64,000 nucleotides of DNA from Gemmatimonas phototrophica (GTDB taxonomy: Bacteria; Gemmatimonadota; Gemmatimonadetes; Gemmatimonadales; Gemmatimonadaceae): contig CAMBNV010000002.1 of assembly GCA_945869195.1 (NCBI GenBank), positions 62,001 to 126,000 of the forward strand. Direction: 5' to 3'. A program made the position numbers and the translations under genes. Shown here piece after piece: positions 1-64,000 of this stretch (its first letter is position 1; the number at the start of each line of letters is the position of its first letter). The notes beneath the pieces were generated by a model. It saw nothing but the letters and a program-made list of their open reading frames with translations, was not told the DNA's origin and searched no databases.

Positions 1-695
1 TCACTGCGGTTGAGATCGCGCACATCGCGCGGATTGAAAAGATCGGCTGGTCGGAGGTGCTCGCGGCGCTGAAGGAGGCTGGGCTTGATACAATGCCTGG
101 CGGAGGGGCCGAAACCTTCAGTGCGGCGGTGCGCGAGGCGATCGCGAGCAAGAAGCTCGGTGCCGCTGACTACATCGGCGTGCATCGCGCTGCCCATGCC
201 CTCGGCATCCGCTCCAATAGCACAATGCTTTATGGTCATGTCGAGAGTTTTGCTGACCGCCTGGAGCATATGCAGATGCTACGCGATCTACAGGATGAGA
301 CGGGGGGGTTCCTCGCGTATATCCCCCTGGCCTATCACCCTGATGACAACGAACTCGGCAAACGGCTGAAGCGGCAGGGCATCGCCACGTCTGGGGTAGA
401 CGACCTGAAGAATCTCGCGGTCGGGCGGCTTTTCCTTGACAACTTCGCGCACGTAAAGAGTCATTGGATCATGGTGAGTCCCGCGCTCTCGCAGATTGCG
501 CTTCATTACGGCGTCAATGATCTCGAAGGGACGGTAGTGCGCGAGAAGATCTACCACGCCGTCGGCGCTCAGACGCAACAGGCCATGTCGTTACCCGAGA
601 TCCTCCGGCTGATCCGCGGCGCGGGCAAGATTCCTGCCGAACGCGACAGTTTCTACAATGTGCTCCGGACATTCGAGCAGTCCGAGGCGGCGTAG
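1..695 (+). CDS. mqnE: Aminofutalosine synthase MqnE, C-terminal part (5' end outside window)
   Basis: Radical-SAM enzyme of the futalosine route to menaquinone; the family joins the MqnA product to the adenosyl radical of SAM to give aminofutalosine. The reading frame is open from base 3, so the N-terminal FeS-binding cysteines lie outside the window. Visible family features are the GLDTMPGGGAE segment, STMLYGHVE, and the IALHYGVNDLEGT segment near the C-terminus. MqnC at 1609 shares this fold (GLDSIPGGGGE, TALHYGCNDFGS), but the MLYGHVE and HYGVNDLEG wording points to MqnE. The stop lies 2 bp before the mqnA start, so the two are probably co-transcribed. Confidence 0.9.
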   Translation, partial: TAVEIAHIARIEKIGWSEVLAALKEAGLDTMPGGGAETFSAAVREAIASKKLGAADYIGVHRAAHALGIRSNSTMLYGHVESFADRLEHMQMLRDLQDETGGFLAYIPLAYHPDDNELGKRLKRQGIATSGVDDLKNLAVGRLFLDNFAHVKSHWIMVSPALSQIALHYGVNDLEGTVVREKIYHAVGAQTQQAMSLPEILRLIRGAGKIPAERDSFYNVLRTFEQSEAA

Positions 696-697
696 CC

Positions 698-1558
698 GTG
701 CGCGTCGGACGCATCCCGTATATCAACTGCTTCCCTGTCTACGGGGCGGTGGACAGGGGCATCGTTCCGATGGCAGCAACGCTCGTCGATGGCGTTCCGA
801 CGGCGCTCAACCGGATGATGTCCAATGGCGCGCTCGACGTCTCGGTCGTGTCTGCCGTGGAGTATGCGCGCGACAGCGAGCGCTACCTGCTTCTGCCAGA
901 CCTCGCGATCTCCTCTGATGGCCCGGTGCGCAGTGTAATGCTTTTCTCGCACGAGCCGGCTGATTCGCTGACGGGAAAGCGAGTGCTCGTGAGCCGCTCC
1001 TCGATGACGAGTGTGCACCTCCTAGAGCTGCTGTTCGAGCACGTGTGGCGGGCACGACCGGTGTTCGTTCCTGGCGATGCAGAGGCTGACGCGCTCTCGC
1101 GCGACGGACAGCAGGAGTTCGGGGCGCGACTCGTGATCGGAGACGCGGCCCTCATGCTGCAGAGCGCTGAGCACCCCCTCGCGCGCGTACATGGTGCGGC
1201 CTACGCGCACGTGTACGACCTGGGTGCTGAGTGGAAGACCTGGACGGGGCTCCCGTTCGTGTTCGCGGTCTGGGTCGCCCAGCGCACGACACCGGTGACC
1301 GCCGCGCTCGCGGTCCACGCTTCACTGATCGATTCGCGAAATTGGGGCGTAACTCACCTCGCCGAACTCTCCGCGCAGGCCTCGCGCGCCACGGACGTAC
1401 CGATCCACGAGTGTCGACATTACTTCGACGGCCTCGATTGGCGACTGGGGCTTAAGGAACTAGAGGGTCTTTCCGAGTTCTTCCGCCGTCTCGAACTTGC
1501 CGGTCGCGTCCCGCAGGGCAAGCTCGCGTTCCTTCCCGCTGCGGGTCGAAGGGGATAG
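698..1558 (+). CDS. mqnA: Chorismate dehydratase MqnA
   Basis: Catalyses the first futalosine-pathway step, removing water from chorismate to give 3-[(1-carboxyvinyl)oxy]benzoate, the substrate of MqnE. The 286-residue protein has the periplasmic-binding-protein-like fold of the family: it opens with RVGRIPYINCFPVY, followed by VPTALNRMMSNGALDVSVVS and a SSMTSVHLLELL segment. Length is normal for the family. The start is a GTG placed 2 bp after the mqnE stop; no in-frame ATG sits nearby. Its position between mqnE and mqnC supports the assignment. Cytoplasmic. Confidence 0.93.
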   Translation: MRVGRIPYINCFPVYGAVDRGIVPMAATLVDGVPTALNRMMSNGALDVSVVSAVEYARDSERYLLLPDLAISSDGPVRSVMLFSHEPADSLTGKRVLVSRSSMTSVHLLELLFEHVWRARPVFVPGDAEADALSRDGQQEFGARLVIGDAALMLQSAEHPLARVHGAAYAHVYDLGAEWKTWTGLPFVFAVWVAQRTTPVTAALAVHASLIDSRNWGVTHLAELSAQASRATDVPIHECRHYFDGLDWRLGLKELEGLSEFFRRLELAGRVPQGKLAFLPAAGRRG

Positions 1559-1608
1559 TAGGAGTCGTCGCTCCCTTCACCCTCGCCCATCTCCCACCTG
1601 CCGTCTCC

Positions 1609-2655
1609 ATGTCCCACGTATCCGACCTTCTCGACTACTACTCGCGGGCACCGCTCCTTGAGCTGGGTGCGGCCGCTGATGCCATGCGCCGACGCTTGCA
1701 TCCAGAGCCCGTCGTCACGTATATCGTCGACCGCAACATCAACTACACGAACGTCTGTGTCGCGGACTGCGGCTTTTGCGCATTCTATCGCCGCCCCAAG
1801 GACGACCAGGGATGGACGTTGAGCTACGAACAGATCGGCGAGAAGATCGACGAGGTGAAGGCCATCGGTGGCGTGCAGATCCTCATTCAGGGCGGGCATA
1901 ACCCGTACATCCCGTTCGAGTGGTACCTCGAACTACTCAAGTACATCAAACGCAACCATCCGATCCATGTGCACGGTTTCTCGCCGAGCGAGGTGGACTT
2001 TTGGAGTACCCTCTACCGGATGGATGCGCGCACGGTCATCCAAGAACTGGTGAAGGCCGGACTCGACTCGATTCCGGGCGGCGGAGGCGAGATTCTCGTA
2101 CAGCGGGTCCGCGACCAAGTGGCCAAGAAGAAGGCGGGGGCCGACCGCTGGCTCGAAGTGATGGAAATCGCGCACAACGAGGGCCTCAAGACGTCATGCA
2201 CGATGATGTACGGCATCGGGGAGACACTGGCGGAGCGTGTGGAACACCTGCTCCGACTGAAGGAGGTCCAGGACCGCACGCATGGATTCACCGCCTTCAT
2301 TTGTTGGCCTCTTCAGCCGGAAAACACCCCCACGATGAGCCACATGCAGAAGACCGATGCGGTAGAGTATCTCCGCACCACGGCGTTTGCGCGCACCGTG
2401 CTGGATAGTATCCCGAACATCCAGGCCAGCTGGGTCACCATGGGAATGAAGGTCGGTCAGACTGCGCTGCATTACGGCTGCAACGATTTCGGTTCGCTGA
2501 TGCTCGAGGAGAACGTCGTCTCAGCCGCCAATACGACCCACCGCACGAGCATTGACGAGATGGAACAGCTCATCCGCGAAGCAGGCTTCACGCCGCAGCG
2601 CCGGCGACAGGACTACAGCGTCATCGCGTCGGATACTACCTGTGCGGTCGTGTGA
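1609..2655 (+). CDS. mqnC: Cyclic dehypoxanthine futalosine synthase MqnC
   Basis: Radical-SAM enzyme that cyclises dehypoxanthine futalosine in menaquinone synthesis. The 348-residue protein is full length, with the CX3CX2C cluster-binding motif at Cys50, Cys54 and Cys57 (CVADCGFC), then GGVQILIQGGHNP, GLDSIPGGGGE and HYGCNDFGS. It begins at an ATG 50 bp after mqnA and lies only 7 bp before ispF. The other enzymes of the route (MqnB and MqnD) are not in the window. A paralogous MqnE role is less likely because an MqnE is already encoded at position 1. Confidence 0.94.
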   Translation: MSHVSDLLDYYSRAPLLELGAAADAMRRRLHPEPVVTYIVDRNINYTNVCVADCGFCAFYRRPKDDQGWTLSYEQIGEKIDEVKAIGGVQILIQGGHNPYIPFEWYLELLKYIKRNHPIHVHGFSPSEVDFWSTLYRMDARTVIQELVKAGLDSIPGGGGEILVQRVRDQVAKKKAGADRWLEVMEIAHNEGLKTSCTMMYGIGETLAERVEHLLRLKEVQDRTHGFTAFICWPLQPENTPTMSHMQKTDAVEYLRTTAFARTVLDSIPNIQASWVTMGMKVGQTALHYGCNDFGSLMLEENVVSAANTTHRTSIDEMEQLIREAGFTPQRRRQDYSVIASDTTCAVV

Positions 2656-2662
2656 GGCCGAG

Positions 2663-3157
2663 ATGAGTCTTAATCTCCGCGTTGGAATCGGGTACGACTC
2701 CCATCGCTTTGCCGAAGGGGATGGCGTCCTGCTCGGCGGCGTGCTCATCCCCGCATTGGTGCGGTCCACCGGCCACTCGGACGCCGACGCAGTCTGCCAC
2801 GCGCTCACCGACGCGATCCTCGGGGGCGCTGGCGTGGGAGACATTGGCGAGATGTTTCCTGACACCGACGCCAAGAATGCCGGCCGCGACAGTATGGAGA
2901 TGCTCAGGCTTGCTGTGGCCCGCGTGCGCGCCGCCGGCTGGGCACCGGCGCAGGTTGACATCACTGTGATTGCCGAGACACCCAAGGTCGGGCCGCATCG
3001 CGCGGCGATCTGCGAGCGACTCGCGGCGGCGATTGGGGTCGCGCACGGAGACGTCATGATCAAGGGCAAAACGAACGAAGGGATGGGCTGGATTGGTCGC
3101 GGCGAAGGCCTGGCGTGCGTTGTCGTCGCCACGCTGTCGCGCATCGTCGAAGGCTGA
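2663..3157 (+). CDS. ispF: 2-C-methyl-D-erythritol 2,4-cyclodiphosphate synthase
   Basis: Non-mevalonate isoprenoid pathway enzyme; forms the cyclic diphosphate with release of CMP and acts as a zinc-dependent homotrimer. The 164-residue protein has the usual length. Metal ligands Asp12 and His14 (GYDSHRF) and His46 (VCHALTD) are visible, as are GDIGEMFPDTD and the C-terminal TNEGMGWIGRGEG. The frame is open further upstream to 2552 but that stretch overlaps mqnC; the ATG at 2663 follows a GAGGCCGAG ribosome-binding region and gives the normal N-terminus. IspD is not beside it. Confidence 0.95.
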   Translation: MSLNLRVGIGYDSHRFAEGDGVLLGGVLIPALVRSTGHSDADAVCHALTDAILGGAGVGDIGEMFPDTDAKNAGRDSMEMLRLAVARVRAAGWAPAQVDITVIAETPKVGPHRAAICERLAAAIGVAHGDVMIKGKTNEGMGWIGRGEGLACVVVATLSRIVEG

Positions 3158-3158
3158 C

Positions 3159-3812
3159 ATGGACGCGCTGACTGGATGGCTCTCGGGCGCTTCGCTCGAG
3201 TCGATCTACTGGCTCATCTTCGTGGCGTCGTTCATCGAGGGGGTCCTACCGCTGATGCCCGGCGATCTCGCCACGGCACTCCTTGCCTTCTTCGCCGCTC
3301 GCGCCGGCGGGCATCTGGCGCCGACCATCGCCGCAGTCACCGTCGGCAGCGTGCTCGGCGGAATCGTCATGTGGTGGATCGGACGCCGCTTTGGCGCGGA
3401 GTGGCTTGCGCATCGGATCGGTCGCTTGGGTTTTGGGAAGGCAGAACAGCGGATCGAAGCGGCGGAGCACCGGGTTGAGATCGCGTATAGGCAGTATGGG
3501 TGGATGGCGCTCTTTGTGAGCCGATTCCTCCCCGGTGTGCGCGCCGTGGTTCCGGCGGTAGCAGGGGCGCTTCGGATTCCGCTCTGGGAGGTGACCGCGA
3601 TCTTCACGATCGCCTCTGGCAGCTGGTACGGGATTATTTGCTGGATCGCGTTCCGCGTAGGCGAGGATTGGGAGACGGTCCGCGAAACGCTCGAGGTCGT
3701 CGCGCGCAATGTGGGAATCGGCGCCATCGGTGTGGCGCTCGTGATGGTGCTCATCGGCTGGAAGCTCTGGCGCCGCCGCGCCACGCGCTTGAAGGCGTCT
3801 CCCACCGCGTGA
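3159..3812 (+). CDS. DedA-family integral membrane protein
   Basis: SNARE-associated/VTT (DedA) family; members are proposed lipid scramblases or transporters of the inner membrane. The 217-residue product has the typical order: a hydrophobic N-terminus with FIEGVLPLMPGD (the E..P..P motif), a glycine-rich segment TVGSVLGGIVMWWIGRRFG, an amphipathic charged stretch, then FVSRFLPGVRAVVPAVAGALR, the conserved R-x3-G-x-R region, and two C-terminal membrane segments. Starts at an ATG 1 bp after the ispF stop (the open frame upstream overlaps ispF) and ends in a GTGA overlap with xerD. Substrate cannot be told from sequence. Confidence 0.88.
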   Translation: MDALTGWLSGASLESIYWLIFVASFIEGVLPLMPGDLATALLAFFAARAGGHLAPTIAAVTVGSVLGGIVMWWIGRRFGAEWLAHRIGRLGFGKAEQRIEAAEHRVEIAYRQYGWMALFVSRFLPGVRAVVPAVAGALRIPLWEVTAIFTIASGSWYGIICWIAFRVGEDWETVRETLEVVARNVGIGAIGVALVMVLIGWKLWRRRATRLKASPTA

Positions 3813-4723
3813 CTCTTACGGCCGACGAGAGCGCTCGCCACTTTCTCCTCGAACGATTCGACGAGTTCCTCTCGCTCGAGCGGGGTAGCAGCGTGCGTAC
3901 CAACGAGGCCTACGGCCGCGATCTGCTGCGCCTGGCCACCTGGGCGACGGGGAGGCAGGTCGGATCACCGGCAGCACTCACGCCGGCCCATCTCCGCGAG
4001 TTCGTGTATCAGCTGAACGACCTCGGACTCGCGCCGAGCAGCATCCGCCGAGGGATCTCGGCGATACGCACCTGGTATCGATTTCTGCTCACGGAAGGCG
4101 TGGTGTCCAAGGATCCGAGCGAGCAACTCGAGACGCCGAAAAAGTGGCGCCTGCTGCCGGAGGTGCTCACGGCAATAGAGATCGAACGCATCATGGACGC
4201 CGTTTCGCTCGACGAACCCCTCGCATTTCGCGACCGTGCGATGCTCGAACTGGCGTACGGGGCGGGGCTGCGGGTGAGTGAATGGATCGGGATCCTGTCG
4301 AGGGATGTCGTCTTCGAGGAACTCGTGGTCCGCGTCCTCGGGAAGGGGGGAAAGGAACGACTAGTCCCGATCGGGAGGAAGGCGGCTGGCGCCCTCGCGA
4401 TGTATCTGCGGGAGCTCCGCCCGGTGCTGGAAAAGGGCGCCGGAGAAGGGAGGTTGTTTCTGAATGGACGGGGCCGGCCGCTCTCGCGGATGGGCGCGTG
4501 GAAGATTCTGCGAAAATACGTCGAGAAGGCCGGAATTGAGAAGGCGGTGACTCCGCATACCTTACGGCATAGTTTTGCGACACACCTGCTCGAGGGTGGG
4601 GCCGACCTGCGCGCCGTCCAGGAGATGCTGGGACACGCGGACATCTCGACGACGCAGATCTACACGCACGTCGATCGCGAGCATCTGCGACAGGTGCACA
4701 AACAGTTCCATCCGCGCGGGTAA
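3809..4723 (+). CDS. xerD: Site-specific tyrosine recombinase, XerD type
   Basis: Chromosome-dimer-resolution recombinase that would act at dif with a XerC partner and FtsK. The 304-residue protein has an N-terminal SAM-like core-binding domain (about 10-95) and a catalytic domain with the full set of active-site residues: Arg155 (GLRVSE), Lys179 (GKGGKER), His250 and Arg253 (HTLRH), His276 (GHADI) and nucleophile Tyr285 (QIYTHV). The C-terminal tail LRQVHKQFHPRG resembles that of XerD rather than XerC. The GTG start at 3809 overlaps the dedA stop; the frame is open back to 3500 but that is shadow coding inside dedA. A dif-like site lies about 20 kb away at 24677. Confidence 0.88.
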   Translation: MTLTADESARHFLLERFDEFLSLERGSSVRTNEAYGRDLLRLATWATGRQVGSPAALTPAHLREFVYQLNDLGLAPSSIRRGISAIRTWYRFLLTEGVVSKDPSEQLETPKKWRLLPEVLTAIEIERIMDAVSLDEPLAFRDRAMLELAYGAGLRVSEWIGILSRDVVFEELVVRVLGKGGKERLVPIGRKAAGALAMYLRELRPVLEKGAGEGRLFLNGRGRPLSRMGAWKILRKYVEKAGIEKAVTPHTLRHSFATHLLEGGADLRAVQEMLGHADISTTQIYTHVDREHLRQVHKQFHPRG

Positions 4724-4759
4724 CTGGAAGGAATCGCATCACTCTTCGATTTGCACTCT

Positions 4760-5347
4760 ATGATCCTCGTCATCGATAACTACGATTCCTTTACCTACAA
4801 TCTCGTGCAGTACTTCGGCGAGCTCGGGGAAGACCCGGTCGTCGTGCGCAACGACGCGATCACACTCGACGCAATCGCCGTCTTGGCGCCCGAGGCCATT
4901 GTGCTCGGCCCCGGCCCAGGGACGCCAGGTGAGGCGGGGATCACCGTCTCGGTGATCCGACGGTTCGGCGCAACGATTCCAATCTTGGGAGTCTGCCTCG
5001 GCCATCAGGCGATCGCCGAGGCGTACGGCGGGCGGGTCATTCTGGCGCCGCGCGGTGTCATGCATGGCAAAACGTCGTTGATTTGCCACGCTGAGGCTGG
5101 TCTCTTCCAGGGGCTGCCAACTCCGCTGGAGGTCATGCGGTACCACTCGCTGGCGGTGGAGCACGGCTCGCTGCCCGGCGTCCTTGAGTCGACGGCCTGG
5201 GCCGTCGACGACCCAGCGGAAATCCACGCCGTGCGGCACCGGGAGCACCGGGTGCACGGTGTGCAGTTTCATCCAGAATCGATTGGGACACCGGACGGCC
5301 AGCGTCTCCTCCACAACTTCCTCAGAATCGTCCGGCCGACGGGGTGA
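4760..5347 (+). CDS. pabA: Glutamine amidotransferase subunit of anthranilate/aminodeoxychorismate synthase
   Basis: Class I glutamine amidotransferase that hands ammonia to a chorismate-binding partner (TrpE or PabB). The 195-residue protein shows the N-terminal MILVIDNYDSFTYN, the oxyanion/GPGPGTP region, the nucleophile Cys79 in GVCLGHQ, and a His/Glu pair near 171/173 in VQFHPES. The partner gene is not in the window, so anthranilate (trpG) and folate (pabA) roles cannot be separated; some bacteria use one protein for both. The ATG at 4760 is preferred over an in-frame TTG nine bases upstream because it gives the conserved N-terminus. Confidence 0.9.
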   Translation: MILVIDNYDSFTYNLVQYFGELGEDPVVVRNDAITLDAIAVLAPEAIVLGPGPGTPGEAGITVSVIRRFGATIPILGVCLGHQAIAEAYGGRVILAPRGVMHGKTSLICHAEAGLFQGLPTPLEVMRYHSLAVEHGSLPGVLESTAWAVDDPAEIHAVRHREHRVHGVQFHPESIGTPDGQRLLHNFLRIVRPTG

Positions 5348-5413
5348 GCCACCGGATACCAAGCCAGATGAGCGGGGTTCTCGCTCCCAGAAAATCAGTT
5401 TTGTGATGCCCAC

Positions 5414-5441
5414 TTGTAGACCGTTGCGCGGGCCATAGATT
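5414..5441 (+). promoter_or_regulatory. Candidate sigma-70 type promoter for the kds-lpt-rpoN unit
   Basis: A TTGTAG box and a TAGATT box are separated by 16 bp in the 143-bp gap before kdsB. No other gap of similar size occurs until after rpoN, so a promoter is expected here. The match to the consensus is only partial and no transcript start is known. Confidence 0.3.
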
Positions 5442-5490
5442 CGACTGGCGTGGATTTTGCGTCAGGACGACCCTATGAGGTGAGCTCCGA

Positions 5491-7921
<2,431 letters not shown>

Positions 7922-7922
<1 letters not shown>

Positions 7923-8752
7923 TGGCCGCGACCTTCCCGACGGATCGCCTGTTCCTTATCGCTGGTCCGTGCGTCATCGAAGGCGATGACCTGATGCTCC
8001 GTATTGCCGACCATCTGGCACGACTCGCTGAGCGTGTGCCGGGTGGCGTTATTTTCAAGGCAAGTTTCGACAAGGCGAACCGCTCGAACGTCGGCGCCCA
8101 TCGGGGTCCTGGAATTGAGGAGGGGCTGGCCGCCCTGGTCCGCGTGCGCGAGCGCACGGGACTTCCCGTGATTACCGACGTGCACCTGCCCGAGCAGTGC
8201 GCCATGGTGGCCGGCGCCGTGGATGTCCTGCAGATCCCCGCCTTCCTCTGTCGGCAGACCGATCTGCTCGAGGCGGCCGCTGCTACCGGCAAACCGGTGA
8301 ATGTCAAAAAGGGGCAATGGATGCATCCGGAGGGGATGGCGGGTGCAGTGCAAAAGATCCGCGCCGCGTATCCAACGGCCTCGCGCGAGTCCCAAGGCGA
8401 CTGTGTCGTCGCCGTAACCGAGCGCGGCAGCTTCTTTGGGTACGGGGATCTCGTGGTCGACATGCGCAACTTTGCCCGCCTGCGTGAATCGTGCGCTGCC
8501 CCGGTGATCTTCGACGCGACGCATTCCGTACAACGTCCGGGACTCGGGCAGGGTGGTGCGTCCGGTGGGGCTCGTGAGTGCATCCCCCCGCTCGCGCTCG
8601 CCGCCTGTGCGGCCGGGGCGGATGGCCTGTTCCTCGAGACGCATCCCGATCCCGATCGATCGCCGAGCGATGGTCCGAACATGGTCCCATTGCACGAGCT
8701 CGACGCACTCATCGCGAAGTGCATCTCCACTTGGGAGATTGCGCGCCGATGA
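7922..8752 (+). CDS. kdsA: 3-deoxy-8-phosphooctulonate (Kdo-8-P) synthase
   Basis: Condenses phosphoenolpyruvate with arabinose 5-phosphate to Kdo 8-phosphate, a TIM-barrel cytoplasmic enzyme. The 276-residue protein shows LIAGPCVIE, FKASFDKANRSN, TDVHLPEQ, VNVKKGQWM, the FDATHSVQRPG motif and LETHPDPDRSPSDGPNM. The VNVKKGQW segment has Lys where Asn/Cys usage separates metal-free from metal-dependent subclasses, so the metal dependence is not settled from sequence here. It overlaps pyrG by one base and kdsC by four. Confidence 0.96.
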
Positions 8753-9324
8753 CCCTGGCTGCGCCTGCAGGCTCTCTCGCACCGGCCCTTGCGGCACAGA
8801 TCCGCCTCGTCTGCTTCGACGTCGACGGCGTTCTCACTGACGGTGGGGTGATCCTCGGCGATGTGGCGGGTGCGCGCGTGGAGCTCAAGCAGTACGACAT
8901 CCAGGACGGGCTCGGCATCAAGATGCTGCAACAGGCAGGGATTCTCATCGCGATCGTCACTGGTCGCGAGTCGGTGAGCGTCGCGCTCCGCGCGTTGGAG
9001 CTAGCGGTCGATGATTGCATACAGGACAATCAGGCACGCAAAGTGCCCGCGCTCCGGAGCCTGCTTGCGAAGCACGCGCTCACCTGGGATCAGGTGGCGT
9101 TCGTCGGAGACGACCTTCCCGATCTCGGAGTGATGCGACTCGTCGGTCTCTCGGTCGCCGTCGGCAATGCAGTTCCGGAGGCGCGTCAGGCCGCCACACT
9201 CTTGCTCACGAAATGTGGCGGGGCCGGGGCGGTGCGTGAGTTCTGTGAGACGCTGTTGCGCGCACGCGGTGAGTGGGACGTTCAGGTCGATGCCTATGTT
9301 ACGAGCCGCTCGGAGGCATCGTGA
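8749..9324 (+). CDS. kdsC: Kdo-8-phosphate phosphatase (HAD family)
   Basis: Removes the 8-phosphate from Kdo-8-P. The 191-residue HAD-superfamily protein has motif I with Asp24 and Asp26 (CFDVDGVLTDG), motif II in IAIVTGRES, and motif IV in AFVGDDLPDLGVM. The ATG at 8749 overlaps the kdsA stop (ATGA); the frame is open earlier but within kdsA. A C-terminal tail of about 15 residues after the core is slightly longer than in the short KdsC enzymes. Neighbours on both sides catalyse the preceding steps of the same pathway. Confidence 0.94.
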   Translation: MTLAAPAGSLAPALAAQIRLVCFDVDGVLTDGGVILGDVAGARVELKQYDIQDGLGIKMLQQAGILIAIVTGRESVSVALRALELAVDDCIQDNQARKVPALRSLLAKHALTWDQVAFVGDDLPDLGVMRLVGLSVAVGNAVPEARQAATLLLTKCGGAGAVREFCETLLRARGEWDVQVDAYVTSRSEAS

Positions 9325-10286
9325 GTCAGGAACGTATCGTGGAGCGGGGACGCCGCGTTCTCCGCCTTGAACAGGAGGCGCTCGGCGGCGCAGCGGAACG
9401 CCTGGGAGAGGAGTTCGCGAAGGCGGTTCAGTTAATCAAGGGGTCGACCGGTCGCGTGATTATCTCGGGCATCGGCAAATCAGGACTGATCGCACGAAAG
9501 ATCGCGGCGACGATGACAAGCACCGGCACGCCGGCGGCTTTCCTGCACCCGACCGAAAGCGTGCACGGGGACCTGGGCATCGTGGGCGCCAACGACGTCG
9601 CGATCCTGCTCTCGAAGAGTGGGGAGACGGTTGAACTGCTTCCGTTGCTGGAACAGCTCACGCGTCTCGGGGTACCATGCATCGCGATTACCGGAGACGC
9701 TCGCTCGACATTGGCGAAGCAGTGCACCGTCGCACTCGACGCGTGGATACGCGAGGAGGCGTGCCCACACGACCTGGCCCCGACGACCAGCACTACACTC
9801 GCGCTGGCGCTCGGCGACGCCCTCGCGGTGGCGCTCTTGGAGGAGAAGGGGTTCCGCCGCGAGGACTTCGCCCGCTTTCATCCCGGCGGTTCGCTCGGAC
9901 GCCGGCTGTTGCTGCGGGTGCGGGATGTCATGGTCACCGACGCATTACCTCTGCTCGCCTCTGCGGCGACGATGCGTGAGGCGGTCGTACTGCTGGCGGA
10001 GCGGCGTGGCCTGTGCATGATCGTGGCGCCAGACCGCCGACTCATCGGCGTCATCACCACCGGCGATCTCTCGCGCCTTATGGAGCGAGAGGAGAACATT
10101 TTCCCCATCCTCGTCGACGGTGTGATGAATCGTACTCCACAATCGATACATATCGATGAGCTCGCGAGCGCGGCGGTCCATCTCATGGAGACAAAGCGGA
10201 TCATCGCGCTGCCGGTGCTCGACGTCGACGAACACATTGTCGGCGTGGTGCACCTGCACGACCTCCTGCGTGCGGGAGCCGTCTGA
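9321..10286 (+). CDS. kdsD: Arabinose-5-phosphate isomerase
   Basis: Interconverts ribulose 5-phosphate and arabinose 5-phosphate, feeding KdsA. The 321-residue protein has an N-terminal SIS domain (about 40-175: VIISGIGKSGLIARKIAATM, HPTESVHGDLG, LLSKSGETVE, and the ALGDALA helix) and two C-terminal CBS domains (from about 205). This is the classic KdsD/GutQ layout. The GTG start at 9321 overlaps the kdsC stop; bases upstream belong to kdsC. With kdsA, kdsB and kdsC it completes the CMP-Kdo pathway in one operon. Confidence 0.95.
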   Translation: MSQERIVERGRRVLRLEQEALGGAAERLGEEFAKAVQLIKGSTGRVIISGIGKSGLIARKIAATMTSTGTPAAFLHPTESVHGDLGIVGANDVAILLSKSGETVELLPLLEQLTRLGVPCIAITGDARSTLAKQCTVALDAWIREEACPHDLAPTTSTTLALALGDALAVALLEEKGFRREDFARFHPGGSLGRRLLLRVRDVMVTDALPLLASAATMREAVVLLAERRGLCMIVAPDRRLIGVITTGDLSRLMEREENIFPILVDGVMNRTPQSIHIDELASAAVHLMETKRIIALPVLDVDEHIVGVVHLHDLLRAGAV

Positions 10287-10288
10287 CC

Positions 10289-10861
10289 ATGCGCCGCACT
10301 TCTCCGTTTGTGGTTGGCGTTGCGCTCTCAGTCATTGTCGCCGCAGGCTCCTGCTCCGGACGAGGAGAGATGCAGACAATCGGCGGAGCGGAGCCGAGCC
10401 TTCTTGATTCAGCAGACCAGATCGCCTTTGGATTCCGCACACTCGTCACGGACGGCGGGTTACTGCGCGCAGAAATTTTTGCGGACACCGCCATCTTTTT
10501 CGATCAGAGCACTCGCGCATCGCTGCGAATAGTGCACGGCGATTTTTTCGGTGCGACCGGTGCGAAAGAGGCCACCCTCACCGCGCGCATTGGCAATCTC
10601 GATACCCGCACCAACGTGCTCGAAGCCTGGGGCGACGTCGTCATCACGTCGGTCGACGGCCGCGTGCTGAAGACGCCGATGATCCGTTACATCCAGTCAC
10701 AGAACCAGGTGACCTCGGACTCGGCATTCCTCCTGAGTGAGCCGGGCGAGAAGGTGATCAGCGGCGTGGGGTTTCGGGCTGACCCCAGCCTGAACGCCGT
10801 AGAGGTGCTCAAAGTCCGCAGCGGGCGCGGCGGCACCTTCCGCGTGCCGGGGGGCGGCTGA
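10289..10861 (+). CDS. lptC: LPS-export periplasmic protein LptC
   Basis: Bitopic or lipid-anchored periplasmic partner that receives LPS from LptB2FG and passes it to LptA. The 190-residue protein has a short basic N-terminus and a hydrophobic segment ending in AAGSC at about residue 22, which could be a lipobox, followed by a beta-rich YrbK/LptC region (about 50-180). Identity is helped strongly by position between kdsD and lptA/lptB, since LptC sequences are weakly conserved. The lipoprotein possibility is an inference; the E. coli protein is membrane-anchored by an uncleaved helix. Confidence 0.8.
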   Translation: MRRTSPFVVGVALSVIVAAGSCSGRGEMQTIGGAEPSLLDSADQIAFGFRTLVTDGGLLRAEIFADTAIFFDQSTRASLRIVHGDFFGATGAKEATLTARIGNLDTRTNVLEAWGDVVITSVDGRVLKTPMIRYIQSQNQVTSDSAFLLSEPGEKVISGVGFRADPSLNAVEVLKVRSGRGGTFRVPGGG

Positions 10862-10863
10862 CC

Positions 10864-12225
10864 GTGCGTTACGCTCTGGCCATGGCCTGCGTACTGACCT
10901 GCGGGGTGCCGACGATTGTCGATGCGCAGGACCAGAAGCCATGCGTGCTCGTCTTCACCGGGGTGGCGCAGGGGGCGGACACCACCGCGGCGCGCTACGT
11001 CACCGCCGCGAATGGCGCCCGCTACACCTACATCGGCGGCGGCGTCGATGCGACGTGTGAGGGCCAGGGGAACCGGCTCCTCGCAGACAGTGCCGAGCAC
11101 TACGCCGACCGGGGCGAGTTGATCCTGATCAGCCGCGTGCGCTATTCCGAACCGCGAATGAACATGCAGAGTGACCGCATGGTGTATTTCACAGGTGACG
11201 AACGGCTTCTGGCGTCCGGAAACGTACGCGGCAAGACGAGCACGGGCACGCGCTTCACCGGTCCGGAGCTCGAGTATTTTCGCGCGAAGCCTGGCCTGCG
11301 CGAGGCGCCGCGTTGGCGCGCTCCCGGCCGACCGTTTGTCCGGATGGCACCGAGCGACAGCACACCACCCGCCGCGCCCAGGGGGGCATCTGACGCGCCG
11401 TCTGACTCGGTCGACCTCACCGCCGACGTCGTGATCTCGCAGAACGATTCGCTCTTTTGGGCCGTCGGCACGGTGGTACTCCAGCGACCCGATCTGCTCG
11501 CCACGGCGGACTCGGCGACAATGGATCAGGGGACGGGCTTCGCACGACTGCTCAAGGGGCCGTCGATCCGCGGACGAGGCGAGCGGCCGTTCACGCTGAC
11601 CGGGAAGGTGATCGACCTCTGGTCGCGATCACAGCGCATCGAACGGGTTCGTGCCGACGGCACCGCCCGCGTCCTCAGCGACTCGCTCACGCTCTCCAGC
11701 GACACCATTGACCTTCGGATCGCGAATCAGCAGATGGAACGGATCTTTGCGTGGGGCAGGCGGGCCTCCGCCGTCACGCCGCCGCAGCAGCTCGAGGCCG
11801 ATTCTCTTGACATTCTCATGCCAGGCCAGCGTGTGCAGGAACTCCATGCCATCCGGCACGCGATGGCGTATACGCGGGTCGACACTTTGCGCATCGCAAG
11901 CACCGAGCGCGACTGGATCTCGGGCGACACCATCGTCGCGCTTTTCGACAGCACGGCCACCGGCGATACGACCTCAAGTGGCCGCATGCGTGAAGTCACC
12001 GCCTCCGGTGGCGCCCGCGCTTTCTATCAGATGCCAGCGGCGGGCGGCGGGCGAGGGCGTCCAAACGTCAGCTACAACCGCGGGAGAGAGATTGTCGTCT
12101 CGTTTTTGAACGGAGCCGTCTCGACCGTGGCCGTCCGGGAGCGCGCTTCAGGGCTACTCCTCGAGCCGGTCCCCTCCGACACCGCCCGCACCACCTCGCC
12201 CAAGCCTCCGGCACTGCGCCCTTGA
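10864..12225 (+). CDS. lptA: LptA/OstA-like periplasmic LPS-transport protein, long form
   Basis: Predicted periplasmic bridge component of LPS transport. It has a Sec signal peptide ending near VDAQ (about residue 22) and no membrane helix after it. Alternating beta-strand repeats of the OstA type occur in at least two blocks (about 50-140 and 185-330), divided by a Pro/Ala/Ser-rich linker near 155-180, and a Thr/Pro tail ends the protein. At 453 residues it is more than twice the length of E. coli LptA (about 185). GTG start 2 bp after lptC; ends in a TTGA overlap with lptB. It could alternatively combine LptA-like and other jellyroll modules. Confidence 0.75.
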   Translation: MRYALAMACVLTCGVPTIVDAQDQKPCVLVFTGVAQGADTTAARYVTAANGARYTYIGGGVDATCEGQGNRLLADSAEHYADRGELILISRVRYSEPRMNMQSDRMVYFTGDERLLASGNVRGKTSTGTRFTGPELEYFRAKPGLREAPRWRAPGRPFVRMAPSDSTPPAAPRGASDAPSDSVDLTADVVISQNDSLFWAVGTVVLQRPDLLATADSATMDQGTGFARLLKGPSIRGRGERPFTLTGKVIDLWSRSQRIERVRADGTARVLSDSLTLSSDTIDLRIANQQMERIFAWGRRASAVTPPQQLEADSLDILMPGQRVQELHAIRHAMAYTRVDTLRIASTERDWISGDTIVALFDSTATGDTTSSGRMREVTASGGARAFYQMPAAGGGRGRPNVSYNRGREIVVSFLNGAVSTVAVRERASGLLLEPVPSDTARTTSPKPPALRP

Positions 12226-13463
12226 ATACTTCGACGCCCGCTCCCGACTCGGATCGCGAGCTGCTCGCCCGCCTTACTGGCGGTGACCGTTCGACGGCGC
12301 TCTGCCTTCTCGCCATCTGCCAACGAGCTGACAGCGATGGTCGAGCCGCATTTCATGAGGTCGCAATCGCCTACCGCGACGACCATCTCGACCTCATGCG
12401 CAGGGAGGGCCGCGACGTGGCAGTCGAAGCGGGACGACTCTCGCTCGACGAAGTGCGGGACCACCTCCGTCGCGTGGTACTCCCACGCCTCATCGCAACG
12501 GGTGCCATCGAGGTGGTGGAGGACAGTGGCCACCAGTCGGAAGCGCGGCTGCAGCTCGACGGTGCGCTCCGCGGGCGGCATTCATCCGATGCGCCCGGGC
12601 TTCAAGCGCAGCTCAGACTGACGGACGAGCACCCCGTCGCCCCGCGCCGCACCGCCGCGACTGGGCAACTAACGGTACCGACCGCCAGCGTGCTCTCGGC
12701 ACATCAGCTCGTAAAGACCTACGCAAATCGGAATGTGGTGAACCGAGTCGACCTCGAACTGCGCCAAGGCGAGATTGTCGGACTGCTGGGGCCAAACGGC
12801 GCAGGCAAGACCACGACATTTTACATGATTGCCGGCCTGATTCCCCCCGCGTCTGGCAGCATCCGCCACGACGGCGAGGATATCACGCGCATGCCGATGT
12901 TCAAGCGCGCGCGCCGAGGCATTGGATACCTCTCGCAGGAACCGTCGATCTTTCGCAAGCTCACCGTCGAGGAGAACATCCTCGCCATTCTCGAGACGCT
13001 TCCCATCGCGCGAGCCGAACGCGAACGACGTCTCGAGCTGCTCCTGGACGAGCTGAGCATCAAGCATCTCCGGGACCGCAAGGCGTATGCGCTCTCGGGC
13101 GGCGAACGCCGCCGCCTCGAGATCACTCGCGCACTCGTGACTGAGCCGAAGTTCATGATGCTCGACGAGCCGTTCGCCGGTGTCGACCCGATCGCCGTGC
13201 ACGACATCCAGGGTATCGTCGCCTCGCTCAAGAACCGAGGCATCGGCGTACTGATTTCCGACCATAACGTCGAGCAGACCCTCGACATCGTCGACCGTGC
13301 ATACATCATGTTCGATGGAGCGGTAAAGGTCTCGGGACCGGTGCGTGAACTGATCTTCGACGAAACGGTCTCGAAAGTCTACTTCGGACCCACACTCACG
13401 GCACGGCTGCGTGAGCGATTCAAGAACGAACATCCCGACACCGCGCCAAAGGCTGGGTCATGA
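12222..13463 (+). CDS. lptB: LPS-export ATP-binding protein LptB with N-terminal extension
   Basis: ATPase of the LPS extractor LptB2FG. Residues from about 157 to the end form a normal LptB: Walker [10 protein letters not shown] (about 190-198), Q-loop [18 protein letters not shown], signature LSGGERRR, Walker [13 protein letters not shown] and H-loop SDHNVEQ. The first 156 residues are extra. They show no stop, keep the G/C-rich third positions of the neighbours, and include a helix-rich block (about 20-100) and a charged linker. The TTG start at 12222 overlaps the lptA stop. A GTG at 12690 would give a standard 257-residue LptB, so the true start is open. lptF/lptG are not in the window. 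Confidence 0.88.
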
Positions 13464-14947
13464 ATCCTGGCCTGCATCAGTCGGCGCGTCTCGGGCAGGA
13501 GCTCAAAGTCAATCCACGCCTCTATCAGGCGATGGATATGCTCTACATGCCCTTGCTCGACTTACAACAACATCTCAAGCAGGAACTCCTGGTGAATCCG
13601 TTCCTCGAGCTCATCGAGGAGGACGAAGAGGAGGCGGAGTCGGGAGACGAGGCTGCCGCAGAGTCCCACTCGCAGCCAGGCACGACTGCGGACGATGCCC
13701 CTGAACCGACCACATCCGATGATGCGTCGAAATGGGATGAAATCCTTCGGTACGGCTTCGATGTGGGTGGGGTGCGGGAGCAGCACGATGATCGGGAGCC
13801 ATACGAACCAACGACGGTGGCGACGACGGGCCTCGATGATCATCTCCGATCGCAGGTGCGGCTACTCGACCTATCGGATCGCGACGACCTCCTCGCCGAG
13901 GAGTTCATCGGCAATATCAGGGACGACGGATGGCTCGCGGGGTCCCTCGAGGAGCTTCTTGCGGGTATCAACGACGTGGTTCGGCGCGCCACGAACGATC
14001 GCGAGGACGACCGCCAGGCGCCATTCTTCACGATGCTCGAAGTGGAGCGGATGTTGGGAATCATCCAATCACTCGATCCTCAGGGAGTAGGGGCCCGGTC
14101 GCTACAGGAGTGCCTGGTGCTCCAACTCAAGGATTCAGGCCTCGTCGGAACTCTGGCGGAACGCCTGGTGCGCGAGCACTTCCACGAGCTGGGATCACAT
14201 CGCTGGGTCGAGCTCGGTCGCAAACTCGGCGTCCCTCCGGGTGAGGTGCAGCTGGCGGCAGATCTTGTCGCCAAACTCAACCCGAAGCCGGGGCGCGCAT
14301 TCAGCGAGGGCAGCGACAACTACGTCACCCCTGACCTCATCGTGGAAAAGGTCGAGCACGAGTATCTCGTATTCATCCACGACGCGCATCTGCCCAGGCT
14401 CAGACTGAGCCGTGCCTACCAAGAGATCGCCCGCGACAAGAAGAAGTTCGACGCCGAGAGCAAGGAGTTCATTACGAGCCGCCTCAGCGCCGCCCAGTGG
14501 CTGATTCAGGCGATTGAACAGCGCCGACAGACGATGCTCAAGGTGATGCACGCCATCGTCGACCGCCAGCGGGAGTTCTTCGAGAAGGGTGAGCAGTGGC
14601 TGCGCCCGCTCACGCTGCGTGAGGTCGCAGAGACGATTGGAATGCACGAGTCGACCGTCTCGCGAGTGACCAACGAGAAGTTCGCGCAGACGCCGCGTGG
14701 GGTGCTTCCACTCAAGTACTTCTTCTCGAGCGCCCTCAAGAGCTCAGCCGGCGAGGATGTCTCGGCGCGGGCGATTCGCGGGACGATCGAGAAGCTCGTC
14801 GCCGAGGAAAATCCCAAGCGCCCGCTGACCGATCAGGCGCTCGTGGAGTTACTGGAACGGGACGGCGTCCAAATCGCGCGCCGTACCGTCGCAAAGTATC
14901 GAGACCAGCTGAACGTCCTCCCGGCGCGGATGCGCAAACGATTCTGA
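13460..14947 (+). CDS. rpoN: RNA polymerase sigma-54 factor
   Basis: Alternative sigma factor that needs AAA+ enhancer-binding activators. The 495-residue protein has the Gln/Leu-rich region I (about 5-50: LGQELKVNPRLYQAM, LDLQQHLKQELLVNPFLEL), an acidic region II (about 55-110), the core-binding domain, the helix-turn-helix RPLTLREVAETIGMHESTVS and the RpoN box ARRTVAKYRDQL near the C-terminus. ATGA overlap with lptB reproduces the lptB-rpoN neighbourhood known from Proteobacteria. No sigma-54 activator gene was recognised in the window. Confidence 0.96.
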   Translation: MNPGLHQSARLGQELKVNPRLYQAMDMLYMPLLDLQQHLKQELLVNPFLELIEEDEEEAESGDEAAAESHSQPGTTADDAPEPTTSDDASKWDEILRYGFDVGGVREQHDDREPYEPTTVATTGLDDHLRSQVRLLDLSDRDDLLAEEFIGNIRDDGWLAGSLEELLAGINDVVRRATNDREDDRQAPFFTMLEVERMLGIIQSLDPQGVGARSLQECLVLQLKDSGLVGTLAERLVREHFHELGSHRWVELGRKLGVPPGEVQLAADLVAKLNPKPGRAFSEGSDNYVTPDLIVEKVEHEYLVFIHDAHLPRLRLSRAYQEIARDKKKFDAESKEFITSRLSAAQWLIQAIEQRRQTMLKVMHAIVDRQREFFEKGEQWLRPLTLREVAETIGMHESTVSRVTNEKFAQTPRGVLPLKYFFSSALKSSAGEDVSARAIRGTIEKLVAEENPKRPLTDQALVELLERDGVQIARRTVAKYRDQLNVLPARMRKRF

Positions 14948-14952
14948 CCGAT

Positions 14953-15930
14953 ATGACTACCACTAACAGACCCGATCCACTCTCGCCGGCCGCGACATTG
15001 CGCGTCTCGATCCTCGTCCCCGCGATGAATGAGGCTGAGAACCTGCCGCTCTTCGTCGCGCTCTGCGCCGAGATGATTGCGGCGCAATCGGTCCCGTACG
15101 AGCTCGTCATCATCGACGATGGTTCGAACGACACGACGCCCACCGTGCTCGCGGAGCTGATCCGGCGGTACTCGTTCCTGCGCACGGTCCGACACCGCGC
15201 GCGCCGGGGGATCGCCGACGCGCTCCGCAGTGGCTACCACGAAGCGCGCGGCGACATTCTCGTCTTCTATCCGGCTGATCTGCAGTTCAAGCCCGAGGAT
15301 ATTCCGCGGCTTGTCGCGCCGATCCTGGACGACCGCTCCGACATGGTCACCGGCTACAAGCAGGGGCATTACGACAAGGCATTCGTCTCGGGGATTTACA
15401 ATCGCCTGTCGCGCGCGCTCTTCCGCGTACCCGTCCGCGACCTCAACAACGTCAAGGCGTACCGTCGAATCATCATGGACGAGCAGCCGGTCCGTCCCGA
15501 CTGGCACCGGTTCATGATCGTGCTCGCGCATGCGAAGGGGTACACCGTGTCCGAGGTGCCGGTCCCCGTCTATCCCCGGCACGCGGGGAAGTCCAAGTTC
15601 GGGCTCTCGCGCATTCCGGTTGGCGTACTCGACCTGCTCGCGGTCTGGTTTGAGCTCCGGTTCGCCCAGAAGCCACTGCTCGCATTCGGCATGCTGGGGG
15701 CCGGTCTCTTTGCGCTCGGCGTGCTCTCGGGGCTCGTGGCCGTGACCGAACTCCTGATCATGGGTGTCGGACTGCGCTGGGTATGGACATTGATCCAGAC
15801 GTGCCTATTGCTCGGGTCGATCTTTTTTGCAACCGGACTGCTCGGTGAGCAGATCGCCGCTACCCGCGCCGAGCAGGCGGAACTTCGCCGGCGCTTCGAT
15901 GAGTTCATCGCGCGTCAACGGACGCCGTGA
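14953..15930 (+). CDS. Family 2 glycosyltransferase (DPM1/ArnC-like) with C-terminal membrane helices
   Basis: Predicted transferase of a sugar from a nucleotide donor to a polyprenyl-phosphate or glycolipid. The 325-residue protein has a GT-A domain in the first about 230 residues (VSILVPAMNEAENLP, VIIDDGSNDTT, the donor/metal region YPADLQFKPED in place of the usual DxD) followed by two transmembrane segments (about 245-275 and 280-305) and a charged tail. It starts 5 bp after rpoN and overlaps the next gene (GTGA). Substrate is unknown; its neighbours suggest surface glycan or lipid glycosylation. Confidence 0.82.
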   Translation: MTTTNRPDPLSPAATLRVSILVPAMNEAENLPLFVALCAEMIAAQSVPYELVIIDDGSNDTTPTVLAELIRRYSFLRTVRHRARRGIADALRSGYHEARGDILVFYPADLQFKPEDIPRLVAPILDDRSDMVTGYKQGHYDKAFVSGIYNRLSRALFRVPVRDLNNVKAYRRIIMDEQPVRPDWHRFMIVLAHAKGYTVSEVPVPVYPRHAGKSKFGLSRIPVGVLDLLAVWFELRFAQKPLLAFGMLGAGLFALGVLSGLVAVTELLIMGVGLRWVWTLIQTCLLLGSIFFATGLLGEQIAATRAEQAELRRRFDEFIARQRTP

Positions 15931-16871
15931 GCAAGGGAGGCGGCAGACGCGGCGCAGGGCGATGGCTCGCCTGGTTCGCGTGGTTTGGAGGCGCCCTGAT
16001 TGGTGCGGCGGCACTGTGGACATTGCGCGGGCAATGGCGCGCCGCTTCAGTCTTGGCCGGCACCCTCGACATCGAGTGGGGCCTGGTCATAGTCTCCGGG
16101 GCGATCGTGCTGGGCGCCTATGGCATTCTGGTCGTCACCTGGCGCGCCTGTGTCGCCGACACCGGTGCATCGCTCCCTCTCAGTGAGAGTGCGCGAATCT
16201 GGTTCGTCTCCAATCTCGCGCGCTACATCCCGGGCGCGCTCTGGCAGATGGGTGCACTCGCCGCCCTCGCGCGACACCAGGGGACGTCGGCCACAGCCGC
16301 CACGAGCGCCGCATTCGTGCTGACCGTGGTACACACGCTCTCCGGTCTCGCTGTTGTGCTCGTGTTCGGTAACGCGCTGGCCTCTGCGCCGGTCCCTACG
16401 TGGCTCCCGGTCCTCGTCGGAGTCGCTGGGCTCGCCGCACTCCGATGGGTCGCGCCGCCTGTGGTGCGCTGGATTGGCGCACGGACGGGACGTGCGCTGC
16501 GCCTACCCGCACTGAGCGCCCGCCTGCTCGGCGTGACGACTGTTGGATCTGTACTTTCCTGGCTCGCGTATGGCGCCGCGTTCAAGCTCTTCGTCGCGGG
16601 GACACTGCCAGGGGTTGACCTGTCGTTCGCGGCCGCGATCGCGATCTACGCGGCCTCGTATCTCGCCGGTTTTCTCTCCCTCGGTCCGCCGGCCGGCATC
16701 GGCGTGGCCGATGGGGCGCTGGTGGCGCTCCTGAGCGCCGGCGGCATGGCGACTCCCGGAGAGGCAATCGTCATCTCGGTGCTGACGCGTCTCTGGCGCA
16801 CCACGCTCGAGATCGCACCCGGACTCGCCTTTCTCGCGCTTCAGCCGTCTCGCGGCAGTCGGATTCCGTAG
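15927..16871 (+). CDS. UPF0104/LPG-synthase-TM-like integral membrane protein
   Basis: Polytopic inner-membrane protein of 314 residues with about eight hydrophobic segments. It resembles the flippase-like (UPF0104, AglD/MprF N-domain) group: TWRACVADTGASLPLSESARIWFVSN-type start, then SNLARYIPGALWQMGAL, and the FLSLGPPAGIGVADGALV motif near the C-terminus. Members often sit beside DPM1-like glycosyltransferases and may move lipid-linked sugars. Starts at a GTG overlapping the upstream gene and runs 31 bp into the convergent gene on the other strand. Confidence 0.75.
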   Translation: MSKGGGRRGAGRWLAWFAWFGGALIGAAALWTLRGQWRAASVLAGTLDIEWGLVIVSGAIVLGAYGILVVTWRACVADTGASLPLSESARIWFVSNLARYIPGALWQMGALAALARHQGTSATAATSAAFVLTVVHTLSGLAVVLVFGNALASAPVPTWLPVLVGVAGLAALRWVAPPVVRWIGARTGRALRLPALSARLLGVTTVGSVLSWLAYGAAFKLFVAGTLPGVDLSFAAAIAIYAASYLAGFLSLGPPAGIGVADGALVALLSAGGMATPGEAIVISVLTRLWRTTLEIAPGLAFLALQPSRGSRIP

Positions 16872-17941
16872 CGCCCCAGGAACAACGCCAACTCTTCGGT
16901 AAGCGCCGAGCCGTGACGGCTTCGCGTGCGACCCGAGAGATCGAGCCAGTGCACGCCCGTCGTGCGCAGAGAAGACCGTTCGCGCTCGTCGAGCGGGCGT
17001 TCGCTGAGCACGGTGTCGCCGGTGCGTAGGCCAAGGTGTACCGGTCCGCTCCCCGCGCCGAGATGCAGCATCCGATAGGTTCTGCGGCCAACGCGATATT
17101 CCCGGAGATCACCCGCGGTGATACGCACGTCCTTGTAGGCGAGGTATCGCTCGAACTCCACAAGCATCACGGCGACCATTCCGGTGCGCCCGGCCGCGTC
17201 TGGAACCGCCAGGAACTGCGGCGCCGAGCGGATCACCTTCGCCGGGCTACCAACCGCGAGCGAAAATGGAGGGATCTCGCCAACCACGAGCGAATTTGCG
17301 CCGATGACCGATCCGCTGCCGATGGTCGCGCCGGGCATCACGAAGACGCGCCACGGTAGCCAGACACTCGAGCCGATGGTGACGGGTTGGTAGGTGACGG
17401 GATAGCCGTCCATCTGGTTGAGCCAGGCGCCATGTGTGAAGATCAGGCAGTGCCCACCAATACCCGAATCGTCGCCGATGACAACGGGTTTCGTCGCGTT
17501 GATATTCGTGTGCTGCAATACAATCGTGCGGTTGCCCAACTTGAAGAGCGACTCTGGCAGGGCAGGGCCCCCGACAAAGACCTGTTCCCGAATGCGCGCG
17601 TCCTCGCCAATCTCAATCCGCTCGCAGCTGACATAGCTCATCATGCCAATGCTAGAGTGCCGACCGAGGCGGATGGACCGGCCCTGCACGACCGCGAAGA
17701 GACCGATCTCCGCGTCGTCGTCGATCTGCACGTCGCGCCCAACAAGCGCGCTCCCGATCCCAAACTTCACCCGCCGGCCGATCCGGTAGCCGAGGAGCAC
17801 TCGGTACGCGATTCGACGTAGCAGGCTAGGCATCCAGCCGAACAGCAGCAGGTGGGCGATCGGCAGTCGTGCGCGCGGGACGAGGGACGTCAGGAAAGGC
17901 TCCCAGTGAGGACGTCGAAGGATGCGCCGCCTGTGGCGCAC
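16841..17941 (-). CDS. Left-handed beta-helix acyltransferase (hexapeptide repeat family)
   Basis: Probable acyl- or acetyltransferase modifying a surface sugar. The 366-residue protein has hexapeptide-repeat coils from about 55 to 245 (VQIDDDAEIG, IRLGRHSSIG, IEIGEDARI, VVIGDDSGIGG, VTIGSSVWLPWRVFVMPGATIG, SVIGANSLVVGEIPPFSLAVGSPAKVI). The last pattern is typical of WbbJ/maltose-acetyltransferase-like enzymes. A C-terminal region of about 110 residues has no recognised domain and ends in LFLGRYGIRLPRDG. It is the only gene on the - strand in the left 24.6 kb, convergent with the flippase-like gene and divergent from 17985. The GTG start at 17941 is uncertain. Confidence 0.72.
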   Translation of the reverse strand: MRHRRRILRRPHWEPFLTSLVPRARLPIAHLLLFGWMPSLLRRIAYRVLLGYRIGRRVKFGIGSALVGRDVQIDDDAEIGLFAVVQGRSIRLGRHSSIGMMSYVSCERIEIGEDARIREQVFVGGPALPESLFKLGNRTIVLQHTNINATKPVVIGDDSGIGGHCLIFTHGAWLNQMDGYPVTYQPVTIGSSVWLPWRVFVMPGATIGSGSVIGANSLVVGEIPPFSLAVGSPAKVIRSAPQFLAVPDAAGRTGMVAVMLVEFERYLAYKDVRITAGDLREYRVGRRTYRMLHLGAGSGPVHLGLRTGDTVLSERPLDERERSSLRTTGVHWLDLSGRTRSRHGSALTEELALFLGRYGIRLPRDG

Positions 17942-17984
17942 CCCGCAACCCTTCCCGTAGATTCACTTCACTCTCTCCCCACTG

Positions 17985-19451
17985 ATGATCGCCCTTCCTG
18001 ATTCGACGCCGCTTGAGGCGCGCGAACGCCATACGCTCGCCTGCCTCGTGGACGCATCGGGGCTACTGATCGCCGAGGGAGCGGCGCGCGCTCAGGCCGT
18101 GCGCCTCGTACTCACCCCCGGCGAGCTCAGCGGAGCCGCAGCCGAGGCCCTCCTCCGCGCCCAGGCCCCCGTCCAGCTCCTCTGCCGCGACGGCGAGCTC
18201 CACCTCCCGCGGACAGTGCTGACGCTGGCCGCCGACATTCTCACCAGGCGCCACGACGGGGCGAGCGCCCCTCGGGATATTCACGGCCGCCCGGTGAGTA
18301 CCGCGAACACCCTCGTGCGTGCGGAGGTCGAGCGTTGGCCCGTATTGTCGTTGCTCGCGCGCGGCATCCATGACGCGACCGTCGCGGCCGCGGGCGCCCG
18401 CCCCTGTTTCACCATTGCGCCCTGGCCAGATGGAAAGCGCTGGGCCGCTGCGCTCTCTCACGACCTCGACGTCGCGAGCCTTTGGCCTGCCTTCACCGGT
18501 CTGCGTCTCGTGGAACTCGCAGCCAAGGGCGACATCCGTCGCCTACTGAGCGTGCTCGGCGGCGCCGCGGGCCGACTCCTCTCCGATCCAATTCGTGAAG
18601 GTGTCGATACCGTACTGGATGCCGAGGTGACGGTCGGCGCGCGATCGACCTGGTTCATCATCTGCGGGACGCCCACCTTCGCTTCGTTCCTGAACGGGGA
18701 TGTGACCTACTCGCCAGAGAGCAGGCGCGTGAAGAAGATCCTCGCGCGGCTCATCGCCGAAGGACACGAGGTCGGGCTCCACGGCAGTCTCGAGACAGTG
18801 CGCGATGGTGGGCGGTTCGAGGCGCAGCGGGGTCGCCTGGAAGCACTCACTGGGCGTCCGGCGCGGGGAGTTCGGCAACACTTTCTGCGTCGCGCGGTCG
18901 GTGTGACGGAACGCGCCATGGGGGATGCCGGGTTCGCGTACGACTCGACCTGCGGCTTCGCCGATCGCAACGGTTTCCGTTCCGGACTCGCCGACGTATT
19001 CCCCGTCTGGGATGAGAGCACGGGCGGCGCACTCTCCATCGAAGAAGCGCCCTTCTGTTGGATGGACCGCGCGCTGAGCAAGTATCAGGGCATCGAGGCA
19101 CCCGACCGCTGGATTGATGACGCGCTGGAACTCGCAGGACGGAGCGAAACGGTCGGGGGGCTCTGGTGCGGAATCTGGCATCCGAATCTTATCCCCGCCC
19201 TGGGCTTTCCCGGTGCACCTGCGGCGTATGCGCGTCTAGTGCGCGAGCTCTCGAGCCGCGGCGCCTGGCTCGCGCCGCTCGACGCGGTGGTCCGCTGGCG
19301 TGTCGCTCGGCGGTCGCTCCGCGCAATGGACGTCAGTCCGGAGGGCGTCCCCACAATGGTCGGCGCACCGGAAGTGCTGCGATTCGCCGGCGCCTCCTTC
19401 CGCGTCTGTGATCGGCAGGGCACGCTCCGCGCGACCGTGGCAACGCCATGA
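17985..19451 (+). CDS. Polysaccharide deacetylase-like protein
   Basis: Probable NodB-fold carbohydrate esterase. The 488-residue protein has an N-terminal region of about 150 residues without a recognised domain, then motifs of the family: AAALSHDLDVAS (metal/base Asp pair) near 155, ARSTWFIICG, and EVGLHGSLE near 265 (the HxxS-like zinc motif), with WHPNLIP near 405. No signal peptide is obvious, which fits cytoplasmic action in glycan synthesis. It overlaps the next glycosyltransferase gene by ATGA. The catalytic activity is not certain because the motifs are only partly canonical. Confidence 0.68.
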   Translation: MIALPDSTPLEARERHTLACLVDASGLLIAEGAARAQAVRLVLTPGELSGAAAEALLRAQAPVQLLCRDGELHLPRTVLTLAADILTRRHDGASAPRDIHGRPVSTANTLVRAEVERWPVLSLLARGIHDATVAAAGARPCFTIAPWPDGKRWAAALSHDLDVASLWPAFTGLRLVELAAKGDIRRLLSVLGGAAGRLLSDPIREGVDTVLDAEVTVGARSTWFIICGTPTFASFLNGDVTYSPESRRVKKILARLIAEGHEVGLHGSLETVRDGGRFEAQRGRLEALTGRPARGVRQHFLRRAVGVTERAMGDAGFAYDSTCGFADRNGFRSGLADVFPVWDESTGGALSIEEAPFCWMDRALSKYQGIEAPDRWIDDALELAGRSETVGGLWCGIWHPNLIPALGFPGAPAAYARLVRELSSRGAWLAPLDAVVRWRVARRSLRAMDVSPEGVPTMVGAPEVLRFAGASFRVCDRQGTLRATVATP

Positions 19452-20629
19452 GCAGGAGGCTCCGCGTGCTTGCGCTGGCACACGCCTTTCCGCGCTCACC
19501 GGACGACCCCGTGGGCCTCTTCGTCGCGCAGCTCGCCGTCGCCCTGCGTGACGAGGGAATCGATACGACCGTACTCGTGCCGAGTGCTCCAGGGCTTCCT
19601 GCGCAGGATACCTTCGCCGGCATCGCCGTCCACCGGTATCGCTATGCCGCACGCGCGAACGAAACACTGGCCTACTCCGGCACCATGGCCGAGCAGGTGC
19701 GCTCCGGCTGGGGCTCGCGATTGGCCTTTGCGGGGATGCTCGGGAACGGGCTACGACACGCACTCCGGCTCACGGACCAGATCGGTGCCGATCTGGTCCA
19801 TGCCCACTGGTGGGTTCCCGGTGGCGTGGTCGGCGCCGCCGTCAACGCGATCAGAGGCACGCCCCTGATCACCACGATGCATGGTACCGACGTACGCCTG
19901 TTGGATTCCGGGATCGGGCGGACACTCTTTCCATTGGTCGCCGCGCGATCGAGCGCGCTCACGGCCGTCTCGTCGTGGCTATCGGCGCGCGCCGCGGCGA
20001 CGGACCACTCGACGACGAACCGCATGGCTGTCACGGTTGCGCCTATGCCCGTGCGCGCCGAGGACTTTCCGCCGGGACCCGCGGCGCGCGGCCCACGGCT
20101 GTTGTTCGTAGGCAAGCTCACGGAACAGAAGGGCCTGCACTTTCTGCTGGACGCGATGGCCAAGTGCCAGACGCGTCCGACACTTGAAATCGTCGGAGCG
20201 GGCCGCGTTGACGACCGCGCGCTCCGCGACCGCGCATTGGCGCTAGGCCTTGCGCATCGGATTACCTGGACGCCGCTGCTCGCGCAGGCCGATCTCGCGG
20301 TGCGGTACCGCGAAGCACGCGTGCTCGTGATTCCCGCCATCGACGAGGGCCTTGGCCTCACCGCAGTCGAAGCCGCCCTTTCGCAGACGCCAGTGATCGC
20401 CTTCGCCTCTGGAGGTGTGGTCGACACCATCATCGACGGAGAGACCGGTATCCTCGTTCCACCGCGAGCCGTCGATCGACTCGCGGCCGCGATCGACCGC
20501 CTGATTGACGACCCGGCCGAGGCGGCGCGCCTCGGTGGGGAAGGGAGGCGATTCGCGCTTCGGCGATTCGGCGCTGAGGCAGTGGCCGCGACGTACGCCG
20601 CACTGTACCGGCGCGCTACACGGTCCTAG
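19448..20629 (+). CDS. Family 4 (GT-B) glycosyltransferase
   Basis: Retaining nucleotide-sugar glycosyltransferase for a surface glycan. The 393-residue protein has an N-terminal acceptor domain (LRVLALAHAFPRSPDDPVGLF, VHAHWWVPGG, TTMHGTDVRLL) and a C-terminal donor domain with RLLFVGKLTEQKGLHFLLDAM and the E-x7-E type motif in PAIDEGLGLTAVEAALSQTPVIA. The overlap with the deacetylase-like gene suggests they work on the same polymer. Sugar and linkage cannot be read from the sequence. Confidence 0.87.
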   Translation: MSRRLRVLALAHAFPRSPDDPVGLFVAQLAVALRDEGIDTTVLVPSAPGLPAQDTFAGIAVHRYRYAARANETLAYSGTMAEQVRSGWGSRLAFAGMLGNGLRHALRLTDQIGADLVHAHWWVPGGVVGAAVNAIRGTPLITTMHGTDVRLLDSGIGRTLFPLVAARSSALTAVSSWLSARAAATDHSTTNRMAVTVAPMPVRAEDFPPGPAARGPRLLFVGKLTEQKGLHFLLDAMAKCQTRPTLEIVGAGRVDDRALRDRALALGLAHRITWTPLLAQADLAVRYREARVLVIPAIDEGLGLTAVEAALSQTPVIAFASGGVVDTIIDGETGILVPPRAVDRLAAAIDRLIDDPAEAARLGGEGRRFALRRFGAEAVAATYAALYRRATRS

Positions 20630-20709
20630 GGGCGGACCCGCGGCCGCGGTCACAGAATTCACAGCGCGCTCCCATTCCCAGCAGCACTCGAACGGAGCAT
20701 TTTTCTCGC

Positions 20710-23070
20710 ATGCATTCAGAAACCACCACTCTCCAGCCCCCCCGTCTGGCGCTGCTCTGGGCGTCGGCGGTGTATGCCGTATCGGCGCTCACTCTCGCCT
20801 GGCCCGCCCTCTTGGGTCGCTTCCTCGTGAGCCCGATTAGCGATCAATACATCGGCGGTTTCCCGGTCCGATCGTTCGCAGCGCAGGTGATGAACGAGAC
20901 GGGGGGATTTCCGCTCTGGAACCCTTATCTCTTTGGGGGAATGCCGTACATCGCGGCCATGCACGGTGACATTTTCTATCCGACCTTTCTGCTCCGCCTC
21001 CTGCTGCCGGTCGACGCGGGCATGACGTGGGGGATGATCCTTCATCTATTCCTCTGCGGTCTGTTCACCTTTTCATTTCTGCGCTCCAACCGCCTCTCGT
21101 TCTGGGCGTCGCTCGTGGGCGGACTCGCCTTCATGTTGAGCGGCCCTATTGCCGGACTCGTGTCGCCAGGTCACGACGGCAAACTCTTCATCTCCGCTCT
21201 CTTCCCGCTGATGTTGCTGACGCTCAACTGGGGCGTGCGCGACGGCAAACACTGGGCATGGGGCGTCCTTGCACTGGTGTCCGGATTGGGTGTGCTCACG
21301 CCGCATCCGCAGCTATACCAGTACATGCTCCTCGGCGCGGGGGCCTACGGCCTGATGCTCGCGTTCGGCGGAGAGACCAAGATTCCGACGTCGACCGCCA
21401 TCGCCCGACTCGCAATGGCTCTCGCCGGCATTCTGCTCGGCTGGCTCATCGGCGCGATCCAGTACCTACCCGTCTTCGAGTACATCCCGTGGTCGCCACG
21501 TGCGGGCGGAAAGGGCTGGGACCACGCCGTGAGCTATTCAATGCCGCCGGAAGAACTCCTTAACGGCTATCTCCCACAGTTTTCCGGTATCCTCAACGAC
21601 TATTGGGGACGGAACGGGATTCACTTCCATTCCGACTATATCGGCGTCACCGTCCTGTTTCTCGCAGTCGCTGGATTCTTCTGGGGACGTCGTGCCGAGG
21701 CGCGGTTCTGGCTCGGCTTTCTCATTGTCTCGGTGCTCTGGTCGCTCGGCGGCTTTACACCGTTCTATGGGATCGTGTACGCGATCGTGCCAGGTGCGCA
21801 GTTCTTCCGTGCGCCAAGTACCTTCTTCTACCTCGCGATGTTTGCGCTCGCTGTCCTCGCTGCACGCGGGACCGAACAGCTGCTGTCACAGGGGTTTTCC
21901 CGGAGGTACCTCTACGCGTGGATTGGCTTTGGCTCGGCCATACTGCTCCTCGCCGTGACGGGCGCCCTGCGCGAGATCTTCATCGCCCTGGTGCCCGACG
22001 GACGGATGGAGGATTTCAATAACCCTGCGACGCGCGCCGCGATGAGCGTGGGAGCCATTCGTTCGCTCTTCGTGGTACTGGCACTGGTCGGTCTCTCCCT
22101 GTTGCTCGCCAGCAGGAGGATTGCGGTTACGCTAGCGGCGGCGGCACTCGCCACCCTGCTCGTCGTCGATCTCTGGAGCGTCGAGCGGCTCTACTGGACG
22201 TTCTCCGCGCCGGCCTCAGAGTTGTACGCCTCCGACCCGATCATCGACTACATCAGGGCGCAGCCGGAGCCCGGACGCACCTTCGCTACCCTCGTAGCCG
22301 CGCCACCGGCAGGTCGGGACCCGTTCCTCGGCGGTGACGCCTACATGGTGCACGGCATCCGACTGGTCACCGGCTATCATGGCAACCAGATTGGGCGGTA
22401 CGACAGGCTCTACGGTGCGGACCGCGGTCTGTCGAACATCGCCAATCCCGTCTTTTGGAAGATCGCGAACGTGCGCTGGATGATTTACAACGACTCCACG
22501 CCGATTATCCCTGGGCTCGAACGCGTCATGGGGCCTGTACTTAATGCGGCTGGTACGCCCGTCTGGCTCTTCAAGGTCCCGGGCGATAACCCGGCCGCCT
22601 GGGTCACTCCAGCGATCATGAAGCAGCCGGACGCTGTGGTGGAGTCGGCTCTCAACGATTCGCGATTTCCGGCCGCCAGCATCGCACTCTTCGCGCCCGA
22701 CGCTCCGGTCGAGGGTCAGGCCCTCACGGAGGCTCCGGATTCGCTGAGCATCCGGACCAGCGTTCCGACCTACGACCCGGGACACATCGTCGTCGAACTC
22801 AGCGAGCCGGCGCCGGCAGGCTCTGCGCTCATGGTTTCTGAGAACTACTACCCGGGCTGGACCGCCACGATCGACGGAAAGCCTGCCGCGGTGCATCGCG
22901 CTAACCTCTCGCTGATGGGGGTGCCGCTGCCCGCTGGCGCGACGAAGATCGAACTCATCTTCACGAGTCCTAGCTTCGAGCGCGGTAAGTTGATCACCCT
23001 CGTCGCGATCGCGCTGGCACTGCTGGCGATCGGGGCAGGGACCCTCGCCTCTCGGCCACGTCATGTCTGA
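20710..23070 (+). CDS. YfhO-family polytopic membrane protein (GT-C-like)
   Basis: Large inner-membrane protein of 786 residues with roughly 11-13 hydrophobic helices in the first about 500 residues and one at the C-terminus, separated by a soluble domain of about 220 residues. Family features are SDQYIGGFPVRSFAAQ, GGFPLWNPYLFGGMP near the first outer loop (acidic residue and aromatic cluster as in GT-C enzymes) and SENYYPGWTATIDGKPA near 715. B. subtilis YfhO is linked to lipoteichoic acid glycosylation; here the DPM1-like gene that overlaps it by 8 bp could make the polyprenyl-phosphate sugar donor. Function beyond that is inferred. Confidence 0.85.
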   Translation: MHSETTTLQPPRLALLWASAVYAVSALTLAWPALLGRFLVSPISDQYIGGFPVRSFAAQVMNETGGFPLWNPYLFGGMPYIAAMHGDIFYPTFLLRLLLPVDAGMTWGMILHLFLCGLFTFSFLRSNRLSFWASLVGGLAFMLSGPIAGLVSPGHDGKLFISALFPLMLLTLNWGVRDGKHWAWGVLALVSGLGVLTPHPQLYQYMLLGAGAYGLMLAFGGETKIPTSTAIARLAMALAGILLGWLIGAIQYLPVFEYIPWSPRAGGKGWDHAVSYSMPPEELLNGYLPQFSGILNDYWGRNGIHFHSDYIGVTVLFLAVAGFFWGRRAEARFWLGFLIVSVLWSLGGFTPFYGIVYAIVPGAQFFRAPSTFFYLAMFALAVLAARGTEQLLSQGFSRRYLYAWIGFGSAILLLAVTGALREIFIALVPDGRMEDFNNPATRAAMSVGAIRSLFVVLALVGLSLLLASRRIAVTLAAAALATLLVVDLWSVERLYWTFSAPASELYASDPIIDYIRAQPEPGRTFATLVAAPPAGRDPFLGGDAYMVHGIRLVTGYHGNQIGRYDRLYGADRGLSNIANPVFWKIANVRWMIYNDSTPIIPGLERVMGPVLNAAGTPVWLFKVPGDNPAAWVTPAIMKQPDAVVESALNDSRFPAASIALFAPDAPVEGQALTEAPDSLSIRTSVPTYDPGHIVVELSEPAPAGSALMVSENYYPGWTATIDGKPAAVHRANLSLMGVPLPAGATKIELIFTSPSFERGKLITLVAIALALLAIGAGTLASRPRHV

Positions 23071-23785
23071 GCGCGCCCTCATTATTACGCCGACCTACAA
23101 CGAGCGCGCCAACGTGGTGGTGCTTGTCGAGCGAGTGCTTGCGCAGGATCCGCGGCTCGAAATTCTTTTCGTCGACGACAACTCTCCCGACGGCACCGGC
23201 GACATTATCGCCCGGATCGCCGCGACGAACAGCCGCGTCCACCTGTTACGGCGTCCCGGAAAACTCGGGCTTGGCACCGCCTATCGTGACGGCTTCCGCT
23301 GGGCCCTGCAGCGGGACTACGAACTGATCTTCGAGATGGATGCCGATTTCAGCCATGATCCGTCCCACCTGAGTGAGTTTCTCTCGGCGGCCGAGCGTGC
23401 TGATTTTGTCCTCGGGTCGCGGTACCTCAACGGGAAGGTGACGGTGGTGAACTGGCCAATTTCCCGGCTCATTCTCAGCTACGGGGCCAATATCTACGCC
23501 CGATGGGTCACCGGAATGCAGCTCTGGGACGCAACCGGCGGGTTCAAGTGCTTTCACCGTCGCGTGCTGGCGGCAATAGATCTCGACGACGTCCGGTCGA
23601 ACGGATACGCATTCCAGATCGAGATGTCGTTTCGCGCGATGCGAAAGGGATTTGTGCCGGTCGAGATTCCGATTGTCTTCGCCGACCGGACTGAGGGGGA
23701 GAGCAAGATGAGCGGCCACATCGTCCGCGAGGCCATCACCATGGTCTGGCGACTGCGCTGGTGGTCGATCATAGGCCGGGTATGA
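23063..23785 (+). CDS. Polyprenol monophosphomannose synthase-like glycosyltransferase (GT2)
   Basis: Soluble 240-residue DPM1-type enzyme expected to load a hexose onto polyprenyl phosphate. Motifs: ITPTYNERANVVVLVERVL, FVDDNSPDGTGDII, RPGKLGLGTAYRDGF, the DxD motif in FEMDADFSHDP, and the C-terminal FADRTEGESKMSGHIV. It lacks the C-terminal membrane helices seen in the paralogue at 14953. The start overlaps yfhO by 8 bp and the end overlaps dapF (ATGA), so all three are probably on one transcript. Confidence 0.88.
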   Translation: MSERALIITPTYNERANVVVLVERVLAQDPRLEILFVDDNSPDGTGDIIARIAATNSRVHLLRRPGKLGLGTAYRDGFRWALQRDYELIFEMDADFSHDPSHLSEFLSAAERADFVLGSRYLNGKVTVVNWPISRLILSYGANIYARWVTGMQLWDATGGFKCFHRRVLAAIDLDDVRSNGYAFQIEMSFRAMRKGFVPVEIPIVFADRTEGESKMSGHIVREAITMVWRLRWWSIIGRV

Positions 23786-24591
23786 AGTTCTGGAAGATGT
23801 CTGGGTCGGGCAATGACTTCGTCTTCGTGGACGCTCGCGAGGATGATCTCCTTGGTCGCCGCGCCGCCGATCCAGAGTTCGTTCGAATGATTTGCGCCCA
23901 ACATACCGGGATCGGCGCAGACGGGCTTGCAATCATTCAACATGCTGCTGCTCAAGACTTTACGCTATCATACCTCAACCGTGATGGGAGCGTTGGAGAG
24001 CTCTGTGGCAATGCCTCACTCTGTGCGACGCGGCTCGCTGTGGAGTTGGGGATTGCCGACCCAGCCGGCCTCACATTTGCCACCAAAGCCGGGGTCGTAC
24101 GGGGCCGGATTCGGGACGGCCAACCAGAGGTGGACCTGCAGTCGCCCACCGGCCTTCGCCCAGACGCCGGTTTCTCCAAGCTCCTCGGAGAAACCAGGAT
24201 CGGCCTGGTCAATACCGGAGTACCGCACCTGGTCGTACGTACAGAGGACGCCAACCTAGTCGAACTCAGCGTGCGGGGGCCCGAGCTCCGCTACCACGAG
24301 TCTCTACCGGCCGGCGCCAACGTCAACTGGGTCTCTCCGTCGACAGACGGCGCGTGGAGGATGCGGACGTACGAGCGGGGCGTGGAGGCAGAGACGCTAG
24401 CATGCGGGACTGGGGCAGTCGCCTGCGCCGTTCTACTGGCTGCCTGGGGAGAGGTCGGCGAAATAGCGCGACTGCAGTCGAGGTCCGGCCACATCCTCAC
24501 GGTCACGCTCCGCAAAACACCCGAGGAGCTCCTGCCTTCGTTGGCCGGCGAAGGCCGCCTGGTCTTCGAGGGAGTGCTCAACGAGGGCTGA
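23782..24591 (+). CDS. dapF: Diaminopimelate epimerase
   Basis: PLP-independent epimerase converting LL- to meso-diaminopimelate for lysine and peptidoglycan. The 269-residue protein begins KMSGSGNDFVFVD and has the two catalytic cysteines, Cys75 (GELCGNASLC) and Cys208 (TLACGTGAVA), plus QHTGIGADG. The first cysteine motif, CGNASLC, departs from the common CGNGxRC. The ATG at 23782 overlaps the previous stop; an in-frame GTG at 23761 lies inside the upstream gene. It is the last + strand gene before the dif-like site. Confidence 0.92.
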   Translation: MKFWKMSGSGNDFVFVDAREDDLLGRRAADPEFVRMICAQHTGIGADGLAIIQHAAAQDFTLSYLNRDGSVGELCGNASLCATRLAVELGIADPAGLTFATKAGVVRGRIRDGQPEVDLQSPTGLRPDAGFSKLLGETRIGLVNTGVPHLVVRTEDANLVELSVRGPELRYHESLPAGANVNWVSPSTDGAWRMRTYERGVEAETLACGTGAVACAVLLAAWGEVGEIARLQSRSGHILTVTLRKTPEELLPSLAGEGRLVFEGVLNEG

Positions 24592-24676
24592 GTGGGCTCC
24601 GTGGGTGATCGGAGGTCGCTTCTCAGTACAAAAAGACCATTCATGGACCAAATATCCACAGTCTTTGAGGAGTAGT

Positions 24677-24704
24677 GGTTTACATAATACATATTATCGG
24701 TAGT
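24677..24704 (-). other. dif-like site for XerC/XerD chromosome dimer resolution
   Basis: Read on the - strand, 28 bp divide into an 11-bp XerC-type arm ACTACCGATAA, a 6-bp centre TATGTA and an 11-bp XerD-type arm TTATGTAAACC. From memory of the B. subtilis dif sequence, the XerD arm matches at 10 of 11 positions and the XerC arm at 8 of 11. The E. coli dif shares the TTATGT core and inner ATAA. The site sits in an AT-rich 255-bp gap exactly where gene direction flips from + to -, as expected at a terminus. Binding has not been shown. Confidence 0.82.
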
Positions 24705-24776
24705 ATGCTGGCCCGGCGACGGTAGTCACGGCCACTCCCCTCCGCCGGCACCGAGCGGACCATTCCTTCCCCGATA

Positions 24777-24813
24777 ATCGAAGGGCCCGGCATTAACGGC
24801 CGGGCCCTTCGAT
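24777..24813. terminator. Perfect inverted repeat between convergent transcription units
   Basis: Two 14-bp arms (ATCGAAGGGCCCGG and its exact complement) flank a 9-base loop. It lies between dapF (+) and the TPR gene (-), so it could stop transcription from both sides. There is no clear T-run on either side, which is a weakness for an intrinsic terminator. Confidence 0.65.
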
Positions 24814-24846
24814 AAAGTGATATCTGAGGTTCTGCCCTGCGGTCGA

Positions 24847-25500
24847 CTACGGCTTCGCGATCAACTCGCCACGCCGGACCTTCGCTTCGCCCGCGAACGG
24901 TGAGTCCTCGCGAAGTGCAATCGCGTCATACAGCTTCGTGGCGCCCGAGATGTCGTTGGACGATCCGAGATTTCTGGCCTGCTCCATAAGGTGCATGTCT
25001 CGGTCATTCGGAAAGGCGGCGTCCGAGGCGGCAGTGGCGAACGCGGCCGCGGCCTCCGCTGGCTTCCCGGTCGACTCAAGCCCCGCGCCGATGAGCGCAC
25101 GAATGCCTGAGCGCAGAGCCCGTGGAGCGCCGCCGACGATCGCTTCGAGTTGCGCGATTCCCTCGACGTACTGGCCCTGCTCAAAAAGAACCTGTGCGAT
25201 CAGCATCGTCGCCTGCGTGCCCGCGGTGGTGCCGCGGTAACGCGTCGAGATTTTCTCGAGCTCTGGCTGGGCCAGGAACTTATTTCCCGAAAGGAAGGTC
25301 GACTCCGCTCCCTGAAACGCGGTGCCAGCCCTCGCCTCCCGAATCTGCCCGGAGCGGCTCCAGAGCATGAGTCCGCCCGCCGCCGCGGCGACCACGATCG
25401 CGCCGATGATGATCTGCTTCTTGTAGATCAGCCACGTCTCTGCAAAGTTCTCGGGCTCGATGGTCGGCATCGGACGTGCCGCCTCTCCGGTCTTGGTCAT
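24847..25500 (-). CDS. Single-pass membrane protein with TPR-like repeats (YfgM-like)
   Basis: The 217-residue protein has a short cytoplasmic N-terminus, one membrane helix at about 31-49 (IIIGAIVVAAAAGGLMLW) and an exported-side region of alpha-helical repeats (about 60-210: EKISTRYRGTTAGTQATMLIAQ, FEQGQYVEGIAQLEAIV, GAGLESTGKPAEAAAAF) of the tetratricopeptide kind. This layout matches the YfgM/TPR_21 group, whose E. coli member assists SecYEG-linked chaperones. It stands alone: convergent with dapF, and upstream is the tRNA gene. The specific role is unknown. Confidence 0.7.
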   Translation of the reverse strand: MTKTGEAARPMPTIEPENFAETWLIYKKQIIIGAIVVAAAAGGLMLWSRSGQIREARAGTAFQGAESTFLSGNKFLAQPELEKISTRYRGTTAGTQATMLIAQVLFEQGQYVEGIAQLEAIVGGAPRALRSGIRALIGAGLESTGKPAEAAAAFATAASDAAFPNDRDMHLMEQARNLGSSNDISGATKLYDAIALREDSPFAGEAKVRRGELIAKP

Positions 25501-25601
25501 GCGGGCATTTTCGGGTATGGGGTCTGGCGCGCGCCGGCAATCTGCGCGGCTCGCGAACTGCGAAAACTAGTCTGACACTGTCTGTAGCAGAAGGCGCTCC
25601 A

Positions 25602-25675
25602 TGCCCCCGGGCGGACTCGAACCGCCGACCTGCGGTTTAGGAAACCGTCGCTCTATCCACCTGAGCTACGGGGGC
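25602..25675 (-). tRNA. tRNA-Arg (anticodon CCT)
   Basis: The 74-nt cloverleaf has acceptor arms GCCCCCG/CGGGGGC with discriminator A, D-arm region TAGCTCAGGTGGATAGAGC, anticodon loop TTCCTAA (CCT, reading AGG), variable loop AGGTC and T-arm GGCGG-TTCGAGT-CCGCC. The outermost anticodon-stem pair is an A-C mismatch. The 3' CCA is not encoded. An integrase remnant ends 24 bp upstream of its 5' end; tRNA-Arg(CCT) genes are common attachment sites, though usually at the 3' end. Confidence 0.95.
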
Positions 25676-25699
25676 GTTGGTTGGTACGGTTGAACTTAG

Positions 25700-26130
25700 C
25701 TACCCAACCGCTCTTCCAATATTCGCCGACTGTGCCGTTCCTGTGCCGTTGTCCTCGAATCTCTTGGTGACAGCGCGGGACAGGTCGGCGGCGTCGATGA
25801 TGTTGTAGCGGTCAAACATATCACGGGTCTTCCATCCGCAAAGGCGCATTATCTCGCCTTCGCGCACGCCGGTGCGCCAGAAGTCGCGGGCGGCCGTGCG
25901 CCTGAGATCGTGAAAGAGCCGGTCAGGGACGCCAGCCGCCTTGGTCGCTCGCGCCCCGACCTTTCGGAAGTCGCCGACCGGCCTGCCCTTTCGGTGGAAT
26001 ACCAGCAGGCCCTGACGCGCGCACAGCCGGTCCAGCAGCAGGGTGCGCAACTCCGCAGCGCCGGCCAGCGGAAACTCACAGGCGTCGTCGCCCTTGATCT
26101 GCGCCTGACTGATTCGGATGGAGCGTTCTG
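25700..26130 (-). pseudogene. Phage-type tyrosine integrase, C-terminal remnant
   Basis: The frame encodes the end of an integrase: ACEFPLAGAAELRTLL, LVFHRKGRPVGDFRK, then the catalytic His and Arg in FHDLRRTAARD, the Trp in LCGWKTRD (Trp is also found at this position in Cre) and nucleophile Tyr in FDRYNI. The N-terminal DNA-binding part and the box I Arg are missing: upstream of about 26130 the frame runs into a piece of ccmA. No start codon in its own context is seen, so no working enzyme is expected. Resembles integrases of alphaproteobacterial islands. Confidence 0.8.
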
Positions 26131-26304
26131 CCCCAACCCCCGCAGACCGGCCACGATGCGGATCAGGCTCGATTTGCAGTTGCCGTTGGTTCCGATGATC
26201 TGGCAGGCCTCGCCGCTGCGCAGTTCCAGCGACAGGCCCCTGAATAGCACGCGATCCCCCCGGCGGCAGGCGGGATCGCTGGCAGTGAAGGTGCACACTT
26301 GCAT
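26131..26304 (-). pseudogene. ccmA: ccmA (haem exporter ATP-binding protein), N-terminal fragment
   Basis: The first about 55 residues of a CcmA-like ABC ATPase are present from the ATG at 26304: PACRRGDRVLFRGLSLELRSGE, then a Walker A region GTNGNCKSSL that should read GxNGxGKSS, so the motif glycine is replaced by Cys. After LIRIVAGL the similarity stops and the sequence crosses into the integrase remnant in another frame. CcmA acts in system I cytochrome c maturation in Proteobacteria; no other ccm gene is present. Truncation and the Walker A change both argue against function. Confidence 0.72.
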
Positions 26305-26370
26305 GGAACAGCGCGAAAGGGGATGTTTAGCGACGTGCCAAGGAGAGCGCTCCAAACTCAAATCCGTCTA

Positions 26371-26479
26371 CCCTGAGTTGGTCGAAGGGCTGTTCTGGCT
26401 CTTGGGGTTGGGCATGGGGCACCAAGAGAAGTGCAGCCGTAGACCTGCGCGGTCGCCTTCGGCTCGACAAGCTCAGGGG
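26371..26479. repeat. Pair of inverted short repeats containing TGAGxTxGTCGAAGG
   Basis: The left copy (26371-26389) reads CCCTGAGTTGGTCGAAGG. The right copy (26456-26479) is a near-complement, its reverse strand being CCCTGAGCTTGTCGAG followed by CCGAAGG. They flank about 66 bp between ccmA' and phhB. Short palindromic units with this wording are familiar from sphingomonad intergenic regions (established from general knowledge, not searched here). Confidence 0.65.
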
Positions 26480-26505
26480 AAGCGGAGATGGGAAGGAACG
26501 AATCG

Positions 26506-26796
26506 ATGCCGATTGCCAAGCTCACTGATGCCGAGTGCGATGCGGCACTTGCCGGTCTTCCAGACTGGTCGCTGCGTGACGATGGCCTTGCCATCATGCG
26601 CCGCTTCAAGTTCGCGGATTTCAGCGAAGCCTTTGCCTTCATGACCCGGGTCGCGCTGCTGGCTGAGAAAGTGAATCACCATCCGGAGTGGGCGAATGTC
26701 TGGAACCGGGTGGATATTACGCTGACCACGCATGACGCGAACGGGCTAAGCAAGCGCGATGTGGATATGGCTCAGGCGATAGGGGAGATGCTCTGA
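26506..26796 (+). CDS. phhB: 4a-hydroxytetrahydrobiopterin dehydratase (pterin carbinolamine dehydratase)
   Basis: Dehydrates 4a-hydroxytetrahydrobiopterin in recycling of the cofactor of aromatic amino acid hydroxylases. The 96-residue protein has the full family length and the motif [24 protein letters not shown] with the His-His-Pro-Glu-Trp active-site block. The ATG at 26506 follows GGAAGG by 9 bp; an ATG 18 bp upstream is possible. It is the only + strand gene to the right of the dif-like site and is divergent from the ccmA fragment. Wording is close to sphingomonad proteins, which suggests transfer. No phenylalanine hydroxylase gene is nearby. Confidence 0.88.
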
Positions 26797-26818
26797 TGCG
26801 CATTTCGACTTACGCATT

Positions 26819-27445
26819 TCATGGCGCACTGCCCGCCGCCGCGGCCGGGTCATGGGCTGCCTCCCCCGCGGCGTACGATCGGATGTAGTCCACCTCGATG
26901 CGGAACGGCCCGTCCTGGCCATCGGCCATGTACAGCCCCACGCCACGGATTTGCGCCAAGTCGATCGGTGTGGCGCTAACCGCCTGTCCGAAGATGGTGC
27001 TGCGGAGCGCGCTAAAGGGGAGACGGACCAATGTCCATTCCGCCGTCGTGGAAAACTGGGCGCGGCGCGAGACGCTCCGTGCGTAGCGGCGGAGCCCGTC
27101 GTCCACCTCGAGTTCAAACTGGCGCCCGCTGCCGCGGACGCGGAGCTCAATCCCCACTGCGCCCGTCAGGTCGACCGGGCGTCGCGCCCGGACCGAGGTG
27201 AAGCCGCCGCCCTGCGTGACTAGCGTGCCGGTGAAGCGGAGAGTGCCATCCTGCACCACCACGAAGCCCGCCGAACGGCCGCCCATGACTCCGTCGTTCA
27301 CCACCTCCCACGATGCCTCGTCGGCCCGGTTGAACGCGAACAGGGTGACGGGCACTGCTGCCGCTGTCGTGGCCGGGCCGGGGCCCGCGCTGGCGCCAAA
27401 CAGTAAGGTCAACCCCAGCCGCCAAGGCAGCAGCAGCGATCGCAT
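26819..27445 (-). CDS. CIA30-family protein, probably exported
   Basis: Bacterial relative of complex I intermediate-associated protein 30, a beta-sandwich carbohydrate-binding-like domain. From the ATG at 27445 the product is 208 residues with a hydrophobic leader (about 1-32) and the family block WEVVNDGVMGGRSAGF, GGGFTSVRARR, IELRVRGSGRQFELEV and the C-terminal DLAQIRGVGLYMADGQDGPFRIEVDYI. An in-frame GTG at 27490 is possible but adds residues with no family match. Bacterial members have no established function. Its end lies 22 bp from the end of phhB, convergent. Confidence 0.8.
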   Translation of the reverse strand: MRSLLLPWRLGLTLLFGASAGPGPATTAAAVPVTLFAFNRADEASWEVVNDGVMGGRSAGFVVVQDGTLRFTGTLVTQGGGFTSVRARRPVDLTGAVGIELRVRGSGRQFELEVDDGLRRYARSVSRRAQFSTTAEWTLVRLPFSALRSTIFGQAVSATPIDLAQIRGVGLYMADGQDGPFRIEVDYIRSYAAGEAAHDPAAAAGSAP

Positions 27446-27921
27446 GCCGAAACTCGGCTGTCTGCTGCAACGCAACGTTAGATAGGACACGCTAAGATCT
27501 CGGGTTGCAAGGAAAAAAGAGGGGCCAAGCAGACCATTCCGGCCAGCTCATATGTGAATCCGTCCTCAGAACCAACGAACGCTACTATTCCCATCAGCAC
27601 GAGCGCCGCTGTGCCAAGAAGTCCGCCACGGAGTGAGCTGCTCTTTCGCTTCCGGCGAACCTCGTCCGAGAACGCTTTGTGGTGTGTTCCTCTTTATCTG
27701 CGGCTGGCTTATTGACAACTTCGAGCTGCTTTTCCCCAGGAAGATCCACCCCGCTATTTGCAGCGATGAGGTAGGTTACTGCCGTCCCAAAGGGGAAGAG
27801 GGGCGCAGCCCATGGGGAAGAAACAACCGAGGGCAAAGGAGGGTCCAAGCCATCCGCCGGCGTTCATCGCTGCACGCTGACCGTCAAGCCGCGCTTGCGC
27901 TAGGCGCTGCACCGCGGACGG
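27446..27921. other. 476-bp stretch without a supported intact gene
   Basis: Between the CIA30-family gene and the secreted Gly/Ser-rich protein there is no intact gene. The stretch holds the doubtful remnant at 27478-27848, a run of T on the - strand near 27520, and the left arm of an imperfect hairpin (27877-27885 with 27917-27925, nine paired bases and a 31-base loop) that covers the stop codon of the gene at 27922. Confidence 0.5.
27478..27848 (-). pseudogene. Possible frameshifted remnant of a small membrane protein
   Basis: One frame (about 27848-27660) encodes AAPLFPFGTAVTYLIAANSG and a charged stretch ending near VVNKPAADKEEH. A second frame takes over near 27670 and continues through a basic stretch, a hydrophobic segment (LLGTAALVLMGIVAFVGS) and a Phe/Leu-rich tail to a TAA at 27478. 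The two halves together look like one short membrane protein broken by a frameshift. No family was recognised and this may be chance; base composition here is visibly less GC-rich than the neighbours. Confidence 0.28.
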
Positions 27922-29136
27922 TCAGGGCTTGCGGGGCTTCGCGGTCCTCTCGGTCGATGGGCTGGAGCTGCCTCGTTCGCCCGAGCTGGAGCCAGTCGAC
28001 GATCCCGACGAACCATCGGAACGCGTCGTCGACCCACTGTTACCCGAGCGAGGAGTGGCGACCCGCGTCCTCGTCTCGCCGCCGCCTGCGCTGTAGCCCT
28101 GCCCCTTGACGGCCCGGCCACGACCCGGATACGCGTCAGTCCGCTCGGATACTACCGGGCGAATCACCACGGGGACACCGTAGCCACCACGGTAGCCACC
28201 ACCTGGATATGCACCGTAGTACCCGTTCGCCCCGTAGTAGCCCAGGCCGCACCCCTGATCCTCGACTGACGAGTAGCCGAGCGATGAGTAGCCTGGCGTC
28301 GAGCCGCTGCACGAGCAGGAGATCCGCCCCATCCGCGAGCAGTTACGGAGCCTCTCCATGTCGTACGCCGACATCAGCGGGAATCCATTGAAATAAAACG
28401 GAGAGTTCGTCAACGATCGGTCGGCGGTCGCAACGCCTTCGGCGCCAAACGTTGACGACGTCGCGCCCTCGGCGTCAATGACGAACGACTGCGGATAGGA
28501 GGCGGCCACGATGAGGTCGAGAACGGGCGTCGACACACCCATCGACTCGAGTTCGATGAGGTCTCCGGCCGAGACGGCCCGATAGCTCATGGCCGCACGA
28601 GCAGACTCTGCATCGGAAGCGTACGCGCCAACAGCGGCACGGATATCGGCAGGGACCTCCTCGTACGATTCCACGGCGCGGTAGAGTCGTATCCGAGCGT
28701 TCGCGACCATGCCGATCCCGGCACCATTCACCTGCAGCCAGTAGCCTGCGGGGGTGATAGTGAAGGCCGTCGAGGTCGTCCGTTGCGGTGACGTTCCGCA
28801 CTGGAGCTGCGCGTCAACGATGACACGATCACCGTCATTGCTGATCCGTGCCTGCTCCCAACCGGTGCATTCACCAGCGGCGACAGGAACGCGCTCGCCG
28901 CTCAGGATCAGCGCAGACTCCGACTCCGTTCCCGCATCGATGGTGACGATTCGCAGGACGTGAGCAGCGCCGGGAATCACGCACACACGTCCCTGTGATG
29001 CGATGCCGTCGACGGCCTGCCAACAGCCGACCCACGCAAGTCCACGGGGGCCCTCCGTTGGCGAACGCTGTGCAGCGAGTGGCGTCGCGAGTGCAGAACC
29101 AAGGAACGCGAGTGCGAGAATCCAGGAAGTTCGCAT
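27922..29136 (-). CDS. Secreted protein with Gly/Tyr- and Ser/Thr-rich C-terminal region, function unknown
   Basis: Not recognised as a known family. The 404-residue product has a Sec signal peptide ending ATPLAAQ (about residue 22), a folded-looking region up to about 240, a cluster of cysteines (LRNCSRMGRISCSCSGS, near 267-280), then a Gly/Tyr-rich stretch (GYYGANGYYGAYPGGGYRGG) and a Ser/Thr/Gly-rich tail (about 345-404). Low-complexity ends of this kind occur in cell-surface or matrix proteins. It starts 12 bp after an outer-membrane barrel gene, so both are probably one unit and meet at the envelope. Confidence 0.65.
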   Translation of the reverse strand: MRTSWILALAFLGSALATPLAAQRSPTEGPRGLAWVGCWQAVDGIASQGRVCVIPGAAHVLRIVTIDAGTESESALILSGERVPVAAGECTGWEQARISNDGDRVIVDAQLQCGTSPQRTTSTAFTITPAGYWLQVNGAGIGMVANARIRLYRAVESYEEVPADIRAAVGAYASDAESARAAMSYRAVSAGDLIELESMGVSTPVLDLIVAASYPQSFVIDAEGATSSTFGAEGVATADRSLTNSPFYFNGFPLMSAYDMERLRNCSRMGRISCSCSGSTPGYSSLGYSSVEDQGCGLGYYGANGYYGAYPGGGYRGGYGVPVVIRPVVSERTDAYPGRGRAVKGQGYSAGGGETRTRVATPRSGNSGSTTRSDGSSGSSTGSSSGERGSSSPSTERTAKPRKP

Positions 29137-29148
29137 GTCGATCCTCTC

Positions 29149-29919
29149 TTAAAGCCGAAGTGTGAGGCCAATCGTAGTACTGACACCCGACAGATTCACC
29201 TGGTAACCGGAGAACGATCCCCCGTGGGCATCGCCCGGGCCGGAGCCGTGGGTGTATCGCAGTTCACCGGTGAGATTGAGGCGCCGGCTCAGGCTCCACT
29301 GCGCCCCTGCCCCCCCCTGCATGACTGGCCGCCACGCCTCGACGTCGAGGCGATCTCTGAAGACCGCCAGCGTCTGGCTATCAACGAAGTCACCGACCTG
29401 TTCAAACCGGTACTGCATGTAGCCCCCACCCAACGAGACGAAGGGCACCAGGCGCGTCGGGATCCAGGCGATTGATCCGATGTTGCGACCCCGGTCGGCG
29501 AGGTAGTATCGCACACTTCCAGTGACAGCGAGCCGCCGAAACGACGTCGTCTGCTCGATGGGGAGGTCGTTGTTGTCGAGCCACTCTCGGTACTCTGACA
29601 CCGTGGTGCTACGCGCGCCCGAGACACCCAAGACGACTTCGACGCGTGGGGCGACCGCGGCGGCCAGATCGGCACCAATGTTGCCCGTCCCGAAGTCGGA
29701 GCGGCCAAGCGTGAGTTCACTCGTTGCCAAATGGAACACCCCGCCAGTCGCAATCGGCTGGGAATAGCCGCCATGGACCGTCAACGATGCCTTGGGTGAC
29801 CGGAAAAGAAACCCGTCTCCAGCGCCAGATTGGGCGTGCACCGCGCCGCCGGCTCCGGCGAGCAGAACGAAAAGCGTGATCGCCGTCACGGCGATCCTGT
29901 TCGACGAGCGTCCGCGCAT
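29149..29919 (-). CDS. Outer-membrane beta-barrel protein (OmpA/OprF-barrel-like)
   Basis: From the ATG at 29919 the product is 256 residues with a signal peptide ending in AVHAQ (about residue 29). The rest alternates polar and hydrophobic residues in strands typical of an 8-10 stranded barrel: ASLTVHGGYSQPI, RVEVVLGVSGARS, FRRLAVTGSVRYYL, LVPFVSLGGGYMQYRF, LNLTGELRYTHG, and it ends in VSTTIGLTLRL, close to a Bam recognition signal though Leu replaces terminal Phe. GGAGG lies 9 bp before the ATG. The frame is open to a GTG at 29976. Ligand or role unknown. Confidence 0.75.
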   Translation of the reverse strand: MRGRSSNRIAVTAITLFVLLAGAGGAVHAQSGAGDGFLFRSPKASLTVHGGYSQPIATGGVFHLATSELTLGRSDFGTGNIGADLAAAVAPRVEVVLGVSGARSTTVSEYREWLDNNDLPIEQTTSFRRLAVTGSVRYYLADRGRNIGSIAWIPTRLVPFVSLGGGYMQYRFEQVGDFVDSQTLAVFRDRLDVEAWRPVMQGGAGAQWSLSRRLNLTGELRYTHGSGPGDAHGGSFSGYQVNLSGVSTTIGLTLRL

Positions 29920-29945
29920 AGCACCGACCTCCGTGGGAAGTTCCC

Positions 29946-29975
29946 TATATACCCCTAGAGTCCCGGACCGTTCCA
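29946..29975 (-). promoter_or_regulatory. Candidate promoter for the barrel and secreted-protein genes
   Basis: On the - strand a TGGAAC box and a TATATA box are 18 bp apart, 27 bp before the ATG at 29919. This is the only obviously AT-rich hexamer in the gap between apt and the barrel gene. Match to consensus is moderate. Confidence 0.4.
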
Positions 29976-30002
29976 CCTGTTCAAGCCCCCCTCCGCCCCT
30001 CT

Positions 30003-30545
30003 TTAAAAACTGACCAACGAAGTAATCATACGGCCCTGGAGACGGTCACGCCACGGCAGAAAGCTCAGGTCGATCACCACCCCGACCCCGACAACGGTCG
30101 CACCACACCGTTCGGCGAGCCGAATCGCTGCCGCGGCGGTCCCGCCTGTCGCGAGCACGTCATCGATGATGAGGGCCCGGGCGCCGGCGCCGATGGCATC
30201 GCGGTGGACCTCGAGCGCATCCGTCCCGTACTCGAGCTCGTACCGCTCCGTCACTCGATCGCGAGGAAGCTTTCCTGGCTTCCTCAGGGGCACAAACGCC
30301 GCGCCCATCGCCTGCGCCACTGGCGCACCGAAGATAAAGCCTCGACTCTCTATCCCAAGCACGTGCGACACGCGCGCCTCACGAAATGCTGCGGCCAAGG
30401 CCGTGGTCGTTCGGAGAAAAAGCGCCGCGTCATGCAGCACGGGTGTGAGGTCCTTGAACCTGATTCCGGGCTTCGGAAAATCCGGCACGTCGAGAATCGT
30501 GCGGGCCAGGTCACCAGCAAGGGCCTGGTCATCAGGGGTGACCAT
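30003..30545 (-). CDS. apt: Adenine phosphoribosyltransferase
   Basis: Purine salvage: adenine plus PRPP to AMP. The 180-residue protein has the family N-terminus FPKPGIRFKDLTPVL, the VLGIESRGFIFGAPVA loop, the flexible loop FVPLRKPGKLPRDRV and the PRPP-binding motif ALIIDDVLATGGTAAA. Length is normal. It is the last gene of the surE-pcm-apt group and its start is 3 bp after the pcm stop. Cytoplasmic dimer in the family. Confidence 0.95.
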   Translation of the reverse strand: MVTPDDQALAGDLARTILDVPDFPKPGIRFKDLTPVLHDAALFLRTTTALAAAFREARVSHVLGIESRGFIFGAPVAQAMGAAFVPLRKPGKLPRDRVTERYELEYGTDALEVHRDAIGAGARALIIDDVLATGGTAAAAIRLAERCGATVVGVGVVIDLSFLPWRDRLQGRMITSLVSF

Positions 30546-30548
30546 GAC

Positions 30549-31205
30549 CTATTCCTTGAAGCCATACGTGCCGATCAACGGCACGAATCGCATCACATCG
30601 AGGGTTGAGCGCGTAAACCCCGTCTCGGTTCGACGCACACGCACGAGGCTCTGCTCGTCGCGACCGCCCACCGGGACCAATAACTGCCCGCCGACCGCGA
30701 GCTGATCGAGCAATGGTCCAGGCAGGTCAGGCGACGCCGCACCCACGAGGATCGCGTCGAACGGTCCGTGCTCCGGCCAGCCGAGAGTACCGTCACCGAC
30801 CCGCTGGACGACCTGTTCGATCCCCGCGGACTGAAGCGACTGCCTCGCCTCGTCGGCAAGTTCCGGAATCCGCTCGATCGAGAAAACCTGACCCGCGAGC
30901 CGCGTCAGCAGCGCGGTCTGGAAGCCCGATCCGGTCCCAATCTCGAGAACGCGCTCGGTTCCGGTCAACGCGAGAAGTTGCAGGTACTTCGCGTGCACCC
31001 ACGGCTGGCTAATCGTCTGTCCGAAACCGATCGGCAGCGGGGCATCATCGTACGCGCGGTGATGAAGTCCCGACGGGACGAAAAGGTGCCGCGGCACGTC
31101 GTCGAATGCCTTCAGGACGCTCACATCGCCGATTCCCTTCTCCACAAGTTCTTCGATCAGGCGACGACGGGCCCCGCCGAACTGCGCGATCACCAGGTCT
31201 GCCAC
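30549..31205 (-). CDS. pcm: Protein-L-isoaspartate O-methyltransferase
   Basis: SAM-dependent repair of isoaspartyl residues in aged proteins. The 218-residue protein has FDDVPRHLFVPSGLHHRAYDDAPLPIGFGQTIS, the SAM motif VLEIGTGSGFQTALL and motif GPFDAILVGAASPDLP. Residues around SQPW match the family substrate loop. The GTG start at 31205 lies 16 bp inside surE; the same surE-pcm coupling is known in Proteobacteria, where both are tied to stress survival. Confidence 0.93.
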   Translation of the reverse strand: MADLVIAQFGGARRRLIEELVEKGIGDVSVLKAFDDVPRHLFVPSGLHHRAYDDAPLPIGFGQTISQPWVHAKYLQLLALTGTERVLEIGTGSGFQTALLTRLAGQVFSIERIPELADEARQSLQSAGIEQVVQRVGDGTLGWPEHGPFDAILVGAASPDLPGPLLDQLAVGGQLLVPVGGRDEQSLVRVRRTETGFTRSTLDVMRFVPLIGTYGFKE

Positions 31206-31951
31206 CAGCGTGCCGCATCGTCGAGCCGATCACGCGCGGTGAGGTCGAGGTGCAGTGGTGTGATCGAGACGTAGCCATCTTGGACTGCGCGGAAGTCGGA
31301 GTCTACCCCCCCGCTCCACGTCACGGTACCGCCGCCAATCCAGACGATGTCGCGCCCCCACGGATCCTTCATCTTCTTGATCGAGTCGGAGAAGATGCGC
31401 TGCCCGAGGCGCGTGAGCTTGACGCCTTTCACCTCCGACGCCGGCACCGCAGGAATGTTGACGTTGAGCACCGTGTGCTCAGGAAATGCCGAGAGTTTGA
31501 TGAGGTGGTCGAGCACTCGCGTTACCGTCGGGATGTGATCCTCGAGCAGGTGATCGTCCGACCGCAACACCCGTCCGGCGAAGGAGACGGCAATAGCCGG
31601 CACGCCCAACGCCAGCCCCTCCATTGCCGCGGCGACCGTCCCCGAATAGAGCACATCCTCACCCATATTCGGGCCATGATTGACTCCGCTGATCACGAAG
31701 TCTGGCCGCTCCGGTAGCAGCGCCTCGATAGCAAGCATAACGCAGTCGGTGGGCGTGCCATCCACCTGCCAGCGCTGCTCACCGAGCTGCACCGGCCGTA
31801 GCGGATGATGCAGCGTGAGGGAGTGGCTCGTCGCGCTCTGTTCGCGGTCCGGGGCAACAACCCAGACATCGCCGAGCGGACGTGCGGCCCGTTCGAGACA
31901 CTCAAGACCACGGGCTAGGATTCCGTCGTCGTTACTGAGAAGAAGGCGCAT
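31190..31951 (-). CDS. surE: 5'-nucleotidase SurE
   Basis: Metal-dependent phosphatase acting on nucleoside monophosphates. The 253-residue protein starts with the metal-binding LLSNDDGILARGLE, and contains APDREQSATSHSLTL, SGVNHGPNMGEDVLYSGTVAAAMEG (Asn ligand) and a C-terminal tail typical of the family. Starts at an ATG 11 bp after the merR stop and overlaps pcm by 16 bp. Confidence 0.95.
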   Translation of the reverse strand: MRLLLSNDDGILARGLECLERAARPLGDVWVVAPDREQSATSHSLTLHHPLRPVQLGEQRWQVDGTPTDCVMLAIEALLPERPDFVISGVNHGPNMGEDVLYSGTVAAAMEGLALGVPAIAVSFAGRVLRSDDHLLEDHIPTVTRVLDHLIKLSAFPEHTVLNVNIPAVPASEVKGVKLTRLGQRIFSDSIKKMKDPWGRDIVWIGGGTVTWSGGVDSDFRAVQDGYVSITPLHLDLTARDRLDDAARWWQTW

Positions 31952-31962
31952 GGCGAGTCAGG

Positions 31963-32325
31963 TCAGTCGTGGGATTCGAGGATTTCCAGGATCCCCTTGA
32001 GGTCCTGCTCGAGGAGCTGCACTGTCTCCGTGTCTAGTCCTCGTCGCGCCGCCGGCCGCACGCCACCGTCCTTGCGGTGTTCCTCGAGCCGCTGCTTCGC
32101 GCCTTCGATCGTAAACTTCTCCGTGTAGAGTAACTGTTTCACCAGCAGAACAAATTCCACTTCACGGCGCGTATAGACGCGGTTGCCTGAGCGGTTCTTC
32201 GCTGGACTCAGCACACGGAACTGACTTTCCCAATAGCGGAGCACGTGCGGCTTGAGTTCGGTGAGTTCACAGACATCGCCGATCGAGAAGAACTCACGGA
32301 CGGGCTCCGCTTTGGGTGTGCTCAT
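31963..32325 (-). CDS. MerR-family transcriptional regulator
   Basis: DNA-binding regulator of 120 residues with the winged helix near 12-75 (EFFSIGDVCELTELKPHVLRYWES, then RVYTRREVEFVLLVKQLLYTEKFTI), followed by a short coiled region. It lacks the C-terminal effector or cysteine metal-binding part of full-length MerR proteins, like the small MerR regulators often found beside envelope genes in deltaproteobacteria and Bacteroidota. The ATG at 32325 overlaps the gpsA stop; the frame is open further but overlaps gpsA. Target unknown. Confidence 0.85.
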   Translation of the reverse strand: MSTPKAEPVREFFSIGDVCELTELKPHVLRYWESQFRVLSPAKNRSGNRVYTRREVEFVLLVKQLLYTEKFTIEGAKQRLEEHRKDGGVRPAARRGLDTETVQLLEQDLKGILEILESHD

Positions 32326-33314
32326 TCGTGTTCGCCCCTCAGATCGCGCGTCATGAGCTCGACGAGTGCCCAACGCGCTGGTTTCCGCTCGAACAGCACT
32401 CGATGGACCGCATCGATGATCGGCATATCCACGCCCTCGCGCTCGGCAAGCGCTCTGGCGCTCTCAGTGGTGGCGACACCCTCGGCGACCGTCTCCTTGC
32501 CTTGCAGCACCTCTGACAACGTCGCACCGCGTCCGATCTCAAGACCCACCGCGCGATTCCGCGAGAGCGATCCAGTGCAGGTGAGGACGAGGTCGCCGAT
32601 GCCGGCCAGCCCAGCAAATGTCGCTGGATCGGCTCCGAGTTTCACGCCGAGTCGCGTCATCTCCGCGAGGCCGCGTGTGATTAGTGCGGCGCGGGCGTTA
32701 AATCCGAGTTGCAAGCCATCGGCGATGCCGGTCGCCACCGCCATGACATTCTTCAGGGCACCCCCGAGCTCGACACCGACCACATCACGCTGCGTGTAAA
32801 CACGAAACACCGACGTGCTGAGCGTCTGCTGCGTCAAGAGCGCTGCCGCTGGTTCGTTGGAGGCAGCGACCACCGCCGTCGGCTGATGATTCGCGACTTC
32901 GAGCGCGAAGCTAGGGCCCGAGAGCGCGACGATGGCGCGTCCAGGGATCTCCTGTTCGACCACCTCAGTCATGAGCGCGAGACGCTCGCGCTCAATCCCC
33001 TTGCTCGCGACCGCCACCGTCGCCGACGGCGCCACCCAGCGCGCCGACTGCGCGGCGACGTGGCGCATCACGTGCGACGGCGGAGCGAACAGCACAAACT
33101 CCGCACCGGCGCAGGCCTGCTCGATACTCGAGGTCGCGCGGAGCTCCGGGTGCAACGAGACCCCGGCGAGAAAGCGCCGGTTCTCACGAGTCGCGTTGAT
33201 CGATTCGGACACGTCAGGCTCAAAGGCCCAGAGCATGACCTCATGGCCATTCTCCGAGAGCAGGCTCGCGAGCGCGGTGCCCCACGCTCCGGCGCCCATC
33301 ACTGTGCATTTCAT
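32322..33314 (-). CDS. gpsA: Glycerol-3-phosphate dehydrogenase [NAD(P)+]
   Basis: Makes sn-glycerol 3-phosphate for phospholipid synthesis. The 330-residue protein has the Rossmann motif GAGAWGTALASLLSENGHEV, the NAD-binding Ser/Lys region VAVASKGIE, GPSFALEVA, and the catalytic Lys in VGVELGGALKNVMAVATGI, with a C-terminal GIGDLVLTCTGSLSRNR substrate motif. Overlaps plsY upstream and merR downstream by ATGA. Its product is the acyl acceptor used by PlsY, encoded just upstream. Confidence 0.96.
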   Translation of the reverse strand: MKCTVMGAGAWGTALASLLSENGHEVMLWAFEPDVSESINATRENRRFLAGVSLHPELRATSSIEQACAGAEFVLFAPPSHVMRHVAAQSARWVAPSATVAVASKGIERERLALMTEVVEQEIPGRAIVALSGPSFALEVANHQPTAVVAASNEPAAALLTQQTLSTSVFRVYTQRDVVGVELGGALKNVMAVATGIADGLQLGFNARAALITRGLAEMTRLGVKLGADPATFAGLAGIGDLVLTCTGSLSRNRAVGLEIGRGATLSEVLQGKETVAEGVATTESARALAEREGVDMPIIDAVHRVLFERKPARWALVELMTRDLRGEHE

Positions 33315-33949
33315 CGAGGTCCACCGACCGGGAGACTAGTGATCCGCGGCTCGGCACCGGCGCGAAGTCGTTGAATATTGGCGCGGTGCGTCCAGACCAC
33401 AAAGAGGGCCATCAAGCATGCGACTGCGAAGACCGGCGATCCGGCGCCATGAGTGCCCGCGACGGCGAGCGGCATCGTGAGTGCTGCGCTGATCGAGCCG
33501 AGCGAGACGAGGCGTGAGCGGTACACGGTGGCGACGAAGACTACGAGCGCCACACCGAGCGCCACGGGAGCGAGCGCACCAAAGACACCGGCGGCGGTCG
33601 CGACGCCCTTCCCTCCCCCTCGCCACAGCAGGAGAATCGGTTTCGCGTGACCCGCCGTCGCCGCCACTCCGCACGCGAGTCCCCACCAGAGCGTGGCGTT
33701 CGCGCCGCTGCGGTACGCCCCGTCGATGACGGCGGGCAGGAGTACGACGGGAAGCGCTCCCTTCATCGCGTCCAGCAGCAACACCGCCGAGGCGGCCCCC
33801 GCCCCGAGCGCACGATACACATTGGTCGCTCCGAGATTCCCGGAGCCCACGGTGCGGAGATCGACGCCCTTCAACGCTCGCCCGGCCAAATAGGCCGACG
33901 GGAACGATCCCGCGACGTATGCGATCAGCACGGCGAGCGCCGGATTCAT
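33311..33949 (-). CDS. plsY: Acyl-phosphate glycerol-3-phosphate acyltransferase PlsY
   Basis: Polytopic inner-membrane enzyme transferring an acyl group from acyl-phosphate to glycerol 3-phosphate. The 212-residue protein has the three family motifs: SFPSAYLAGRAL and GSGNLGATNVYRALG, HAKPILLLWRGGGKGVAT, and a C-terminal VVWTHRANIQRLRAG. Five or so membrane segments are visible. The ATG at 33949 overlaps the der stop; longer in-frame starts lie within der. PlsX is not in the window. Confidence 0.93.
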   Translation of the reverse strand: MNPALAVLIAYVAGSFPSAYLAGRALKGVDLRTVGSGNLGATNVYRALGAGAASAVLLLDAMKGALPVVLLPAVIDGAYRSGANATLWWGLACGVAATAGHAKPILLLWRGGGKGVATAAGVFGALAPVALGVALVVFVATVYRSRLVSLGSISAALTMPLAVAGTHGAGSPVFAVACLMALFVVWTHRANIQRLRAGAEPRITSLPVGGPR

Positions 33950-35268
33950 TCGTCTTTCTTCCCCTTCTTGCGCAAAATAATCTTCAGCGGATTGCCCGTG
34001 AAGCTCCACTTGTCGCGGAAACCATTGTGCAGGTATCGCACATAATGTTCCTGCAAGAGCTCTGGATTATTGCCGAACACCACAATCGCCGGTGGCGCCG
34101 TTTCCACCTGGGTCGCGAAGTTCAGCTTGATCTCATGCCCGGCGGCCTGCGGCGGCTGACGGCGCTGAAGCAGTTCCTGCAATGCCTCATTCACCTCAGA
34201 CGTATTGATTCGCTTTGAGCGCTCCGCCTCGACCTCAAGGACCACCTCAAGCACCTTGTTCACGCGCTGACCCGTCAGCGCGGAGGTGAACAAGAACGGC
34301 ACCCAACGGAAATACGGTGCCTTTTCCGCGCATTCCTTCGCAAACTTGGCCGACGTCTTATCGTCCTTCTCCTTGAGGTCCCATTTATTGACCACGACAA
34401 TCAGACCATGCCCGCTCTCCCACGCGAGTGTAGCGATCTTGAGGTCCTGGTTCTGGAGCCCCTCGGTCGCATCGATCATCAGGATGCAAATATCCGACCG
34501 ATCAATGGCCCGGCGCGTGCGCAGCGACGAGTAGAACTCGATGCCGTCGTCGATCTTCGACTGCCGACGGAGGCCCGCCGTGTCGATAAAGATGAACTCT
34601 CTGCCGTGGAACGTGAACGGCGTGTCGATCGAATCACGCGTGGTGCCCGAGATCTCCGAGACGACGAGCCGGTCCTCACCGAGTAGGCGATTAATGAACG
34701 ACGACTTTCCGACATTTGGCCGTCCGACGACGGCAATCCGTAACGCCTCCGTGAGTGCCTCGCCGCTCGCGGCCGGCAGGCTCTTGACGACGAGATCGAG
34801 CAGATCGCCAGAGTTCTTGCCATTCGTGGCGGAAACAGGGGTCACATCGCCGGCGCCAAGGTTGAAGAACTCGAAGTAATCTGCACTGCGCGGATCATCG
34901 ACCTTGTTCGCCACGAGCAACCACGGTTTCCGCGAGTTTCGCAGCAGGTCGACCAGGCGCGCATCGCTTGGATGCAGGCCGGCTTTGGCGTCGACCGTCA
35001 ATAACATCAAGTCGGCCTCGGCGATTGCCTGCTTCACCTGACGCTTGATCGCGACGTCCATCGGTAGATCGGAGTCCTCGATAATGCCGCCGGTGTCAAC
35101 GAGCCAGAAATCACGGCCCTGCCACTGTGCGAGGGCGAAGTGGCGGTCACGCGTGGTGCCCGCCTCGTCGCTCACAATCGCGTTGTCGTCCCCGATGATT
35201 CGGTTAAAGAGCGCGGACTTGCCGACGTTGGGCCGGCCAACAATAGCGACCACTGGGATATCAAACAT
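33946..35268 (-). CDS. der: GTPase Der (EngA), two G domains, ribosome assembly
   Basis: Essential 50S assembly GTPase. The 440-residue protein has G domain 1 with IVGRPNVGKSALFN, DTGGI and NKVD, an acidic linker, and G domain 2 with VVGRPNVGKSSFIN, DTAGLRRQ and NKWD, then a C-terminal KH-like domain ending in KIILRKKGKK. The ATG at 35268 (MFDIPVVAIVGRP) lies 8 bp inside the upstream DUF512 gene; longer in-frame starts have no family match. Co-orientation with plsY and gpsA is a recurring gene order, also seen in Firmicutes. Confidence 0.97.
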   Translation of the reverse strand: MFDIPVVAIVGRPNVGKSALFNRIIGDDNAIVSDEAGTTRDRHFALAQWQGRDFWLVDTGGIIEDSDLPMDVAIKRQVKQAIAEADLMLLTVDAKAGLHPSDARLVDLLRNSRKPWLLVANKVDDPRSADYFEFFNLGAGDVTPVSATNGKNSGDLLDLVVKSLPAASGEALTEALRIAVVGRPNVGKSSFINRLLGEDRLVVSEISGTTRDSIDTPFTFHGREFIFIDTAGLRRQSKIDDGIEFYSSLRTRRAIDRSDICILMIDATEGLQNQDLKIATLAWESGHGLIVVVNKWDLKEKDDKTSAKFAKECAEKAPYFRWVPFLFTSALTGQRVNKVLEVVLEVEAERSKRINTSEVNEALQELLQRRQPPQAAGHEIKLNFATQVETAPPAIVVFGNNPELLQEHYVRYLHNGFRDKWSFTGNPLKIILRKKGKKDE

Positions 35269-36571
35269 GGACCGCACTCCCTGCGAGCGAGCGCGACAGC
35301 TGCGCCTCGTGGGCGAGAACGTCGATGAAATCGTACGAAGGATAGACGGGCATGGGCAACGACTCGCGAACGGAGACAAAGGACTGATCGTCCAGGAAAA
35401 GGCCGGCGTCGTTGATCGTCTCGGCCGGAATCAGCACAAAGTCGAGGTCAGTACGCTCAGCAAGGGCGCGCGAGATGTCGGCGCCCACGAGCAGGCCCGC
35501 GGTGGTAACGGTCGGGCCGAACAGAGTATTCACGATGGGAATCAGGTCGAAGAACGCGCCAGTCGCGGCGGTGAGCTGGTCGAGCAGCTCGGGCATCAGG
35601 GAGACCATCGCCGAACCGGTCACGACACCGATCCGCCTCCCTTCCAGGCGAGGAAGTCGCGAGACGCCGTCGCGGACGCGGTCACGCAGTGAGGTCACGG
35701 CGCCAACGCCATTCTCGATCTGAGCGAAGTCCCGGTAGTGCGCAGCCAGCGGGAGCGGCCGGCCGGCGAGAAGGTAAAGTTCGTCAGAGCCATACACCCA
35801 GGGTTCACCACGCTCACGTTCGGCGCGCAGGGCCCAGCGATCAACGGACTCGAGGATGCTCCTGGCGTTGGCCACGTCCATCGAGGCGCCAGTGTAGATG
35901 TGCGAAAACTGCGTCAGCCCTACCGGGACCAGGGCGACCGAAAGGCACCCCTCGCCAAACGCATAGAGGTCTTCCAGCGATTCTTCGAGTACCTCGGCGT
36001 CATTGAGTCCTGGGACGACCACCATCTGGCCGTGGAACTGGATTCCGCCCTCGGTCAGCCGAGTGAGCTGTGCCTTGATGTTCGGAACACGGGGATTGTT
36101 CAGGAGCTTCTTTCGCGCTTCCCAAGGCGTGGCATGCACCGACACGTAGAGTGGCGAGAGCCGGTACTCGAGGATGCGCGCGAAATCCCGCTCCTTGAGG
36201 TTGGAGAGGGTCGCAAAGTTCCCGTAAGCGAACGAGAGTCGGTAATCGTCGTCGCGCACGTAGAGGTTCTTGCGCAGTCCCTTGGGCAGTCCTTCAATGA
36301 AGCAGAACTCGCACCGATTGGCGCAGCGCCGAATATTGGGCGGCTCGAGCTCGACACCCATCGGATCCCCGCCCTCGCGCTCGATCTCAAAGACGATGTG
36401 CTCGCCGTCGGGGAGCTTCGCCTCGAGCTCGAACGCATCGTCCGCCGTGAGGAACTCCCAATCGAGGAAGTCCTCGAGTTCACGGCCGTCAACCGAGATC
36501 AACTCCGTCCCCGGGACAATCCCGAGTTCGGCAGCGATACTCTCAGGTTGGACGCGGAGGACGCGGATCAT
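35261..36571 (-). CDS. DUF512 family protein with PDZ-like N-terminus and radical-SAM-like FeS motif
   Basis: The 436-residue protein has an N-terminal PDZ-like segment (VLRVQPESIAAELGIVPGTELISVDGR), a CX3CX2C motif at Cys83, Cys87 and Cys90 (CANRCEFC) like radical-SAM enzymes, a barrel-like middle (YRLSFAYGNFATLSNL, YVSVHATPWEARKKLLNNP) and the C-terminal DUF512 domain (RIGVVTGSAMVSLMPEL, NTLFGPTVTTAGLLVGADI). Its chemistry is not established. The family is found next to der in many genomes, as here (8-bp overlap). The ATG at 36571 is preferred to a longer frame because it gives the PDZ start. Confidence 0.85.
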   Translation of the reverse strand: MIRVLRVQPESIAAELGIVPGTELISVDGRELEDFLDWEFLTADDAFELEAKLPDGEHIVFEIEREGGDPMGVELEPPNIRRCANRCEFCFIEGLPKGLRKNLYVRDDDYRLSFAYGNFATLSNLKERDFARILEYRLSPLYVSVHATPWEARKKLLNNPRVPNIKAQLTRLTEGGIQFHGQMVVVPGLNDAEVLEESLEDLYAFGEGCLSVALVPVGLTQFSHIYTGASMDVANARSILESVDRWALRAERERGEPWVYGSDELYLLAGRPLPLAAHYRDFAQIENGVGAVTSLRDRVRDGVSRLPRLEGRRIGVVTGSAMVSLMPELLDQLTAATGAFFDLIPIVNTLFGPTVTTAGLLVGADISRALAERTDLDFVLIPAETINDAGLFLDDQSFVSVRESLPMPVYPSYDFIDVLAHEAQLSRSLAGSAVHV

Positions 36572-36675
36572 CAAGCGGCGGTGCAGAAGACGACAACGGC
36601 GAAAAAACCGCGGACCGCGGCTCACTTAACCTATTAAGCGAGCGAGCCGAAGTCAATGAATCACACAGACTTCCG

Positions 36676-37878
36676 CTAGAGAACACCTAGAGCCAACAGC
36701 GCCTCAGCGGCAACGTCGGCAAGAGAGCGTCCCTGCTTTGCGGCGACCAGGCGTACGTCGTCAAACTCGGGTTTGGCGCGCCGCGTTCCGTCGGGAAGCG
36801 TCACGACTTTCACTCGCACCCGTTCGCCGCCCACCTCCACCTCGCGCGACTCGCGCGGTAGCGCGCGGCGGCTCAGCGGGTGGCGTCGCACGCCAATCGT
36901 CGTGCTCTCGATCAGTAGAAGGCGCTCCAGACTATTCGCCTGGTCCGGAGCGCTCAGGACCTCGAGCCGGGTCCCTGGACGGCCCTTCTTCATGACCGTT
37001 GCAAGCAGCGTCACGTCGAGAGCACCGGAGCGTCGGAGCGCCTCGGCAAGGGCGGCAATCTGCTCCCCGGTAGCGTCGTCGATATCGGCGGTGAGCATCA
37101 CGAGCGACTCGACGCCTGCGGTTGCCGTCACCCCACCGCGCGCCGCGTCCACGGCCGCTTCGGTCGCATCGGCCAGAACCAACCGAAGCGCATTCGCTCG
37201 GTCGGCGAAGTCCTTTGTTCCCGCGCCAAATCCGCTCCCCCGCGGGACGTATTCCGCTGGAGGGGCGCCGGCGCTGAGTACGCGTACCAGCGCGGCACCT
37301 GTCGGGGTGACCAGTTCGCCCGCCCCGTCTGGCCCCGGGCGGACCGACAGCCCCTCTAGGAGACGTAGCGTCGCCGCGGTGGGCACCGCCATCCGCCCGT
37401 GCTGCGTGTCGACGTACCCGTCGCCCAAGGAGAGCGTGCCGCAGAACACCTCCGTCACGCCGAGCCGCTCGAGTCCCCAGATGCATCCGACGATATCGAG
37501 GATCGCGTCCACGCTCCCGACTTCATGGAGGTGCACTCGCTCGACGGTCGTCCCGTGAATCGCGGCCTCGCACTCGGTAATGAGCGTGAACGCCTGCATC
37601 GCCTTTGCCTTCACGGCGTCTGGCGCGGGCGTTGCCTCAACGATTGCCCTGATCTGCTTGAGATGACGACCGTGCGGCTGCGGCGGAATCGTGAAGTCGA
37701 CCTTGCGACAGGCGATCTGCCCACGCAAGACACTCGTCACGCGCGTGGTCACACCCGCAATCCCGAGAGTCTCCGGGAGCGTCGTGATGAACGACTCCTC
37801 GAGACCCGCGTCAAGCAGTGCGCCAAGGAACATATCCCCGGAAATGCCGGAGAACGGGTCAATAATCGCGATGCGCAT
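36676..37878 (-). CDS. larC: Nickel pincer cofactor biosynthesis protein LarC-like (DUF111)
   Basis: Homologue of LarC, which inserts nickel into the pyridinium-3,5-biscarboxylic acid pincer cofactor of lactate racemase and relatives in a CTP-dependent step. The 400-residue protein begins IAIIDPFSGISGDMFLGALLDAG and has HLHEVGSVDAILDIVGC, a His-containing motif of the LarC N-part, and the C-terminal VNLETLxD-like region TADIDDATGEQIAALAEALR. In Lactobacillus the protein is made by a ribosomal frameshift (LarC1/LarC2); here it is one continuous frame. LarB and LarE genes are not in the window. The frame is open upstream to 37941 without family match. Confidence 0.85.
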   Translation of the reverse strand: MRIAIIDPFSGISGDMFLGALLDAGLEESFITTLPETLGIAGVTTRVTSVLRGQIACRKVDFTIPPQPHGRHLKQIRAIVEATPAPDAVKAKAMQAFTLITECEAAIHGTTVERVHLHEVGSVDAILDIVGCIWGLERLGVTEVFCGTLSLGDGYVDTQHGRMAVPTAATLRLLEGLSVRPGPDGAGELVTPTGAALVRVLSAGAPPAEYVPRGSGFGAGTKDFADRANALRLVLADATEAAVDAARGGVTATAGVESLVMLTADIDDATGEQIAALAEALRRSGALDVTLLATVMKKGRPGTRLEVLSAPDQANSLERLLLIESTTIGVRRHPLSRRALPRESREVEVGGERVRVKVVTLPDGTRRAKPEFDDVRLVAAKQGRSLADVAAEALLALGVL

Positions 37879-37910
37879 AGTTAGAAGATAGAACCCAAAC
37901 GGTCGGAAGG

Positions 37911-37935
37911 AGAGGTCGACTCTCCCTCGACCTCT
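37911..37935 (-). terminator. Hairpin after thrC
   Basis: Nine-bp arms AGAGGTCGA and TCGACCTCT flank a 7-base loop, starting 7 bp downstream of the thrC stop on the - strand and before larC. No T-run follows, so termination is only suggested. Confidence 0.4.
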
Positions 37936-37941
37936 GACCAC

Positions 37942-39084
37942 CTACCACCGGTACGACGCCCCCGACCCGGTATTAAACACGACCACCTCGCAGTCGGCAT
38001 TCAGCCGTCCCGATGCCACCAACTGTCGCGTCGCCTCGAGCGCCGCTCCACCCTCGGGAGCCGCGTCGATACCACTCTGGGAGGCAAGAAGAAATGTGCC
38101 CGAGCGAATGCGCTCTTCGCTTACCGCCTCCGCATCGCCAGCGCTCTCGCGCAGCGTCCGCAGCGTGAGGCGATCGCCGAGCGGACCCGGAACCCGCAAC
38201 CCGCTGGCGTGTGTGGTCGGATTTTCCCAAGGGGTCGCCTTCTCCGTACCCTCGCGGAAGGCGCGCACGAGGGGGGCACAGCCATCTGCCTGTGCGATGA
38301 TCATTCGTGGTTTCGCCGTGCCAGCCGGGAGCCATCCCCACTCAAGCATCTCGGACATTGCCTTCCAGATACCGATGGTGCCCTCCCCGCCGCCGGTCGG
38401 ATACACAATCGCATCGGGGAGGCGCCACCCAAGCTGCTCCGCGACCTCGTAGCCCATCGTCTTCATGCCCTCCACTCGGTACGGCTCGCGAACCGTGGCA
38501 ACGTTGAAGAATCCGCTCTCTTTCGCGAACGCCACCGTCGCCTTCCCCGCATCGCCAATGTGCCCGGCAACCAGCTCCAGCTGTGCACCTAGTGCGCGAA
38601 TGGAACCAAGGATCGGCGGTGGCGTGGTCTCCGGCGCGAAGATGCGACACGGCATCTGCGCGGCTGCCGCGTACGCGGCGAGTGCGATCCCCGCATTCCC
38701 GGCCGTGGGCACGCACACACCCGGCAGTCTAAGCGCCTTCGCGCGCGTCACCGCCATCATGAGTCCACGCGCCTTAAAGCTCGCCGTGGGATTGATGCCC
38801 TCGTCCTTCACCCACAGCCGGCGGACACCCACCTCGCGTGCGAGATCCGGCAGTTCAAGCATCGGCGTCATCCCTTCGCCGAGCGTGACGGCCGCTTCGC
38901 CTGGAGCGAGCGGGAGCGCGGCGGCGTAGCGCCAGAGGCTGGCGGCTCCGGTGATCGCGCTCCGCGGAACGGGCGTGGCGTACCGGACCATCAACGGCTG
39001 CCCGCAGTCCGGGCAGAGCGACGCGAGCTTTGACCCGTCAGCCTGGGTGTAGGAACAGACTGAGCAATGAAGCGACCAACTCAT
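37942..39084 (-). CDS. thrC: Threonine synthase
   Basis: PLP enzyme converting O-phosphohomoserine to threonine. The 380-residue protein has an N-terminal zinc-ribbon-like set of cysteines (Cys7, Cys10, Cys24, Cys27), the PLP lysine at 104 in NPTASFKARG, the phosphate loop VYPTGGGEGTIG and a C-terminal VVVFNTGSGASYRW. Both the length and the zinc ribbon match the thrC group with archaeal-type N-termini. A close relative that degrades diaminopropionate or cysteate synthase shares the fold, but the motif order fits threonine synthase. Upstream neighbour is uvrC with a 27-bp gap. Confidence 0.87.
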   Translation of the reverse strand: MSWSLHCSVCSYTQADGSKLASLCPDCGQPLMVRYATPVPRSAITGAASLWRYAAALPLAPGEAAVTLGEGMTPMLELPDLAREVGVRRLWVKDEGINPTASFKARGLMMAVTRAKALRLPGVCVPTAGNAGIALAAYAAAAQMPCRIFAPETTPPPILGSIRALGAQLELVAGHIGDAGKATVAFAKESGFFNVATVREPYRVEGMKTMGYEVAEQLGWRLPDAIVYPTGGGEGTIGIWKAMSEMLEWGWLPAGTAKPRMIIAQADGCAPLVRAFREGTEKATPWENPTTHASGLRVPGPLGDRLTLRTLRESAGDAEAVSEERIRSGTFLLASQSGIDAAPEGGAALEATRQLVASGRLNADCEVVVFNTGSGASYRW

Positions 39085-39111
39085 GATGTGGGAACGCTGA
39101 AAGGTGAATGA

Positions 39112-40965
39112 CTACGAAGTGGCGTTGGACTTCACATCTGCCGACATCACGCCTAACGCCTGCAATACTGCTCGCGCGCTCGTTTCGCTGAACCCGTCGA
39201 GCGCAGCGATCTGCGGCACGGTGGCGTCGCGCACACCCTGCAGCGATCCAAAGTTCGCGAGTAACAACGTACGCCTTTTCGGACCAACCCCCGGAATGCG
39301 CAAGAGTTCGCTTGTGATGGTGCGCATGGTGCGCCGCTTGCGGTTGTAGCCCACCGCGGTGCGGTGCGCCTCGTCACGCGCCTGCTGTAGGAGGCGTAGC
39401 GCCGGAGAGCGACGCGAAAGCCGCAACGGCTGAGCGCGCCCCCGCACGAAAATCTCTTCCTCGCGCTTCGCGAGACTCACCAACGGCAGTGCCCCAAGAC
39501 CGAGCGCCTGCAGCGCTTCGTCGGCCGCACTGAGCTGGCCCTTCCCGCCATCAACCACGACGAGGTCGGGGAGCTGCTTCTTTTCATCCAGGCGCCTCCG
39601 GAAGTAACGGCCCACGACCTCGCGCATGGACTGAAAGTCGTCTGGCCCGGCCGCCTCTTCCACCGATTTCACGCGCATGGTCCTATACTCAGCGCGCCGC
39701 GGTCGTCCGTTCTCGAACCAGACAATGCTCCCCACCGAGTCCTTGCCCTGCGCGGTCGAGTTGTCAAAGCAGACCAGCGAACGAGGCAGTTTCTCCAAGC
39801 CGAGTTGCTGACCGAGTTCGTACACGGGGTCGGCCGCGCGCTCGTCGGTCTCCTGCTCTGCCAGCTTGAACTCCTCAAGCAGATGCCGTGCGTTCTGCTC
39901 AGCGAGATCGAGGAGATCGCGCTTCGGGCCGCGCTGCGGAAAGAGTATCTTCGCCTCGCCCGACAGCGCCTGCTCGAAAAGCTCGCGATCCTCGAAGTCG
40001 AATGGGATCAGCAGCTCGCGCGCTCGGGCATTGGTGTTGAGGTAGCTACCCACGAGATAGACCAACAAGACTTTGCCATCCGACTCGCCCTCGACCCCTT
40101 CGAGGAAACGGTGTTCGCGGGCCACGAGCTTGCCGCCGCGGATGCGCAGCAACGTGGCGGCGGCATCGTCACCGTCGCGCGCATAGCCAACGACATCACG
40201 GTCACCTCCTTCCACCTCCATGACGACGGTCGGCTCCTCGAGCCGCTGGAGTCGCAGCACTGCATCACGCAGCTCGGCCGCTCGCTCGAAATCGAGTGCC
40301 TCGGCCGCCTGTTCCATGCGCTCCGTCACGCGCCGCACGACATTGTCCGTGCGGCCATCGAGGAACGCGACCACTTCGCCCACCATTGCATTGTAATCCG
40401 ACAAAGACTGGAGTCCCACACAGGGCGCCTTGCAGCGGCCGATGTGATAGTCCAGGCAGGCTCGCTCCGGCATCTCGGTCGGCATATTGTACTTGCACGA
40501 GCGCACCGTGAAGATCCGCTTCATGACATCGAGCGCACGACGCATCGCGGTCACGTCGGTGTACGGGCCGAAGTATCGCGCGCTGTCGCTCTGGACTCGC
40601 CGTGTGACGAAGACGCGCGGATACGGCTCCTGCGTCGTCACCTTGATATACGGATACGTCTTGTCGTCGCGCAGCATCACGTTGTACTTCGGACGGTGCT
40701 CCTTGATCAGATTCTGCTCAAGAAGCAGGGCGCTCGCTTCGTCGGGTACGACGATCGTGTCGACATCGACAATCTGCTCGACGAGCCGGCGCGTCTTCGG
40801 ATACTCAACGTGGTCCGACCCGAAGTAGCTGCGCACCCGCGGCCGAAGGCGCTTCGCCTTGCCGATGTACAGAATCACACCGTCGGCATCTTTCCAGAGA
40901 TAGACGCCGGGCGTCTCCGGCAGGTGTGTGATCTTTTGAGCGAGGGCCCTAGGCGCGTCGCGCAT
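39112..40965 (-). CDS. uvrC: UvrABC excinuclease subunit UvrC
   Basis: Dual-incision nuclease of nucleotide excision repair. The 617-residue protein has the GIY-YIG domain (about 12-90: PGVYLWKDADGVILYIGKAK), a four-Cys-type region CLDYHIGRCKAPC, the UVR motif near 205-240 (ERMEQAAEALDFERAAELRDAV), an RNase H-like nuclease domain (SLVCFDNSTAQG, LVVVDGGKGQLSAADEAL) and the C-terminal double helix-hairpin-helix (IPGVGPKRRTLLLANFGS). Start lies 17 bp within murJ. Length is typical. Confidence 0.97.
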   Translation of the reverse strand: MRDAPRALAQKITHLPETPGVYLWKDADGVILYIGKAKRLRPRVRSYFGSDHVEYPKTRRLVEQIVDVDTIVVPDEASALLLEQNLIKEHRPKYNVMLRDDKTYPYIKVTTQEPYPRVFVTRRVQSDSARYFGPYTDVTAMRRALDVMKRIFTVRSCKYNMPTEMPERACLDYHIGRCKAPCVGLQSLSDYNAMVGEVVAFLDGRTDNVVRRVTERMEQAAEALDFERAAELRDAVLRLQRLEEPTVVMEVEGGDRDVVGYARDGDDAAATLLRIRGGKLVAREHRFLEGVEGESDGKVLLVYLVGSYLNTNARARELLIPFDFEDRELFEQALSGEAKILFPQRGPKRDLLDLAEQNARHLLEEFKLAEQETDERAADPVYELGQQLGLEKLPRSLVCFDNSTAQGKDSVGSIVWFENGRPRRAEYRTMRVKSVEEAAGPDDFQSMREVVGRYFRRRLDEKKQLPDLVVVDGGKGQLSAADEALQALGLGALPLVSLAKREEEIFVRGRAQPLRLSRRSPALRLLQQARDEAHRTAVGYNRKRRTMRTITSELLRIPGVGPKRRTLLLANFGSLQGVRDATVPQIAALDGFSETSARAVLQALGVMSADVKSNATS

Positions 40966-42481
40966 CGTCCACTCGGAGGAGTCGCGTGAGAGCCAGATAT
41001 AGCGCGCCGAACACCGGCACAGAGACGACCGCTACGATAATCGCCGACTGCCCTCGCATCGCCTGTGCCAAGCCCAACCCCGCGAGTCCTGCTAAGATCG
41101 CACATCCCCAGAGTCGAATCAGCCGCGCGATCGGTACGCCGGTGGGTCCAATCCGGCGCGAAATCGCGCGACGCAACAACTGGTACTCCACGCAGGCGGC
41201 AAACGCCGAGGCTCCCGTCAGCAGCGCAATGCCCCACCGCGGGTCAATCCCAAGCAACCCGGGCACTGCAAGGGCAAGCGGCCAGCCGAGCGCCGCGCCG
41301 AGGGACACCCGCACAATCGCGAATGTGAACGGCGTGCGTGCGTCAGCCAGCGCGTAGCTGGTCGACGCGTACAGACGGCCCATGGTGGCGGCGAGCAGCC
41401 CGATCGCTGAGCCTGCGAGCGCGGCCCATACCCATCGCGCGCTCTCGGCGGAGAAGGCGCCGCCCTGGTAGAGGCCCCCGGCGATCACGCCCCCGAGCAT
41501 CAAAAACGCGATGACCGATGGAATGACGAAATACGCGATCTTCGCGAGGCCGCGATCGAGGCGCGCACGCAGCGCCTGAGCCACCTCCTCTTCGCTCCCG
41601 GGCTCGCCTGCCATCGCCGGAAGCTCAGCGGCCGAGATCGACATGCCGAACAGTGAGATCGGCAACATCGACAGCGCCTGGGAATAGCCGAGGGTCGCCA
41701 CGGACCCTGCACTCACCAAGGAGGCAATCGCGGTATCCACGAAGGCGCTGATCTGCCCGACGCCACGACCGACCAGGACGGTACCGAATCGCGAGGCGAC
41801 ACCGCGAACGATCGGCGACGCAGCGGGACGAAACACCAATCCTCGATCGAGACGCCGCACCGTCGGCAACTGGACGATAAACTGTATCAGACTACCCGCC
41901 ACGCTGCCCCACGCCGCGATCAGTACAATCTGCTCCGGCGAGTGGCCCGATCCGGCCACCAGCAACGCGATGATCATCGTCGCATTGAAGAGCACCGGTG
42001 AGACATACGATAGGAAGAACCGTCGATGCGAGTTCAGGACGCCGAGGCACCAGGCGCTGAGCACGAGCAGCCCCATCCCGGGAAAGACGAGCCGGACAAG
42101 CCGAATTGTGAGAGCGCGTTTCTCTCCCTCGAATCCGGGCGCGATCAGATCCACAAGGAGAGGAGAACTGAGCATGCCGACCAGGACGATCACGGCGGAG
42201 GTGAGTGCGAGCAGCGAGAAGACCGTACCGGCCAGGCGCCCGGCCTCTTCACGCTTGCCGTCGGCCACCAGTTTGGAGTACGCTGGGATGAACGACGCCG
42301 ACAGCACACCTTCGCCGAATAGGTTCTGAAGCAGATTCGGAATGCGGAACGCCGACGCCAGCGCGTCAGCGGCGTCGCCATCGCCGAGGAACCAGGCGAT
42401 GACCTTCTGTCGAACAAGGCCGGAGATTCGGCTTAGCAGAATTCCAGCCGCGACGAGCCGGGCCCCACCCCAGGTGCTCAC
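40949..42481 (-). CDS. murJ: Lipid II flippase MurJ
   Basis: MOP-superfamily flippase that moves lipid II across the inner membrane for peptidoglycan. The 510-residue protein has about 14 hydrophobic segments; the first block SRISGLVRQKVIAWFLGDGDAADALASAFRIPN and NLFGEGVLSASFIPAYSK are diagnostic of MurJ. The GTG start overlaps the bshC stop. The C-terminus overlaps uvrC by 17 bp. Confidence 0.94.
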   Translation of the reverse strand: MSTWGGARLVAAGILLSRISGLVRQKVIAWFLGDGDAADALASAFRIPNLLQNLFGEGVLSASFIPAYSKLVADGKREEAGRLAGTVFSLLALTSAVIVLVGMLSSPLLVDLIAPGFEGEKRALTIRLVRLVFPGMGLLVLSAWCLGVLNSHRRFFLSYVSPVLFNATMIIALLVAGSGHSPEQIVLIAAWGSVAGSLIQFIVQLPTVRRLDRGLVFRPAASPIVRGVASRFGTVLVGRGVGQISAFVDTAIASLVSAGSVATLGYSQALSMLPISLFGMSISAAELPAMAGEPGSEEEVAQALRARLDRGLAKIAYFVIPSVIAFLMLGGVIAGGLYQGGAFSAESARWVWAALAGSAIGLLAATMGRLYASTSYALADARTPFTFAIVRVSLGAALGWPLALAVPGLLGIDPRWGIALLTGASAFAACVEYQLLRRAISRRIGPTGVPIARLIRLWGCAILAGLAGLGLAQAMRGQSAIIVAVVSVPVFGALYLALTRLLRVDDARRA

Positions 42482-44025
42482 GCGCCGACCAGCATCCCCG
42501 CGTGCATCGCGGCTCCCGCCTTCAGCTGCGCCAGCAGAAGGTCGCCGTGGCGCGCAAACATCGGCACTGGATTCAGGCGACGTTCTTGACGCTGTCCTTC
42601 CGGAAGCAGCGCGGCGCGTACCGCGGCGAGATCGTCGACCGCATCCGTTTCCCGAGCGCGTGCCGCAGCGCGAAGGCGACGCTCCAATCGGTCCACGCGA
42701 TGCAGCAGTTGGTGGCGAGCGCCCTCGATCACGCGCTCGGGTACGAGGTGGTGGAGGGCCGCCGACACATCCCGAAGGGAATCGAGACGGCGCGCGAGAT
42801 TCTCCCGCAGCGCCTCCAGATCGGTACGGATCTCGGCCGGCACCGCGCGGTCACCGAGGCGACGCTCCGCGTCGTGCGGCGCACGGATGTCGTCGAGCAC
42901 CATGCCGAGTCGTCCGAGTCGCCGATCGATATTCGGCTCCACGACGGTCGCACCCCACCGAGGCACAGCGAGCGGCGCTGGCACTCCCAACGCCTCCGCG
43001 ACCGCGCCGACCTGGGCGAAATAGGCGATCTCCCCGGGTCCGCCCACATAGGCGATGGTGGGGAGAATCCCCCTTTCAACAATTGGGCGCAGGAGCACGT
43101 TCGCCGAGAGCACCGAATCGGCACTTTCGGCCACCGCGAGTGCCTGCGACATCGGAATCCGCTCCTTCACCCCCGCGAGCCCGCGAAACACCAGCGAGAG
43201 CTTCGGGACCCGCGCCACCTGTGCGCGGAAGCCCGCGCGCTCAATCGCCACCCCGCGCAGTCCGATTGCCTCGTCGACCGCCGCAGCGCGACGGAGTGCA
43301 TGGATGAGCGTCGGACGGGCCGCAGCGCGCGTCGCCGGATGCCAGGCATCGAGCACCGCGATGCCATGTGGTTCCAGAATACTGCGCATGAATCGTACGT
43401 ACGCCGATCCAACGGTCGCGTCGGGAGCGTACGCGGCGCGCAACGCATCGAAGATGCCGGCGTGCGGCGCCGATCCGGCTGCAGCCAGCAACTGTTCGAG
43501 TTGCGCCGCTGTGTTCCCCAGCGGCATCTCGGCCATCACGAGTCCATCCGGCCCCTGTCTCGCGATCGACAACCGACGAACCGTTCCTTTCTCTGCGACG
43601 GCGGTCCACGATGCCTCAGCGAAGTCGGCGTCATCTGTTGCCGCCCAGAAGACCGGCGCAGTCGGGATACCGGTATCGCGCTCGATCCGGTCGGCGAGGG
43701 CGAGCGCAGAAAACGCCTTCAGTACGGTGTAGAACGGACCGCCGAACAATCCCGGTTGCTGACCGGTGGTCACGACGATCCCGTTCTCCGTGGCAACTCG
43801 CTCGAGGCGGTCGGCCGCTGTCCCAGACGCGGCGAAGGCCGGTCGCAGCGCGGCCAACCATCGACGCGACGAGAACTCCGCACGCACCGCTTCGGCGTGC
43901 GCCGTCCACGCGGCGACACCGCTCGGCCGCGCGCGGCACCATTCGGCCGGCACCAGTCCGTCCTGCACGGCGCGTGAGAGCGAACCGCCTCCGAGCGACT
44001 CCGTGACAATCCGAGGCGCGCTCAT
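42478..44025 (-). CDS. bshC: BshC-like putative cysteine ligase (bacillithiol biosynthesis family)
   Basis: In Bacillus, BshC adds cysteine to GlcN-malate in the last step of bacillithiol synthesis. The 515-residue protein has TTGQQPGLFGGPFYTVLKAF, PVFWAATDDADFAEASW and the motif YVGGPGEIAYFAQ, with a C-terminal coiled-coil region (about 385-470: LEALRENLARRLDSLRDV, RVDRLERRLRAAARARE). Length is a little below the 540 of Firmicutes proteins. The ATG at 44025 is chosen because the frame further upstream overlaps rlmH. BshA and BshB are not in the window. Confidence 0.85.
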   Translation of the reverse strand: MSAPRIVTESLGGGSLSRAVQDGLVPAEWCRARPSGVAAWTAHAEAVRAEFSSRRWLAALRPAFAASGTAADRLERVATENGIVVTTGQQPGLFGGPFYTVLKAFSALALADRIERDTGIPTAPVFWAATDDADFAEASWTAVAEKGTVRRLSIARQGPDGLVMAEMPLGNTAAQLEQLLAAAGSAPHAGIFDALRAAYAPDATVGSAYVRFMRSILEPHGIAVLDAWHPATRAAARPTLIHALRRAAAVDEAIGLRGVAIERAGFRAQVARVPKLSLVFRGLAGVKERIPMSQALAVAESADSVLSANVLLRPIVERGILPTIAYVGGPGEIAYFAQVGAVAEALGVPAPLAVPRWGATVVEPNIDRRLGRLGMVLDDIRAPHDAERRLGDRAVPAEIRTDLEALRENLARRLDSLRDVSAALHHLVPERVIEGARHQLLHRVDRLERRLRAAARARETDAVDDLAAVRAALLPEGQRQERRLNPVPMFARHGDLLLAQLKAGAAMHAGMLVGA

Positions 44026-44104
44026 CTGAACCCCGCCGGCAGCCGGGACAACGCGGCATGGCCGTGGATCGGTTCGGGGGGCAGGCGCTTCGGTGTGCGT
44101 CGAG

Positions 44105-44569
44105 TCATTTGTGATAGGGTTCGTTGCGGCCAATCGTGCCGGCGCGATAGAGCTGTTCGGCGAGCACAACACGTGCGAGTTCGTGCGGAAGCGTCCATGG
44201 GGCCAGCGCAATCCGTCGGTGCACTCTCTCCCGCAATACATCGCCGATCCCGTGCGCGCCGCCAATCACGAACGCAACGTCGAGCGCACGTTCGCGGTGC
44301 TCCTGCACCATCGCCGCGAATGCTTTGGAATTCATCGACTCGCCGCCCGAGTCGCACAGGACGAGCCGTGCCCCGGGTGGGATTCGTTCAAGCAATCGCT
44401 CCCCTTCCTTTCGCATCACGACAGCCGGGCTCGCGGCCCGACCCGACTCTTCCTTCACCTCAATGACTTCGAGCGGCCAGTAGCGCGCCGCCCGATTCTC
44501 GTACTCACGAATGGCCGCCGCGAGCACCGCGTCGCGCGGCTTGCCAACGACGGCCATCTGGACCTTCAC
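44105..44569 (-). CDS. rlmH: 23S rRNA (pseudouridine1915-N3)-methyltransferase RlmH
   Basis: SPOUT-fold methyltransferase acting on helix 69 of 23S rRNA in 70S ribosomes. The 154-residue protein has YWPLEVIEVKEE, LCDSGGESMNSKAFA, the knot motif FVIGGAHGIGDVLRERV and the C-terminal LPHELARVVLAEQLYRAGTIGRNEPYHK with the family His-Tyr ending. The GTG start at 44569 gives the usual length; an in-frame TTG at 44581 adds four residues. A gap of 79 bp separates it from bshC. Confidence 0.93.
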   Translation of the reverse strand: MKVQMAVVGKPRDAVLAAAIREYENRAARYWPLEVIEVKEESGRAASPAVVMRKEGERLLERIPPGARLVLCDSGGESMNSKAFAAMVQEHRERALDVAFVIGGAHGIGDVLRERVHRRIALAPWTLPHELARVVLAEQLYRAGTIGRNEPYHK

Positions 44570-44602
44570 CGCCGCCCCCAACCCAGCAGGGCGACGACCG
44601 GG

Positions 44603-45907
44603 CTACGCATAGATGCCGCGCAGACGATGGACCGTCGCGACGCGGCTAATCGCGACCATGTATGCCGCCGTGCGCATGTTCACCCTGTGTTGCGTGGACA
44701 GCTTGAGCACGTCGCGGAAGCTGTTGACCATGATGTCGCGCAGGCGATCATTGACCACCTGTTCGGTCCAGTAGTAGCCGCCGCGGTTCTGCACCCATTC
44801 GAAGTAGCTCACGGTGACGCCACCCGCGTTTGCCAAGATATCTGGAATCACGAAGATCCCCTTTTCGTCAAGGATCTCTTCGGCAACGGCGGTCGTTGGG
44901 CCGTTCGCTCCCTCACAGATAACCTTCGCCCTGATGTTTCTCGCGTTCTTCGTCGTGATGACGTTCTCAAGCGCCGCGGGTACGAGGACGTCGACGTCGA
45001 GCTCAAGCAGTTGCGCGTTCGTGACCGCCTCGCCGTGACCGTAACCGTCGAGCGTCTTGTGCTTCTTGACATACGCGATCGCGTCGTCGACATCGATGCC
45101 CTTCGGGTTGTACCATCCGCCCGTGCGGTCGCTCACGGCGACCACCGTGCACCCGGCCTGTTGTAGCAGTTGGGCACCGATCGATCCGACGTTGCCGAAG
45201 CCCTGGACAGCGACGGTCGCACCCGTGACGTTCATTTTCAGATACTCAAGTGCCTGCACCGTCGTGATCATGACGCCCCGGCCGGTCGCTTCGCGGCGGC
45301 CGAGCGAGCCACCCATCTCCACCGGTTTGCCCGTCGTCACCGCGTTGACGGTATGCCCAACGTGCATAGAGTAGGTGTCCATAAGCCACGCCATCACACG
45401 TTCGTTCGTGTTGACGTCAGGCGCAGGAACGTCTGAATCAGGTCCGAGCGTCTGGATAATCCCGGAGGTGTACCGGCGCGTGACGCGCTCGAGCTCACCG
45501 ACTGACATTTTGAGCGGGTCGCAGATGACCCCACCCTTCGCCCCGCCGAACGGGATGTTCACCACCGCGCACTTCCAGGTCATCCAGGCGGCGAGCGCCT
45601 TCACTTCGTCGAGCGTGACATTCATATCGAAGCGAATGCCCCCCTTCGCCGGACCGCGCGACGTGTTGTGTAGCACGCGGATGCCGGTGAAGACCTCGAC
45701 CTCGCCGTTATCCATCATCACGGGAATCGAGACGGTAATCTCCTTCTCGGCGCTGCGCAGCACCTTGTAGATGCCGGGCTCGAGGTCGAGTAGCTTGGCG
45801 GCGCGATCGAGGCGGGACATCATCGCTTCGAAAGGGTTTTCCTCGTTGAGGAAACGGTCCTTGTCGGGGCGAACGATCGTATCAGTGGGAAGGCGGAGGT
45901 CAGCCAT
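44603..45907 (-). CDS. gdhA: Glutamate dehydrogenase
   Basis: Interconverts glutamate and 2-oxoglutarate plus ammonia using NAD(P). The 434-residue protein matches the hexameric class I group: [32 protein letters not shown], the catalytic-Lys region [14 protein letters not shown], then the Rossmann motif [17 protein letters not shown] and [23 protein letters not shown]. Cofactor preference is not clear from the motif. Gap of 50 bp from lpxK and 33 bp to rlmH, so it may have its own promoter. Confidence 0.93.
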
Positions 45908-45919
45908 GGGAATCGGAAA

Positions 45920-45945
45920 GATCGCCAGCGGATGGCTGGCGGATC
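45920..45945 (-). terminator. Hairpin between lpxK and gdhA
   Basis: Seven-bp arms CGCCAGC/GCTGGCG with a 5-base loop, extended by GATC on both sides with one bulged base. It lies 13 bp after the lpxK stop and would end the envelope operon or act as gdhA leader structure. No T-run. Confidence 0.4.
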
Positions 45946-45957
45946 AGGTTAGATGGG

Positions 45958-46974
45958 CTATCGCGAGTCCGGTACCGAACGAGCCAGCAGGTCAGTCAAC
46001 TCCCCTGCACCGCGCTCGACGGTGACCGCTTGGGAAAGATACCATAACGTGGGGCCTTGGCGAGGCCAGAGTCCCCCTAACTTGACCGCATCCTTGAGCG
46101 TGCACACCGCCAGGTCAGTCGCGGCGGCGCGCATCACGACTTTCGAGACGTCTGCGGGCGAGAATGCGTGGTGATCGACAAAAGCTGCCGACTGGATCGT
46201 CGCGCCAAGGGCGGCAAGCTGCCCCTCAAAATCCGCGGGCACGCCGATCGCTGAGATCGCTAGAACCGAGCGCCCGCGCAGCACTGCAAGTGCGCACCGC
46301 TCATCACCACCGACGCGTACGAGCTCGCCAGGGGTTAGAGCTGCGATGACGACCGTCGCCGCCGGATTTTCAGCACTCCATCGGGCCGCAACAACCTCCG
46401 CCTCTGCCAGCGAGGCCCTCTTGCGCGTGATCACGAGTGCCCGAGCGCGCCGCAACGCCGAGGGCGGCTCGCGAAACGGTCCGGCCGGCAGCAGTCGCGA
46501 CGAGCCCCGCTGATCGGCTGCCAACAAGACGATGTCGAGGTCACGACGCGCTCGTCGGTGCTGGAACGCATCATCGAGCACGAGGGCCTGCGCGCCGCGT
46601 GCGCGCGCCGTTATCGCTCCACGCACTCGGTCCGGGTCCGCTACGACGATCGCCTCGGGTGTCAAACATTTATGCACCATGGGTTCGTCGCCGCCGTAGC
46701 CTCGCAGCAGAATCGCCGGCCGAATACCACGGGCGAGGAGACGTTGCGCAATCCAGGCCGCCATCGGCGTCTTGCCAGTTCCACCCACGCTGAGATTCCC
46801 AATGCTCACGGTCGGGAGTCCGAGCGGATGTGACCGCAGCAGTCCCTGATCGTACGCCCGGTTCCGCAAGGCAGCGACCGCTCCAAAGATCAACGACAGA
46901 GGGGTCAAGCTCCTTGCGCCCACCCCGTCGCGTATCCAAAGCGCGTTGATACTGCGGGGGGGGGTCAGGGTCAT
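45958..46974 (-). CDS. lpxK: Tetraacyldisaccharide 4'-kinase
   Basis: Phosphorylates the lipid A precursor at the inner membrane. The 338-residue protein has a hydrophobic N-terminal segment, the Walker A motif VSIGNLSVGGTGKTP, LLRGYGGDE and a Walker-B-like VLDDAFQHRRARRDLDIVLL. The ATG at 46974 overlaps the preceding DUF374 gene (ATGA); the open frame upstream belongs to that gene. It is the last gene of the lpx group. WaaA (Kdo transferase) is not in this window. Confidence 0.92.
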   Translation of the reverse strand: MTLTPPRSINALWIRDGVGARSLTPLSLIFGAVAALRNRAYDQGLLRSHPLGLPTVSIGNLSVGGTGKTPMAAWIAQRLLARGIRPAILLRGYGGDEPMVHKCLTPEAIVVADPDRVRGAITARARGAQALVLDDAFQHRRARRDLDIVLLAADQRGSSRLLPAGPFREPPSALRRARALVITRKRASLAEAEVVAARWSAENPAATVVIAALTPGELVRVGGDERCALAVLRGRSVLAISAIGVPADFEGQLAALGATIQSAAFVDHHAFSPADVSKVVMRAAATDLAVCTLKDAVKLGGLWPRQGPTLWYLSQAVTVERGAGELTDLLARSVPDSR

Positions 46975-47645
46975 CGATGCGCCGCAGCTGATGCCAGCAG
47001 CACCGACCCCATGCGCGCGTCGAGCGCACGACGCGCGGCGGCGTCGGTGCCAGTCGCCACCCACGGCTCCCCGAACGTTACGACCAGACGCGCGAATGGC
47101 TTTGGAATCATGAATCGGTCCCAACTATTCAAGCGCCAGGCACTCTTGCATTCAACCCGCATCGGAATAATCGGCGCACCCGAGCGCTGCGACGCGAGCA
47201 GCGCCCCGGCCTGCGCGACTCCGGACGGGCCACGAGGGCCGTCAGGCGTAATCATGAACTCGCGCCCCGCCTCGAGTTCGCGAACCATGCCGAGGAGCGC
47301 GCGGCCTGCCCCGCGCGACGTAGAGCCACGGATCAGTCGGTAGCCCCACAGTTCCAAGATGCGTGCGATGATCTCGCCATCGCTGTGCTCGCTAGCCATA
47401 ACGGACATACGGTCACGCCGGAGGAACCAACAGATCGGGAGGAGCTCGCCGTGCCAGAGCGACACGATGAATGGCCTACCCGCCTCTCGGAGTCGACGCC
47501 GATGTGACTCACCCACTTCTTGAACACGCCACGTCCAACCCAGAAGCCGCACCAAAGGCGCTCCCAAGCGCACCAACCGCCGGATGCGTCGCTCCGCCGC
47601 CGCCGTCCTGACGCCACGCTCAGAAGCCACGGACACGGCGCTCAT
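46971..47645 (-). CDS. DUF374 / lysophospholipid-acyltransferase-like protein
   Basis: The 224-residue protein has a short hydrophobic N-terminal part (LVRLGAPLVRLLGW), then the DUF374 block: FIVSLWHGELLPICWFLRR (His motif), MASEHSDGEIIARILELWGY, RGSTSRGAGRAL and FMITPDGPRGPSG, a pattern of the LPLAT superfamily. Members lie next to lpxB and lpxK in many genomes and may act as the secondary acyltransferase of lipid A, a role not proven here. Overlaps both neighbours by ATGA. Confidence 0.8.
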   Translation of the reverse strand: MSAVSVASERGVRTAAAERRIRRLVRLGAPLVRLLGWTWRVQEVGESHRRRLREAGRPFIVSLWHGELLPICWFLRRDRMSVMASEHSDGEIIARILELWGYRLIRGSTSRGAGRALLGMVRELEAGREFMITPDGPRGPSGVAQAGALLASQRSGAPIIPMRVECKSAWRLNSWDRFMIPKPFARLVVTFGEPWVATGTDAAARRALDARMGSVLLASAAAHR

Positions 47646-48748
47646 CCAACCATCGCTACGGCCATCGCCGCCACACGTTGCGTCGCCCCCGGCTCGCCAA
47701 GCCGCGCGCGCACCTCCGCGAGCCCGGCCTCCATCAGGCGACGCGCCTCGCCGTCGCGGTCGAACAATGGTTCGAGCGCGCTGGCGACCGGGTCGGTCTG
47801 AAATGCATTCTGAACGAACTCGGGCGCCACCGTGCGGCCCGCCACGATGTTCAGGAGCCCGATGTGCTCAATCCGAACTAGCCGACGGGCAATCGCATAT
47901 GAGATCGCGCTCGTCTTGTACACAATGGCGCACGGACACCCTGCAACCGCCGCCTCGAGCGTATTCGTTCCACTTTTACACAGCGCGACGTCCGCCGCAC
48001 GCAGTACATCGAACGATGCCGATCGCACGAGCGCGAACGGCACCTCATCGTCGCGCAGTTGGATGGTCGGTGCGACACTCATCACCACCTTGAGTCCCCG
48101 ACGCCTCGCCTGGAGTTCGTGCGCTACCGCCACGAACTCCGCTAGGTGCCGTCGGATTTCCTCGGTGCGGCTGCCGGGGAAGAGCGCAAGGACATCGTCC
48201 GCCTCGCTGAACCCGAGCTTGGCGCGCGCCTCCGCGCGAGTCGGCATCGCTGCAGCCCGGTCGAGGAGCGGATGTCCCACAAACGTCGCATCCACTCCGG
48301 CCGCGCGCAGCAGCGGCTCCTCGAACGGCAGAATCACTGCCGCCTTCGTGATGATCCGCGCCATGGTGCGCATCCGTCCGGCGCGCCACGCCCAGACCTG
48401 TGGCGTGATGTAGTAGAGCACGGGAATCCCGCGTGCCGCTGCAGCGGCCGCAACGCGCATATTGAATCCGGGATAGTCAATGCAGATCACGAGCGCCACA
48501 TTCCCGGTCGCTAATCGTTGCCTAATCCGGCCGAACAACCGCAGGTGCGACGGGATGTGACGAATGACCTCAACGAAGCCGACGACGCCATGCTGCTCTG
48601 CGATCATCTCGACGCCGGCCGCGCGCAGGCGCGCCCCGCCGGTTCCAGCGACCGCAAGATCCGGGCGCAGGACCCGCACCCGCTCGGCGAGGATCGACCC
48701 GTGCAGGTCGCCTGACGCCTCGCCGGCGAGAATCAGGACCTCACGCAC
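47642..48748 (-). CDS. lpxB: Lipid-A-disaccharide synthase
   Basis: GT19 enzyme joining UDP-2,3-diacylglucosamine and lipid X. The 368-residue protein starts EVLILAGEASGDLHGS and has VVGFVEVIRHIPSHLRL, YYITPQVWAWRAGRMRTM, LALFPGSRTEEIRRHL and CKSGTNTLEAAVAGCP, all diagnostic. GTG start at 48748, 8 bp inside the oxidoreductase gene; ATGA-type overlap with the DUF374 gene. Length is normal. Confidence 0.95.
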   Translation of the reverse strand: MREVLILAGEASGDLHGSILAERVRVLRPDLAVAGTGGARLRAAGVEMIAEQHGVVGFVEVIRHIPSHLRLFGRIRQRLATGNVALVICIDYPGFNMRVAAAAAARGIPVLYYITPQVWAWRAGRMRTMARIITKAAVILPFEEPLLRAAGVDATFVGHPLLDRAAAMPTRAEARAKLGFSEADDVLALFPGSRTEEIRRHLAEFVAVAHELQARRRGLKVVMSVAPTIQLRDDEVPFALVRSASFDVLRAADVALCKSGTNTLEAAVAGCPCAIVYKTSAISYAIARRLVRIEHIGLLNIVAGRTVAPEFVQNAFQTDPVASALEPLFDRDGEARRLMEAGLAEVRARLGEPGATQRVAAMAVAMVG

Positions 48749-49745
48749 CGTGGCCGAGCGGGGGCGCGTCGAGCGCCGGGAGTGACCGTTCGATATCGGC
48801 CACGATGCGCAGCGCTACCGCGAGCGCGTCGCGCCCAGCCCGCGCCGTGACGGCGACTGGCTGCTCGCCGCGGAGGGCCGCGACAAAGCTCTCGAGCTCG
48901 AGCCGGAGCGGTTCCCCCTCGGGGGCGTCGATCGCCACACGCTCCACGAATGCGTCGAGCGGCTGCGCCTGGCGTGCGAGGGTAGTGAGATCCACATCGC
49001 CTCGCAGTCGGTACATCTCGCCCGTGCCAGCCGCAAGATCGAGCGAGAGATAACCGTTGCGCTGGAAAATGCGCAACTTGCGCATCCGATCCTTCGAGAC
49101 GCGGCTCGACGTGATTGTCGCGACCGCCCCACTCGCGAACGTGATTCGCGCGTCGGCGATATCGATCGAATGCGTCAGCACCGGCAGTCCCGCCGCCGAG
49201 ACGCCCTGCACCGGCGAGCCGGTGAGTGTCAGCACGAGATCGATATCATGGATCATGAGATCGAGCACCACCGCGACGTCCGCTCCACGCGGATTAAACG
49301 GCGCGAGTCGGTCACTGTCGATGAAGAGCGGACGGTCGACGTGCGGCAACGCGGCGCGAATGGCGCGGTTGAAGCGTTCGATATGCCCAATCTGTACGAT
49401 GACGCCCTGCTGCTCAGCCAGCGCCAGCACCTCGTCGGCCTCGGCCAGCGTCACCGTGATCGGTTTCTCGATAAGGAGGTGTTTACCCTTTGCGAGAGCG
49501 GCGATCGCGACTTCATGGTGCTTCGGCGTCGGAACGACGATCGAAACGGCATCGACATCATCGAGCAGTGCGGCCAGCGTGGGATAGGCGTGGACGCCGA
49601 GTTCGCTTTCGACCGTCCTCGCTCGTTCAGGGTTGGCCTCGAAGAATCCGCGGAATGCCACCCCGGGGATCTCCCGAAGCAGTCGCGCATGATGGTACCC
49701 AAGGCTCCCCGTCCCGACGACGCCGATCCGCACCGGCTCGGTCAT
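48741..49745 (-). CDS. Gfo/Idh/MocA-family oxidoreductase in the lpx operon
   Basis: NAD(P)-dependent sugar oxidoreductase of 334 residues. The Rossmann motif RIGVVGTGSLGYHHARLLRE is at the N-terminus, followed by PTPKHHEVAIAAL, the catalytic-Lys motif IEKPITV and GHIERFNRAIRAA, then MIHDIDLVL. Position between lpxA and lpxB, overlapping both, ties it to lipid A. The UDP-GlcNAc 3-dehydrogenase GnnA of Acidithiobacillus is of this family and starts the path to 3-amino-substituted lipid A; the partner aminotransferase GnnB is not seen here, so this role is a hypothesis. In alphaproteobacteria LpxI takes this slot. Confidence 0.82.
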   Translation of the reverse strand: MTEPVRIGVVGTGSLGYHHARLLREIPGVAFRGFFEANPERARTVESELGVHAYPTLAALLDDVDAVSIVVPTPKHHEVAIAALAKGKHLLIEKPITVTLAEADEVLALAEQQGVIVQIGHIERFNRAIRAALPHVDRPLFIDSDRLAPFNPRGADVAVVLDLMIHDIDLVLTLTGSPVQGVSAAGLPVLTHSIDIADARITFASGAVATITSSRVSKDRMRKLRIFQRNGYLSLDLAAGTGEMYRLRGDVDLTTLARQAQPLDAFVERVAIDAPEGEPLRLELESFVAALRGEQPVAVTARAGRDALAVALRIVADIERSLPALDAPPLGHGA

Positions 49746-50518
49746 GTGACAATGCCCCGGTCGCTCGCCTCGACGAACGCGATAAAGGCCTGCACCTCGG
49801 GAAACGGTTGCAGCTCACTCCTCGCCCGTTCCATCGCCTGCGAGATATTGACATCCGAGCGGAAGAAGAGCCGGTACGCCTTCTTGAGTTCCGCAAGGGT
49901 TGCGTCCGAAAAGCCGCTTCGCTGCAATCCGACCGAATTGAGGCCATAGAGCTTGACCGGATTTCCCACCGCCTTAACGAACGGCGGGACATCCTTGACT
50001 ACACGAGAACTACCACCGACAAAAGCATGCCGACCAATCTTCACGAACTGGTGCACCGCACAAAGGCCCGAAAGAATGGCGCGGTCGGCGATCTTGACGT
50101 GCCCGGCGAGCTGAGTCGCGTTCGAGATGATGACGCCATCGCCGATATGGCAATCGTGCGCGAGGTGCACGTACGACATCAAAAAGCACCCCGCGCCGAC
50201 GGTCGTCTTTAATGACTCCGACGTGCCACGGTTGATCGTCGCGTACTCGCGGATCGTCGTGCCCTCGCCAACCTCGACCGTCGTGACCTCTCCCTTGAAC
50301 TTTAGATCCTGGGGGCGGCCGCCGAGGACGCTTCCCACGCCCACGCTGACACGCGCTGCGAGGTGGACGTGCTCCTCGAGCGTCGCACGCATCTGGATCA
50401 CACTGCCGGCTCCGACCGTGCAGTGCGGACCGATGTAGGCCCACGGACCGACCTCGACGTCCTCAGCGAGCTGTGCGTCCTTATGGATGATCGCCGTGGG
50501 ATGGATGCGCACGCTCAT
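49742..50518 (-). CDS. lpxA: UDP-N-acetylglucosamine O-acyltransferase
   Basis: First step of lipid A synthesis, a trimeric left-handed beta-helix enzyme. The 258-residue protein has hexapeptide repeats through about residue 190 (VRIHPTAIIHKDAQLAEDV, VGPWAYIGPHCTVG, IREYATINRGT, YVHLAHDCHIGDGVIISN with the catalytic His, HQFVKIGRHAFVGG) and an all-helical C-terminal domain. The ATG overlaps the lpxC-fabZ stop (ATGA), and the end overlaps the oxidoreductase gene. Confidence 0.97.
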   Translation of the reverse strand: MSVRIHPTAIIHKDAQLAEDVEVGPWAYIGPHCTVGAGSVIQMRATLEEHVHLAARVSVGVGSVLGGRPQDLKFKGEVTTVEVGEGTTIREYATINRGTSESLKTTVGAGCFLMSYVHLAHDCHIGDGVIISNATQLAGHVKIADRAILSGLCAVHQFVKIGRHAFVGGSSRVVKDVPPFVKAVGNPVKLYGLNSVGLQRSGFSDATLAELKKAYRLFFRSDVNISQAMERARSELQPFPEVQAFIAFVEASDRGIVT

Positions 50519-51798
50519 CGATCGCGTACCACGGCCGCCATGTCAGCTTCGCAGACGACAACGTCGCCAACCTTTGCAACCCCCTTAATACGACAGACCG
50601 TATTGCGCAGCTGCACGAGGTCGACCGTAATCCGCAGCTGATCACCCGGCCTGACTGGCTTCCTGAACTTCACGTTGTCGAGCGACATAAAGTACACAAC
50701 CTTGCTCTCCGGATCATCAACGGTGCCCATGAGCAACACGCCACCCACCTGCGCCATTGCCTCGACGATCAGCACGCCCGGCATGATGGGATGCCCCGGG
50801 AAATGTCCCTGAAAGAACGGCTCGTTTATTGAAACGTTCTTGATCCCCACGATGCGCTTCTTCTCCTCCATCTCCTCGATCCGGTCCACGAGCAGGAATG
50901 GATAGCGATGCGGAAGGATTTTCATGATCTCGTCGATTCCCAGCGGCACTCGTACCTCCGTTTGTACGGGCAGTGCGTGCGCAAGCATCTCACGCACGAG
51001 CGTCACGGTCCCACGATGGCTCGGCTTGGTCGCCGTGATGCGCGCCGCGACGCGCATCCCAGACAGCGCCAAATCACCGACCACGTCCATCGCCTTATGT
51101 CGGACAAACTCATCCGCCCAGCGGAGCGTTGTACCAACCACATCGCAGTCGTCGAGCACGATCGTGTTCTCCGTCGACGCCCCCTGGATGAGTCCCTTAT
51201 CCCGCAACTCTTGCACCCAACTCAGCATACCGAATGTGCGCGCCGGAGACAGTTCGCGCGAAAACGATTCTGGCGTGACAACATAGTGTCCCCGTTGCAC
51301 GCCTATTCGCGGATGCGCGAAGTCAATCAGCACCTCCAGCTCGAGCGCATCGGCAGGATGCGCCACATAGACGGAGTCGCCGTCGACCACGCGCACCGAC
51401 TCCTTGATCCGCAGCAGATCCACCGTCCCGCCATGGACTCGGGGCTCAGCGCTGAGCAGGGCGACGCGGAAGGGTTCCGCCGAGCCATCCATAATCGGTG
51501 GTTCTGCTGCGTCCATCGCAATCCAGAGGTCATCGATCTCCAACCCCGCGACAGCGGCCAACACATGCTCAATCGTGTGCAGTGCGCCGTCACCGTCGCC
51601 CAGCTGTGTTCGCCGTTCGGCGGCGATCGCCATCGAAACGTGTGCACGCGTCTCAGGGTGGCCCGCGAGGTCCGTCCGCCGGAATCGAATCCCGCTCCCA
51701 ACCACCGCCGGCTCAAACGTCAGCGCGCACAGGCGGCCTAGATGGAGCCCGATGCCAGACACCGTTACCGGCCGCGATATCGTCCTTCGCCCGCTCAC
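50515..51798 (-). CDS. lpxC: Bifunctional LpxC deacetylase / FabZ dehydratase fusion
   Basis: One 427-residue chain carries LpxC (about 1-280) and FabZ (about 285-427). LpxC part: zinc ligand His78 in [15 protein letters not shown], and the second zinc site His/Asp in [15 protein letters not shown]. FabZ part: [13 protein letters not shown], the catalytic His in [15 protein letters not shown] and Glu in LIVEAMAQ. LpxC commits UDP-acyl-GlcNAc to lipid A; FabZ dehydrates hydroxyacyl-ACP. Both compete for the same hydroxyacyl pool. The same fusion is known in Bacteroidota. GTG start overlaps the lpxD stop. Confidence 0.95.
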
Positions 51799-52838
51799 GC
51801 TGTGGGGTCCCGCGACAACAGTCGCTCCAATCGCTTGATGAGGTCGGGGAGTTTATTCACCGCGGCGTACCCCTGGAGCGTCGCCCGATGCGCGCGCGAC
51901 GGAAACCCTCCCCACGTCTCACCCGCGGGAACACTCTTGAGAACTCCGGACTGCGCGGTGATGATGGCACGGGACCCAATCGTAATGTGTCCGGCGACGC
52001 CGACCTGTCCGGCAAGCATCACCCCGTCTCCAATACGCGCACTCCCGGCGATGGCTACCCCGGCGGCGAAGAGACAGAGCTGCCCTACGCGCACGTTGTG
52101 CCCGATGTGCACGAGGTTGTCGATCTTGGTTCCCGCGCCAATCTCGGTCGCGTCGATGCTGCCGCGATCAATCGTGCTGTTCGCACCGATCTCGACGTCA
52201 TCACCGATCAGGCACCGGCCGACGTGCGGAACCTTCCGATGGGCGCCCTCGGTGTATACGAACCCAAACCCGTCGCTTCCGATACGGACGCCAGCGTGCA
52301 GCACCACGCGGGCGCCAACCTCCGTACCGGGATAGAGCGTCACCTGGCTCACGAGCCACGAGTCGGCACCCACCGTCACCCCAGCACCCAGCACACAGTG
52401 AGGGCCGATCCAGGCCCCTTTGGCGACCACAGCGCCTGCTCCTACGACGCAGAGCGCCTCGATGCATGACTCCGCGTCGACCCGCGCGGTCGGATCGACG
52501 ACGGCGGATGGATGTACGCCGACGAAGGGGCGCGAGGGCATCCGGTAAAATCGCGGGAGCAGCGCGAGCATGGCCTCGTGCGGCTTCTGGACGACCACAC
52601 GGTTTCGACAACGTCCCGGTGAGTCAGCGAGTTCTGGACTGACGAGCACGCCGCCCGCCTTACTGTCTAGGAGCAATGCCGAATACTTCGACGACGCGAG
52701 AAACGTCAGGTCGGCGAGCGTCGCTCGATCAAGCGACGCAATCCCGCTGACCAGTGCCTCTCCGTCACCGACAACCGTCCCGCCGACGGCACGGGCGACG
52801 TCGGCGAGACGGAATGCGGTGGGAGGCGCCGCGGACAT
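51795..52838 (-). CDS. lpxD: UDP-3-O-(3-hydroxyacyl)glucosamine N-acyltransferase
   Basis: Third enzyme of lipid A synthesis. The 347-residue protein has an N-terminal uridine-binding domain (about 1-105, [21 protein letters not shown]), hexapeptide coils from about 110 to 300 ([68 protein letters not shown] with catalytic His) and a short C-terminal helix region. The gap to ompH is 27 bp and it overlaps lpxC-fabZ downstream. Confidence 0.96.
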
Positions 52839-52865
52839 CGGGGGTGGGAGTCCGATGGGCGCCGC

Positions 52866-53495
52866 TTACGGCCGACGCACGCCCGCCGGGGCAGTGACCG
52901 GGCCAGTCGGTCGCGCCGCGGGGGCGGGGGCGGGTGTCGCACGGGCCGGCGCCGGCGCCGCAACGGGACGCTGCGACGGCATCGTTCGGAGGCGAGCGAT
53001 CACCTTATCGGAGAGATCGAGGTTCCGATCCATCGCCACGATCGGGTTCGACTGGGCCCCGATATCGAAGATCATAGCAAGGCCGTCGGTCGCGCGCACG
53101 TCGTCGAGGGCCACTTTGATGAGATCGAACAGCGGCTGCATCGCCTCACCCTGTACCTGCTGCGCTTCCGTCTGCAACGCCTGCAACGTATCGCGGTACT
53201 GACCGTCGTACCGTTGAAGCAAGGTGAAGCGGGCCGTCCGATCGCCTGGGGATAGCGTCGCCGAATCCTTCTCGAACGAACCCATCAGGACGTTGAGCGA
53301 GTCAACCATCTTCTTCTCACGGCCGGCGAGCACATCGAGGTCGGTGCGCAGCTTCGCCTCAACCTGCTGACGGCCTGGCATCTCCGAGAGGATCTTCCGT
53401 GAGTCGACATAGCCGATTTTGCCCTGGGCCTCCAGCGGTGCAACGGCGATCACGAAAACGAGGGCGGCGAGGAGGCCGCGCGAACGGACAAACAT
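52866..53495 (-). CDS. OmpH/Skp-family periplasmic chaperone
   Basis: Holds unfolded outer-membrane proteins on their way to BamA. The 209-residue protein has a signal peptide ending PLEAQ (about residue 24), GKIGYVDSRKILSEMPGRQQVEA, a long helical coiled segment (about 35-160) and a low-complexity Ala/Pro-rich tail (about 180-209) that is not part of the Skp fold. It lies between bamA and lpxD, the standard place for skp/ompH. Confidence 0.87.
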   Translation of the reverse strand: MFVRSRGLLAALVFVIAVAPLEAQGKIGYVDSRKILSEMPGRQQVEAKLRTDLDVLAGREKKMVDSLNVLMGSFEKDSATLSPGDRTARFTLLQRYDGQYRDTLQALQTEAQQVQGEAMQPLFDLIKVALDDVRATDGLAMIFDIGAQSNPIVAMDRNLDLSDKVIARLRTMPSQRPVAAPAPARATPAPAPAARPTGPVTAPAGVRRP

Positions 53496-53510
53496 GATAG
53501 GCTCCGAGGT

Positions 53511-55928
53511 TTAGAAGACTTGTCCAAGACGGAAGTGCATCTGCCAACGGGGTGCCAGCATCCCGTTGGCGTCGCGGCGATCAAAACCGTACGCATAGTC
53601 AATCCCGAGTGGACCGAGTGGCGTGACGGTGGACACACCGACACCGGAACCACGGAAGAGTCGTGTGGGATCGAAATCCCTCGGACGCAACCAGAGATTG
53701 CCAGCATCGTAGAACGCATTGAGGTAGACCGACTGATTGAAACGCAACCCGATCTCGGCTGTTGACGCGAAAAATGCACTGCCGAACGATTCGCGCTGCG
53801 CGTTGTACGTTCCCGTGCCGCCAAGGTACCCGGCCGGCGTGATCGAGAACTCCGGGTACCCGCGCAGCATCTCGCCGAACTGCACGCCGCCAAGCGAGAA
53901 CTGCTGCGACCAGAAGAAGTCCCCGGCGTCACCGAACAGGGCGCCGCTGCGCGCCGAGAGCCCGAACGTCAGGCGCAACGGCTGCGACCCCGGCTTCGAT
54001 CCACCAAGCCGTGCCAGTACCGTGTACGACCGGAACTCGCTGGTGACACGCTGGTACGTCGCGCTGCCGCCGAGCGGGCCGCCATTGAACTGCGCGCTCA
54101 CGGTCTGGAACTGCCCTTCGGTCGGAAACGGCATGTCGAGCCGGGTGTCACGCGTCACGTCGAACCCGATCGTGCTGCGGAGACAGCCGGCACACGAGTT
54201 CGACGTCACCGAGCCGAGCAGACCATCCTCACCATAGCGCACGGACTCGAGCCCGTACGTCGTGAACACGCGAGTGAATCGGCTCTGCGGGAACGGGAAG
54301 CCGGCGCGGAGGGAGAAACCCGTCCGGGTCGATCGCCCAAGATCGGCGATCCGATAACGCGCCTGCGAACGATAGGCACTCAGCTGTCCCGAGATCAGCG
54401 ATCCGCGAATGCCGGGGTCAGTATACGACGAATTGAAATCATTGATAAACTGACCAAACTGCCACTGGACCGAACCGCGTTTGCACTTGCCGAACAGATT
54501 CGGCTGTTCGAGTCCGATGAACCCGCCAAGCCCAGTCCCCTGCCCGACCGAGGCGCCAAAGTTCACGTTCCCCGTCCGCTTCTCCTTCACGCGGAACACA
54601 ATGTCCACGTCGCCCGCGTCGTTCGCCGGCCGCACGTCAGGGAACGGCAGCGGCGCCTCAAAGAATCCAAGATTCGAGATGCTCCGCCAGCTCCGGATCA
54701 TCCGCTCCTGATTGAATACGTCGCCAGGGATAATCACCAACTGGTCGCGAATGCAGTTCTCGATCGTAAAGTCATTCCCGAGGATGTCGACGCGGTTGAT
54801 GATCGCCGGCGACTGCTCGACGATGTCCCACCGCAGACGCACGAACCCCAGCGAGTCCGTCGGATCACGCTCGACGACCGGGCGCACCTGGGCGTAGATG
54901 TACCCCTCGTTATTGTACAGCGTGCTGACCTGCTGGGTCGCCTCCTCCCAGCGGGTTCGGTCGAAAATATTGGTGGCCGGCGCGCGACGCTTCACCAGTG
55001 CCCGGGCACGCTCCGTCAGCGAGGGGGCGCGATCGGTGAATGGGTAGTAGGCGGCTATTTGCTCGGTGGGAAACCGGCGGTTGCCCACCACGTCGAAGCC
55101 GCGCGCGCGGTATTGCGGTCCCTCACGGATACTGAGCGCGACCGTCGCCTTCCCGCGCTCTCGGTCCACGACGAGCGTGTCGTGGTCCAACTGAAAATCG
55201 GCGTAGCCCCGTTCCGCGAAGAGGGTCGGAATTCGCTCGCCGAGGTCGGTCGCGAACTTATCCTCATCGAAGTCTCCCCGGCGGAACCAGAGGAAGCCCT
55301 CCGGTTTCGTTTTCATCACCCCGGCGATCTCGGCGTCTGAGATGTCCGCGTTACCGTCAACGTTGACGCCAGCGATCGCGAGCCGACGCCCTTCATCGAC
55401 GCGGAACGTGAGGCTGATCCGGTCGCCGACAACCGTGGTCTCTGGTCGCACCTGAGCGAGGTAGTAACCGTTCGCCTGGTACAGCGAGTCGATCCGGGTC
55501 ATCGCCTTCGCGATCTCCGCTGGATCAACTGGCCGACCGATCAATAACTCCACGCGGTCCTGGACCTGACGCTCGGAGACCCGGCGGGGTCCCGCCACCG
55601 AGACGGCTCCGAGCAGCGGTCTCTCCTTCAGAATGAGCAGGAGGGTCGACCGTGCAGCGCTTTCGACGTCACAGTTGATCACGACATCATCGAAATCGCC
55701 CGTCTCGAAGAGGTCACGGATCGCACGCTGGATCGACGGGAAATTGAGCACTTCCCCCGCCACCAAGCCCGACGACGCGATTACCGCCTCGCGGGAGACG
55801 CGCTGATTCCCCCGGACATCAATGGAGTCGGGAGTCAGACAGCGCCCCGAAAGGGACGGTTGGTCCTGTGCAGCCAAGGGCGCTGCCGCAAGGAGGGCGG
55901 CCAGCACCACGCTCGTAACTCGATACAT
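53511..55928 (-). CDS. bamA: Outer-membrane protein assembly factor BamA
   Basis: Central outer-membrane insertase. From the ATG at 55928 the product is 805 residues with a signal peptide ending APLAAQ (about residue 21), about five POTRA domains (about 30-430: DSIDVRGNQRVSREAVI, VVGDRISLTFRVDEGRRLAI, FDVVGNRRFPTEQI, INRVDILGNDFTIENCIRDQL) and a 16-strand barrel with conserved GTGLGGFIGLEQPNLFG, ending in MHFRLGQVF, a C-terminal Phe. A GTG at 55943 is an alternative start but lies close to a hairpin. Linked to ompH by a 15-bp gap. Confidence 0.94.
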   Translation of the reverse strand: MYRVTSVVLAALLAAAPLAAQDQPSLSGRCLTPDSIDVRGNQRVSREAVIASSGLVAGEVLNFPSIQRAIRDLFETGDFDDVVINCDVESAARSTLLLILKERPLLGAVSVAGPRRVSERQVQDRVELLIGRPVDPAEIAKAMTRIDSLYQANGYYLAQVRPETTVVGDRISLTFRVDEGRRLAIAGVNVDGNADISDAEIAGVMKTKPEGFLWFRRGDFDEDKFATDLGERIPTLFAERGYADFQLDHDTLVVDRERGKATVALSIREGPQYRARGFDVVGNRRFPTEQIAAYYPFTDRAPSLTERARALVKRRAPATNIFDRTRWEEATQQVSTLYNNEGYIYAQVRPVVERDPTDSLGFVRLRWDIVEQSPAIINRVDILGNDFTIENCIRDQLVIIPGDVFNQERMIRSWRSISNLGFFEAPLPFPDVRPANDAGDVDIVFRVKEKRTGNVNFGASVGQGTGLGGFIGLEQPNLFGKCKRGSVQWQFGQFINDFNSSYTDPGIRGSLISGQLSAYRSQARYRIADLGRSTRTGFSLRAGFPFPQSRFTRVFTTYGLESVRYGEDGLLGSVTSNSCAGCLRSTIGFDVTRDTRLDMPFPTEGQFQTVSAQFNGGPLGGSATYQRVTSEFRSYTVLARLGGSKPGSQPLRLTFGLSARSGALFGDAGDFFWSQQFSLGGVQFGEMLRGYPEFSITPAGYLGGTGTYNAQRESFGSAFFASTAEIGLRFNQSVYLNAFYDAGNLWLRPRDFDPTRLFRGSGVGVSTVTPLGPLGIDYAYGFDRRDANGMLAPRWQMHFRLGQVF

Positions 55929-55945
55929 GTAAGGAATATACACGG

Positions 55946-55975
55946 TCGGGGCCGGACGGTTCAGTCCGACCCCGA
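55946..55975 (-). terminator. Hairpin after clpC, before bamA
   Basis: Twelve-bp arms with a 6-base loop. On the - strand transcript the single non-Watson-Crick position is a G-U pair, while on the + strand it would be a C-A mismatch, so the structure fits - strand RNA. No long T-run follows. Confidence 0.5.
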
Positions 55976-56002
55976 TTTTCGTTTAAAGGGTCGTGGAGGG
56001 GC

Positions 56003-58492
56003 TCAGACCTTGGGCGTGCTGGCCGGGATGCGGAACTCGAGCTTTTCGCCATCGCCCGAGACGTCCACTTCGATCTCGTCCCCGCGGCTGAACTCCGCCA
56101 GAAGGATCTTTTCAGAAAGCGGGTCTTCAATCCAGCGTTGGATTGCCCGTTTAAGCGGTCGCGCGCCGTAGGCAACGTCGTATCCGTGCTTGACAAGAAA
56201 GTCGATCGCCGTATCGGTCAGCTTGAGCGTCAGCTCCTCGTCACCGAGCCGACTCTGCACTTCCTTGAGCAGAATCGTAACGATCTGCCCGATGTCCTCG
56301 CGGCTGAGCGGATGGAAGACGATGACGTCGTCCAGGCGGTTGAGGAACTCCGGATTGAACGCATGCTGCAACTCCTCCTTCACCTTCTCGGAAATCCTGG
56401 CGAAGTCCGAGACCAAGTCCGTCGTCCCGAAACCAAGCGTCCGGTTCTTGGTGATATCCTTCGCGCCCACGTTGGAGGTCATGATGACGACCGTATTCTT
56501 GAAGTCGATCACGCGGCCGTAGTTGTCCGTCAGATGCCCTTCGTCGAGCACCTGCAGCAGGATGTTGAATACGTCCGGGTGCGCCTTCTCGATCTCGTCA
56601 AGCAGGATCACGCTGTAGGGCTTGCGGCGCACGGCCTTCGTGAGCGCCCCTGAATCCTCGTATCCGACGTAGCCCGGAGGCGCACCGATCAGTCGAGACA
56701 CCGAGAACTTTTCCATGTACTCGCTCATATCGACGCGAATGAGCGCCGCCGAGTCGGCAAAGAGAAACTTCGCCAACGCACGCGCCAACTCAGTCTTCCC
56801 CACTCCGGTGGGGCCGCTGAAGATGAACGACCCGATCGGACGGCGGGGATCCTTGAGTCCCGCCCGGCTCCGACGGATTGCCCGGGCGATGGCCTTGATC
56901 GCGGCCTCCTGCCCGACCACCTGCACGTGCAGCTCTTCCTCCATTCGCAGCAGACGGGCCGTCTCTGCCTCCTGCAAACGGGTCACCGGGATCCCCGTCC
57001 ACCGCCCTACGATAAACGCAATCTCCTCCTCGCCAAGTACCGGCCGGACCGACTGACGGCGCGTTTCCCACTCCTCTTGGCGGGCGCGGATCTGCCCCTG
57101 CAGCTCGCGCTCCGTGTCCCGGAGCGCGGCCGCGCGTTCGAAGTTCTGGTCACGAACCGATGCGTCCTTCTCGGCGTTGACCGCCACGAGCTGCGCCTTC
57201 AGATCGGCAACCTCTGGCGGAGGCACCTGTGCCGAAAGCCGCGCGCGCGCGCCGGCCTCGTCGATGACGTCGATCGCCTTGTCAGGAAGAAACCGATCAG
57301 TGATGTAGCGTTCCGAGAGCTTGGCCGCGAGCACGAGCGTCTCGTCAGGGAGTGTCACCCGATGATGGTCCTCATACTTCGCGCGCAGCCCTTTCAGGAT
57401 CTCGACCGTCTCGTCGATGGACGGGGGATCGACGACGACCGTCTGAAATCGGCGCTCGAGCGCTCCGTCTTTCTCGATGTACTTCCGGTACTCATTGAGC
57501 GTCGATGCGCCCACGCACTGCAGCTCACCGCGCGCGAGTGCCGGCTTGAGCATGTTACTCGCATCGATCGCACCCTCGGCCGCCCCAGCACCGACGAGCG
57601 TGTGCAGTTCGTCGATGAAAAGAATGATCCGCTTATTCTGCGCGATCTCGCTCATCACTGCCTTCAGCCGCTCTTCGAACTGGCCGCGATATTTCGTCCC
57701 AGCAATTACGGCCGCCATATCGAGCGAGAGCACGCGGTGATCGCGGAGCGAGTCCGGGCAGGTGTTGTTCGCGATCATCTGCGCGAGACCCTCGACGATC
57801 GCGGTTTTGCCGACCCCGGGTTCGCCGATCAGTACCGGATTGTTTTTCTTGCGGCGCGAGAGAATCTCCATCACGCGCTCAATCTCCTTGAAGCGCCCAA
57901 TCGTCGGGTCGAGTTGCCCGTCAGCCGCGAGCGTCGTGAGGTCGCGGCAGAAATGATCCAGGGCCGGGGTCTTGGACTTCTTCTCTCCCTTCGCAACCGT
58001 CGGCTGTTGCACGACGTTGGGCGCTCCCGCGGTGCCGCCCTGCGGCATCTCGGTCCCAAGCAGGCGCAACGTCTCGGCGCGCGCTGCTTCGAGGTTGACC
58101 CCCGCCTCGGACAGCACCTGGGCCGCGATGCCCTTCTCTTCGCGCAATAGCCCAAGGAGCAGGTGTTCCGTCCCCACATAGCTGTGATTCAACTCGCGGG
58201 CCTCGCCCATCGCGAGTTCGAGTACTTTCTTGGCGCGCGACGTGTACGGCAGATCAGGGCCGGCGGCTTGGGCGGCCTTCCCCTTTTTTACCGTCTCCTC
58301 GATCTTCTGCTGGATATCCTCGAGGTCGACGCTCAGGTTGCTGAGCACGGCGGCCGCCACGCCCTCACCCTCGCGGATGAGGCCGAGCAGAATATGCTCT
58401 GTGCCCACGTATTCGTGATGCAAGCGTGCGGCTTCCTCGCGCGCCATCGCTAGGACCTTCCGCACTCGCTCGGTGAAATTGTATCCGTTCAT
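56003..58492 (-). CDS. clpC: ATP-dependent Clp protease ATP-binding subunit ClpC
   Basis: AAA+ unfoldase that feeds ClpP. The 829-residue protein has two N-terminal Clp_N repeats ([18 protein letters not shown] and [18 protein letters not shown]), AAA domain 1 with [11 protein letters not shown] and the Walker [13 protein letters not shown], the UVR-type coiled middle domain (about 425-470: [21 protein letters not shown]), AAA domain 2 with [11 protein letters not shown], and a ClpP-loop-like region. The middle domain that binds McsB/McsA-type adaptors makes it ClpC rather than ClpA. ClpP is not in the window. Downstream of mcsB by a 21-bp gap. Confidence 0.95.
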
Positions 58493-58513
58493 CGGACGCC
58501 TCGATTTGCCGGA

Positions 58514-59599
58514 TTAGCCGGGGAGCTTCGCTTCGGTGGCGAGTACCGTGCGCACGTACTTCGCGCGCGCCAAGTTCGCCTCGCCTTCTGTCAGTATCCG
58601 CCCCGCGGCGTGGGAGAGATGTGCCGTTTGGCTGAAGATTAAGAGCTTGTTAAGCGTATACGTACTGATTCCCGACACGAGATTCAGACCCGCAGCCAAC
58701 CGGACCCCACTCAGCAGGTTCATCGCCTCATCGGCCGGCAGGTTGCGCGCATGGCTCAAGGTGCCGTACGCCCGCCACAGTTTGTCTTCAATAATATACC
58801 CAGCGTCCCGCAACAGGACACGCCGGGCCTCCTCTTCACGCTCGATGACCCGGCGTACGACGCGCGTCAGCTGATCGGCGAGTTCGTCCTCGCCGCGGCC
58901 GAGGGTCGTCTGGTTCGATATCTGGAAAAAGTTGCCGAGAACGTCACTCCCCTCACCATAGAGCCCCCGGTACGTGAGCCCCATGTGCTGCAATCCCTGG
59001 AGCACCTTGCCGATCTCCTGCGTGAGCACCAACCCCGGCAGATGGATCAACACTGATGCCCGCATCCCGGTACCGGTGTTCGTCGGGCAGGCGGTGAGAA
59101 AGCCGAACTCCTGATGCCAGGCGTACGGGACCTCGGACCCCAACTCCCGATCCATACGTTCGGCGTCGCGCAGCGCACCCGCGACGTCGAACCCGGACCG
59201 GAACACCTGCAGGCGCAGGTGGTCCTCCTCGTTCACCATCAGCCCCGAATCACCGCTGACGAAGACGGCGCCGGCGTTTGGCGTCGCCGCGCCCTGATCG
59301 AGGCCCGCGAGCTCCCGGCTCACCAGGTGTCGCTCGTGCAGCAGCAACCGCTCCTGCGGAGCGCATTCATCGACGCGCACGAAGGCTGAATCGCGCAGTG
59401 ACGGAACGCGTGACGCCGCCTCCCGGATCTGATGCAACACGCGAAGTCGCTCCCCTTCGCGTGCCCGGAGCGGGAAGGCATACCCCGCTACGTTCCGAGC
59501 GAGTCGGATCCGCGACGAAAGAACGATCCCCGCATGTTCGCCTGACGCGCTGAGCCAATGGAGGCCGCCGTCTGGCACGAGGCTCAGGTCAAGGCTCAC
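58514..59599 (-). CDS. mcsB: Protein arginine kinase McsB
   Basis: ATP:guanido phosphotransferase that marks proteins with phosphoarginine for ClpCP degradation. The 361-residue protein has SSRIRLARNVAGYAFPLR, LDQGAATPNAGAVFVSGDSGLMVNEEDHLRLQ (catalytic Glu region), the Cys in LTACPTNTGTGMRASV and the Gly-rich RGLYGEGSDVLGNFFQISNQ. GTG start overlaps the mcsA stop (GTGA). The order mcsA-mcsB-clpC copies the Firmicutes stress operon, without ctsR. Confidence 0.94.
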   Translation of the reverse strand: MSLDLSLVPDGGLHWLSASGEHAGIVLSSRIRLARNVAGYAFPLRAREGERLRVLHQIREAASRVPSLRDSAFVRVDECAPQERLLLHERHLVSRELAGLDQGAATPNAGAVFVSGDSGLMVNEEDHLRLQVFRSGFDVAGALRDAERMDRELGSEVPYAWHQEFGFLTACPTNTGTGMRASVLIHLPGLVLTQEIGKVLQGLQHMGLTYRGLYGEGSDVLGNFFQISNQTTLGRGEDELADQLTRVVRRVIEREEEARRVLLRDAGYIIEDKLWRAYGTLSHARNLPADEAMNLLSGVRLAAGLNLVSGISTYTLNKLLIFSQTAHLSHAAGRILTEGEANLARAKYVRTVLATEAKLPG

Positions 59600-60081
59600 T
59601 CGAGCCCCCGGATCTGGTCACGCAGAGTGGCCGCCGATTCGAACGCCTCATCCGACACCGCCCGCTGCAGCTGATCGCGCAGGTCGCGGAGCGTCTCCGT
59701 GCGAGTCACAATTTCAGGGTCCCGTGTCTCATACCGCCATCCGTCGTGCTTTGTCGACCCGTGGACGCGCCGAAGCAGTTCGCGCAAACTCTGCTCGAAC
59801 GCCCCGTAGCAACGCGCGCAGCCCAATCTCCCGCTTGCGCGAAACTCACGGATCGACGTCCCACAGTAGGCGCAACGCGCCGCGTCCCCTGGCATCTGCG
59901 CTGCCTGCTGCTGCACCGCCTGCAAAAAGTCGCCGAGCGGGTGCTTGGGCTCGGCGACCGTCGTCTCGATTCCCCGCTCGGCCGCGCACCGTTCGCAGAG
60001 ATGTACCTGCGTGACTGCGTTCTCGACAATTTGCGTGAGATGCACCACCGCATCGCGCTCGCCGCACTGGTCGCAGACCAT
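59596..60081 (-). CDS. mcsA: McsA, zinc-binding activator of McsB
   Basis: The 161-residue protein carries four CXXC motifs (CDQC, CERC, CAYC, CARC) forming two zinc modules, and a C-terminal UVR-type helix pair (LRDQLQRAVSDEAFESAATLRDQIRGLE). In Firmicutes, McsA activates McsB and takes part in heat and metal stress. It follows lolD by a one-base overlap and overlaps mcsB by GTGA. No CtsR gene precedes it, which is the usual arrangement in Firmicutes. Confidence 0.92.
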   Translation of the reverse strand: MVCDQCGERDAVVHLTQIVENAVTQVHLCERCAAERGIETTVAEPKHPLGDFLQAVQQQAAQMPGDAARCAYCGTSIREFRASGRLGCARCYGAFEQSLRELLRRVHGSTKHDGWRYETRDPEIVTRTETLRDLRDQLQRAVSDEAFESAATLRDQIRGLE

Positions 60082-60797
60082 CAGACGCCCCTCTCTGACG
60101 CGCTCACGGGTCGCAGGCGGCCGTCCTCGAGGTGCAAAACGCGCGACGCGCGGGCGGCCAGCGAACGATTGTGCGTCACGACCACGAGGGCGACCGCGAA
60201 CTCGGCAGTCAACTCGGCGAAAAGGTCGTGCAACCGCTCGGCATTGTGATGGTCGAGGTTCCCCGACGGCTCGTCCGCCAGTACTAGGGGCGGATTCGCC
60301 GCGAGGGCGCGGGCGACGGCGGTGCGTTGCTGTTCACCTCCCGACAGCTCGGAAGGCCGGTGGTGCCGGCGCGCCGAGAGTCCGACCCGGTCCAATAGCG
60401 CCTCGGCGCGCTCACGCGCCTCGGCGCGCGGCAGGTTGGCGATCCACAACGGCATCATCACGTTCTCCAGCGCGGAGAACTCCTTGAGCAGGTGGTGGAA
60501 CTGAAAGACAAAACCCACAGTCCGGCTCCGGAGTTCCGCCAGCACCTCGTCGCCGGCCGTACGCGTCGAGTGCCCCAACAACTTGACCTCGCCGACGTCG
60601 GGTCGATCAAGAGCGCCAAGGACGTGCAGGAAGGTGCTCTTCCCCGCACCGCTCGCCCCGACCACCGCCACCATCTCACCTCGCGCGATGGTGAGGTCGA
60701 CACCATCCAAGACGCGAATCAGGCTGCCGTCGCCGCCGCGGTACGCCTTCTCCACGCCGGTCGCCTCGAGCACGAGGCCGCTCTCGGATTCGATCAT
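60081..60797 (-). CDS. lolD: Lipoprotein-releasing ABC transporter ATP-binding protein LolD
   Basis: ATPase driving release of outer-membrane-directed lipoproteins from the inner membrane. The 238-residue protein has Walker A GASGAGKSTFL, the Q-loop FVFQFHHLLKEFSALEN, signature LSGGEQQRTAVARAL, Walker B LVLADEPSGNLD and H-loop VVVTHN. It overlaps lolC by ATGA, matching the LolCDE arrangement. A general MacB-like role is less likely because of the partner gene. Confidence 0.92.
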   Translation of the reverse strand: MIESESGLVLEATGVEKAYRGGDGSLIRVLDGVDLTIARGEMVAVVGASGAGKSTFLHVLGALDRPDVGEVKLLGHSTRTAGDEVLAELRSRTVGFVFQFHHLLKEFSALENVMMPLWIANLPRAEARERAEALLDRVGLSARRHHRPSELSGGEQQRTAVARALAANPPLVLADEPSGNLDHHNAERLHDLFAELTAEFAVALVVVTHNRSLAARASRVLHLEDGRLRPVSASERGV

Positions 60798-62050
60798 TCG
60801 CTGCGGATCGCCTCAATCGGGTAAAGCTTCGCCGCCGTGGCCGCCGGATAGAGCGTCGCCAGGACTGCCACCGCCACGCTCAGCAACGCGATCAGCGCGA
60901 TGTCGAACGGTTCAAGCTGCACCGGCAGGTGGTCGATGAAATAGACCGAGGGGTCGAGGGTGATGAGGCGTCCCCGATCGAGCGCGAGCCCGGTCCCGAC
61001 GCCGAGCACGAGCCCGAGACTCGTCCCGACGACGCCGATGAACAGCCCCTGTAAGAGGAAGATCGCGCGAACCGACTCCGCCCGGAGGCCCATCGCCTTG
61101 AGGATCCCGATCTCACGCGTCTTGTCGCGCACAACCATCGTGAGGGTGCTCACGATATTGAATGCCGCGACCATAATGATCAACGCGAGCACGATCGCCA
61201 TGGCGAACTTCTCGAGCTTGAGCGCGCGGAACAGCGAACTATTCTGCTGCTGCCAGTCGCGGGTGAAGTACTCCGCTCCCATCACGCTATCAATGTGCGC
61301 CGCCACATCAGGCGCGGCCCAGCGATCGGTGGTCCTCACCTCGATACCCGTAACCGCGGAGTCGAGTCCAGCGAAGTCTTGCGCCTCATCGAGATCGACA
61401 AAGAGGTACCCGTTGTCGTATTCATACATCCCCGTCTCGAAGATGCCCGTGACCTCAAACTCCTTGTAGCGCGGGATCACCACACCGAGCATGGGGTTCA
61501 GCGTACCGCTCGCCGTGACGAGCGTCAGCACGGTGCCCGGCACCGCGTTCAGTCGTGACGCGAGCAGCGCGCCAAGTACGGCACCGCGGCGATGACCGGC
61601 GGCCGTGACGAACGAAAAGTCACCAACCGTTGCATGGTCACGAATCGATGTCACCTGTGGCGACCCCGAGTCACCGGGAATGATCCCCGCCACGGAGATC
61701 GCTTCCGAGTAGCTGCTGCCGCTGGTCGCCAACCCCTGGTGCACCACAAACGGCGCCGCGTCGACGACGCCCTCGACCGCGCGCACCTGTTCGAGCGCCT
61801 CACGCCAGCCGGCCATCCGGAGATCTATGCCGTACGTCAGGACCCGCACATCCGGACTGCCCACGAGAATCTTTTCGCGCAGGTCGGTCTGCAGTCCGCT
61901 CATCACCCCCATGATTACCACCAGCGCACTCACGCCGACCACCACACCGGCCACGGCGATGACCGAGATGAACGACAAGAGGCGTGACCCGCCACGACTA
62001 CGCAGGTATCGCCACGCGATCGAGAACTCCAAGCGACTAAAGCCGTTCAT
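60794..62050 (-). CDS. lolC: Lipoprotein-releasing ABC transporter permease LolC/LolE
   Basis: FtsX-like permease of the LolCDE type. The 418-residue protein has one N-terminal membrane helix (about 20-45), a large periplasmic domain (about 50-265) and three C-terminal helices with the conserved [36 protein letters not shown] loop region. It begins [18 protein letters not shown], a typical LolC/E N-terminus. Only one permease gene is present, so a homodimer (LolF-like) is possible. Overlaps both lysS and lolD by ATGA. Confidence 0.9.
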
Positions 62051-63567
62051 TCGGCGCGCATGAGTGGGAAGAGGATCACGTCGCGGATATGCGGGGTATC
62101 GGTCAGGAACATAAAGAGTCGATCGAGACCGATGCCCACTCCGCCCATCGGCGGCATGCCATACTCCATCGCGCGCAGATAGTCCTCGTCGACCCCAGTC
62201 GCCTCCTCGTCTCCCGCTGCTTTGAGACGCGCCTGCGCCTCGAAACGCGCGCGCTGATCCAACGGATCGTTGAGCTCGGAGAACGCATTGGCGATCTCTT
62301 TCCCCTTGGCAAAGAGTTCGAACCGCTCAGTGAGCCCAGGCTTGGTCCGGTGTGGCTTTGCCAGCGGCGAGAGCTCCACCGGGTAGTCGATGACAAACGT
62401 GGGGCCGTCGAGTTTTGACTCCACATGTTCCTGAAAGAGCTCATCCATGAGCTTCGGGCGCGAGAGCCTCCCGGCATCGTTCACACCGGCGCGCTCCGCC
62501 GCTTTCCGCAACTCCGCATCGCTCATCGCCGTGACGTCCTGTACTCCGAGCGCCTTCGACAGTGATGGCAGCCACTCGACGCGAGGAAACGGCACGGTAA
62601 AAACCGGCACTGGCGCGGCCTCCCCTCCATCGAACCGCTCCCGCGGCGCCGCGCCCAGCACGTCACGGACCGCGGTCGACGCCGTGATCAACAGCTGCTC
62701 CACGCGACCCATCATCCCCGTATAGTCCGTGTATGCCTCATAGAACTCGAGCATCGTGAACTCGGGATTGTGCGTCCGATCGATCCCTTCGTTCCGGAAG
62801 TCGTGTCCAATCTCGTACACGCGATCGAAGCCGCCGACCACGAGCCGCTTCAGATAGAGCTCGTCAGCGATCCGCAGGTAGAGCGGGATATCGAGCGCAT
62901 TGTGATGCGTCGCGAATGGTTTCGCTGCTGCGCCGCCGTAGAGCGGCTGCAGTACCGGCGTTTCCACTTCGAGGTAGCCGAGATCGTCCAGCGCGCGGCG
63001 AATCGCCGTCGTCATCCGTGACCGTGCGGCGAAATGCCGTCGCACCTCTGGATGAACGGCAAGGTCGGCGTAGCGTTGACGCGACCGCTGTTCACCGTCG
63101 GCAAAGCCCGAGTGCGTCACCGTCTTGCCGTCGACGACCTCGTCCTTGCCGAATGGCAGCGGACGAAGCGACTTCGCGAGCATCGTCACCGCGTCCACGC
63201 GCACCGTCACCTCGCCCGTGCGCGTGCGAAAGAGCGGACCGTGCACGCCGATCACGTCGCCAAGGTCGAAGAAGGCCAGTCGGGCAAAGATTTCGTCGGC
63301 CAGTTGATCCTTACGGAAGTAGATCTGAATCCGCCCGGTATCGTCAGCGAGGTGCGCGAAGATCGTTTTGCCATGCCCACGCCAGGCAACGATCCGGCCA
63401 GCCAACTGTACGACGGGCCCGGGCTCTTCACCTTCGGGCAGGAGCGGCGGCGCGCCACAGCCGTGCGTGCGGTCGAAGCCGTACGCAAACGGCTCGACCC
63501 CTGCCGCCACCAGAGCCTCGAGGTTCTCGCGCCGCGCCTTCATAACAAAATTCAGTTCGTCGCTCAT
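62047..63567 (-). CDS. lysS: Lysyl-tRNA synthetase (class II)
   Basis: Charges tRNA-Lys. The 506-residue protein has the N-terminal OB anticodon-binding domain (about 50-150, [25 protein letters not shown]) and the class II catalytic core with motif 2 ([23 protein letters not shown]) and motif 3 ([13 protein letters not shown]). The ATG at 63567 follows a GGAGAGG ribosome-binding stretch; the frame is open 18 codons further without family match. It lies 31 bp after prfB, a gene pairing common in bacteria (prfB-lysS). Confidence 0.96.
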
Positions 63568-63598
63568 CGTCCGCCTCTCCTGGTCACGGGGCGCTGCA

Positions 63599-64000
63599 TC
63601 ACGACGTCTCGGGCGGTGCACCCGAGAGCTTTAAGTACGCCTCGATAAACGGGTCAATAGCACCGTCCATCACCTTATGCACATCTGTGAGTTTCAGCTC
63701 GGTTCGATGGTCATTGACCATCGTGTACGGTTGGAAGACGTAGCTCCGAATTTGACTGCCGAACGATACGTCCTGTTTGGTTGCGTCAAGCGCCGCCTTG
63801 ACCGCCGCGAGCTTGTCCGCCTCACGTTGGTAGAGCTTGTTCTTCAGCTGTTTCATCGCCGTCGCCTTGTTCTTGAACTGGGACCGTTCCGCTTGCGAGG
63901 CGCACACGAGTCCCGTCGGAAGATGTGTGATGCGCACGGCAGAGCTCGTCTTGTTCACGTGCTGCCCGCCAGCACCGGACGCGCGATAGACGTCGATCCT
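63599..64000 (-). CDS. prfB: Peptide chain release factor 2, C-terminal part (5' end outside window)
   Basis: Releases the nascent chain at UGA and UAA codons. The last 133 residues are present. The GGQ motif lies at the window edge ([20 protein letters not shown]), followed by [14 protein letters not shown] and the domain with [22 protein letters not shown], which is RF2-like (RF1 differs at this point). The domain with the stop-codon recognition motif and the possible programmed frameshift site lie outside the window. Confidence 0.93.

Follow-up and report, generated by a model that had tools for sequence, protein, structure and literature searches.

A chromosomal dif site at the gene-strand switch of a Gemmatimonas chromosome, its conservation in Gemmatimonadota and candidate KOPS octamers

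The dif locus and the recombination genes

The window, by which we mean the whole 64,000-nucleotide stretch of DNA analyzed here (G000:C2:62001-126000), lies on a 300,805-base contig (C2) of a genome that is in 15 contigs. Within it, dapF, the gene for diaminopimelate epimerase (23761..24591, plus strand), and a gene for a TPR-domain protein (24847..25500, minus strand) are convergent, and between them, at 24677..24704, is a 28-bp stretch whose plus-strand letters are GGTTTACATAATACATATTATCGGTAGT. Its reverse complement has the 11-6-11 layout of a dif site, as the initial annotation had described it: read on the minus strand, a XerC-type arm (ACTACCGATAA, 24694..24704) is followed by a 6-bp central region (TATGTA, 24688..24693) and a XerD-type arm (TTATGTAAACC, 24677..24687). 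The two 11-bp arms are the predicted binding sites of XerC and XerD, and, by analogy with known dif sites, the central region would be the place of strand exchange. dapF runs towards the XerD arm and the TPR gene towards the XerC arm.

Two further features lie to the right of dif. A perfect 14-bp inverted repeat with a 7-base loop (24778..24812), located between dif and the TPR gene, probably marks the end of a transcript there; it has no run of T, and a terminator scan did not find it. About 1 kb from dif are a tRNA-Arg (25602-25675, minus strand) and, beside it, a partial open reading frame of 198 aa for a tyrosine recombinase (25700-26296, minus strand), which has a weak match to Phage_integrase below the cut-off. 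Together these look like what is left of an element that once integrated here.

The genome encodes the proteins with which a dif site works. The xerD gene (3809..4723, plus strand) is inside the window, about 20 kb to the left of dif, and encodes 304 aa from a GTG start in a reading frame that opens at 3500; it scored 348 bits against TIGR02225 (cut-off 329.6). The best XerC candidate, on contig C1, reached 324.5 bits, just under the curated XerC cut-off of 335.15, with XerC as its best model. An FtsK with a gamma domain is encoded on contig C12 (E 1.4e-26), and such a protein was found in 16 of the 17 genomes searched in the genus. A third integrase, on contig C5 (G000:C5, L033:1435-2424, minus strand), is an integron integrase (TIGR02249, 405 bits; cut-off 265).

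Copy number and conservation

The dif 28-mer has a single match at ≤3 mismatches in the whole genome of 2,330,823 bases, while the reversed pattern, used as a control, has none there, and the supposition that the site is unique thus held. Eight nearest relatives, in addition to the genome itself, match the 28-mer at the same threshold. A stringent pattern that keeps the core of the arms was present in 108 of 395 Gemmatimonadota genomes (that of the window included), nearly always as one copy, and its reversed control had no match in any of the 395. With a looser pattern the site was found in 268 of 298 genomes, the control then matching in a small minority of genomes; about 10% of the 298 had no match even to this pattern. 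A scan of named genomes returned 16 dif stretches, all of them titled Gemmatimonadetes, Gemmatimonadaceae or Gemmatimonadota, in agreement with the Gemmatimonadota-like host proposed at the outset. Among 59 distinct sites, C5, ATAA (8-11) and TTATGT (18-23) were invariant, an invariance that is partly built in because the search patterns demand most of those bases. The position of dif is also nearly constant across this little-studied phylum.

The neighboring genes are conserved more narrowly. Of 59 dif loci in families f1 and f2 (a set that counts genome G035 twice), 57 have dapF beyond the XerD arm and pointing at dif; for one of the other two, the available sequence stops shortly after the site. 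The TPR gene was found beyond the XerC arm in 51 of the 59. For families f4-f6, 20 loci were examined, and dapF was found within 3 kb of dif in none of them. The dapF/TPR order is therefore a feature of two families of the order and not of the phylum.

The recombinase remnant and tRNA-Arg raise the question of whether this dif copy was brought in, or is used, by a Xer-integrating element (IMEX) instead of being the chromosome's own, a reading to which the few relatives with two dif matches would also lend themselves. An element at dif requires two flanking dif-like sites, and no second dif-like repeat was found near this one. In addition, the genome has a single copy, the two matches in one relative (G200) come from a single site that is present twice because two contig ends overlap, their shared bases being identical, and the order dapF-dif-TPR is the same across two families. 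With a single copy and conserved neighbors, this explanation is largely refuted, and we consider it very improbable. Still less credible is the reading that an AT-rich stretch separating two convergent genes, and holding a promoter or terminator, looks like dif by chance: the site is intergenic and is overlapped by a weak sigma-70-like match, but about 90% of the genomes of the phylum retain these arms, nearly always once in each, the reversed pattern has no match under the stringent search, and families f4-f6 keep dif beside other neighbors, so that its conservation is independent of the adjacent genes.

Position of dif on the chromosome

Since the genome is in 15 contigs, its own data on the terminus are local, consisting of gene strand and skew. 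The distance from dif to dnaA was taken in relatives that have a closed or nearly closed chromosome. As a percentage of the contig it was 49.3 in G011, 48.0 in G122, 44.2 in G131, 47.8 in G005 and 48.1 in G032, and roughly 42-45 (from rounded sizes) in G038, G111 and G134, an overall range of 42-49%. In these relatives dif is thus opposite dnaA, which agrees with the terminus position that had been assigned to the window.

The relation of dif to GC skew varied. The cumulative skew peaked at 1606176 in a 394 kb stretch of G011, 48 bp away from dif (first base at 1606128), and at 1479010 in a 400 kb stretch of G005, 29 bp from dif (1479039), so that the expected skew switch at dif was found to within about 50 bp in two relatives. 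It was not found in the window's own contig, the only one of that genome for which skew was computed, where the peak is 13 kb to the left of dif. The peak was about 12 kb from dif in G122, and in G131 a peak at dif was looked for and was absent.

Gene direction changes from plus to minus at dif, as initially noted. Based on gene calls from our own codon-usage script, as opposed to a standard gene finder, there are 71 plus-strand and 5 minus-strand genes to the left of dif on the 300,805-base contig and 25 plus-strand and 143 minus-strand genes to the right. Within the window, the initial annotation had counted one gene of about 24 against the trend on the left and one of about 40 on the right; we found one on the right, a small ORF, and two on the left, one of which is a weak overlapping ORF, so that its count was close overall. 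The same plus-to-minus switch was seen around dif in four of five genomes. The fifth, G131, has genes mostly in the opposite arrangement: around G131:C1 position 1257893 most genes near dif point away from it and there is no skew switch, while the KOPS-like octamers keep their polarity. A large inversion may account for this layout, or the terminus of G131 may be arranged differently.

In five relatives, a stretch with two DnaA-like domains was observed some 200-300 kb away from dif (G011:C1:1400074-1401609, G005:C1:1683587-1685128, G038:C1:1693244-1694866, G111:C1:1881586-1883166 and G134:C1:1714214-1715791), and a similar one about 590 kb from dif in G131. In the genome of the window dnaA appeared alone, with no further stretch of this kind.

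Polar octamers around dif

In E. coli and V. cholerae, the KOPS is GGGNAGGG. For the present window a different octamer, GGGAAGGG, had been put forward as KOPS-like because four copies point towards dif. All four are present (4340..4347 and 20538..20545 on the plus strand, 33606..33613 and 39539..39546 on the minus strand), but a fifth copy, at 17949..17956 on the minus strand to the left of dif, points away from it and had been missed. Five copies is modestly above chance, having been reached in 1 of 100 shuffles. Over three genomes the raw polarity of GGGAAGGG was 27 towards and 5 away. Among the 7722 octamers with a skew it ranks only 814th, since the orientation of most of them goes with that of the genes. 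Given that co-oriented genes make many octamers polar in this way, counting was limited to lagging-strand genes and intergenic DNA, with genes called by the same codon-usage script. Outside leading-strand genes GGGAAGGG then stood at 18 to 5 (p 0.034 against a second-order Markov expectation). On its own it is weak evidence for a KOPS, and GGGCAGGG and GGGCGGGG are far stronger outside leading-strand genes; the idea of a KOPS-like signal was right in outline, while the word chosen was not the best one.

The counts outside leading-strand genes in five genomes, towards versus away from dif, were 105 to 23 for GGGNAGGG, 57 to 8 for GGGCAGGG and 95 to 16 for GGGCGGGG, each with a near-even Markov expectation. 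Most words of the same composition were less polar than the GGGNAGGG and GGGCGGGG candidates. When GGGNAGGG and GGGCGGGG were taken together, the interval in which polarity changes included dif in each of the five genomes, although in two of them a nearby interval did equally well. GGGCGGGG was chosen after three of the five genomes had been viewed; in the two added afterwards, it stood at 29 to 12 (G122) and 53 to 8 (G131). In G131 the polarity of the octamers was unchanged although the gene bias is opposite. Both GGGNAGGG and GGGCGGGG are thus polar towards dif and switch there in a way that gene strand does not explain. Other words behaved differently: codon-driven octamers such as CATCAAGG track the gene and not the replichore, and the SpoIIIE-type GAGAAGGG is polar inside leading-strand genes and not outside them. 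The better KOPS candidates are therefore GGGNAGGG, GGGCAGGG above all, and GGGCGGGG, to which FtsK would bind if it acts as in known systems.

Discussion

We conclude that the 28 bp at 24677-24704 are almost certainly the chromosomal dif of an ordinary XerC/XerD system, with binding and recombination predicted. A dif is a usual component of bacterial chromosomes, and like the dif sites of E. coli and B. subtilis this one is 28 bp long with an 11-6-11 layout, has a TTATGT-type XerD arm, is a single copy at the terminus and occurs in a genome with XerC, XerD and FtsK gamma. Nothing essential differs; the XerC arm and the center are lineage-specific. By analogy with those systems, a dimer that arises when recombination joins two sister chromosomes would be resolved as follows. 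FtsK at the division septum would load on the polar G-rich octamers (KOPS) and pump DNA to the terminus, by which the two dif copies would be brought together. XerC would then sit on ACTACCGATAA and XerD on TTATGTAAACC, the FtsK gamma domain would activate XerD, and the two recombinases, with an order of cleavage presumably as in known systems, would swap strands across TATGTA to give monomers.

The octamers of Gemmatimonadota resemble those of E. coli and V. cholerae in that GGGNAGGG likewise points to dif and switches there; they differ in that GGGCGGGG is equally polar. A difference is also seen in FtsK. The gamma recognition helix in the genus is GYGRAARIIDQLH or a close variant, versus GYNRAARIIEQME in E. 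coli. In the E. coli protein, R1300, E1303 and E1306 contribute to KOPS recognition (PMC2680272). E1303 and E1306 correspond to D and to H or Q in the genus, according to our own alignment and matching of residue numbers. Our guess is that these changes in the helix widen the KOPS motif. We tentatively put forward, at somewhat less than even weight, the fuller proposal that Gemmatimonadota FtsK reads a widened KOPS, GGGNAGGG plus GGGCGGGG, through this changed gamma helix (G-R-D-H/Q versus N-R-E-E), with dif locked between dapF and the TPR gene and serving as a fixed end to the strand-biased region of the terminus.

The initial annotation regarded dif as little described in this phylum, which is fair, although it is not undescribed. 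Kono et al. 2011 (PMC3025954) had one Gemmatimonadetes genome in their test set and predicted a dif in it; by its description that is the same kind of site in the same phylum, and one genome compares with the hundreds of sites and their neighbors in this study. Tomasch et al. 2024 (PMC11237797) reported a strand switch at ter in Gemmatimonadota, inferring ter from skew. Their region of high strand bias, in which the switch coincides with a GC-skew peak located opposite ori, is like that of our window; dif comes up once in their paper, in a general remark, and dapF not at all, whereas here dif itself is placed at the switch. A literature search of partial coverage found no paper on KOPS in Gemmatimonadota. 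What is new is the phylum-wide set of dif sites, the conserved locus and the candidate KOPS; the dif itself is ordinary.

These data provide an exact marker of the terminus for a phylum in whose chromosomes the genes around ter show an unusual strand bias; in the genome studied here and in most of the relatives examined, the strand switch that had been published coincides with dif. Candidate KOPS are now available to test, and G131, whose genes run against its KOPS polarity, separates the one from the other.
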